The position numbers were made by a program, and so were the translations under genes. Of a stretch of DNA of 36,035 nucleotides, positions 1-36,035 are shown piece after piece (position 1 is the stretch's first letter; each line of letters begins with the position of its first letter). The DNA comes from Clostridia bacterium (lineage in GTDB: Bacteria > Bacillota > Peptococcia > Peptococcales > BICA1-8). The stretch is from NCBI GenBank assembly GCA_030154225.1, contig JASKKI010000020.1:1-36035 (forward strand), read 5' to 3'. The notes below the pieces were generated by a model that saw only the letters and a list, made by a program, of their open reading frames with translations, searched no databases and was not told the origin of the DNA.

Positions 1-696
1 GGGGTTGCCCATGAATTAAATAATCCCCTGGGAGTAGTTTCTGCTTATGCCGAAGATTTATTAGACCGGTTGGAGGAAGAAGAAATTGACCAATTAGTTG
101 AAAAGGGTGAGCTTAATGAGTACTTACAGGTTATTATTAAGCAGGCCAAAAGATGTAAGGAGATAATTAGCAATTTATTAAACTTTGCCAGGCATTCCAA
201 AGGGGAAAATGAAAAGATAGATCTACAGCAAGTTGTTGGGAATACCCTTAAACTGGTAAAATACAGGATTAAAAAAGAAAAAATAGTAACTGAAATTAAT
301 ATAGAGAAAAACTTACCTGCAATTAATGCCAATACCGGGGAGATACAACAAGTACTGTTAAATATTATTACTAATGCTTTAGATGCACTACCGACAGGCG
401 GTTGGCTAAATATTGTGGCCTTTAAGAGTAAGGAAAATATTTGCCTCCAAATAGAGGATAATGGCCAGGGAATTAATGCTCAGGACCTGCCGAAAATTTT
501 CGATCCGTTTTTTACTACCAAAGAACCTGGTAAAGGTACGGGATTGGGATTGTCCATCTGTTATGGTATAATGCAAAAACTAGGTGGTAAAATTGAAGTT
601 GAAAGTCATCCCGGGGAAGGGACAAGTGTTACTTTGTACTTTCCACTAGCCACTAAGTCACTAGTTACTATAAGTCGTCCAAAGGACGGTTTGTAG
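1..696 (+). CDS. Sensor histidine kinase, 3' part (5' end outside window)
   Basis: This is the kinase core of a two-component sensor; the reading frame is open from base 1, so the sensory N-terminus lies outside the window. The first residues form the H-box (AHELNNPLG), in which the histidine is autophosphorylated. The ATP-binding domain follows, with N-box (NIITNALDAL), G1 (EDNGQGI), F-box (FDPFFTTK) and G2 (GKGTGLGLS) all intact. The AHELNNPLG signature and overall layout resemble NtrB/AtoS-like kinases that partner sigma-54 activators. It ends 8 bases before the response regulator gene, so the two are surely co-transcribed and are likely cognate. The signal sensed cannot be told from this part; the downstream reductase operon suggests an electron acceptor, which is inference. 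Confidence 0.95.
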   Translation, partial: GVAHELNNPLGVVSAYAEDLLDRLEEEEIDQLVEKGELNEYLQVIIKQAKRCKEIISNLLNFARHSKGENEKIDLQQVVGNTLKLVKYRIKKEKIVTEINIEKNLPAINANTGEIQQVLLNIITNALDALPTGGWLNIVAFKSKENICLQIEDNGQGINAQDLPKIFDPFFTTKEPGKGTGLGLSICYGIMQKLGGKIEVESHPGEGTSVTLYFPLATKSLVTISRPKDGL

Positions 697-704
697 GAAA
701 TGGG

Positions 705-2042
705 GTGAGTAATCTGGATAAGAGAATATTAGTAGTAGATGATGAAAAGGACTTCAGGGAATTACTGGTAAAAAGATTGAATCGCAAAAATTATTTTGCC
801 AGTGGAGCCAATTCCGGGGAAAAAGCATTAGAATTTCTAGCTAAAGAAGTTTTTGACCTGGCTTTGATTGATTTAAGGATGCCGGGTATGGACGGACTTG
901 AACTATTGAGTCGCATCAGAGAATCCCAACCGGAAATGGAGGTAGTGGTCTTAACAGGTCATGGCTCTACCGAATCTGCCGTAGAAGCTATGAAAAGAGG
1001 TGCTTATGATTACCTGACCAAACCGGCCGATTTAACAGAACTGCAGGTTCTTTTAGATAAAGCCATGGAAAAAGTTGTACTCAAGCGTAGAAATCTGGGT
1101 TTAAGTGCCGCCCTGGAGAGGGAAAATGTAGGACGTTACCATGGTATGCTGGGTACATCTGTAAAGATGGAAAAATTAAGACAACTGATCAGAAAAGTTG
1201 CTGATAGTTCAAGTCCTGTTCTAGTGGAGGGGGAAAGTGGTACAGGTAAAGAACTTGTTTCCCGGGCATTGCATTTCGAAAGTAAGAGGGGAGATGCTCC
1301 ATTTATTGTTGTCGATTGTAGTGCACTTCCGGAGCAGCTCTTAGAAAGTGAACTTTTCGGTTATGAAAAAGGTGCATTTACCGGAGCCCAAACGGCTAAA
1401 CCGGGATTAGTAGAAATGGCTGATGGTGGTAGTTTATTTCTGGATGAACTGGGGGAGTTAGCAATAGGACTACAGGCCAAGTTATTGCGTTTTTTAGAAA
1501 GTGGAGAGTTTAGACGGGTGGGAGATAACCGGTTGCGCCGAGTACAGGTTAGAGCTATTGCCGCTACCAATCGAAACCTGGCACAAGAAGTTGAAACAGG
1601 TAATTTCCGGGAAGACTTATTTTATCGTTTAAATGTTTTAAGGATAAAAGTACCTCCTCTAAGGGAGAGAAAGGAAGATATTCCCCTCCTAACTAACTTC
1701 TATTTAAAACGGAATTTCCCTGATAAGGAGTTAACCGGTGAGGCATTACAAGCATTAATGAACCATGAGTTCCCTGGTAATGTTAGAGAACTGTTTAATT
1801 TACTTGAACGGGGAGCCCTTTTGAGCGATAGTAATTTAATTACTCCCCAAGACCTGTTTAGTGGTTCTGATAGAAAAACTCCGGGACAGGCTTTGACTTT
1901 AGCTCAAGTAGAAAAAGAACATATTCAAAAAATACTAGATGCTTACCACTGGAATAAGACAAAAGCTGCTCAAATACTTGATATTAGCTTGCGTAATCTT
2001 TACCGGAAAATAGAAACATATGACCTTAAACCTGATGGATAA
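705..2042 (+). CDS. NtrC-family sigma-54-dependent response regulator
   Basis: A 445-residue activator of sigma-54 RNA polymerase. The receiver domain (about residues 6-120) has the acidic pair DD and phospho-acceptor Asp56 in LIDLRMPGMDG. The AAA+ domain (about 148-375) has Walker A GESGTGKE (176-183), the sigma-54 contact loop GAFTGA (223-228) and Walker B LFLDELGEL. The C-terminus is a Fis-type helix-turn-helix (WNKTKAAQILDISLRNLY). Length is normal for the family. The GTG start follows an AGGAAATGGG ribosome site, 8 bases after the kinase stop. A sigma-54 promoter lies about 150 bases downstream ahead of the reductase operon, so the obvious target is that operon. The three signature motifs make the class certain; the ligand or signal is unknown. 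Confidence 0.96.
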   Translation: MSNLDKRILVVDDEKDFRELLVKRLNRKNYFASGANSGEKALEFLAKEVFDLALIDLRMPGMDGLELLSRIRESQPEMEVVVLTGHGSTESAVEAMKRGAYDYLTKPADLTELQVLLDKAMEKVVLKRRNLGLSAALERENVGRYHGMLGTSVKMEKLRQLIRKVADSSSPVLVEGESGTGKELVSRALHFESKRGDAPFIVVDCSALPEQLLESELFGYEKGAFTGAQTAKPGLVEMADGGSLFLDELGELAIGLQAKLLRFLESGEFRRVGDNRLRRVQVRAIAATNRNLAQEVETGNFREDLFYRLNVLRIKVPPLRERKEDIPLLTNFYLKRNFPDKELTGEALQALMNHEFPGNVRELFNLLERGALLSDSNLITPQDLFSGSDRKTPGQALTLAQVEKEHIQKILDAYHWNKTKAAQILDISLRNLYRKIETYDLKPDG

Positions 2043-2076
2043 AAGAAGTGAGAATATAATATATAGGCCATTGACT

Positions 2077-2103
2077 AAAGACCGGCGGCAGCCGGTCTTT
2101 CTT
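2077..2103 (+). terminator. Rho-independent terminator after the two-component genes
   Basis: Perfect 10-bp stem AAAGACCGGC / GCCGGTCTTT with loop GGCA, followed by CTTAT. It lies 35 bases after the regulator stop codon and separates the regulator genes from the sigma-54-controlled operon. The T-run is short, but the arms themselves end in T. The outer arm and the following CTTAT resemble the hairpins that end the repeated element at 7530 and 24484. Confidence 0.8.
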
Positions 2104-2104
2104 A

Positions 2105-2134
2105 TGCCATTTTTGCAAAAGTTTTTGCCATTTT
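2105..2134 (+). promoter_or_regulatory. Candidate upstream activator sites (direct repeat) for the NtrC-type regulator
   Basis: TGCCATTTT occurs at 2105-2113 and again at 2126-2134, exactly 21 bases apart (two helical turns), with the palindrome TTTTGCAAAA (2111-2120) between. The pair sits 58-87 bases upstream of the GG of the -24 element, the usual range for sites bound by sigma-54 activators. Binding by the adjacent regulator is inference. Confidence 0.5.
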
Positions 2135-2190
2135 GTCATAGTTTCTAGCAATAGTACTTGTGAAAGAGCCTACAATAGCTTGTTTTTCCC

Positions 2191-2206
2191 CGGCATGGTT
2201 TTTGCT
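2191..2206 (+). promoter_or_regulatory. Sigma-54 (-24/-12) promoter
   Basis: CGGCATGGTTTTTGCT matches the sigma-54 consensus (TGGCACGNNNNTTGCW): GG at 2192-2193 and GC at 2204-2205 are separated by exactly 10 bases. Transcription would start near 2216-2218, giving a leader of about 37 bases before the first operon gene. An NtrC-type activator carrying the GAFTGA loop is encoded just upstream, which strengthens the call. Confidence 0.85.
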
Positions 2207-2253
2207 TATTACAAAAGGGAATACTGGATAATTTTTAGGAGGGAGTGATTTAT

Positions 2254-2970
2254 TTGGAGAAAATAACCCGTCGTGAGATTTTTAAAGGCCTTTTCCCTAG
2301 GGTTGAAGTTGCCCTAGCGGGAGGTGAAGAAACCCGGCAACCGAGGTGGACCATGGTTATTGACTTAGCTAAATGTATTGGTTGTGATACCTGTACAGTT
2401 TCCTGTAAAGCAGAAAACCGGACACCTCCCGGTGTAACGTACAATGTAGTGTTAACAGAGGAAAAAGGAAACTTGCCTAATGTGATGGTGATTAATACGC
2501 CCAGGCCGTGCATGCAGTGTGACCGGCCACCTTGTGCCCAGGTCTGCCCCGTTCGGGCCACTTATAAAATGGCTAATGGTATTACCGCTATTGATTATGA
2601 CCGTTGTATCGGTTGTCGTTATTGTATTACCGCCTGTCCTTACGGAGCCCGATCTTTTGATTTCGGAGATAGTTACGAAGCGGAAATGCTGGGATATGAA
2701 GCTATCCAGGCACCGGAATACGGTGTTCAACGGGGTAAGCGCCAAGGACAAAAGGCTCCCAAAGGTACTACCCGAAAATGCCATTTTTGTTTCCACCGCT
2801 TGCAAAGGGGTGAAGAGCCAGCTTGTGTGGAAACTTGCCTTGGTGATGCCCGTTATTTTGGTGATTTAAATGATCCCGGTAGTGTTGTCAGTAAACTGGC
2901 CAAAAGTCCTCGGGCTTTTCATTTAAAAGAAGAAATGGGTACACACCCTAGAGTAATCTATTTGAAGTGA
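2254..2970 (+). CDS. Four-cluster ferredoxin-type electron-transfer subunit of molybdoenzyme (TtrB/PsrB/DmsB family)
   Basis: This subunit carries electrons between the membrane quinol oxidase and the molybdenum subunit. Sixteen cysteines in four groups ([35 protein letters not shown] and CHFC...ACVETC) predict four [4Fe-4S] clusters, as in TtrB, PsrB and DmsB. I chose the TTG at 2254 (238 residues), about 11 bases after AGGAGG; the GTG at 2245 is in frame but only 2 bases from it. The N-terminus reads TRREIFKG, similar to a twin-arginine motif, but no hydrophobic stretch follows, so export is probably by hitch-hiking with the catalytic subunit. First gene of the operon, 10 bases before the membrane subunit. 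Confidence 0.94.
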
Positions 2971-2980
2971 GGTGATAAAT

Positions 2981-4135
2981 ATGTCTACTTCCAATCAAAG
3001 TGTATTAAAAACAAATAGGAAACCGGGAGTAACCCCCGTCAAGGCTACTTCATGGTATATTGTTTTATTTTTGTTGATGTTAATAGGAGTAATAGCCTTT
3101 GTTATTCGGGCCTTGAACGGGTTATCGACAACTAACTTGTCCAGCGCTATGCCCTGGGGAACATGGGTAGCTTTTTATATTTATTTCGTGGGTATGAGTG
3201 CAGGAGCTTTTCTTTTGACTTCCTTGATCCATGTTTTTGATATGGAACACCTGGAGGAAGTTGGCAAAGATGCCACTCTGGTAGCTATAATCAGTATGGT
3301 ACTGGCTTTATTTTTTATTCTAATGGATTTAGGACATATGGAACGTTTCTGGCATGCCATCTGGTATTGGAACAGTACCAGTATCTTGTCCTGGGAAATT
3401 CGTTTTTACACAATTTATATTGTGTTATTGCTGGCTGAACTGTATTATGCCTTAAAACATGATAAAAAGAAATTGAAGCTCCTAGGAGCCATTGGTATTC
3501 CTATTGCCATTTTTGGTGTTCATGGTGGCACTGGGGTTTTATTTGCGGTAGTAAAAGCTCAGCCCTACTGGAATACGGCCCTTTTCCCGGTAATATTTGT
3601 TATATCCGCCCTTGTATCCGGTACGGCTTTAGTAACAGCGATTTATATTATTAGAAATAAGATCGCTGGTAAAGAACCGGATATCTCCTTAGTAAAGTCC
3701 CTGGCCAGCTGGATGGTTTTGTTTCTGGTTATTGATGTTGGACTCCAGTTTTTTGAAATATTGGTTGGTGTCTATGGGCTAGAAGAACAGGAACTAGCTA
3801 CCTTGGCCACTATCTTTACAGGTAGTTTTGCCCTTAATTTTTGGGTTGTACAAATGGGTATTGGTGTGATAATACCCCTTATACTATATTTTAACCCCCG
3901 GACCCGACAGTCTACCACGGCCATGTTCTGGGCAGCAGTAGCTGTAGTGATAGGGATCCTGGGAGTACGCTTTAATATAGTAGTTCCGGCCCTTACTGTA
4001 CCGGTACTTCCCGGCTTGCCGGCGGGTTATTATTACCCCTCATGGATTGAATGGACTATAAGTATCGGCATTATTAGCCTAGGTATAATTATTTATACCC
4101 TGGCCGTAAAATTACTGCCAATAGATAACAAATAG
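2981..4135 (+). CDS. NrfD/PsrC/TtrC-type integral membrane quinol-oxidising subunit
   Basis: A 384-residue polytopic protein with about ten hydrophobic helices and no haem-binding motif, typical of the NrfD/PsrC family that oxidises menaquinol and passes electrons to the ferredoxin-type subunit. Family-like features include MPWGTWVAFYIYFVGMSAGAF near residue 55 and the conserved DLGHMERFWH stretch near residue 115. The ATG at 2981 is preceded at good distance by GAGGTGAT; a GTG at 2972 is in frame but lies inside that ribosome site. The order FeS subunit, membrane subunit, Mo subunit is that of ttrBCA and srdBCA. The physiological direction (reductase) is inferred from family and operon type. 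Confidence 0.93.
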   Translation: MSTSNQSVLKTNRKPGVTPVKATSWYIVLFLLMLIGVIAFVIRALNGLSTTNLSSAMPWGTWVAFYIYFVGMSAGAFLLTSLIHVFDMEHLEEVGKDATLVAIISMVLALFFILMDLGHMERFWHAIWYWNSTSILSWEIRFYTIYIVLLLAELYYALKHDKKKLKLLGAIGIPIAIFGVHGGTGVLFAVVKAQPYWNTALFPVIFVISALVSGTALVTAIYIIRNKIAGKEPDISLVKSLASWMVLFLVIDVGLQFFEILVGVYGLEEQELATLATIFTGSFALNFWVVQMGIGVIIPLILYFNPRTRQSTTAMFWAAVAVVIGILGVRFNIVVPALTVPVLPGLPAGYYYPSWIEWTISIGIISLGIIIYTLAVKLLPIDNK

Positions 4136-4155
4136 TTTATAATGGGAGGTATAAT

Positions 4156-7100
4156 ATGGCCTTAAAAAATAAAGTGAATTTAACCAGAAGAAAGTTTATT
4201 AAAAGTGGGTTAATTATTGGAGGAATTTCTATTTTAACCCCTGCTTTTGCTTTTCAAGAAAAACCTTCATCAAAAATAGGGGAAATGTGGATAGATGAAC
4301 CCCATGGAACGGGAAAAGAGAATGAGGACTATGGTGCCTCAGATGTAATATATACTTTATGTGAACAGTGTAACACCCACTGTACATTAAAAGCAGTTAT
4401 AACACCCTCGGATACAGCAGCCTCTCCGGGAGTAATCAGAAAGCTGTCGGGAAATCCATACAGTCCATTAAATACCCAACCTTTTGGACCAATTCCTTAT
4501 GATACATCACCGGAAAAAGCTGCTCAAGGTTTTGGTGAACTGGGTCATGATGGTAGAGGTTTTCGTGGTGGGCGGACCTGTTTGAAAGGTCAGGCCGGAA
4601 TTCAGACTACTTTTGATAAATTACGGATAACCCAACCCTTAAAGCGGGTCGGTCCTAGAAACAGTGGAAAGTTTAAAACAATATCCTGGGAACAGGCAAT
4701 TAAGGAAATTGTAGAAGGTAGCAGTGATTTAGGCACTCCCGGTTTAAAAGATTTATGGGCTTATGTTTCCCAGGAACAAGTAATGGATGACTGGAAAAAG
4801 GTTGAGCAGGGTGAAATGACCAAGGAAGAATTTACTCAACTTTATAAAGATAAACTTATCGATACTAATCACCCGGACTTTGGACCCAAATCCAATCAGA
4901 TAATAAGTATGGTAGGAGATAGAAGGGATTTTATTCAGGACCGTTTCTGGAATCTATCCCTGGGAAGTATAAATACTATACATCATGGCGGTATTTGTGG
5001 GATAAGCAGTGTATTCGGAAATATTAGATCCTTTTCCGGTAAACAGAAAAAACGCATGTATTCCGATGTTGACCATGCGGACTTTATTATTCTATGGGGT
5101 ACTGACCCCTTTGTAGCCAATAAGGGTCCAACCTGGCTGGCTCCCAAGTTTCAAAATGCCTTGGCCAGAGGGATGAAGTTAGCGGTAGTAGATCCCCGGA
5201 TGAGTAAAGCAGCGGAAAAAGCCCACTTCTGGCTTCCCATTTTACCGGGAACTGATGGAGCACTGGCTATGGCCATGGCCAGGTGGATTATTGAAAATAA
5301 ACGATATGATAACCGTTATCTCACAAATCCCAATAAGGAAGCGGCTCAAGCCGATGGGGAACCTACCTGGTCTGATGCTACCCACCTGGTTAATCTAAGT
5401 GATCCTAAGCGGCCAAAACTACGGGCCAGTGACCTAGGCTTAGGTGATGAGAAACAGTTTGTAGTACTTGAAAACGGTAATCCCATTCCCCATGACCTGG
5501 CAGTTGAAGGTACATTGGAAGTAGATACTATAATTAATGGGATAAAAGTGAAATCAGCCTTTACTTTGTTTAAAGAGCGAGTTTTTGAAAAAACTCTGGA
5601 AGAATATGCCCAAATTTGTGGTATAGAAGTAGAGCAGATTATTGAGCTGGCCCGGGAATTTACTTCCTATGGTAAAAAAGCTTCTATTACCGGGTACAGG
5701 GGTCCGGCCATGCACACCAATGGTTTTTATAATTATCGAGCCATAAATTGTCTTAATCATTTACTGGGTAATTATGACTGGAAGGGTGGAAGTATTAGTA
5801 GTGGTGCTAAATATGAACTTTTCGATGGAGAATATAGTCTAAAAAAAGTACCGGGAGGATTTAAACCATGGGGTACCAGTATTTTCCGAAGACAACCTTA
5901 TGAGAAGAGCAGCCTTTTTAAAAAAGATGGATACCCTGCAAAAAGGCCATGGTTTCCCTTATCCAATCATGTGACCCATGAGGTTCTACCCAGTATTGCC
6001 GAAGAGTATCCCTATGGAATTAAAGCTTTATTTATTCACAGACTTTCACCAATATTATCCATACCTGGTGGCAATAAACAGCTGGAGGTTTTAAAAGATA
6101 CAAAAAAAATACCCTTATTAGTTGTTTCCGATATCACATTGGGTGAAAGTGCTTCTATGGCAGATTATGTATTACCTGATTTAACTTATCTAGAAAGATG
6201 GGGACTGGAAACCATTTATCCCAACCAGCCTCTAAAACTCAGCCATATCCAACAGCCGGTAACCAGGGCCTTTGACGGTCCCCGGGCTTTTGAGGATGTT
6301 TTAATAGAGATAGGTAAGCTTTTAGGTTTGCCCGGTGTAGGTAGTAATGCTTTTCCTGATGGAAGTTCATTAGATAGTGCAGAAGATTTTTATCTGAAAG
6401 TAGTTGCTAATATTGCCTTTGATGGCGAACCTGTACCAGATGCAGATAAAAAAGAACAGGAGATTTTTATTACTACAAGAAAAAAAGCACTGGGTTCTTA
6501 CTTTGATGAGAAAAAATGGCGGGCAGCTGTAAAACCAAATCAATGGCCCAAGGTTGTTTATGTCCTCAACAGGGGTGGTAGATTTGAAAAGCCAGGTTCT
6601 GAGTACCAGGGTAATTATATCAAATACAAATTTGGCGGTCAGGCTGATTTTTACCGGGAGGAAGTAGCTCGAACCCGTGATTCTTTTAGCGGGCAGTTTT
6701 TCGATGGACTTCCCAAGCTGGAAACTACAAGATTTTTTAATGGGCAGGAAGTACAAGATACTCAGTTCCCCCTATTGCTAATTAACTGGAAAGCAAGACA
6801 TATTGGTACCCATCGTAATATTAGTGATACCTGGCTAAGGGAAATTGAGGAAGAGAATCTAATCTGGATAAATTCTATTGATGCCAGGTTACGGGGGTTA
6901 AAAGATGGTGATCTGGTAAAAATCAAGTCGGCCAGTTTTGAGGTTACCGGAAAAGTAAAAGTTACCGATAGAATAAGGCCGGGAGTTGTCGGAAGTACCT
7001 ATAATTACGGGCATTTTGCCTATGGTTCTGCTCCATATCAGGTAGATGGTATTACCGTTAATACTGACCCGGTATATGGTCATGTAAAGTGGGCGGTTTC

Positions 7101-7254
7101 CAAAAATAACGGGTATGCTGGTAGAAGAAATGCTGGTTTCTCCTTTAATGATGTAATGAGAACTGATGATAGTTTTCAATTGGGTTGCCTCTCAGATCCG
7201 GTGGGAGGTAGTGCTTCCCAGCTTGATACAAAAGTAGAAGTCATTAAAGCTTAA
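4156..7254 (+). CDS. Tat-exported molybdopterin oxidoreductase catalytic subunit (TtrA/SrdA-like)
   Basis: A 1032-residue member of the DMSO reductase superfamily. The N-terminus is a full Tat signal: TRRKFIKSG followed by a hydrophobic stretch and an AFA-type cleavage site near residue 32, so the enzyme acts outside the membrane. Cys69, Cys72, Cys76 and Cys142 (CEQCNTHC ... GRTCLKG) would hold the FS0 [4Fe-4S] cluster. Cys281 in [10 protein letters not shown] is the likely molybdenum ligand. The C-terminal third is the molybdopterin-dinucleotide-binding domain. Length and insertions fit tetrathionate reductase TtrA and selenate reductase SrdA better than the shorter PhsA/PsrA. Third gene of the operon, 20 bases after the membrane subunit. 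Substrate could be tetrathionate, selenate or another oxyanion or sulfur compound; sequence alone does not decide. Confidence 0.94.
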
Positions 7255-7273
7255 AATTAAGGAGGAAATGACA

Positions 7274-7444
7274 ATGTTTGGTATCTTACCCAATATCGGG
7301 TTGCCAGAATTAATTTTAATTCTGGCCTTAGCCCTTATCATCTTTGGACCAGGGAAATTGCCTGAAGTAGGAAGAGCAATGGGGAAAAGTATTAAAGAAT
7401 TTAAAGGTGCTATGAGTATAGAAAAACAAGACAAAACTGAATAA
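7274..7444 (+). CDS. tatA: TatA-family twin-arginine translocase pore subunit
   Basis: A 56-residue protein with the TatA plan: a short N-terminal segment, one hydrophobic helix (about residues 11-24), the [11 protein letters not shown] hinge that is diagnostic for TatA/TatE, an amphipathic helix ([10 protein letters not shown]) and a charged tail. TatA polymerises to let folded Tat substrates through the membrane. The ATG at 7274 is 8 bases after AAGGAGG; an in-frame ATG at 7268 is too close. It is the last gene of the operon, 19 bases after the Tat-dependent molybdoenzyme, so it is probably made together with its cargo. No tatC is in the window. Confidence 0.93.
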
Positions 7445-7489
7445 AGAATAGGTTTTAGAAAATATTTGGAGTAATTATCTGGTAAGTAC

Positions 7490-7518
7490 GAAAAACCTGC
7501 TGTTAGCAGGTTTTTCTC
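7490..7518 (+). terminator. Terminator of the molybdoenzyme-tatA operon
   Basis: Perfect 12-bp stem GAAAAACCTGCT / AGCAGGTTTTTC with a 3-base loop (GTT). The arms supply a T-run on both strands, so it could also act on leftward transcripts. It lies 45 bases after the tatA stop. Confidence 0.88.
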
Positions 7519-7529
7519 AATTATTAAAG

Positions 7530-7641
7530 AAAGTATAATTTTTGGGCTAACTTTCAATCTTAATCTTTTATTTCCTGTAGCACGGTAGCACTGTAGCTAC
7601 TGTAGGTTCTGAAAAACCGACAAAAAGTCGGTCTTTCTTAT
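7530..7641. repeat. Repeated intergenic element, copy 1 (about 110 nt, ends in a hairpin)
   Basis: This stretch recurs at 24484-24593. From the first base to the end of the left hairpin arm the two copies align over 92 positions without a gap and with 8 differences; 43 bases in a row (7572-7614) are identical. The core has four TAG triplets spaced 8, 8 and 9 bases apart (7578, 7586, 7594, 7603) within GTAGCACG/GTAGCACT-type units. It ends with the hairpin GAAAAACCGAC / GTCGGTCTTTC (7611-7637), one A-C mismatch on this strand. It lies between the converging tatA and HtrA genes. It could be a small RNA, a REP-like element or a two-way terminator unit; I do not recognise it as a known riboswitch. 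Confidence 0.85.
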
Positions 7642-7715
7642 TTAATAAGGAATGTCCTATCTTGAATTTACTGTTTCTTAGGGGTTAGTACTAAACAACT
7701 TTAGTTAACATTTTT

Positions 7716-8879
7716 TTAGGTTTTTGTTTCAATTTTTACAGGTACATATAGTGTTTTACCTTCCCGGTAAATTAAGATAACGACTTTATCACCTATCTTG
7801 GAATCCTTAACAGCATCTTGCAGTTCCTGGGGCTTTGTAATTTTAGTTTTATTATATTCGAGGATAATATCCCCTCTTCTAAGGCCTGCTTTTTGGGCCG
7901 GAGAATTATCGGCCACTGAACTGATTAATACCCCTTCAGGTTTTTTTAAGCCAAAATAATCGGCGAGTTCTTTAGTAACAGGTTGGATATATACTCCTAA
8001 CCAGGGGCGAATAACTTTTCCCTGTTCAATTAACTGGTCAAGCACTTGGGTAACGGTAGAACTGGGAATAGCAAAGCCAATCCCTTGAGCCTGAGCATTA
8101 ATTGCAGTATTGATACCTACTACTTCACCTTTTAAATTGAGGAGTGGCCCTCCACTATTACCGGGATTTATAGAAGCATCAGTTTGTAATAAATCTTTAA
8201 ATTCATTACCATTAATAGTAATGGGACGACCTTTAGCACTGATAACACCTACAGTTACTGTATGATCTAATCCATAGGGGTTACCAATAGCAATGACCCA
8301 GTTGCCCACCTTTAATTCATTGGTGTCACCAAATTTTAAAACTGGCAAATCATGACCGGCATTTATTTTTATAACAGCTAAATCCAGTTGAGCATCGGAG
8401 CCGACAAGTTTGGCTTCATATGGTTTCTGACTGCTAGTTAGATAGACTGATATTTTACTGGCTCCATCCACAACATGGTTATTAGTAATAATATACCCGT
8501 CCCGGGAAATAAGAAAGCCTGAGCCCAATCCCCTGCTAATGCGGGGAGTTTGCCGGGGATGAATATCAAAGCCAAAAAATTCTCGGAAAAAAGGATCATT
8601 TAGAAAAGGGTCATAAACACCTTGGGTTTGAATTTCCGTTTCAGTTTCAATTTTTACTACTGCTGGTCCGACCTTTTCTACTATCTTCTGGATAGTATCA
8701 GGACCGAAAAAGGTAGACAATGCAGTAGTTGTTTCCGGTGCAGCCTGTACAGGTTTGGAGTGAGAGATAGGGAAATCATATCCTTTTCCTGCGAACCAAA
8801 TTCCGGTGGTTAAAATTCCTGCTAAAAAAACGATGAGAGTATAAATAACCAGGGATTTGTTTACACGTAAATTGAACAT
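7716..8879 (-). CDS. htrA: Membrane-anchored HtrA/DegP-type serine protease with PDZ domain
   Basis: A trypsin-like quality-control protease acting outside the membrane on misfolded proteins. From the chosen start (387 residues): one N-terminal anchor helix (about residues 8-30), a linker, the S1C protease domain with the triad His135 (TNNHVV), Asp166 (LDLAVI) and Ser242 (GNSGGPLL), then one PDZ domain (about 290-380) with the GLRRGD loop. The ATG at 8879 is 9 bases from AGGAGG; a TTG at 8885 is in frame but only 3 bases away. It is a single gene, divergent from the germination operon. Length and the one-PDZ plan match Firmicute HtrA/HtrB/YyxA proteins. Confidence 0.95.
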   Translation of the reverse strand: MFNLRVNKSLVIYTLIVFLAGILTTGIWFAGKGYDFPISHSKPVQAAPETTTALSTFFGPDTIQKIVEKVGPAVVKIETETEIQTQGVYDPFLNDPFFREFFGFDIHPRQTPRISRGLGSGFLISRDGYIITNNHVVDGASKISVYLTSSQKPYEAKLVGSDAQLDLAVIKINAGHDLPVLKFGDTNELKVGNWVIAIGNPYGLDHTVTVGVISAKGRPITINGNEFKDLLQTDASINPGNSGGPLLNLKGEVVGINTAINAQAQGIGFAIPSSTVTQVLDQLIEQGKVIRPWLGVYIQPVTKELADYFGLKKPEGVLISSVADNSPAQKAGLRRGDIILEYNKTKITKPQELQDAVKDSKIGDKVVILIYREGKTLYVPVKIETKT

Positions 8880-9316
8880 CGACAATTACCTCCTTTTAAT
8901 AAATTGAAATATCTAAATAATTTTTCCCTTAATAATATATTGTCAAATATTAATGTTTTTAAGCAATTTTGTAGTTATTATATTATTACTAATTATTGTT
9001 TACTAATTACAATTAGCTTAAAATTTTTAAAAGTATTACAGGATTTTTGATGTTTAATAATATTGGCTATATTGGTAAATGGTTGATAAAGTTTTAAAAG
9101 TGAATAACCTTTTTTAGCATGATAATAGGGATTTTCTGCGCCCACCAATTATCTGCTATATCGCTGTTGGAAGTTTTTGTACAAATGGGAAGTACATACA
9201 TATTAATTCGTTCTTTGTAGAATATTAAAGCAGTAGGATTCTTTAAAATGAATTAATGGATGAAAGAAGTTTGATTGAGGGCTGAGCCAAGTAAGAAGGT
9301 ACGAGGAGATGGAAAA
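8880..9316. other. AT-rich divergent intergenic region, no gene seen
   Basis: A 437-bp gap between the divergent HtrA and germination genes. On the minus strand TTGACA (8946-8941) could be a -35 box for htrA, but no good -10 follows at the normal distance. A 10-base direct repeat TTACTAATTA occurs at 8986-8995 and 9000-9009. A 33-codon ORF from 9119 has no ribosome site and is not credible. No RNA gene was recognised. Confidence 0.6.
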
Positions 9317-10918
9317 ATGGTCAAATTCCGTAAACTGACTAAAGCGGGGTTGCTAGGTCAAATACAGGATAATTTTAAAAAAATTATTGCATCTGATGCT
9401 TCTTCAAAAAGCATTGTTTTAAGTAATGACCTTGAAATTAACCTCCAGCGAATTAAAGTCATTTTGCATAAGTGTAGTGATGTAGTTTACAGGGATTTTA
9501 TTTTTGCACAGAATGAACAGATCAGGCTGGCTTTAATTTATATAGATGGTCTGGCAGATTCAGGTCAGATCAGTAATCAGATCATGCGGGCGTTGGCTCT
9601 GGAGGTGCCAATGGCTGTACCCGGTCAGAACATTACCAAAAGTGAGGCTCTGGAATTTATTAAGCAGCGGGGTCTATGTATTAGTCAATTTAAGGAAACG
9701 GAACAGATGCAGGATATCATCCACGCAATTCTATCGGGAGATACTATTTTATTGGTTGATGGGCATGCTACTGCTATTATCAATAATTCCAGAGGGAAAG
9801 TACAGTCTCTTTCCAATTCGGAAGGCAAAACGATGGTACGAGGGCCACGGGAGCTTTTTGTTGAGAACTTACGGATAAATACAGCCCTGATTCGACGGAG
9901 AATAAAGAGTCCTAACCTGAAAATAGAGACCTTTAAGGTAGGTAATGTTAGTGATACCGACATAGCCTTAGTTTATATTGAAGGTATTGTTAATGAGAAG
10001 CTGGTAGCAGAAGTAAAAAGCCGGTTGGAAAAAATAAAAATTGATGCTGTTTTAGAAAGTGGCTATATAGAGGAACTGATTGAAGACAATCCTTGGAGTC
10101 TTTTTCCTACCGTTAACCATACCGAAAAACCGGATAAGTTGGCAGCTATGTTGCTGGAAGGACGTGTGGCTATTTTGTTGGACGGGACCCCTGTTGTCCT
10201 CACCGTTCCTAACTTGTTCGTAGAATATTTCCAAACCCCTGAAGATTATTACCAGCGGTTTTTATTTACCCCGGCTGCCCGGTTCATTCGGTTTATATCC
10301 ATGATTATTACACTTATACTGCCTTCCCTGTATATTGCCGTGGTCAGTTTCCATCATGAGTTACTCCCTACTCCACTCTTGTTGAGTTTTGCCGCACACC
10401 GGGAGGTGGTTCCCTTCCCAGTCTTTTTAGAGGTATTTATCATGGAAGTGGTTTTTGAAGTTTTAAGGGAAGCCGGGAATCGCCTGCCACAGCTTATAGG
10501 CCAAATCGTAAGTATTGGGGCAGCTCTGGTTCTGGGGGCGATGGCTGTACAAGCAGGTTTTATGGCTACCAGCACCGTTATTGTGGTTATCTTTACCGGT
10601 ATTGCTTCTTTTGTTTTTGCTTATAGTGCCAGTATTGCCTTTCGTTTGTTGAGGTTCGGTTTATTGGTTCTCGCGGGCACATTGGGCCTGTTCGGGTTGA
10701 TTAGTGGGGTAGCGGTCATTGCCATCCATATGTGCACCCTTCGCTCCTTCGGCGTGCCCTACCTATCCCCGATTGCCCCAACTACCGGTGCTGACCTGGC
10801 AGATGTGATTTATCGGGCACCTTGGTGGGCCATGTTCTCCCGTCCCCGGCTGATTGCAGGACAGAACAGGAAAAGGCAGGAACAGGGGCTAAAACCAAGC
10901 CCACAGAAAAATAAGTAG
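9317..10918 (+). CDS. gerAA: Spore germinant receptor subunit A (GerAA/GerKA family)
   Basis: The A subunit of an inner-membrane germinant receptor of dormant spores. The protein (533 residues) has a soluble N-terminal half (about residues 1-300), then a C-terminal membrane part with about five helices and the family-typical LLSFAAHREVVPFP and EVFIMEVVFEVLREAG stretches. Length is normal for GerAA. The ATG at 9317 follows GAGGAG by 8 bases; the frame also has a TTG at 9275, but that would lack a ribosome site. It is the first gene of an A-B-C-D operon. Such operons are normally made in the forespore under sigma-G. The germinant cannot be predicted. Confidence 0.95.
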   Translation: MVKFRKLTKAGLLGQIQDNFKKIIASDASSKSIVLSNDLEINLQRIKVILHKCSDVVYRDFIFAQNEQIRLALIYIDGLADSGQISNQIMRALALEVPMAVPGQNITKSEALEFIKQRGLCISQFKETEQMQDIIHAILSGDTILLVDGHATAIINNSRGKVQSLSNSEGKTMVRGPRELFVENLRINTALIRRRIKSPNLKIETFKVGNVSDTDIALVYIEGIVNEKLVAEVKSRLEKIKIDAVLESGYIEELIEDNPWSLFPTVNHTEKPDKLAAMLLEGRVAILLDGTPVVLTVPNLFVEYFQTPEDYYQRFLFTPAARFIRFISMIITLILPSLYIAVVSFHHELLPTPLLLSFAAHREVVPFPVFLEVFIMEVVFEVLREAGNRLPQLIGQIVSIGAALVLGAMAVQAGFMATSTVIVVIFTGIASFVFAYSASIAFRLLRFGLLVLAGTLGLFGLISGVAVIAIHMCTLRSFGVPYLSPIAPTTGADLADVIYRAPWWAMFSRPRLIAGQNRKRQEQGLKPSPQKNK

Positions 10919-10938
10919 AAAGGTAGGAGATAAGTCCA

Positions 10939-12039
10939 ATGCTGGAAAAGGGTAAAATTAGCAGTATACAGGCCATTATGTTAATGATAAGCATGATTCT
11001 GCCTACAGCAGTTCTTACCGTTCCTGCTATTACCGTAAAGTCTGCCAGGCAGGATGCCTGGTTCTCTATAATAATTGCCACCATGGCGGGACTGCTGATT
11101 GCCTGGATGGTAGTGAACTTAGGTCTTCGCTTTCCGGAAAAAACTTTGTTTGAATACATAGAGGATATTTTAGGAAAGATACCGGGAAAAATCCTAGGTT
11201 TCCTTTATATCTGGTGGTTTTTACACATGAATGCCCTAGTAATCAGGGAGTATGGTGTATTCCTAGCTACAGCAGTAATGCCCGATACCCCCATAATTAT
11301 TTTTCACATTGTAGTGGTGGCTGTGGCGGCTTATGCTGTTCGTAACGGTCTGGAAGTGTTAAGCCGGGCTAACCAGTTACTGATCCCAACTACGGTGCTT
11401 TTGGCTTTAGTGTTCATTTTATCCATTCCAAATATGAAACTATCCAGAGTATTACCACTTTTCGATGCCGGCTTGTTCCCAATTGTAAAGGGGGCAGTAG
11501 TACCTGCTAGCTGGCTGGGGGAAATTGTAACTTTTGCTATGATTATTCCTTATCTTAGTAAGCCCAAAGAAGCTTACCGCGTTGCATTTCTATCTATTTT
11601 GTTGGTCAGCTTTTTCTTAACAACTAGCATTCTGGAGGCATTACTAATTTTTGGTCCTAATCTGACAGGATCCTGGATTTTTCCGACTTTTAATGCAGTT
11701 CGGATGATTTCTGTTGGCAATTCCCTGGGACGCCTAGAGATAATTATTGTCTTGGCCTGGGTACTTGGGGGATTTTTTAAAATTGGGGTTTTTTACTATG
11801 CTGCCGTTCTGGGTAGTGCTCAGTGGTTAAAACTCAAAAATTATCAACCTTTGGTGTTGCCCGTGGGAATAATTCTGGTAGCTTTATCAATTCTTATCCA
11901 TGATGGTATTGTAGATCTTCTTGATTTTCTGAAGAGAGTCTGGCCGCCTTACGCGTTAATAGTTTTTGAAGCGGGAATTCCGCTAGTATTATTGATCATT
12001 GCCGTAGTTGGAAGAAAAGGAGGGAGAAAAATTGCTTAA
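10939..12039 (+). CDS. gerAB: Spore germinant receptor subunit B, APC-type permease (GerAB family)
   Basis: A 366-residue integral membrane protein with about ten hydrophobic helices, of the endospore-germination permease branch of the amino acid/polyamine/organocation superfamily. In known receptors the B subunit binds the germinant and, with A, forms an ion channel. It starts 20 bases after gerAA behind TAGGAGAT. Its 3' end overlaps the start of gerAC by 8 bases, implying translational coupling. The conserved early stretch ILPTAVLTVPAITVKSARQDAW and the length agree with the family. Confidence 0.94.
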   Translation: MLEKGKISSIQAIMLMISMILPTAVLTVPAITVKSARQDAWFSIIIATMAGLLIAWMVVNLGLRFPEKTLFEYIEDILGKIPGKILGFLYIWWFLHMNALVIREYGVFLATAVMPDTPIIIFHIVVVAVAAYAVRNGLEVLSRANQLLIPTTVLLALVFILSIPNMKLSRVLPLFDAGLFPIVKGAVVPASWLGEIVTFAMIIPYLSKPKEAYRVAFLSILLVSFFLTTSILEALLIFGPNLTGSWIFPTFNAVRMISVGNSLGRLEIIIVLAWVLGGFFKIGVFYYAAVLGSAQWLKLKNYQPLVLPVGIILVALSILIHDGIVDLLDFLKRVWPPYALIVFEAGIPLVLLIIAVVGRKGGRKIA

Positions 12040-13216
12040 AAAAATTGCTTTTCTCCTTTTATTGTTCCTTTTAATTAGCCCTCTGGAAGGCTGTTGGAGT
12101 CGCAGAGAAATTAATGAAATAGCCATTGTGTTAGGGACAGGAGTTGACTGGACAGCAGAAGGTAAGCTCAGGCTTACCGTACAGATAGCAAATCCTGGTG
12201 CTTTTGTCGGGGAGGGAGGCAGGGGCCAGGAAGCTACAAACTGGGTTGTTTCCGCAGAAAGCAAAACTATCGAGGAGGCAGAAAGGGTCCTGGCAAAAAT
12301 GGTTCCCCGTGACCTTCACTGGGATCAGTCTATTATTCTGGTATTAGGAGAGGAAATGGCTAAAAAGGGAACAAATATGGTTACAGATTTTTTTCAGCGT
12401 AATATTGAACCCCGAGAAATTATGTGGTTAATGGTGGCTAAAGGAGAGGCCAAAAATTTTTTGGAAACTTATTCGGAACTGGAGAAAACTTCAGCACAGG
12501 CCGCTGGCTTCTTAACCAGAATGAAAACCGGTTATTCCGTACAGCTTTGGGAATATGCCGAAATGCTGGCTAGTAAGGGAGTACAGCCTGTAGCCACCCG
12601 GGTTGAGGTAAAAGAAGTGGGGGTAACCCCGGGGTTAGACCTGGAGAAGATGACTCCTATTCATAAACAGGTGGAAATCTCCGGTGTAGGAGTATTTAAA
12701 GAGGATAAACTAATCGGGTGGCTGGACGAATACGAGACCATAGGCCTACTTTGGCTAAAGAATGAATTTATAAAAGGAGTTATCACTATACCTTCTCCAA
12801 GTGAATCCAATAAAGAAGTATCTATCAAAATCCGGCGGGGAAGTACGAAGATTGTACCGGAATTCGATGGGGAGAACCTGCGGTTTACCATAAAGGTGAA
12901 AGTGGAGGGTGATATGGTAGAACAACAAGGCCGTGAGGACCTGGCCAAACCTGATAAGATCAAAGCATTAGAAAAAGAAATGGCAGAGGAGATTAAAAGA
13001 AGAGCCATAGTCCTTCTACAAAAGGCCCAGGGAGAGTTTGGGGTAGATATCTTTGGTTTTGGCGACGATTTCCACCGGAAATATAAAAAAGCCTGGCGGG
13101 AATTAAAAGACCAATGGGATGTGAAATTTGCGGAGGCTGAGGTTAATATTGAAGTAGAAGCCTATATACGGGAGATCAGTCTTTTAGGTAAAAGGGCCAG
13201 TAGCCCTGAAAAATAA
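12032..13216 (+). CDS. gerAC: Spore germinant receptor lipoprotein subunit C (GerAC family)
   Basis: A 394-residue lipoprotein. The signal peptide (LLKKIAFLLLLFLLI) ends in a lipobox LEGC with the acylated cysteine at residue 21, followed by WSRREINE, which is typical of GerAC. The rest is a soluble, mixed alpha/beta protein ending in the family-like FGFGDDFHRKYKKAW and EVNIEVEAYIRE stretches. The TTG at 12032 is 7 bases from AAGGAGGG and is the best start; an upstream in-frame TTG (12008) lies before the ribosome site. It overlaps gerAB by 8 bases. It anchors the receptor at the outer face of the spore inner membrane. Confidence 0.94.
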   Translation: MLKKIAFLLLLFLLISPLEGCWSRREINEIAIVLGTGVDWTAEGKLRLTVQIANPGAFVGEGGRGQEATNWVVSAESKTIEEAERVLAKMVPRDLHWDQSIILVLGEEMAKKGTNMVTDFFQRNIEPREIMWLMVAKGEAKNFLETYSELEKTSAQAAGFLTRMKTGYSVQLWEYAEMLASKGVQPVATRVEVKEVGVTPGLDLEKMTPIHKQVEISGVGVFKEDKLIGWLDEYETIGLLWLKNEFIKGVITIPSPSESNKEVSIKIRRGSTKIVPEFDGENLRFTIKVKVEGDMVEQQGREDLAKPDKIKALEKEMAEEIKRRAIVLLQKAQGEFGVDIFGFGDDFHRKYKKAWRELKDQWDVKFAEAEVNIEVEAYIREISLLGKRASSPEK

Positions 13217-13247
13217 ATTTTGTTTAGATACCAAGTACAGAGGGTGA

Positions 13248-13472
13248 ATGAGAAATATGATTGCTTTACTTTTTCTATTATTCATCGGGATTATCCTGTT
13301 GGAGGTGCCTGGCCTAGTAAAAAAGAAAATGTGGCGGGAACTGGTTTCATTTTCCATATATCTGTTTATCGGGATGGCCTTAAGTATTCCCCAGGTATTG
13401 GGAGTAAAAATTCCCAACCCCACTAAAGTTATTGAGGTGATTTTTCGACCCATATCGGAACTACTCAAGTAA
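13248..13472 (+). CDS. Small two-helix membrane protein, candidate D subunit of the germinant receptor
   Basis: A 74-residue protein with two hydrophobic helices (about residues 4-19 and 33-50) and a basic loop (KKKMWRE) between. Small two-helix D proteins of about this size are known from some Bacillus receptor operons (GerKD/YczF, GerUD), where they modulate germination. Its place as the fourth gene, 31 bases after gerAC and before a strong terminator, supports that role. The ATG at 13248 is only 3 bases after AGGG; the ATG at 13257 (71 residues) is 12 bases away. An overlapping ORF in another frame (13220-13426) has no family features and is discarded. Confidence 0.75.
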   Translation: MRNMIALLFLLFIGIILLEVPGLVKKKMWRELVSFSIYLFIGMALSIPQVLGVKIPNPTKVIEVIFRPISELLK

Positions 13473-13492
13473 ATATAGCCACCACCATACAT

Positions 13493-13541
13493 AATAACAA
13501 CATAAGTTTGCTATGGGCAAACTTATGTTGTTATTTTTTTT
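13493..13541 (+). terminator. Terminator of the germination operon
   Basis: Perfect 19-bp stem (13493-13511 with 13517-13535) with loop TATGG, followed by a T-run. It lies 20 bases after the D-gene stop. Because the left arm is A-rich it can also serve the converging M42 peptidase gene. Confidence 0.93.
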
Positions 13542-13559
13542 CTAATATGCTAAATATAT

Positions 13560-14633
13560 TTATTTTTTTATTAAATCAACTGTACTGGCATCCAGTTTTT
13601 TTATCATTTCCACCAGCAATTTTAAAAGGTTCTCGTAGTCATCCCGGTGGAAAGTGCTGGTATGGCTGTGAATATAGCGGGTCGGTATACCAAAAGCTAC
13701 AGAAGGTACCCCTGAGCCGTATTTATGGATTGCCCCTCCGTCAGTCCCACCACCCATCATAGTAGCAAATTGGAGAGGAATACCTAGGGAGTTAGCAGTA
13801 TCGATGACAAAATCCCTAAGACTCCTATTAGGAATCATAGAAGCATCAGCAAGAAGTACTAGAGGACCTTTACCAAGTTTTACATCTATATGTAAATTCT
13901 CTAGGCCAGGGGTATCACCGGCGATACCAACATCTAAAACAAAGGTTAGGTCGGGTTTAATTAAATCTGTGGAAGTTTGTGCACCTCTTAAACCAACCTC
14001 TTCTTGAACAGTACCAACTCCATATACGGTGTTAGGGTGCTGAATTTTGGCCAGTTCTTCAATTACTTCCATAAATAATGCTACACCCAAACGGTCATCT
14101 AGAGCTTTAGCCATAACATATTTGGGATTATGCATTAAGGCAAAATTACTTTCAGGTACAATAACATCTCCAGGGCGTATGCCGAATTTCTCCATGGCTT
14201 CTTCTTTACTTTCTGCTCCCACATCGATGAACATGGTTTTTTTCTCGATAACCTTTTCTCTTTCTTTAGCATCTAAGAGATGAGGAGGAGTTGAACCTAT
14301 TATACCAGGAATGTTACCTTTCGATGTTTTAACAATAACCCGGTGAGCTAATAATACCTGGTCCCACCAACCTCCTAAAGGGATAAACTTTAGGTAACCT
14401 TCTTTAGTTATGGCATTAACAAGGAAACCGATTTCATCCATATGGCCAGGTAGCATGATCTTAGGATTTTCATCTGTACCTTGTTTTTTACAGATAATAC
14501 TTCCTAAATTGTCATAACTAATTTCTGTTAATTTTTCCATCCGTTCTTTGATATAGTATTTGACTTCCTCCTCAAAACCGGAAACACCATGTAATTCGGT
14601 CAATTCCTTTATCAACTGTAATCTTTTATCCAA
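13560..14633 (-). CDS. M42 family zinc aminopeptidase (glutamyl aminopeptidase/FrvX-like)
   Basis: A 357-residue cytosolic metallopeptidase, probably a large TET-type oligomer that trims peptides. The two-metal site is visible: GHMDEIGF near residue 68, ALDDRLG near 180, the EEVGLRG acid pair near 213, the conserved LDVGIAGDTPG near 235, and the C-terminal IHSHTSTFH metal ligand region near 322. It has the family's N-terminal LTELHGVSGFE. The TTG at 14633 lies 9 bases after GGGAGG. It is transcribed alone, converging with the germination operon. Annotated relatives include endoglucanase-M and FrvX; the peptidase function is the safe call. Confidence 0.93.
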   Translation of the reverse strand: MDKRLQLIKELTELHGVSGFEEEVKYYIKERMEKLTEISYDNLGSIICKKQGTDENPKIMLPGHMDEIGFLVNAITKEGYLKFIPLGGWWDQVLLAHRVIVKTSKGNIPGIIGSTPPHLLDAKEREKVIEKKTMFIDVGAESKEEAMEKFGIRPGDVIVPESNFALMHNPKYVMAKALDDRLGVALFMEVIEELAKIQHPNTVYGVGTVQEEVGLRGAQTSTDLIKPDLTFVLDVGIAGDTPGLENLHIDVKLGKGPLVLLADASMIPNRSLRDFVIDTANSLGIPLQFATMMGGGTDGGAIHKYGSGVPSVAFGIPTRYIHSHTSTFHRDDYENLLKLLVEMIKKLDASTVDLIKK

Positions 14634-14807
14634 ATTATCAAACCTCCCTTAAATTAACCTTAACCTAGCGAAGGGAAACCTCAACCTTTTTATATTATAA
14701 CCAATAAAAAGAAAAATGTGGGTTTAATTTTGACTGTTTTACTAGTTAGGAGAGGGCAAATCTGATATTATGTCTCCTGTAGACTTCTTAATTATATCGG
14801 GAGGTAG

Positions 14808-15077
14808 TTTCCTGATGCCCCTACTTTACGAGGTTCAAAACACTTGGAAGAATTAATAAAGTTTAAAAAGCGAGGGCAAAAAGCGGCAGTGGTTTTTATC
14901 ATTATGAGAGAAGATGCAGACTTTTTTTCTCCTAATGATGAAATGGATTCTGTATTTGGAAATACTTTACGGAAAGCTAAAAATTCAGGAGTTGAAGTAT
15001 ATGCCTATAAATGCTCAATCAATCAGAAAGGAATTTCTTATGGCGGTAAAATTCCCGTTAGGCTTGATCTATTATAG
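14808..15077 (+). pseudogene. sfsA: 3' remnant of sfsA (sugar fermentation stimulation protein homologue)
   Basis: The frame from 14808 reads FPDAPTLRGSKHLEEL and goes on through SFSPNDEMD-like and GVEVYAYKC segments to a normal stop. This is the conserved C-terminal part of SfsA, about 89 of the usual 230 or so residues. A TAG (14805-14807) stands directly before the first recognisable residue, and I find no N-terminal SfsA sequence in any frame between it and the M42 gene. A TTG at 14844 could start a 77-residue product but has no ribosome site. The gene is best read as a decayed fragment whose 5' two-thirds were deleted. Confidence 0.8.
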
Positions 15078-15133
15078 GATATAATAATAGTTAAGGACAA
15101 TATTCCAATTATGTTGTAGTTATTGCAGGATTT

Positions 15134-15150
15134 TGTCAAATTTAGACGAA
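15134..15150 (+). promoter_or_regulatory. Candidate tandem Spo0A-like boxes
   Basis: TGTCAAA (15134-15140) and AGACGAA (15144-15150) each differ by one base from the Spo0A box (TGNCGAA, usually TGTCGAA) and are 10 bases apart, one helical turn, as in many Spo0A targets. They lie 61-77 bases upstream of the P-loop/Asp23 gene. A TATAAT at 15080-15085 lies upstream. Both boxes are imperfect, so this is tentative. Confidence 0.35.
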
Positions 15151-15210
15151 ATTTACAGAATAGAACTTTCCCAGGGTGAAGAACCCTGTATTTATGGGGT
15201 GATGTATTAA

Positions 15211-16020
15211 ATGAAAGTATATGCTTTAATAGGAGCAAGCGGGACGGGTAAAAGTCATAAAGCAATGTTAGTTGCTTCGGAAAAAGGAATTGATACCATA
15301 ATAGATGATGGTCTTTTAATTAAAGACGGAAAAAAACTAGCTGGTTTTTCTGCTAAAAGGGAAATGACTTCTATTCAAGCAGTAAAAAGGGCCATTTTTA
15401 TGGATTATGAACATGCCCGCGCTGTAAGGGAAGAAATAAAAAAAATTAACCCTGATAAGATTTTGATCTTAGGTACCTCCTTGAAAATGGTTGAAAAAAT
15501 AACCAGAGCTTTAGAGATACCTAATCCTGATAATTTAATATATATTGAGGACATTTCATCTGAACTTGATATTCGAAAAGCTAGAAGGATGCGTACCGAA
15601 TTTGGCAAACATGTTATTCCTTTACCCACCATTGAAGTAAAAAAAGATTTTCCCAATTATCTTATTGACCCTCTCCAATTTTTCTTTAAAAAGAAAGATG
15701 CCAAAAAAATTGGTGAAAAATCTATCATTAGACCCCGATTTAATATGTTAGGTAAGCTTCTTATTTCTGAGAATGTAATAGAACAGTTGACCAAAGCTGC
15801 CGCTTCTGATATTTCTGAAATTAAACAAGTCCTTAAGGTAAGTGTGGTTATGAATGAGGAAGGAGTTAAGATTGGAACTGAGATAAAAGCTTTATATGGG
15901 GCTAATTTAAAAAAAATTGCCAAGAATTTTCAAGAAGCTACTATCCAACTTATAGAAAAATTAACAGGATTGAATGTTTTGAGTGTGGAGGTTAAGGTTA
16001 GATCTCTCCACGTAGATTAA
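15211..16020 (+). CDS. P-loop NTPase fused to an Asp23/Gls24-like domain
   Basis: A 269-residue protein of unknown function. Residues 1-150 form a nucleotide-binding domain with Walker A GASGTGKS (8-15). The C-terminal part, from about residue 178 (GKLLISENVIEQLTKAAA) to LTGLNVLSVEVKVRSL, has the pattern of the Asp23/Gls24 domain found in alkaline-shock and cell-envelope proteins. No signal peptide or membrane helix is present, so it is cytosolic. The ATG at 15211 follows GGGGTGAT by about 7 bases. A 6-bp hairpin (CAGGGT/ACCCTG, 15172-15188) lies in the leader. It appears to be a single-gene unit; the domain pairing suggests an envelope or stress role but no reaction can be given. Confidence 0.85.
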   Translation: MKVYALIGASGTGKSHKAMLVASEKGIDTIIDDGLLIKDGKKLAGFSAKREMTSIQAVKRAIFMDYEHARAVREEIKKINPDKILILGTSLKMVEKITRALEIPNPDNLIYIEDISSELDIRKARRMRTEFGKHVIPLPTIEVKKDFPNYLIDPLQFFFKKKDAKKIGEKSIIRPRFNMLGKLLISENVIEQLTKAAASDISEIKQVLKVSVVMNEEGVKIGTEIKALYGANLKKIAKNFQEATIQLIEKLTGLNVLSVEVKVRSLHVD

Positions 16021-16135
16021 TTAGGCTATTGCTATCCACCACTTTAGAGCAGCCCTGCATTAAATATCTTTTGAACAAAATTGAAACTAACGTATATTGT
16101 CACGGAAGTCATTTTCTTCTTTTAGAATTTAATTT

Positions 16136-16143
16136 GATATAAT
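16136..16143 (+). promoter_or_regulatory. Extended -10 promoter for the dnaD-dnaI gene run
   Basis: TGATATAAT (16135-16143) is an extended -10 element (TGN plus a perfect TATAAT at 16138-16143). No convincing -35 hexamer is found 17 bases upstream, which is acceptable for extended -10 promoters. Start of transcription would be near 16150, about 35 bases before the first gene. Confidence 0.55.
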
Positions 16144-16184
16144 TTTAATAGCATGTAGGTTTTTTATAATTAGGAGTGATTTAT

Positions 16185-17096
16185 TTGGGAAAACAAAATA
16201 TGACAGCATGGTTTCTGGAGAGTGGATTTGTCGGTATTCCTAAGAATTTAATAGGACTTATGGAACCTCTAGGACTCACTTTTGATGATCTGGGCAAAAT
16301 TATTTATTTATTATATTGTGGTTGTGACCAGGTTAAAAAAAGTGATAGATATGCCCAAGAGGCTGTGAAAACCCTTTATAAAAAAGGCTTAATAAATTGG
16401 TTTCCCGAAGTGGAAAAAGTAGATTTTTCGCCAATGTTTAATATTATTGGTGAAAATTTAGGTGTTGAGCCCATCCAGGTTGAAACAGCAGCTACTACTA
16501 CCAGTGAATTGGAATATTCCCAGTTTATTAAAAATCTAGAAAAAAAATTAGCCAGGTTTTTGTCGGTAAAAGAAAAAGTTGAATTACAAAAGGCGGCTCA
16601 ACAGTATAATTGGTCTTATGATTTATTATATGATATGTATGTTTTTTACCAGAGTAATTTTAGGAGGCAGTATGTTTTTTCTTTTTTTGCAAAAATGGCC
16701 TTTGGGGCTAAAGTGGAAGACAAAGAAAGTTTAGCTCAATTTATCGAAAAATTAAATTATACTATTTATAAAGTAGTTGAAATAAAAAGAAGATTAGGTC
16801 ATAAAAACTATCCTACTGAAGTAGAAAAAGAGTGTTATCAAAAGTGGGTTAATGAATGGAAGTTTACCCACGAAATGGTTTTATTAGCTGTGGAACAGAC
16901 TATTCATGCTACCGACCCGTCTTTTAGTTACATAGATAAAGTTTTGGAAAATTGGCATAATGCCGAAATAAAAACACCGAAAGCTTTAGAAGTTTATTTA
17001 CAAAATAGGAAAAATGAAAAGAAAAATAAAAATACCAGGAGTTCAGGACAGTCTTTTGAGAAAGATAAAAGGGATTTAAGTTATTTAGTAGAATAG
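16185..17096 (+). CDS. DnaD-like primosomal/replication initiation protein
   Basis: A 303-residue protein with the DnaD plan: an N-terminal winged-helix part (about residues 1-85, IPKNLIGLMEPLGLTFDDLGKIIYLL), a low-complexity linker, and a C-terminal DnaD (DnaB_2) domain (about 220-280, YQKWVNEWKFTHEMVLLAVEQT ending in SFSYIDKVLENWHNAEIKT). The YIDKVLENW motif is highly typical. DnaD-type proteins help load the helicase at origins or stalled forks. I use the TTG at 16185, 8 bases after AGGAG; the GTG at 16176 lies inside that ribosome site. The helicase loader gene follows 16 bases later, which supports the role. Confidence 0.9.
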   Translation: MGKQNMTAWFLESGFVGIPKNLIGLMEPLGLTFDDLGKIIYLLYCGCDQVKKSDRYAQEAVKTLYKKGLINWFPEVEKVDFSPMFNIIGENLGVEPIQVETAATTTSELEYSQFIKNLEKKLARFLSVKEKVELQKAAQQYNWSYDLLYDMYVFYQSNFRRQYVFSFFAKMAFGAKVEDKESLAQFIEKLNYTIYKVVEIKRRLGHKNYPTEVEKECYQKWVNEWKFTHEMVLLAVEQTIHATDPSFSYIDKVLENWHNAEIKTPKALEVYLQNRKNEKKNKNTRSSGQSFEKDKRDLSYLVE

Positions 17097-17112
17097 GAGG
17101 AAGTTCAAATAA

Positions 17113-18072
17113 ATGACACACAGGGAGGATTTAATACAAAAAAAAATCCAGGAATGTGAACAAAAAATTGAAAAATTACATAAACAATTTCCCCGACTTC
17201 AAGAAATTGCTGATGAAATCAGCCGACTTAGTTATGAAAGAATAAATGTCACTATCTTTAATAAGAATTTAACCAGGGCGGAAAAAATAGATAATGAGGT
17301 AAAATTATTACTCAGGGAGAAGGAACTAATTCTCAAAGCCAACTCTATACCCCAAAACATTTATGAACCGGAATGGGATTGTCCCAAATGTAAAGATCGA
17401 GGTTATATATTTCCAGGTGTTCTGTGCGAGTGTTTTAAACAAGAAAGGTTGGATTATATTTTTAAAAAAAGTGGAATAAGTGGCAATATGGAATTGAAAA
17501 CCTTTGATAATTTTGATGTTACCTTTTATAGGGATATTAAAGCTATGGAAGAAAAGGTAAAGAGATGTAAAGAGTTTGTAAAGAAAATAATTAATAAAGA
17601 AAAGCAAAACAATCTTTTTTTTACGGGAGCCATAGGGCGGGGGAAAACCCATTTATCTCTGGCTATTGCCAATGAAGTATTGAACCAGGGGGGAACGGTT
17701 ATTTATAAAAGGATAGATGATCTTTTGGATATTATCAGGGAATATAAGTTTAATAAAGAAATGGATAATAATGAGAAAAGCTCCCAGCTTGAATACTTAA
17801 AACAGGTTGAACTACTAATAATTGATGATTTAGGTGCGGAAAATATAACTCCCTTTGCCCAAAACCAAATTCGTATTCTAATTGAGGACAGAAATAATTT
17901 CGATAAACCCTGGATTATTTGTAGTAATCTAAATGTTAATGAACTTCAGGATTATTATGGACAAAGGGTAACAGATAGAATCATAGAGAAGACTGATATT
18001 TTCGCTTTTGAAGCTGAAATGAGTATCAGAGAATTATTAAAAAGTCGAGAGTTGCAGTTAAAAAAAAGATAA
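17113..18072 (+). CDS. dnaI: DnaC/DnaI-type AAA+ helicase loader
   Basis: A 319-residue AAA+ ATPase that loads the replicative helicase. After an N-terminal coiled region (about residues 1-85) comes a zinc-binding set (CPKC near residue 93 and CECF near 108) as in DnaI. The AAA+ core has Walker A GAIGRGKT (about 173-180) and Walker B LLIIDDLGAE (about 235-244), then a C-terminal VTDRIIEKT stretch with the arginine-finger region. It starts 16 bases after the DnaD-like gene behind AGGAGG. Phage or plasmid DnaC-like loaders also look like this, but pairing with a DnaD homologue and host-like context favour the cellular version. Confidence 0.9.
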   Translation: MTHREDLIQKKIQECEQKIEKLHKQFPRLQEIADEISRLSYERINVTIFNKNLTRAEKIDNEVKLLLREKELILKANSIPQNIYEPEWDCPKCKDRGYIFPGVLCECFKQERLDYIFKKSGISGNMELKTFDNFDVTFYRDIKAMEEKVKRCKEFVKKIINKEKQNNLFFTGAIGRGKTHLSLAIANEVLNQGGTVIYKRIDDLLDIIREYKFNKEMDNNEKSSQLEYLKQVELLIIDDLGAENITPFAQNQIRILIEDRNNFDKPWIICSNLNVNELQDYYGQRVTDRIIEKTDIFAFEAEMSIRELLKSRELQLKKR

Positions 18073-18117
18073 GATTAAAATTACCAGGACTTAGTACCCC
18101 TATTTAGGAGGTAAAAT

Positions 18118-19137
18118 GTGGAAAAGAAGAAAGTTATAATTATTTCAACAGGAATAGTACTTTTAATTTGTGTAATTGCCCTAGGTTTATTTTTAGGATG
18201 TCAACCATATCCAGCAGAAAAAAAACCAAAATTAAAAGAAGAAAAAGGACCTGAGATTATAATAGATAAAGATAAAATAAGAGCCTATGTAAAAATCCTG
18301 GCTTCTGAAAATTTTCAGGGACGAAGAGCAGGTACAGAAGGAGAGGCGGAAGCAGCTTTATATCTTGCTCAGGAATTAAAAAAAATGGATATTAGGCCCA
18401 TAGGAAAAAAAAATACATATTTTCAACCCTTTCCCCTGCCAGCTACTGATCTTAAATGGGAAGGAAAACGATTAGTATTTTATGTTAAGGATAATACTTC
18501 GAAATTAGTTTCAGATAACATTTTAGGCTTAATAGAAAGTAGTAAACGCCCTTACCAGTATATTATCCTTTCCGCTCATTATGATCATTTAGGGATGTGG
18601 AAAAACAAACTGTATCCCGGGGCTAATGATAATGCTTCAGGGGTGGCGGCAGTGTTGGAAATAGCTAGGTTTTTAAGAACTGCTAAAGAGTTACCCTATT
18701 CAATTATAATTGCTTTTTGGGGTGGAGAAGAAATGGGGCTTATTGGCTCTAATTTCTTTATTAATAACCCTCCCCTGAATCTAGCAAATATTAAATTAGC
18801 TATTAACTTGGATAGTATTGGAACTGGAGTTCAAAATGGCTTTTTATTGTGGAATGATGGTCCGGCAGAGATTACCAATAGGCTTTATTTGGACTGGTCT
18901 AAATGGGACAATATCAAATTACTGTCCCAGTATACCTCCTTAAATTCAAGTGACCATAAAGCAATAGCACAAGCTCAAATACCGGCTATTACAATCTTAG
19001 CTGATGATTGGCTTAATGGAAATCACACATCATTGGATAATCCTGTCACTTTAAACTATGATAAAATATCATATTTAGCAAGACATATAGCCCAATACCT
19101 CAATTCCCCGGAAATAGAAAAGCTTTTAGACAATTAG
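18118..19137 (+). CDS. M28 family zinc peptidase, predicted lipoprotein
   Basis: A 339-residue extracytoplasmic aminopeptidase. The signal helix (about residues 5-27) ends with LFLGC, a lipobox with Cys28. The metal ligands are visible in order: SAHYDHLG (His), PGANDNASG (bridging Asp), WGGEEMGLIGS (catalytic and ligand Glu), NLDSIGTG (Asp) and GNHTSLDN (His). No PA domain interrupts the peptidase, so it is the short form. The GTG at 18118 follows AGGAGGT by 5 bases; an overlapping ATG (18116) runs into a stop quickly. Gap to the helicase loader is 45 bases, and only 12 to the next gene, so it is probably in the same transcript. Confidence 0.92.
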   Translation: MEKKKVIIISTGIVLLICVIALGLFLGCQPYPAEKKPKLKEEKGPEIIIDKDKIRAYVKILASENFQGRRAGTEGEAEAALYLAQELKKMDIRPIGKKNTYFQPFPLPATDLKWEGKRLVFYVKDNTSKLVSDNILGLIESSKRPYQYIILSAHYDHLGMWKNKLYPGANDNASGVAAVLEIARFLRTAKELPYSIIIAFWGGEEMGLIGSNFFINNPPLNLANIKLAINLDSIGTGVQNGFLLWNDGPAEITNRLYLDWSKWDNIKLLSQYTSLNSSDHKAIAQAQIPAITILADDWLNGNHTSLDNPVTLNYDKISYLARHIAQYLNSPEIEKLLDN

Positions 19138-19149
19138 GAGGGGAAGAGC

Positions 19150-20124
19150 ATGTTTACCAACAAATTGTTGGTTACCGGTATAGGTAGCTTACCCTATGTA
19201 GATGTAGAAAAAGCATTAGATAAAGTTGCCGAATACTGTCCCCAATTACCTTTTTGGCCCCAATTGCCTAAAAGGAGTAAGCAAGAATTAATGTTGGAGG
19301 CTTTTCTTTTTCCTTGGATAAAAGAAGGGTTAGTTATTTTTAGACACGGCAGAGGCATATTTTCTGAGAAAATAAATAAACTTGATTTATACCATAATTC
19401 ATTAGAAAAATATAATCCCTTACCCGAAAATATAGCTCCAGGGCTCTATAAATTTAAAGAGTATTTTCATAAAGGACTTTTTACTGCTGCCTTAGGGGTA
19501 AAAGGTCAGGTTACAGGGCCCAATACTTTAAGTAAATATAATCTCCTTGAAAGTGGTCTCCCTTTAAATCATAATAAGCAAATTTTAAAAGCTGTGTTAA
19601 AATTGGTCCAGGAACAAATTAACTTTCAAATTGATTTTTTAAAAGAATTAAAACTACCCTTAATAATTTTCATTGATGAACCGGCGGGGTTTACAAATTT
19701 TTATGAACCTAATGGGGGGATTTTAGAACAAGGTTTATGGGACCTGATTATGGCGGCTAGGAAAAGGGGAGTAGTAATAGGAATTCACTGTTGTAATAAA
19801 CCTGATTGGTATAAGTTGAGTAGGTTACCTGTAGATATAATAAGTTTTGATGCTTCTAACTACCAGATTACCGGTAAGGATAAAAATTATATAATTGATT
19901 TTTTATCTACGGGTGGCAGAATAGCTTGGGGTATAATACCGACTTCCGGTGCTTATTGGCCAGAAATACACCGGCGGGTAGTTAATTACAAGGATTTGAT
20001 AAAAATGGGAGGTTTAATTACTGCCAGTTGTGGATTGGGTTTGTCTACAGAAAGTACTGTCGAGGAAATAATGGAATATTCAAAAAAAGTTGTGGAATTA
20101 ATCACCAGCCACAAAAACAGGTGA
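19150..20124 (+). CDS. Stand-alone MetE C-terminal-like (cobalamin-independent methyltransferase/UROD fold) protein
   Basis: A 324-residue TIM-barrel protein related to the catalytic C-terminal domain of cobalamin-independent methionine synthase. Seen in order: GIGSLPYVDV at the N-terminus, the KGQVTGPNT loop (about residue 121), FIDEPAGF (about 175), IHCCNKPDW (about 216) with candidate zinc ligands His and Cys, and the C-terminal ASCGLGLSTE with another Cys. The full MetE N-terminal domain is absent, as in archaeal and core bacterial methionine synthases. The methyl donor and acceptor are unknown; corrinoid-dependent roles are possible. It starts 12 bases after the M28 gene. Confidence 0.82.
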   Translation: MFTNKLLVTGIGSLPYVDVEKALDKVAEYCPQLPFWPQLPKRSKQELMLEAFLFPWIKEGLVIFRHGRGIFSEKINKLDLYHNSLEKYNPLPENIAPGLYKFKEYFHKGLFTAALGVKGQVTGPNTLSKYNLLESGLPLNHNKQILKAVLKLVQEQINFQIDFLKELKLPLIIFIDEPAGFTNFYEPNGGILEQGLWDLIMAARKRGVVIGIHCCNKPDWYKLSRLPVDIISFDASNYQITGKDKNYIIDFLSTGGRIAWGIIPTSGAYWPEIHRRVVNYKDLIKMGGLITASCGLGLSTESTVEEIMEYSKKVVELITSHKNR

Positions 20125-20146
20125 AGTTCCTTTTTCAGGAGGTAAG

Positions 20147-20698
20147 ATGTTTTCTTTTGATTCGCAAGAACTACAGATAATATTACTTTCTGCATTACCT
20201 TTAACAGAATTAAGATTATCCATACCTTTAGCAGTGGCTTTAGGTATTGGGCCCTTAAAAGCCTTTTTATTGGCGTGTTTGGGTAACTTTCTGCCTATTG
20301 TCCCCTTTTTACTTTTACTCCAACCGGTGAATAGGTTAATTATCAAAATCCCTTTCATAAAAGATTTATTTATAAAATTTTTAAAAAAGACCAGGGCTAA
20401 AGGGGAAAAGGTTGAAAAATATGGAGCTTTAGGTTTGTTACTTTTCGTTGCTATTCCTTTTCCGGGAACAGGTGTTTATTCAGGGGCAATACTGGCCTTT
20501 TTATTTGGTATCAGGTTCTGGTATGCCTTTCCAGCCCTTACGATAGGTATGATATTTGCGGGTATTGCCGTGACCCTGGCAAGTGCAGGGGTCAAAGAAA
20601 TGGCTCAATATATTTATAATTTAGAATACTTTATTGTTATCATTTTAGCATTAGGAATTATTTTTTTATCTTGGAGAAAAAAGCATAAGAAAGGCTAA
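20147..20698 (+). CDS. Small multidrug export protein family membrane protein (COG2426-like)
   Basis: A 183-residue membrane protein with about five hydrophobic segments. The N-terminal ELRLSIPLAVALGIGPLKAF, the central GLLLFVAIPFPGTGVYSGAILAFLFGI and the ending RKKHKKG are characteristic of the Sm_multidrug_ex family. The name comes from a weak drug-resistance phenotype of a relative; the true substrate is not known. It begins 22 bases after the MetE-like gene with ribosome site CAGGAGGT, so it belongs to the same transcription unit. Confidence 0.85.
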   Translation: MFSFDSQELQIILLSALPLTELRLSIPLAVALGIGPLKAFLLACLGNFLPIVPFLLLLQPVNRLIIKIPFIKDLFIKFLKKTRAKGEKVEKYGALGLLLFVAIPFPGTGVYSGAILAFLFGIRFWYAFPALTIGMIFAGIAVTLASAGVKEMAQYIYNLEYFIVIILALGIIFLSWRKKHKKG

Positions 20699-20734
20699 AT
20701 GGCTAAAAACTACCTGATAGGAGGTGGTTTAAAA

Positions 20735-20824
20735 ATGCCAGATGCCAGAAATCAGAAATGGGAAAAGGTTATTAAATTTTATTTCAATGCGGAAGGAGAA
20801 AAAGAAGCAGGCAGCCAAGATTAA
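20735..20824 (+). CDS. Possible 29-residue peptide
   Basis: The ORF encodes a hydrophilic, charged peptide (begins MPDARNQKWEKV, ends EKEAGSQD). It is preceded by an excellent ribosome site, TAGGAGGTGG, about 9 bases before the ATG, which is the only reason to list it. It sits between the transporter and dihydrolipoamide dehydrogenase genes and runs into a possible terminator. I recognise no family. Confidence 0.4.
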   Translation: MPDARNQKWEKVIKFYFNAEGEKEAGSQD

Positions 20825-20842
20825 AAAGGGCTGCTCTTTTCT
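20801..20842 (+). terminator. Weak terminator candidate
   Basis: GCAGCC (20811-20816) can pair with GGCTGC (20829-20834), extended by flanking A/T pairs to a TCTTTT tail. The loop is long and the stem imperfect; it overlaps the end of the 29-codon ORF. It may end the run of genes that starts at 16185. Confidence 0.35.
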
Positions 20843-20882
20843 AGTTTTTAGTTACTACTAAACCTAAAAGGAGGAGAAAAAG

Positions 20883-22220
20883 TTGAAAAGAATAACTGTT
20901 TTAGGTGGAGGTCCGGGAGGTTATACGGCTGCTATCAGGGGTGCTCAACATGGAGCTCAGGTTACCCTAATAGAAGAAAATTCTGTTGGAGGAACCTGCT
21001 TAAACTGGGGATGTATTCCCACAAAAGCCTATATAGAAAGTGTACATGCCCAAAGTAAGGATTTAAAGAAAGTAAAAGAGCGAAAAAACAAAATTGTTGC
21101 CCAATTAGTTAATGGTATTATGTCTCTACTAGAAAATAACAAGGTAGAACTAATAAAAGCCCGGGGAAAAGTGATTTCACCCCGGGAGGTAGAAGTACAG
21201 TTTAGTGATGGTTCAAAACGGATAATAGAAAATGAGTGTTTAATTCTAGCCACCGGCTCTAAACCTGCTAACCTACCTGTATCGGGGATAGATTCACCTC
21301 AGGTTTTAGATAATAAAAGTATTTTAGAGTTAGAGGAAATACCTAATAATTTAGTTGTTATTGGTGGGGGAGTTATTGGCTTGGAATTTGCCCAAATTTT
21401 TACTGGTCTTGGTTCCAAGGTTGTCATAGTGGAGATGTTACCGAAAATTCTTACTAACCTTGATGATGAATTGGTCCGCCGTTTTCAACCTGTTTTGAAA
21501 AAACAGGGGATAGAAATAATAACTAATACTAAAGTTACAAAATTAATACAAGGGGACAACAATAATTTAGAGGTACATATTTCCGGTAAAAAAGATGATG
21601 TGCTAATTGCCGATAAAGTTTTGGTTGCAGCCGGCAGGCAGCCCAATTATCAAGGAATAGAATATGAGCGACTTGGTTTAGAGATGGAAGGTAAATTTAT
21701 AAAGGTGGATTCCTATTTAAAAACTAATCTACCTGGTGTTTATGCCATCGGTGATCTAACAGCTAGCCCTATGTTAGCCCATGTTGCTTCCTATGAAGCA
21801 GAAGTAGCAATAAAATCAATTTTTGGAGAAAAGATAGGAGCAAATTATACAGCTGTTCCCGCCTGTGTTTATACAAGTCCCGAATTGGCAGGGGTAGGAA
21901 TTGATGAAAATCAAGCCAAAGAAAAAGGGATAAATTATAAAGTTGGTAAATTTCCCTTTACCGCCAATGGTAGAGCTTTAACCCAGGATGCGGCTTATGG
22001 GATGGTTAAGATTATTGCTGAGGAGGATACAGGAAAAATACTGGGAGCTCACATCCTTGGTCCTAATGCTTCGGAATTGATCCATGAGTTGACATTAGCT
22101 GTACGCTGGGGCTTAACTGTTGAACAGGTGGCAGAGACTATTCATGCCCATCCTACTTTATCGGAAGCTGTGCTGGAGGCAGCCCATGGGGTATTCGGAA
22201 AGGCTGTTCATTTTGGTTAA
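20883..22220 (+). CDS. lpdA: Dihydrolipoamide dehydrogenase (flavoprotein disulfide reductase)
   Basis: A 445-residue pyridine-nucleotide disulfide oxidoreductase that reoxidises dihydrolipoyl groups with NAD+. FAD-binding GGGPGGYTAA (about residues 8-17), redox pair in GGTCLNWGCIPTK (Cys39/Cys44), NAD-binding VVIGGGVIGLEFAQ (about 158-171), second FAD motif GVYAIGDLT (about 285) and the C-terminal catalytic HAHPTLSE are all present. It starts at a TTG 20883 behind AAAGGAGGAG. No 2-oxoacid dehydrogenase or glycine cleavage genes are next to it in this window, so which complex it serves is open. Length is slightly shorter than typical (about 460-470). Confidence 0.93.
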   Translation: MKRITVLGGGPGGYTAAIRGAQHGAQVTLIEENSVGGTCLNWGCIPTKAYIESVHAQSKDLKKVKERKNKIVAQLVNGIMSLLENNKVELIKARGKVISPREVEVQFSDGSKRIIENECLILATGSKPANLPVSGIDSPQVLDNKSILELEEIPNNLVVIGGGVIGLEFAQIFTGLGSKVVIVEMLPKILTNLDDELVRRFQPVLKKQGIEIITNTKVTKLIQGDNNNLEVHISGKKDDVLIADKVLVAAGRQPNYQGIEYERLGLEMEGKFIKVDSYLKTNLPGVYAIGDLTASPMLAHVASYEAEVAIKSIFGEKIGANYTAVPACVYTSPELAGVGIDENQAKEKGINYKVGKFPFTANGRALTQDAAYGMVKIIAEEDTGKILGAHILGPNASELIHELTLAVRWGLTVEQVAETIHAHPTLSEAVLEAAHGVFGKAVHFG

Positions 22221-22241
22221 AAATAATTAATAAAAGAATAA

Positions 22242-22279
22242 AAAAAAACCTTTCTTCTTTAGAGATGAAAGGTTTTTTT
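22242..22279. terminator. Bidirectional terminator between lpdA and the glycosyltransferase remnant
   Basis: Stem AAAAAACCTTTC / GAAAGGTTTTTT with a 12-base loop (TTCTTTAGAGAT); A-tract on one side and T-tract on the other let it work on both strands, which fits the converging genes. Confidence 0.88.
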
Positions 22280-22284
22280 ACAGA

Positions 22285-24110
22285 CTATTTTTTGATAAAA
22301 AAATTCTTAAGATGGATTAACAAACTATCATCTGGGTTTTGGGTAATTGCTTTATTATAAAGATTGCCTAAAAAATCAAACATTAAACTGGATACACGTA
22401 CATACACACTAGGATCATTAGTCTCTTCTATTTTTTTTATTATTTCGTCTAATAATTCTATACTCTCTATATCACAGCCAATTTTATTAATAGTATCAGC
22501 AGCGATACATAAATTGTCATAAGAGTCTAAGTTATTATTTTGCAAATAGTGTAAAACACTGCCGGCACCAAAAAGTTTAATAATTAGCTTAGTTAAAGGT
22601 GGGATAGCAAAGGATTTCCCCTCAGGGTGGTGGGCAGCGGCAAAATATTGCTCTAGGCACTTATCATACTTTTTTTGTTTTAAATATATTTCAGCAAGGC
22701 CACATTGGGCTAAGTAGCTACCAGCTCCTGGTAGGACAATATACTTTTCCCAGGAAGCATCCCCCAGCTCTAAACACTGAGTAAAATAATCTTTTGCCTC
22801 TTCTAATAGATCAAGTTTAAGATTACAATACCCTTGCAAGTAAATAATATTAGTGAAATGAAAATAATTATATCTTGCTTGGTCAGCCAGTTGCAAAGCT
22901 TTAGTAAATCTACTTAATTTTACGAGGCAGGTAATAGCTTTATACCATAAGCTGGCTGGGGCTTGATAGTTAGATATTTTTAAAGCTTTGTCCAAGTGGG
23001 CTAAGGCTACTTTAAACTTATCTACTTTCATAAACTCATAACCCATGGCCTCATAAACGGAACTATTCTTACCTATATTTTTAAAATCTTGAACAATAAG
23101 GGATACATTTCTTTTAAAATCAGGTGTTTTTAAGTGAGGTTTTAGTATAGGACCATAATCAAAGATAGTAACAGGTATCCAGCTAAGATCATTATTATTA
23201 TGCTGCTCTAAAATGGATTTTTCAATATCCTCCAGTAAACAGGATTGATAATACAGCTTTTTATTATTACGAAAAATTTTACATACTGCTTCCTCCTGGT
23301 ATAATGCCCAATTATTTTTATCAAAAAAAGTTTTTACTTTGACCATGTGTCCCAGTGTTGAAGCATTATTTAAGTATTCTACTATTTTAGGAATATCAGC
23401 CTGATTTAATTCCTGATCACCGTTTAAAAACATTATCCAGTCACCTGATACTTGTTTAAGAGCAAAGTTTCTTATTTTTGCAAAGCTGTTATCCCAGTTA
23501 AGACGGTAAATATGTGCCCCCATTTGGTAAGCAATGCTCAAAGTATTGTCACTGGCGCCTGTAGTGAACAACATTATTTCATCTGCTAACTCACCTATAC
23601 TGGCTATACATTTCGCAATATTTTTTTCTTCATTATTGGCTAAAATACATACACTTAACTTAAATTTTTTATTTTTTAAACAAATAAATTCTTTGAATGA
23701 TTCTAACAACTGAAAGGGTTTTTGTCCGAAGATTGTTCCTTCTGCAGGGTAGTTTAAGTTTATTTGAGAAATTCTTTGAGACAATTCAATACTTTCTTTA
23801 GCTAAGGAAAAACGTCCACATCTTATATGACAGGCAGCTTCTAGAAGATATAAATCACTATAGTCGGGGTATATATTTTTAAAATAGGCTAACTGATCCA
23901 GTGCATCTTTATATCTTTTCATTTCTATTAAACAAACAATGGTTTTATTTACTAAAGGAGGAGCGTAACCAGCAGTGGAACTGGTCACCTTTAAGGCTGC
24001 AATAAATTTTTCTAAAGCCTCTTGGAATTGCCCCTTTCGTATATTCTCTATACCCAGGTTATAAAGTAAAAATCCATCTTGGCCTTGAGAATTATCTTCC
24101 TGTTCTTTAA
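22285..24110 (-). pseudogene. 5'-truncated TPR-GT2-TPR glycosyltransferase with degenerate catalytic motif
   Basis: The leftward frame is open to 24195. The recognisable protein begins about residue 30 with EQEDNSQGQDGFLLYNLGIE, a TPR block (about 40-150). A GT2 domain follows (about 178-350: LSVCILANNEEKN, DEIMLFTTGASDNT), then more TPR helices. Canonical GT2-TPR proteins of this cluster start with the GT2 domain, so the leading TPR block looks like the tail of a lost first GT2-TPR unit. There is no ribosome site before the ATG at 24195, and its first 29 codons are antisense to the neighbouring ORF. In the GT2 domain VDTGS is replaced by FTTGA and the DXD site by NGD (258-260), so activity is doubtful. 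I read it as a truncated, decaying gene. Confidence 0.7.
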
Positions 24111-24114
24111 TTTG

Positions 24115-24435
24115 TACAATGTAGCATTTACTACTAATCCATATCCTACTATTTCCTATTCTTTTGATACTCAGCTTAAATATGCTTACATGCAAAATGG
24201 TACGACATTCGAGGAGTTCTGTACTATATTAAATCAATCTAGATCTATAACTTTTGATTCTGGTACAACTCTTTGCTGTGGAAATTCCTATACCATGACT
24301 TCTTCCTGGACTTGTGACCACTCAGCCATTACTACAACATCCACCAGTGTTTCAGCTCCATATACTTTTTCTTTTACAATCAATGATTTATGTGCCCAAA
24401 CAATTATTTGTGTTGATGATACTACTTGTCCATAA
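24115..24435 (+). pseudogene. 5'-truncated ORF for a Thr/Ser/Cys-rich surface-type protein
   Basis: The frame reads from about 24115 (YNVAFTTNPYP) through GTTFEEFCTILNQSR, DSGTTLCCG and SVSAPYTFSFTIN to a stop at 24435. Composition (many Thr and Ser, seven Cys) suits an extracellular beta-rich protein. The codons before 24115 are merely antisense to the glycosyltransferase remnant, no ribosome site precedes any in-frame ATG, and a good terminator follows, so this is the 3' end of a longer gene cut at the junction near 24110. The ending shows faint likeness to the orphan protein at 27987-28475. Family not recognised. Confidence 0.55.
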
Positions 24436-24450
24436 ATATTGTCTAAAAAG

Positions 24451-24477
24451 GTCTCCAGAATGGAGACTTTTTTTTAA
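24451..24477 (+). terminator. Terminator after the truncated plus-strand ORF
   Basis: GTCTCC / GGAGAC stem (24451-24456 with 24462-24467), loop AGAAT, followed by eight to nine T. A good factor-independent terminator, showing that a real rightward gene once ended here. Confidence 0.82.
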
Positions 24478-24483
24478 AATGTT

Positions 24484-24593
24484 AAAGTATAACTATTAGG
24501 CAAACCTTCAATCTTAATTTTTTAATTCCTGTAGCACGGTAGCACTGTAGCTACTGTAGGTTCTGAAAGACCGACGAAGTCGGTTTTTCTTAT
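24484..24593. repeat. Repeated intergenic element, copy 2
   Basis: Second copy of the element at 7530-7641, same orientation. It has the same 43-base identical core (24526-24568) with the phased TAG triplets, and ends with GAAAGACCGAC / GTCGGTTTTTC (24565-24589), loop GAA. As in copy 1 it stands just after a rho-independent terminator of a rightward gene and just before the 3' end of a leftward gene. Hairpin arms equal those of copy 1 read on the opposite strand. Confidence 0.85.
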
Positions 24594-24614
24594 AATTAAT
24601 TTAGGAACTTCAAT

Positions 24615-26168
24615 CTATTCCTCCCATTTAATTAAGTTAGGATTAGGATCTAGGATTGATTGGTATTGTTCCAAAATTCCATACTTACCTTCTGGGTCTA
24701 GCTCCATATATCGTTGGTATTTTTTCTGCCTATCTTCAGGAGTGGCCCAGCCGTAGTGTTTTACTCTAAGGTGGCTCACTACACCGGGAAGGTCACCTAC
24801 ATTAGCGGGAAATCTACCACAGTGGAGGGGGGAGTCCTGCCACTTGTATAAGAAATTAGGTTGGTATCTCACTAAAAAAATACGGAAATATTTATGAGCT
24901 TCCCAGTATTTATTCTCTCTATAATGGTTAGTATCCCAAAAGTCATAAAGACGAAAAGCATAGTAGTCATAATAAGGCTGATTAATTAATAGCCTTATAT
25001 CATTTATAATTTTATTTTCAAATAATTCATCGGCATCCAGGTTCAGTATCCAGTCTGGATTTGTACCTATAGTTAAATCCCACTGCTGTCTCCGTAAATT
25101 TATTTCATTATTAAAGCCCGGTGTTTCATTAGATACTATTTTAAGTGGTATTTGGCTTAAAATGTTTTTACATAATTCCACAGTATTATCTTCACTGGCA
25201 TCATCTAAGATCACCGCTTCATCTATATACTGAGCAGCATGTTTTAAAACCTCAGGTAAGTATCTATTAGCTTCATTTCTTACCAGCATAGAAAGTGTTA
25301 ATTTATTTTTTTGTGATTTAGTATTACTACGGGCTGAGATAGCACCATAAGGATAGAAACAATTCTTTAAAGATAGTTTATATTCTTTTAATCCCTTTAG
25401 TTCTGCTTCTCGATAGATATGATAAGCAGGGTAAAAAGTATCTACGTATAATCGAAACCCTAAAGCATTTGCCCTGATACAAAAGTGTCTATCCTCTCCC
25501 CAAAAGCTTATGTTAGTAATTTCTTTAAAGCAAACTCCTGCATCTAGCGCATTTTTACTTATTAATGTACATGCACCCAAGCCTCCAACTTCATATACAC
25601 CGGGTATTTGTAAGCAGTGTAAAAAACCATTTATTCTGCTGTTAGCTTCTTCTTGGGACAGCTCCTGGTTTCTATAACGAAAGAAAAGGTTGTATTGATC
25701 ACAAATCCATACTTGTGGTAAAGGAGGAAGATCAGGCTTCCATTTAGTCCAAAAAATCTCTGAAATAATATCTTTTTTTGCTGAAACTAAATGTACAAGT
25801 GTATGGGGGTGGAGGATTAGGTCCGAATCAACAAGGAATAAATAATCATAATTATTATTTTTAGCAAACTCAATAATATGATCTTTATATTGGGCTACTT
25901 TCCAGATCAGAGCTTCTTTCCAGTGGTGACTTTCCTCATCACAAACATACACACTTACTTGCTCTCCATCAATAATATGAACTTCTGCCTTTTCAGGACT
26001 AAATTCTTGTAAAAGTATTTTAGATTCTATTAACTCATTATCATCTACAAACATAAAATCAATAGTTATATTTCCTTTCTCAAGGTGTTTTAATCCTTCT
26101 AAAAATTCCGCTAAAATAGCTGGTTTTTGCCGTATTGGACTACCTATTAAAACTTTATATTTACTCAT
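24615..26168 (-). CDS. Two-domain glycosyltransferase (GT-A + GT2)
   Basis: A 517-residue protein with two nucleotide-sugar transferase domains. The N-terminal domain (about residues 1-260) has FLVDSDLILHP with DSD at 114-116 and a GGLGACTLISKNAL / WGEDRHFCIRA acceptor-side region like Anp1/GT-A enzymes. The C-terminal GT2 domain (about 288-500) begins LTLSMLVRNEANRYL, has AVILDDASEDNT and the metal site LNLDADELF (378-380). No signal peptide or membrane helix. Start ATG is close behind AAGGAGGT. A sigma-K-like promoter lies 40-65 bases upstream. Two transferases in one chain suggests consecutive sugar additions to one acceptor; sugar and acceptor are unknown. Confidence 0.88.
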   Translation of the reverse strand: MSKYKVLIGSPIRQKPAILAEFLEGLKHLEKGNITIDFMFVDDNELIESKILLQEFSPEKAEVHIIDGEQVSVYVCDEESHHWKEALIWKVAQYKDHIIEFAKNNNYDYLFLVDSDLILHPHTLVHLVSAKKDIISEIFWTKWKPDLPPLPQVWICDQYNLFFRYRNQELSQEEANSRINGFLHCLQIPGVYEVGGLGACTLISKNALDAGVCFKEITNISFWGEDRHFCIRANALGFRLYVDTFYPAYHIYREAELKGLKEYKLSLKNCFYPYGAISARSNTKSQKNKLTLSMLVRNEANRYLPEVLKHAAQYIDEAVILDDASEDNTVELCKNILSQIPLKIVSNETPGFNNEINLRRQQWDLTIGTNPDWILNLDADELFENKIINDIRLLINQPYYDYYAFRLYDFWDTNHYRENKYWEAHKYFRIFLVRYQPNFLYKWQDSPLHCGRFPANVGDLPGVVSHLRVKHYGWATPEDRQKKYQRYMELDPEGKYGILEQYQSILDPNPNLIKWEE

Positions 26169-26206
26169 TGTACCTCCTTAAAATTAAATTTTTTCTAATT
26201 CTTAAT

Positions 26207-26233
26207 TATCTTATGCGTGAGGAAATAAAATGT
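26207..26233 (-). promoter_or_regulatory. Sigma-K-like promoter for the two-domain glycosyltransferase
   Basis: Read on the minus strand: AC (26233-26232), 16 bases, then CATAAGATA (26215-26207) preceded by G, matching the sigma-K consensus (AC N16-17 gCATANNNTA) fully. Start of transcription would be near 26199, about 30 bases before the ATG. Confidence 0.55.
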
Positions 26234-26254
26234 AACCGGCTTAAAATTCTTGTA

Positions 26255-26282
26255 ACCAATGTACTAATAAAAACATATAAAA
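26255..26282 (+). promoter_or_regulatory. Sigma-K-like promoter for the methyltransferase-glycosyltransferase pair
   Basis: AACC with AC at 26255-26256, 17 bases, then CATATAAAA (26274-26282). The -35 and spacing fit sigma-K; the last two bases of the -10 are AA rather than TA. It lies about 60 bases upstream of the GTG at 26342. Confidence 0.4.
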
Positions 26283-26341
26283 AATTAACTCGACTTATTA
26301 ATAACAAAATATTGCAAATTTTAAATAGGAGAGGAAGAAAA

Positions 26342-27067
26342 GTGAGTACCCAAAAAGATATATGGGATAGTATTTGGTCAAGAGGTATAGAACTTACTTG
26401 GGACGATTTATCAGAGGAGATTTATCAGTGTCTATTAAAAGAGACTCAAGGGGTTAAAGGAAAAAAATTAATTGAAGCAGGCTCAGGTACAGGACGTATA
26501 TCTTTACGAATGGCTACCGAAGGAGCTTCTGTAGTGTTAGTTGATTATTCGGAAAAGGCTTTAAAAAATGCGCAAGGGCTTTTTTCTAAAATAAATCAAA
26601 AAGGAGATTTTATACTTGCTGATATTATGAATATGCCTTTAAACAATGAAACAGCTGATATTACATGGAATGCAGGAGTATTGGAGCACTTTACTCTTTC
26701 TGAGCAGGTAAAGGCACTGGAAGAAATGAAGAGAGTTACAAAAACAGGAGGATTGGTTATTAGTTTAAATCCTAATGCAGGTTGTTTCCCGTATCGAATG
26801 GGGAAATATATTGCAGAACAAACTGGAAAGTGGCCTTATGGCATTGAAGATCCTGTTTCTTCATTAGTTCCTGTAGCTCGTAAAGCCGGTCTTAATGTTA
26901 TCCGAGAATACAGCATTGGTTTTATTAATGCTCTAGATTTTCTTATTTTCCTTCCTGGAGGACAATACCTGCAGAACGAAATGATAAATTTTTTTCAAAA
27001 CTTATCTACTGAAGAACAAAAGCTATTCCCTGGTTATCTCCTGGTATCAGTTATGAAGCGGCTATAA
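26342..27067 (+). CDS. Class I SAM-dependent methyltransferase
   Basis: A 241-residue methyltransferase of the Methyltransf_11 type. Motif I is KLIEAGSGTGRISLRMA, followed by VVLVDYSEKAL (acidic ribose-binding residue), ILADIMNMPLNNETADITWNAGVLEH and EEMKRVTKTGGLVI, all in the usual order. The GTG at 26342 is well placed behind AGGAGAGG and a sigma-K-like promoter; the frame continues upstream to an ATG at 26213, but that lies inside the divergent promoter and lacks a ribosome site. The next gene, a glycosyltransferase, starts 16 bases after its stop, so sugar O- or N-methylation of the surface glycan is a reasonable inference. Confidence 0.88.
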   Translation: MSTQKDIWDSIWSRGIELTWDDLSEEIYQCLLKETQGVKGKKLIEAGSGTGRISLRMATEGASVVLVDYSEKALKNAQGLFSKINQKGDFILADIMNMPLNNETADITWNAGVLEHFTLSEQVKALEEMKRVTKTGGLVISLNPNAGCFPYRMGKYIAEQTGKWPYGIEDPVSSLVPVARKAGLNVIREYSIGFINALDFLIFLPGGQYLQNEMINFFQNLSTEEQKLFPGYLLVSVMKRL

Positions 27068-27083
27068 AAGGGGGAGTTTTAAA

Positions 27084-27944
27084 ATGCGGTATGTAGTACA
27101 TACAATTCCTTTTTTAACTAGAAATGAAGATGATTTAACCTTAGCAGATATATGCTTTAGAAGCCTGGCTAATTCTAGCCCGGGGGCCTCTGTTGTTTTA
27201 TATAATCAGGGTTTTTTGACTAATGGAGAATTAAGGGAATTTCTAAAAGATTACCAATTAAGATTTCATATTATTGGTGAAGGAAAAAATGTAGGTATTG
27301 CCCAGGGTAGGATGGCTTGTTTTCAATATATCTGGTCATATCTTCCTAATATTAAGTATATTTCTGAAATTCATGTAGATATGTTTTTTCCAAAAGGATG
27401 GGTAAAAGCCTTAGTAGATTTTATGGATGAAAACAAAGATGAACCCATGATTTGTCCGGGGATATTGACTTCAAGAGGTGAACTCCATCCCGAAGACAAA
27501 GGGAAGAGGGCTATAACAGAGATACCTTTTCCTGATCCGACTAAAATGAGTAGTCTATTATTTAATCTAACTAGTGATAAGGTACTAGAAGGATTTGTCC
27601 ATCCTGTTTTACATCGGTCAGAGGTTTTACAGGCAGTGGATGGGTATGATACCAGATTTTTAAAAGGAAAACAAGGGTATGAAGATGATAGTCTTCTCTT
27701 GGGTTATAGGTATTATATAGGGCTTAAAAATAATTGGAAGCCTAAATGCTTCATGGGAGTTAGAGTCTATCATGCCACTCTAGCACAAAGAACAAGTTTA
27801 GATAATATACAACAGGAGTTTGATAAAAATTTACAAGGACTAGTTTATCAGTATGGTGTAAAAGGATTGCAAGAATTAACTCAAATATATAAAGATAATC
27901 AGCATTTTAAAATGGTAATTGAACATTTACTTGGACAGATATGA
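27084..27944 (+). CDS. GT-A fold glycosyltransferase
   Basis: A 286-residue glycosyltransferase. It begins with VVHTIPFLTRNEDDLTLADI, has GKNVGIAQGRMACFQYIW in the nucleotide-binding part, EIHVDMFFPKGW with a DXD-like site, a later SEVLQAVDGYDTRF and GYEDDSLLLGYRYY with the acidic ED pair, and RVYHATL at the end, all in the order seen in GT2/GT-A enzymes. No TPR repeats, no membrane helix. It follows the methyltransferase gene by 16 bases and is very likely co-transcribed. Donor and acceptor are unknown. Confidence 0.82.
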   Translation: MRYVVHTIPFLTRNEDDLTLADICFRSLANSSPGASVVLYNQGFLTNGELREFLKDYQLRFHIIGEGKNVGIAQGRMACFQYIWSYLPNIKYISEIHVDMFFPKGWVKALVDFMDENKDEPMICPGILTSRGELHPEDKGKRAITEIPFPDPTKMSSLLFNLTSDKVLEGFVHPVLHRSEVLQAVDGYDTRFLKGKQGYEDDSLLLGYRYYIGLKNNWKPKCFMGVRVYHATLAQRTSLDNIQQEFDKNLQGLVYQYGVKGLQELTQIYKDNQHFKMVIEHLLGQI

Positions 27945-27986
27945 AAATTAATCTGAGCCAATTTTTAAGTAACTAGTCAAATTTTT

Positions 27987-28475
27987 TTAATCAAATATTC
28001 GTATTCCCCTTGTACTCATGAAAGGTGCTTTAATTTTCACATCATGTTCCGTAGTATCTTTATCATCTGTTGAATTTTTTTTCATAAATTTTTTACAGCT
28101 GGGTCCTGTGATAGTTCCAGTATGGAAATGATCTGTTTTAACTATAATAGGAATTTGAGTTTTCTCATAACAGCCTTTTAATGTAAAGGAGTAGGTTCCA
28201 GTAACATTTTCATTATTTAGATTTATCCATTTAATTATCGGGGGTAATGAAGAAAAGCCGGGTTTACCTGTATCTACTGAAACAGTAGCGGGTCCTGTAC
28301 AGGCTAAAACAAGAGGGCTAGGATCTGCACAAAGTACAAAAAGTAACTGTTTTATTTCAGGATTAGGGTTGTTTGTTTTTGAGATGGTATAAGTCCAGGT
28401 TTGTGATTCATTTGTATTATTTACAACACTTATCAAGCTAATTGTGTATTTGGCAAGTATAATAGAATCGGGCAT
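27987..28475 (-). CDS. Orphan Cys-containing, beta-rich protein, candidate surface protein
   Basis: A 162-residue protein I do not recognise. The N-terminal two-thirds (ILAKYTISLISVVNNTNE, TWTYTISKTNN, LLFVLCADPSPLVLACTGPA, GTYSFTLKGCYEKT) alternates polar and hydrophobic residues as in a beta-sandwich and has four cysteines. The tail is basic and polar (CKKFMKKNSTDDKDTTEHD). No signal peptide is seen, as usual for spore coat or exosporium proteins made in the mother cell. The ATG has a GGAG about 9 bases upstream. It is alone on the minus strand inside the glycan island; no sigma-K-like box was found upstream of it. Confidence 0.7.
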   Translation of the reverse strand: MPDSIILAKYTISLISVVNNTNESQTWTYTISKTNNPNPEIKQLLFVLCADPSPLVLACTGPATVSVDTGKPGFSSLPPIIKWINLNNENVTGTYSFTLKGCYEKTQIPIIVKTDHFHTGTITGPSCKKFMKKNSTDDKDTTEHDVKIKAPFMSTRGIRIFD

Positions 28476-28605
28476 AAAATTCCACTCCGGAATCTAATTA
28501 TTTTCTTACCATAAACATATTCCTCCAAACATATTTTCATGTGGGTTTTAAATATAATTTTTAAATTTGTACAAACTCTTAACTAACTTTAAAAAGTATA
28601 GAAAA

Positions 28606-28633
28606 ACAAAATAGTAGAGGAACGCATAAGATA
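28606..28633 (+). promoter_or_regulatory. Sigma-K-like promoter for the DNRLRE protein gene
   Basis: AC at 28606-28607, 17 bases, then CATAAGATA (28625-28633), preceded by G: a full match to AC N17 gCATANNNTA. The start would be near 28641, giving a leader of about 125 bases. The -10 is also the left arm of an 8-bp inverted repeat (GCATAAGA 28624-28631 / TCTTATGC 28647-28654). Confidence 0.55.
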
Positions 28634-28764
28634 TAATAAAAAAAATTCTTATGCATTTTTTGTTGTTTTAAAAAAAACTTTCTTTAAAATAGGCAACTTC
28701 AAAAATCACTCTATTTAAGTCTGCAAGTAGTAAACTACTTTGTTTAAGAGGAGGGGGGAAGTAT

Positions 28765-29592
28765 ATGGCAGTTGTATATTTATCTCCAGAGTCTGATACT
28801 TATGTGTATAATCAATTACCTGCTGATAATTTTTCTACAGCAGCATTATTATATGTAGGATTTTCAAAGCCTGATAATATTTATCGTTCATATATTAAAT
28901 TTAACCTGAGTGATATCCCCTTTCCAGCCTTTATAAATAGAGGTATTCTGCGTTTATTCCTTTGTACAGATGAGTTGAATTTTACCAAATGTATTGATGT
29001 TCATCGTATTGTCTCCCCTTATGATGGAAAAACCTTGACTTATAATACACAGCCTGAATTTTTACCCAACTATGAATCAAGTGTCGTATTACACAAAGAA
29101 AAGCCCCAATTTAAAGAGTGGAATATTACTGAATTAGTAAGAGGGTGGCATTCCGGGGGGATAATTAATAATGGAATACTGCTAAAGTTAAGAAGTGAAA
29201 AAAAACCTAGCCTGACAGCTTTCTCTTCCCAGGATTGTGGATATAGCCCTAATGTGCCCCTTTTATTAGTAGAATATTGTAATAAAGAAATATTTAGCGT
29301 TTCTACTACTTATACAGCTACTACAACACCAACTTTTACTAACGCCTTCAATACTTTCTGTTATAAAATGGTTAGCTTTTTTATCATTAATCATGGCTGT
29401 AGTGATGTTACTGCCTCTGTGGAAGTAAGTCCTGACTGTGTGAATTGGTATGAAGAAGATAATAAAAAGACTGTTGGTTCAGGGAAAACTACTGTATTGG
29501 TTCCTTATGTTTTTGGAAAATACAATCGTCTAAAATTTTTTGCTGCCAGTGGCAGTGCAAGAATTGAAATTTATTTGCAGGGACAGGGATAA
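28765..29592 (+). CDS. DNRLRE-domain protein with C-terminal DUF6385-like module
   Basis: A 275-residue structural or carbohydrate-binding protein. Residues 1-165 fit the DNRLRE domain: VVYLSPESDTYVYNQLPADNFST at the start, SYIKFNLSDIP, GILRLFLCT and EWNITELVRGW. After a Thr-rich linker (STTYTATTTPTF) the C-terminal module (about 200-275) has VEVSPDCVNWYEE, VLVPYVFGKYNRLKF and ARIEIYLQGQG. This matches the C-terminus of the next gene's product and resembles DUF6385 as I remember it. No signal peptide. GAGGAGGGG precedes the ATG. It probably helps form a spore or cell surface layer; that is inference from context and promoter. Confidence 0.8.
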   Translation: MAVVYLSPESDTYVYNQLPADNFSTAALLYVGFSKPDNIYRSYIKFNLSDIPFPAFINRGILRLFLCTDELNFTKCIDVHRIVSPYDGKTLTYNTQPEFLPNYESSVVLHKEKPQFKEWNITELVRGWHSGGIINNGILLKLRSEKKPSLTAFSSQDCGYSPNVPLLLVEYCNKEIFSVSTTYTATTTPTFTNAFNTFCYKMVSFFIINHGCSDVTASVEVSPDCVNWYEEDNKKTVGSGKTTVLVPYVFGKYNRLKFFAASGSARIEIYLQGQG

Positions 29593-29639
29593 CTTTAACA
29601 TTTAAAAAAAAACTGGGTAAAACTTAAAGTATATAAATA

Positions 29640-29667
29640 ACATCTTATTATTACGTATCATAAATTA
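29640..29667 (+). promoter_or_regulatory. Sigma-K-like promoter for the DUF6385-type gene
   Basis: AC at 29640-29641, 17 bases, then CATAAATTA (29659-29667): a full match to the sigma-K pattern. Start near 29675, about 30 bases before the ATG. It lies only about 50 bases after the previous gene, with no terminator between. Confidence 0.55.
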
Positions 29668-29704
29668 TAATAGAGGGAAAAAGTAAGGGGGGTGTAATTT
29701 TTAT

Positions 29705-30313
29705 ATGCCAAACTTTCATATTTTTAACGTGGAAGCATCAAATTTAAGGACTCAGATCTATGGTAGTGAAGCTAGTACAGCATTAAAAACAGATACCGGT
29801 GGTATGCTACAGATTAGAAGTATCTCTGACATAGTATCTGTCAATAATGATACACCTGCAAATCTAAAAACTCAGATTTATGGTAGTGATGTTACTTCAG
29901 CTATGAAGACAGACGCTGATGGTGCTTTATACATCAGAAATATATCTGATACTATTAATGTAAGTGGTACTGTTACTGCCACTACTTCTCAATCCTTTAA
30001 CGAATCCAATAACTCAGATGTACCGACTGGCGATGCATTTACTGCATTAACTGCACAGGACCTTGCCCAAGTAGAACAATATTCCTTTGCAGTATATAAC
30101 CAAATAGCCAGTGGAAATAGCTGTGATATTAAGGTGGAAATCAGTCCAAACAATACCGACTGGTTTACTGATATCTCTTCTAGAACAATAACCGCTGGTT
30201 CCATGGATGTCTTTGTCCCTAGCCGCTGGCTCCGGTATGCACGGTTATCTTATAAGTCAACTTCCTCTGGTCTGGCAACTACTATTGATGTTTATTTCCA
30301 ATATCAAAATTAA
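29705..30313 (+). CDS. DUF6385-type protein with N-terminal tandem repeat
   Basis: A 202-residue protein. It begins with two 40-residue repeats (residues 13-52 and 53-92; shared core TQIYGS...KTD...G.L.IR.ISD). A Ser/Thr-rich stretch (VSGTVTATTSQSFNESNNSD) follows, then the C-terminal module (about 120-202) with YSFAVYNQ, VEISPNNTDWFTD, VFVPSRWLRYARLSYKS and TIDVYFQYQN. That module is homologous to the end of the preceding protein. No signal peptide. Ribosome site AAGGGGGGTG. Its low-complexity Ser/Thr stretch is a plausible site of glycosylation by the neighbouring enzymes, but that is inference. A strong terminator follows. Confidence 0.75.
   Translation: MPNFHIFNVEASNLRTQIYGSEASTALKTDTGGMLQIRSISDIVSVNNDTPANLKTQIYGSDVTSAMKTDADGALYIRNISDTINVSGTVTATTSQSFNESNNSDVPTGDAFTALTAQDLAQVEQYSFAVYNQIASGNSCDIKVEISPNNTDWFTDISSRTITAGSMDVFVPSRWLRYARLSYKSTSSGLATTIDVYFQYQN
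29741..29965 (+). repeat. Tandem coding repeat, 120-bp period
   Basis: Two units starting at 29741 and 29861, encoding N-L-(R/K)-T-Q-I-Y-G-S segments. By eye 20 of 34 aligned residues are identical, and several stretches such as ACTCAGAT.TATGGTAGTGA are conserved at the DNA level. Confidence 0.8.
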
Positions 30314-30322
30314 CTTATTTTC

Positions 30323-30347
30323 AAAGCAGTTCTGCGGAACTGCTTTT
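30323..30347 (+). terminator. Terminator after the DUF6385-type gene
   Basis: Perfect 10-bp stem AAAGCAGTTC / GAACTGCTTT with tetraloop TGCG, then TCC. The stem is 7 bases before the end of a short T-run; it lies 10 bases after the stop codon. Confidence 0.85.
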
Positions 30348-30491
30348 CCTTATCTAACGTAAAGAAGTAGAGAGAAATCTTAATCTAGCCAAGCCAAATC
30401 TACAAAATTTTCTGGGTATTTTCATCTTATTATTATGTAAAGCTTACCAAAACGTTACTTAAATATTAGTAAAATAAAACTATTGGTACGC

Positions 30492-30519
30492 ACAGCTTTT
30501 TACTGTTTCGCATAAAAAG
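30492..30519 (+). promoter_or_regulatory. Possible sigma-K-like promoter for the GT2-TPR pair
   Basis: AC at 30492-30493, 17 bases, then GCATAAAAAG with CATA at 30511-30514. The -10 lacks TA at the expected last position (TA occurs two bases later), so this is a partial match. Start would be near 30527, about 25 bases before the ATG. Confidence 0.35.
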
Positions 30520-30550
30520 TATTATAGTAGCTAAATATGGGGGTAATATT

Positions 30551-32557
30551 ATGCCTGAGTTGAGCGTTTGTTTAATAACAAGGGATGAAGAAAAAAATAT
30601 TTTTCGCTGTTTAAAAAGTATACGAAATATAGCCGATGAAATAATACTAGTTGATACGGGGTCGAAGGATAACACCCTAAATATAGCTAAAGAGTTTAAA
30701 TGTAGAATTTTTCAAATCCAGTGGCAGGATGATTTTAGTGCGGCTAGAAATTTTGCCCTGGATAAAGCGGTAGGTGAATGGATTTTAATAATAGATGCAG
30801 ATGAAGAATTTCGAAAAGAAGATGAAAAGGCACTAAAAGATTTATTAGAAAATCCGGTGGCCGAAGGTTATTTTGTGCAAATTTTAAATAGCTTGGAACA
30901 CAATCAAGTTTTGAAACATAGGGCGGTGCGACTTTTCCGTAATAGACCTGAATACCGTTATACCGGTCGGATACATGAACAAATAGCCCCTGCTATTCTT
31001 AAAAAAAATCCTCAATCCCTCTATAGTTCACCAATAAGATTTATTCATTTTGGCTATAATCAAGATGCTGTTATTAATAAACAAGAGCGTAATATAAAAA
31101 TTTTAATAAGAGAATTAGAAGAAATGCCAGAGGAGCCTTTTACTCTTTTTAACCTAGCTACTGAATATTTTATTATGGCCGATTATGCAAAAGCTGCAGA
31201 AAATTATGAAAAAGCTAAACAGTTTTCTTTTCAGGAACAGCCTTATCATGCTACCATATCCCGAAATCTTGCTATTACCTATTTAAAGCTCAAAGAATAT
31301 AAAAAATGTAAAGAATTAATTGCTCAGGGAATAGAATGGTACCCTGATTATACCGATATGTATTATTTACTAGGTAGTTTAAAAGCTGACCAAGGTTTTT
31401 TAGATGAAGCTTCTGAGATTTTTAAAAAGTGTTTAGAATTGGGAGAAGTAGAACATTATACATCTACTGACGGGGTCGGAAGCTTTTTGGCTTTGCAGGA
31501 GTTAGCTAAAGTTTTAGAAAAAAAAGGTAATTATCAGGAAGCCTTAGCAGCTTATATCCAGGCAATAGCTTATGAGCAGGTTAAAGAAAGGGCTATAGAA
31601 AAAATTCCCCCATTAGTAATTCATACTAGAAAAAAAGATATATTAAAAGAAATCGAAGATCTAGGCTTAAATGCTCAGGAGTATCTTTTTTTAGCTGATA
31701 ATTTTGCTTATTGGGAGAATTATTCCATTAGTTTAGAGATTCTCAATTACTTCACTCAGAACGATTTCATCAAATTTTTTAGAGTCCATTGTCTACTTCA
31801 CCAACAAAAATTTAATGATGCTTTAATAGAGTTAAAACAGATTACGACTCCTCCTGATCCTGTAGCATTCTGGAGTAATGTTTTCTTATGTGCTTGCGGC
31901 TTAAAGGATGAAGAATTATTTACTAAAAGTATAAATCATTTAGAAAAAATAATAAGTTCTGAACAAATACAGGTATTTAAAGATTTAGTAGCTGCCGAAG
32001 AAAAAGAAAGGTTTTTTAATTCACCAGCATATTTAACTGAGTGCTGGAAGATATTAAAAGAATTTATTAATCTTAATTTAGATGAATGGTTCAATAAGGC
32101 TGTAAATTTAGCAAGGCCGATAAAAGAATTTGAGACGTTGTTTTTAGTAGTAAATATATTATGGAATCAGGCCAGTCCACTAACAGAAGAGTATCTGAAG
32201 AAAATTAATCAGGAAGATAAGGTCTCCTTATTAACAATTATTGAAGCTGATTTAAAACTAGAACAGGGCAATTTTGAGCGAGCCTGGGAGCTTTTTAATT
32301 TTGTGGCTAATTTACTACCTGATGATGATTTCATCAAAACCGGAATTTCCCTTTCCGCTCTCAAACAGGCAGATAAGTTAGGTAAGGAGGCTTTAAAGAG
32401 GTTTAAGGATTCTGAGCTTATTGATGAGAGAGTAAAAATTATTGAAGAGGAAATGCCTCTTTTAGAGGACAAATATAAGTTTTTACGGTTGAAGAGGAGG
32501 AAAGAAAATGACGTTCTCCAAACCCTTCTTAACTCTTTGTATGATAACCAAAAATGA
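30551..32557 (+). CDS. GT2 glycosyltransferase with TPR repeats (SunS-like layout), paralogue 1
   Basis: A 668-residue protein. The N-terminal GT2 domain (about residues 1-225) has LSVCLITRDEEKNIFRCL, EIILVDTGSKDNTL, the DFSAARNFAL segment, the metal site IDADEEF (Asp82-Asp84) and GRIHEQI, all intact. From about 195 onward the chain is alpha-helical with TPR-type repeats (FNLATEYFIMADYAKAAENYEKA, YYLLGSLKADQGFLDEASEIFKKCLEL and others). Such enzymes often glycosylate proteins or peptides, the TPR part binding the acceptor. Cytosolic. It overlaps the next gene by 50 bases, so both are co-translated. It has a partial sigma-K-like promoter. Confidence 0.9.
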   Translation: MPELSVCLITRDEEKNIFRCLKSIRNIADEIILVDTGSKDNTLNIAKEFKCRIFQIQWQDDFSAARNFALDKAVGEWILIIDADEEFRKEDEKALKDLLENPVAEGYFVQILNSLEHNQVLKHRAVRLFRNRPEYRYTGRIHEQIAPAILKKNPQSLYSSPIRFIHFGYNQDAVINKQERNIKILIRELEEMPEEPFTLFNLATEYFIMADYAKAAENYEKAKQFSFQEQPYHATISRNLAITYLKLKEYKKCKELIAQGIEWYPDYTDMYYLLGSLKADQGFLDEASEIFKKCLELGEVEHYTSTDGVGSFLALQELAKVLEKKGNYQEALAAYIQAIAYEQVKERAIEKIPPLVIHTRKKDILKEIEDLGLNAQEYLFLADNFAYWENYSISLEILNYFTQNDFIKFFRVHCLLHQQKFNDALIELKQITTPPDPVAFWSNVFLCACGLKDEELFTKSINHLEKIISSEQIQVFKDLVAAEEKERFFNSPAYLTECWKILKEFINLNLDEWFNKAVNLARPIKEFETLFLVVNILWNQASPLTEEYLKKINQEDKVSLLTIIEADLKLEQGNFERAWELFNFVANLLPDDDFIKTGISLSALKQADKLGKEALKRFKDSELIDERVKIIEEEMPLLEDKYKFLRLKRRKENDVLQTLLNSLYDNQK

Positions 32558-34445
32558 AGAAGAAAACTTACCCAGGGCTTTAGATAGTGTACAGGGTTTG
32601 GTAGACGAAATAATTTTAGTTGACACAGGCTCGGAAGATAAAACACTGGATATAGCTCTTCAATATGGTGCTAAAACATATGTTATTCCTTGGCAGAATG
32701 ACTTTTCACTAGCCCGCAACTATGCTTTGGACCAGGCACAAGGAGAATGGATTCTTTTTTTAGATGCCGATGAAGAATTGAAAAATACAAACCTCGATTT
32801 GAAGAATTTTTTACAAAATTCTATAGAAGAAGGTTTTTTCTTAAAAATTATTAATATGTCAGAAGACCAAAATATTCTTAACAGTTTTGCCTTCCGGTTG
32901 TTTCGTAATAATCCTTTATATCGTTATGAAGGAAAAATCCATGAGCAAATTTTAGCAACAATTGAGCGATTAAAGCCCAATGCTGTAATTAATTGGTTGG
33001 ATATAGAAATATATCATTATGGTTACCTGGAGACCCAGGTTAAGACCAAAAATAAAGTGCAAAGAAATTTAGATATTTTATTAAATCAAACCCCCGAAAT
33101 TAAACAAACCTCTTTTTACTGCTTTAACTTAGGCATGGAATATTTAAGGCTTGGGGAACTTAGCGAAGCAGAAAAATGGTTGCAAGCAGGCTGGGAAAAG
33201 GTTGATACTAATCTAAGTTTTGCCCATCGTCTAGTTTTAAAATTAATTACCTGCCTATTCTTACAAGAAAAGTATGAAAAAGCTGTTTTGTACTGTCAAA
33301 AGGGAGAAGAATATTATTGTGATTATGCCGATTTATATTATTATCATGGGGCATCATTAATACAAATGGGGAAATTTGGAGAAGCCCGTAGTGTGTTAAA
33401 AATTGGTTTAGATAAAGGTAAAAGTCCGAGACATTATATTTCGGAAGCAGGTTGCGGTACTTATCTTAATTTTGAAGCTTTAGGAATTGTAGAAGAAGCC
33501 CATTTAAATTTTAACCTAGCAACTGATTATTTTTGGCAGGCACTTAAATTACATCCTAATGATAGCTATTACTTACAGCTTTTCTTAAGGAATTTAGTAA
33601 AAAGTGATTCTAATATCAGTGAATATTTAAAAAAATTAACATTTTTAAGCCAAGATGTTATACAAATAGGAGCGGAGTTTTTATTTAAGCTGGGTAAATA
33701 TACTATTGCCATTGAATTATTGGAACTCAAAAAAAATAATCAATCTAATTTTAGAACTCTTTTGAAAGCAAAAACCTATCTTATGTTGGGTACTCATGAT
33801 AAAGCTTTAGAACTATTACAAACTATTCCCGATGACATCGATTTAAGGAAAAAGGTAGTTTTTTATATCTGGATTATTTATTGGTTGCAAAATGATTCCC
33901 AGTTAGCAGAAGAACTTTTGCCAGAGATGAATGCACTTGATGCTGGGGTAGGAAAATTATTGGGTGAATTGCAGGAATACTTAAGTTCAGGAGTTTTAGA
34001 AAATTTTCAGGTTGAACTTTTAAATGAAGAAAAAAACATAGATTTAGTACTAAGTATAATTGAAGCCATTGCTGCTGTTTTAGGCCCTTCGGAACTTTTA
34101 GAAAAAGTAATTAGTCTTATAGAACAATTTGCAGATAAAAAGGTATTAACCAGTATAGCCAAATTACTTTATAAGCAAAAATTATATCCAAATTCTTTAA
34201 AATTTTTTCAAGAAAAAAATTTGAAATTCCTGGATATTGAGGCGATATTAGCTTTTATAGATCTTTTAGGAAATAAAGACCCTGTTTTAACAAATAAAAT
34301 CGTAAAAAATTTATTAGAACAAAATCCTAAATTAGCTAGAGGATATTTAATGGGCATGGATCTGTGGTTAAAAAACGCGGGAAAAGCAAATCTCCAAATT
34401 CAGAAAAAAATTGATTTACTCCGAAAAATACCACCAATATGCTAA
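32508..34445 (+). CDS. GT2 glycosyltransferase with TPR repeats, paralogue 2
   Basis: A 645-residue paralogue of the preceding protein. GT2 motifs are intact: LTLCMITKNEEENLPRALDS, EIILVDTGSEDKTLDIA, NDFSLARNYAL, FLDADEEL (Asp86-Asp88) and GKIHEQI. TPR-type helices follow (FNLGMEYLRLGELSEAEKWL, YYYHGASLIQMGKFGEARSVL and more). The ATG at 32508 lies behind GAGGAGG inside the end of paralogue 1, a 50-base overlap in another frame, which implies coupled translation. A terminator follows. Neither donor sugar nor acceptor can be told; the surface proteins encoded just upstream are the nearest candidates. Confidence 0.9.
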   Translation: MTFSKPFLTLCMITKNEEENLPRALDSVQGLVDEIILVDTGSEDKTLDIALQYGAKTYVIPWQNDFSLARNYALDQAQGEWILFLDADEELKNTNLDLKNFLQNSIEEGFFLKIINMSEDQNILNSFAFRLFRNNPLYRYEGKIHEQILATIERLKPNAVINWLDIEIYHYGYLETQVKTKNKVQRNLDILLNQTPEIKQTSFYCFNLGMEYLRLGELSEAEKWLQAGWEKVDTNLSFAHRLVLKLITCLFLQEKYEKAVLYCQKGEEYYCDYADLYYYHGASLIQMGKFGEARSVLKIGLDKGKSPRHYISEAGCGTYLNFEALGIVEEAHLNFNLATDYFWQALKLHPNDSYYLQLFLRNLVKSDSNISEYLKKLTFLSQDVIQIGAEFLFKLGKYTIAIELLELKKNNQSNFRTLLKAKTYLMLGTHDKALELLQTIPDDIDLRKKVVFYIWIIYWLQNDSQLAEELLPEMNALDAGVGKLLGELQEYLSSGVLENFQVELLNEEKNIDLVLSIIEAIAAVLGPSELLEKVISLIEQFADKKVLTSIAKLLYKQKLYPNSLKFFQEKNLKFLDIEAILAFIDLLGNKDPVLTNKIVKNLLEQNPKLARGYLMGMDLWLKNAGKANLQIQKKIDLLRKIPPIC

Positions 34446-34453
34446 ATACATAT

Positions 34454-34480
34454 AAAAACTGGCTATCTGACCAGTTTTTT
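34454..34480 (+). terminator. Terminator after paralogue 2
   Basis: AAAAACTGG (34454-34462) pairs with CCAGTTTTTT (34471-34480) around an 8-base loop (CTATCTGA); the right arm merges into the T-run. Confidence 0.85.
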
Positions 34481-34488
34481 ATGTTGTC

Positions 34489-34516
34489 ACTACTTATAAA
34501 TAAAATGCATATTTAA
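34489..34516 (+). promoter_or_regulatory. Possible sigma-K-like promoter for paralogue 3
   Basis: AC at 34489-34490, 17 bases, then GCATATTTAA with CATA at 34508-34511. The final pair is AA instead of TA, so a partial match. It sits just after the terminator and about 50 bases before the ATG. Confidence 0.4.
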
Positions 34517-34561
34517 AAGTATGGTAGAAGTAAGAAATATAAGTGTTTAAGGAGTCTTATT

Positions 34562-36035
34562 ATGTTAAATCCTTCTTTAAGTGTATGTCTCATTGTAAAA
34601 AATGAACAAAAGTTTATAAGAAGATGTTTAGAAAGTGTTAAAGATATTGCAGATGAAATTATTATTGTCGATACAGGCTCTACTGATTCTACTTTGGATA
34701 TAGTTAGGGAATATGGGGCAAAGGTTATTGAAAGCCAATGGTGTAACGATTTTAGCTATAGTAGAAATTTAGGATTGGAGGAAGCCAAGAGTCAGTGGAT
34801 TTTAGTATTGGATGGTGATGAAGAACTATGTAAAGATGATATAAAGATACTAAAAGAAGCACTGCAAATGCCTTTTGAAGGCTATAACCTTTCTCTAATT
34901 AATTATATTGACATTAACCAATGTGATTACGTTACTGATTATGTGTGTCGGTTGTTTAAAAATAATAAATTATATCGGTTTAAAAATCGTATTCATGAAG
35001 AAGTGTTCTCAAATATAGTTGAAAATAACGTTAATGAAGTAGTAGGTAATTTACCGGTAAGAATTTTTCATTATGGGTATGTAAAAGGTATTAATCAGAA
35101 AGAAAAAAACACACGAAATCTAAAACTATTAGAATTACAGCTACAAGAATGTTCTGAAGAAGATAAGCCTTATTATCTCTATGCTTTAGGAGTAGAGTAT
35201 TTTCAATCAGAACAGTTTGAAAAAGGTGAAGAACTTTTAAGGTTGGCCCTAGCAGGTACTCCTGCATCTACTACCGGGTTCCGCAGTGATTGTTATTTAA
35301 AGCTTATACTATGTCAACTTAATAAGAGGGAATATTATTTGGTAGAGGAAATTTTTCAAAAAGCTTTAGAAGAATACCCGGATTTTGTTGATTTATACTT
35401 TTTACGGGGGCAGGTTCTATATAATCAATTGCGTTTTTCCAAAGCTTTAAGCTATTTCAATAAGTGTTTAGCCCTTCCTTTATTACCTAAATATACTTCT
35501 GCAGCAGGAATAAACAGTTATAGAGCTTTATACTTCAAAGGCATGTGTCATTATTATCTGGGAAATTTTGCGGAAAGTGAAAAATGCTTTGCTCACAGTA
35601 TTAAAATTGAACCCAGTTATTTTTTATCTTTTAAAAGCTGGGTAGAGGTAAGGGTTAAGCTTAATAAGCCAATTGACTTAAAGGGAGATATTTTCCAAAA
35701 AAATACTTTCTATCTAAATGAAACTAGGAAAATTATGTGGCGCAGGGGTAGATGGCAGGAAGCTCGTAGATTATGGAAAAAAAGGAGTATATTAACTAAA
35801 CCCTATTCCTGCTTAATAACAGGGGAGTGTAAAGGATGTATTAAGATACCTGAAGTTTCCCAGGAAGATTTAACTAGTATATTTTTTGCCTACTGGTTTA
35901 ATGAGGGATGGGTTAAAGTAGAAAAATTTTTAAACCTATGTCCATATATTGTTTCTTGGGAAATTTTTTTGCAGGAATTGATAGAAGCCTTAGCAATATA
36001 TAAAGATATGGAAAATCTCTGGTTTATCAGTCAGT
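34562..36035 (+). CDS. GT2 glycosyltransferase with TPR repeats, paralogue 3 (3' end outside window)
   Basis: An open frame of 491 codons running off the right edge. The GT2 domain (about residues 1-215) has LSVCLIVKNEQKFIRRCLES, EIIIVDTGSTDSTLDIV, NDFSYSRNLGL, LDGDEEL (Asp84-Gly-Asp86, a DGD form of the usual DAD) and NRIHEEV. TPR-type helices follow (YYLYALGVEYFQSEQFEKGEELL, DLYFLRGQVLYNQLRFSKALSYF, YFKGMCHYYLGNFAESEKCF). Around residue 425 there is a CLITGECKGC cysteine cluster not seen in paralogues 1 and 2. The ATG follows AAGGAG by 7 bases. It has its own promoter region after the terminator, so it is a separate unit. Confidence 0.9.
   Translation, partial: MLNPSLSVCLIVKNEQKFIRRCLESVKDIADEIIIVDTGSTDSTLDIVREYGAKVIESQWCNDFSYSRNLGLEEAKSQWILVLDGDEELCKDDIKILKEALQMPFEGYNLSLINYIDINQCDYVTDYVCRLFKNNKLYRFKNRIHEEVFSNIVENNVNEVVGNLPVRIFHYGYVKGINQKEKNTRNLKLLELQLQECSEEDKPYYLYALGVEYFQSEQFEKGEELLRLALAGTPASTTGFRSDCYLKLILCQLNKREYYLVEEIFQKALEEYPDFVDLYFLRGQVLYNQLRFSKALSYFNKCLALPLLPKYTSAAGINSYRALYFKGMCHYYLGNFAESEKCFAHSIKIEPSYFLSFKSWVEVRVKLNKPIDLKGDIFQKNTFYLNETRKIMWRRGRWQEARRLWKKRSILTKPYSCLITGECKGCIKIPEVSQEDLTSIFFAYWFNEGWVKVEKFLNLCPYIVSWEIFLQELIEALAIYKDMENLWFISQ

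Follow-up and report, generated by a model that had tools for sequence, protein, structure and literature searches.

The distal part of the window (the whole stretch of 36,035 nucleotides analysed here) carries an island of glycosyltransferase, methyltransferase and DUF6385 genes that probably constitutes a late-sporulation module of the mother cell, glycosylating DUF6385 proteins in the cytoplasm and then assembling them on the spore. A sigma-K programme of surface glycosylation had been proposed for this locus; the promoter motif, its clustering, the promoters of DUF6385 genes in other genera, gene order and a tie to spore formers all favor that proposal, although inclusion of one gene (27987) is unsupported and the promoter of another (30551) is weak. 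Genes are referred to by their lower coordinate (Table 1).

Table 1. Genes, promoter-like sites and other features of the island and its flank. Ranks are among 978 upstream regions of the genome scored with a matrix trained outside the window; p-values are from dinucleotide shuffles of each region.
Feature	Coordinates	Strand	Basis and remarks
GT2-TPR homologue without DxD motif, peripheral	22285..24195	minus	Pfam; DxD inspection
Two-domain glycosyltransferase	24615..26168	minus	Pfam PF00535/PF13704; N-terminal half with DSD; DAD in the GT2 domain of the C-terminal half
Strict sigma-K-type promoter, AC-N16-CATAAGATA	26207..26233	minus	AC 65 bases 5' of 24615-26168; rank 30; p 0.015
Weaker sigma-K-like site, ACC-N-CATATAAAA, without TA of CATANNNTA	26255..26282	plus	before 26342; rank 24; p 0.009
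Class I SAM-dependent methyltransferase	26342..27067	plus	Pfam PF08241; 56% homologue in G420 cluster
GT2-like glycosyltransferase, no DxD	27084..27944	plus	Pfam PF00535, weak; 65% homologue in G420 cluster
162-aa Thr-rich protein, no family found	27987..28475	minus	no Pfam/NCBIfam match
Strict sigma-K-type promoter, AC-N17-CATAAGATA	28606..28633	plus	159 bases 5' of 28765; rank 20; p 0.001
DNRLRE/CBM96 + C-terminal DUF6385 protein	28765..29592	plus	Pfam PF24517, PF19912; NCBIfam NF033679
Strict sigma-K-type promoter, AC-N17-CATAAATTA	29640..29667	plus	65 bases 5' of 29705; rank 17; p 0.001
MPNF-type DUF6385 protein	29705..30313	plus	Pfam PF19912 1e-27; two N-terminal repeats, C-terminal beta-sandwich
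Weak sigma-K-like site	30492..30519	plus	before 30551; rank 86; p 0.058
GT2-TPR glycosyltransferase 1 (DADEE)	30551..32557	plus	Pfam GT2 + TPR
GT2-TPR glycosyltransferase 2 (DADEE)	32508..34445	plus	Pfam GT2 + TPR; overlaps end of 30551 gene
Bidirectional terminator-like hairpin	34454..34479	plus	between second and third GT2-TPR genes
Sigma-K-like site, not strict	34489..34516	plus	before 34562; rank 35; p 0.009
GT2-TPR glycosyltransferase 3 (DGDEE)	34562..36035	plus	Pfam GT2 + TPR; cut by contig end

Promoter-like sequences were assessed against 1.89 Mb of the same genome (1747 ORFs), in which mechanically predicted gene starts gave 978 putative transcription-unit starts with at least 60 intergenic bases. 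The loose motif AC-N16/17-CATA, originally described within 150 bases of six transcription units of the island, exists at all six, although the site of 28765 lies beyond that distance. Genome-wide, counts of the loose motif within 150 bases are at the chance level (47 versus 49.9 in mononucleotide shuffles), and taken alone it has been dropped as evidence. The strict form, AC-N16/17-CATANNNTA, is enriched, occurring in 21 of the 978 upstream regions compared with 6.1 in shuffles, and the three full -10 elements claimed for the island (before 24615, 28765, and 29705) are all present. The sites of 24615 and 28765 have the 12-mer ACGCATAAGATA in common, and the -10 of the latter lies inside an AT-rich inverted repeat, in its left arm. 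At 26342, 30551, and 34562 the motif is found only in degenerate form (CATA, not full CATANNNTA), with a second loose site before 34562 at 34430. Strict sites upstream of other genes lie mostly 53-90 bases from the start. Several of their carriers look related to sporulation, namely YunB, a LysM/peptidoglycan-binding/BsuPI protein matching a SafA domain and a protein that weakly matches a SipL domain, the remaining genes having no clear sporulation connection.

A matrix trained outside the window, essentially on this genome with one relative (L013) included, and embodying the known motif, placed the starts of 29705, 28765, 26342, 24615, and 34562 among the top 35 (Table 1). Five of the island's seven consecutive starts are thus in this group, while runs of seven elsewhere reach two at most, and only one permutation in 2000 clustered as tightly as the island. 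The p-values listed in Table 1 come from dinucleotide shuffling of the individual upstream regions, a procedure that preserves their AT-richness. Under the original prediction, a lack of enrichment over shuffled or genome-wide sequence would have counted against the programme; by the strict-motif counts, the held-out ranks and the permutations, the motif is enriched. The near match noted before gerAA was found at 9181, where it amounts to noise (rank 221 of 978), ruling out gerAA as a sigma-K target.

The Thr-rich 27987 protein had been named with those of 28765 and 29705 as a product to be sought in outer spore layers, but the analysis does not support its membership in the programme. Its start has no sigma-K-like site (rank 405 of 978, p 0.41), no homologue was found in the other 54 DUF6385-bearing genomes, there being one paralogue elsewhere in this genome, and its predicted model is poor (pLDDT 45). 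Because it lacks both the motif and homologues in other DUF6385 genomes, 27987 is for now left outside the programme.

In a sample of 398 genomes from the phylum, 55, this one included, carry DUF6385 (PF19912). No match was seen in the sampled genomes of the same family or the same order, nor in 14 control genomes, B. subtilis among them. Among 35 oriented DUF6385 loci, the window's two included, the strict motif lies upstream at 10, against 0.32 in shuffles; two rows of this set (L145 and L156) tested the neighboring GT2-TPR gene rather than the DUF6385 promoter. An unoriented first pass placed a further strict site, additional to the 10, at -68 of the DUF6385 gene of L156. The AC of the motif is mostly found at -49 to -77 from DUF6385 starts, and the motif of 29705 recurs at a similar position in other genera. 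Carriers span seven genera, this one included, and about two thirds of the DUF6385 loci examined are without the strict motif. In two species of one genus (L010 and L011), a divergent GT2-TPR gene has a strict site of its own. A contig search for DUF6385 returned only Hydrogenibacillus schlegelii, whose DUF6385 genes adjoin GT2-TPR genes and carry no strict motif.

Gene order is conserved alongside the promoters. Match coordinates compared by eye place a GT2-TPR gene within 1.5 kb of DUF6385 in 17 of 36 short loci and within about 10 kb in 25 of 28 genomes, chosen largely for carrying the 24615-type glycosyltransferase; usually there are three in tandem. The 24615-type gene is itself close to DUF6385 in about 21 of the 27 genomes having it, and where DUF6385 proteins are paired, the second is often of the DNRLRE/CBM96-DUF6385 type, as in 28765. 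The fullest match is a cluster of about 10 kb (2330215-2340146) in a distant genome, G420, which has nearly every island gene: two for DUF6385 proteins, three for GT2-TPR enzymes, and those for a 27084-type glycosyltransferase (65% identical), a methyltransferase (56%) and a 24615-type glycosyltransferase (59%). In the set of genomes with a completeness of 90% or more, SpoIVA is present in all 46 that carry DUF6385, whereas 307 of the whole set of 356 have it (hypergeometric p 0.0007, a value that ignores relatedness). The 24615-type enzyme occurs without DUF6385 in 15 of 34 genomes and in one near-complete genome without SpoIVA (G074), indicating that this glycosyltransferase is not confined to the module.

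Both DUF6385 proteins of the island score well above the gathering cut-off of PF19912 (74.5 for 28765 and 96.4 for 29705, against 26.8). The 28765 product, a candidate spore-surface protein, has a domain pair, DNRLRE/CBM96-DUF6385, that is also present in other DUF6385 clusters; the CBM96 part is absent from MPNF-type proteins such as 29705. The latter has 24% Ser+Thr and no clear membrane segment, and is a candidate glycan acceptor. From a four-sequence alignment, AlphaFold predicts its residues 104-202 as a beta-sandwich with a pLDDT of about 80. A Foldseek search with the DUF6385 fold found resemblance to PirA, XepA, Ena1C, and carbohydrate-binding modules (CBMs), but the beta-sandwich is a very common fold and hence not diagnostic.

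The three tandem glycosyltransferases (30551, 32508, and 34562) each have a GT2 domain with a DxD motif followed by TPR, and the closest solved structures to 34562 are GmaR (22ao, 1.9e-34) and SunS (7msn). Against the SunS equivalog TIGR04195 they score 83-119 bits, under the NCBI cut-off of 350, making them SunS relatives and not SunS. Judged by its missing DxD motif, the peripheral homologue at 22285-24195 is possibly inactive. Homologues of the two-domain enzyme 24615 that are 50-59% identical over all or nearly all of their length occur in many Bacillota genera, mostly adjoining DUF6385 genes. On a phage contig (L171), the halves of a 24615-type enzyme are encoded by two neighboring genes, close to others that look portal-like or otherwise structural; a scan of viral contigs with GT2-TPR gave no match. 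None of the island proteins contains 19 consecutive residues with the hydropathy typical of membranes, save for a borderline stretch in 32508.

These observations suggest the following sequence of events. Sigma-K-type promoters would activate the acceptor genes 29705 and 28765 and the gene for the two-domain glycosyltransferase 24615, and probably also the linked genes for the methyltransferase and the GT2-TPR enzymes. The latter, in the cytoplasm of the mother cell, may dock DUF6385 proteins through their TPR part and move sugars from nucleotide donors onto Ser/Thr (or Cys) side chains, after which the methyltransferase and the enzymes 24615 and 27084 would extend or cap the putative glycan. 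Once decorated, the signal-less DUF6385 proteins would finally assemble outside the spore as beta-sandwich building blocks.

Which mother-cell factor drives the module is the point on which the nearest alternative turns. The same strict motif precedes the genes for YunB and the LysM/SafA-like protein in this genome, both among the genes on which the matrix was trained. In B. subtilis these families belong to the targets of sigma-E, and the module could be driven earlier by sigma-E, or by both sigma-E and sigma-K. This seems unlikely in view of the -35 region: of 11 CATANNNTA boxes lying 20-130 bases upstream of DUF6385 genes, nine have AC at a spacing of 16 or 17 bases, and the sites of 24615 and 28765 show no ATA at sigma-E spacing. 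In C. difficile, the two factors have the -10 in common and differ in a -35 of ATA for sigma-E and AC for sigma-K (PMC3789822); the pattern therefore favors sigma-K, with the AC -35 being the sole basis for that label.

Other readings concern what the enzymes do. GmaR, the best solved GT2-TPR relative, glycosylates flagellin (PMC9638930), and together with the 24615-type enzyme of the genome lacking SpoIVA this might point to an island for vegetative surface, flagellar or S-layer protein glycosylation, with incidental CATA sites. Such an arrangement is improbable, given that the island contains no flagellar or S-layer gene and fewer sigma-70-like sites than its shuffles, that the sigma-K-type motif recurs upstream of DUF6385 genes in other genera, and that, among good-quality genomes, DUF6385 is found only in those with SpoIVA. 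The glycosyltransferases might instead make a spore polysaccharide to which unglycosylated DNRLRE/CBM96 and DUF6385 proteins bind, a notion suggested by the carbohydrate-binding nature of the CBM96 family and by the CBMs among the fold matches. We give it little credence: no Wzx/Wzy-type protein, undecaprenyl-sugar transferase or membrane-anchored enzyme is among the cluster's family matches, GT2-TPR relatives of known function act on proteins or peptides, and MPNF-type DUF6385 proteins have no CBM96 part. Glycosylation of the DUF6385 proteins themselves by a sigma-K-type module remains the favored reading, although the DUF6385 loci devoid of the strict motif, the weak site of 30551 and the degenerate ones of 26342 and 34562, the 24615-type enzymes found outside the module and the lack of DUF6385 in sampled genomes of the same family or order speak against it.

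Several known systems resemble this module in part. The sps and cge genes of B. subtilis are sigma-K-controlled crust/coat polysaccharide genes that provide late mother-cell glycosyltransferases for the outermost spore layer; the island would be similar in this respect but comprises other genes, and DUF6385 is absent from sps and cge. Sigma-K-controlled spore-surface glycosylation is already known in Clostridioides difficile, where bclA3 is under sigma-K (PMC3789822) and SgtA acts with BclA3 (PMC7157674, PMC3789822). As proposed for the island, the glycosyltransferase gene adjoins that of a spore-surface acceptor; SgtA is an O-GlcNAc transferase acting on peptides, and its cloning primer encodes MITISLCMI, resembling the N-terminus of GT2-TPR relatives, a likeness drawn from the primer alone. 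The systems differ in that the BclA acceptor is collagen-like and a single glycosyltransferase serves it, whereas the island has DUF6385 proteins and three tandem GT2-TPR enzymes, two other glycosyltransferases and a methyltransferase. GmaR, a Listeria flagellin O-GlcNAc transferase/anti-repressor, and SunS, the sublancin S-glycosyltransferase, share with the island enzymes a GT2 domain followed by TPR-type helices. GmaR acts on flagellin and also possesses an anti-repressor domain, SunS acts on a bacteriocin peptide, and neither is encoded by a sporulation gene. The endospore appendage proteins Ena1C, Ena2A, and Ena3A (DUF3992) are late mother-cell spore-surface proteins (PMC12921279), as the DUF6385 proteins would be. 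The DUF6385 beta-sandwich comes near Ena1C by Foldseek (9t3p, E 4e-4, TM 0.64 of target), but the matches to PirA, XepA, and CBM folds are equally good or almost so, making this likeness generic; the island proteins gave no match to the DUF3992 sequence family and no sequence similarity to Ena proteins was found.

The view that such a locus had not been described also holds, provisionally, for the literature outside subscription journals, in which no paper mentioning DUF6385 was found and the sole paper containing both DNRLRE and spore concerns a phage. Glycans of the spore surface influence adhesion and dispersal, but knowledge of them comes chiefly from the B. subtilis, B. cereus, and C. difficile groups. 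The island would add a second type of locus for spore-surface glycoproteins, one that is widespread in Bacillota, and would provide a likely role for DUF6385 along with testable enzyme-acceptor pairs. Rather more speculatively, DUF6385 proteins might form a widespread class, so far unnamed, of glycosylated building blocks of the endospore surface that may form fibers or layers like ENA, each with a dedicated three-GT2-TPR array and a conserved two-domain glycosyltransferase, the array being a sporulation module across many Bacillota families.

The window corresponds to contig C17 of a draft genome of 2.68 Mb and includes gerA genes. The genome also has sigK, the halves of which end contigs C14 and C24 and fuse in frame as ...DKEGN/EITLIDVLGTE; being partial, each half scores under the curated cut-off. 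Contig C18 shares 99 bases with the end of C14, departs from sigK at that junction codon and encodes a protein of 535 aa whose sequence looks like that of a serine recombinase. Apparently, sigK is here split by a skin-like element, a layout known from B. subtilis and C. difficile (PMC5025042).

Within the window's own draft genome, sigK is apparently split by a skin-like prophage element (end of contig C14, contig C18 and end of contig C24; loci L166, L025 and L031). The ends of C14 and C24 together give an in-frame sigK junction, while 99 bases are common to C18 and the end of C14, and beyond them C18 carries serine-recombinase-like and phage-like genes. Given the three contig ends at the sigK junction, inserted and excised forms of the element may both have been present in the sequenced DNA.

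The -10 box of the promoter of 28765, a DNRLRE/CBM96-DUF6385 gene, is overlapped by an inverted repeat of AT-rich sequence (GCATAAG...CTTATGC) with a run of T residues after it; this arrangement could represent either a leader hairpin or two overlapping signals. In locus L035, a strict sigma-K-type site (AC, a 16/17-base spacer and the full -10 box) lies 61 bases upstream of a gene for a patatin-like protein similar to the CBASS phospholipase family, albeit with a score below the cut-off. Small Ser/Thr/Gly-rich proteins (NVFN...NTFSAPG...), encoded near a DUF6385 gene in a large genome (6.5 Mb), look like further spore-surface candidates.

Coordinates of the features discussed
Feature	Location	Strand	Remark
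GT2-TPR homologue	window 22285-24195	minus	without DxD motif
Inverted repeat and T run	window 28627-28655
Patatin-like gene	L035 18889-19887
Ser/Thr/Gly-rich proteins	L140 1-1034
Phage-contig glycosyltransferase region	L171 7857-9884
Phage-contig glycosyltransferase regions	L173 7767-9099 and 9663-10430

The minus-strand GT2-TPR homologue, in which the DxD motif is missing, may be inactive. Glycosyltransferase genes were also found on two phage contigs, amid portal-like and other structural-looking genes; they include a homologue of the two-domain 24615 enzyme, the two halves of which are separate, adjoining genes in L171.
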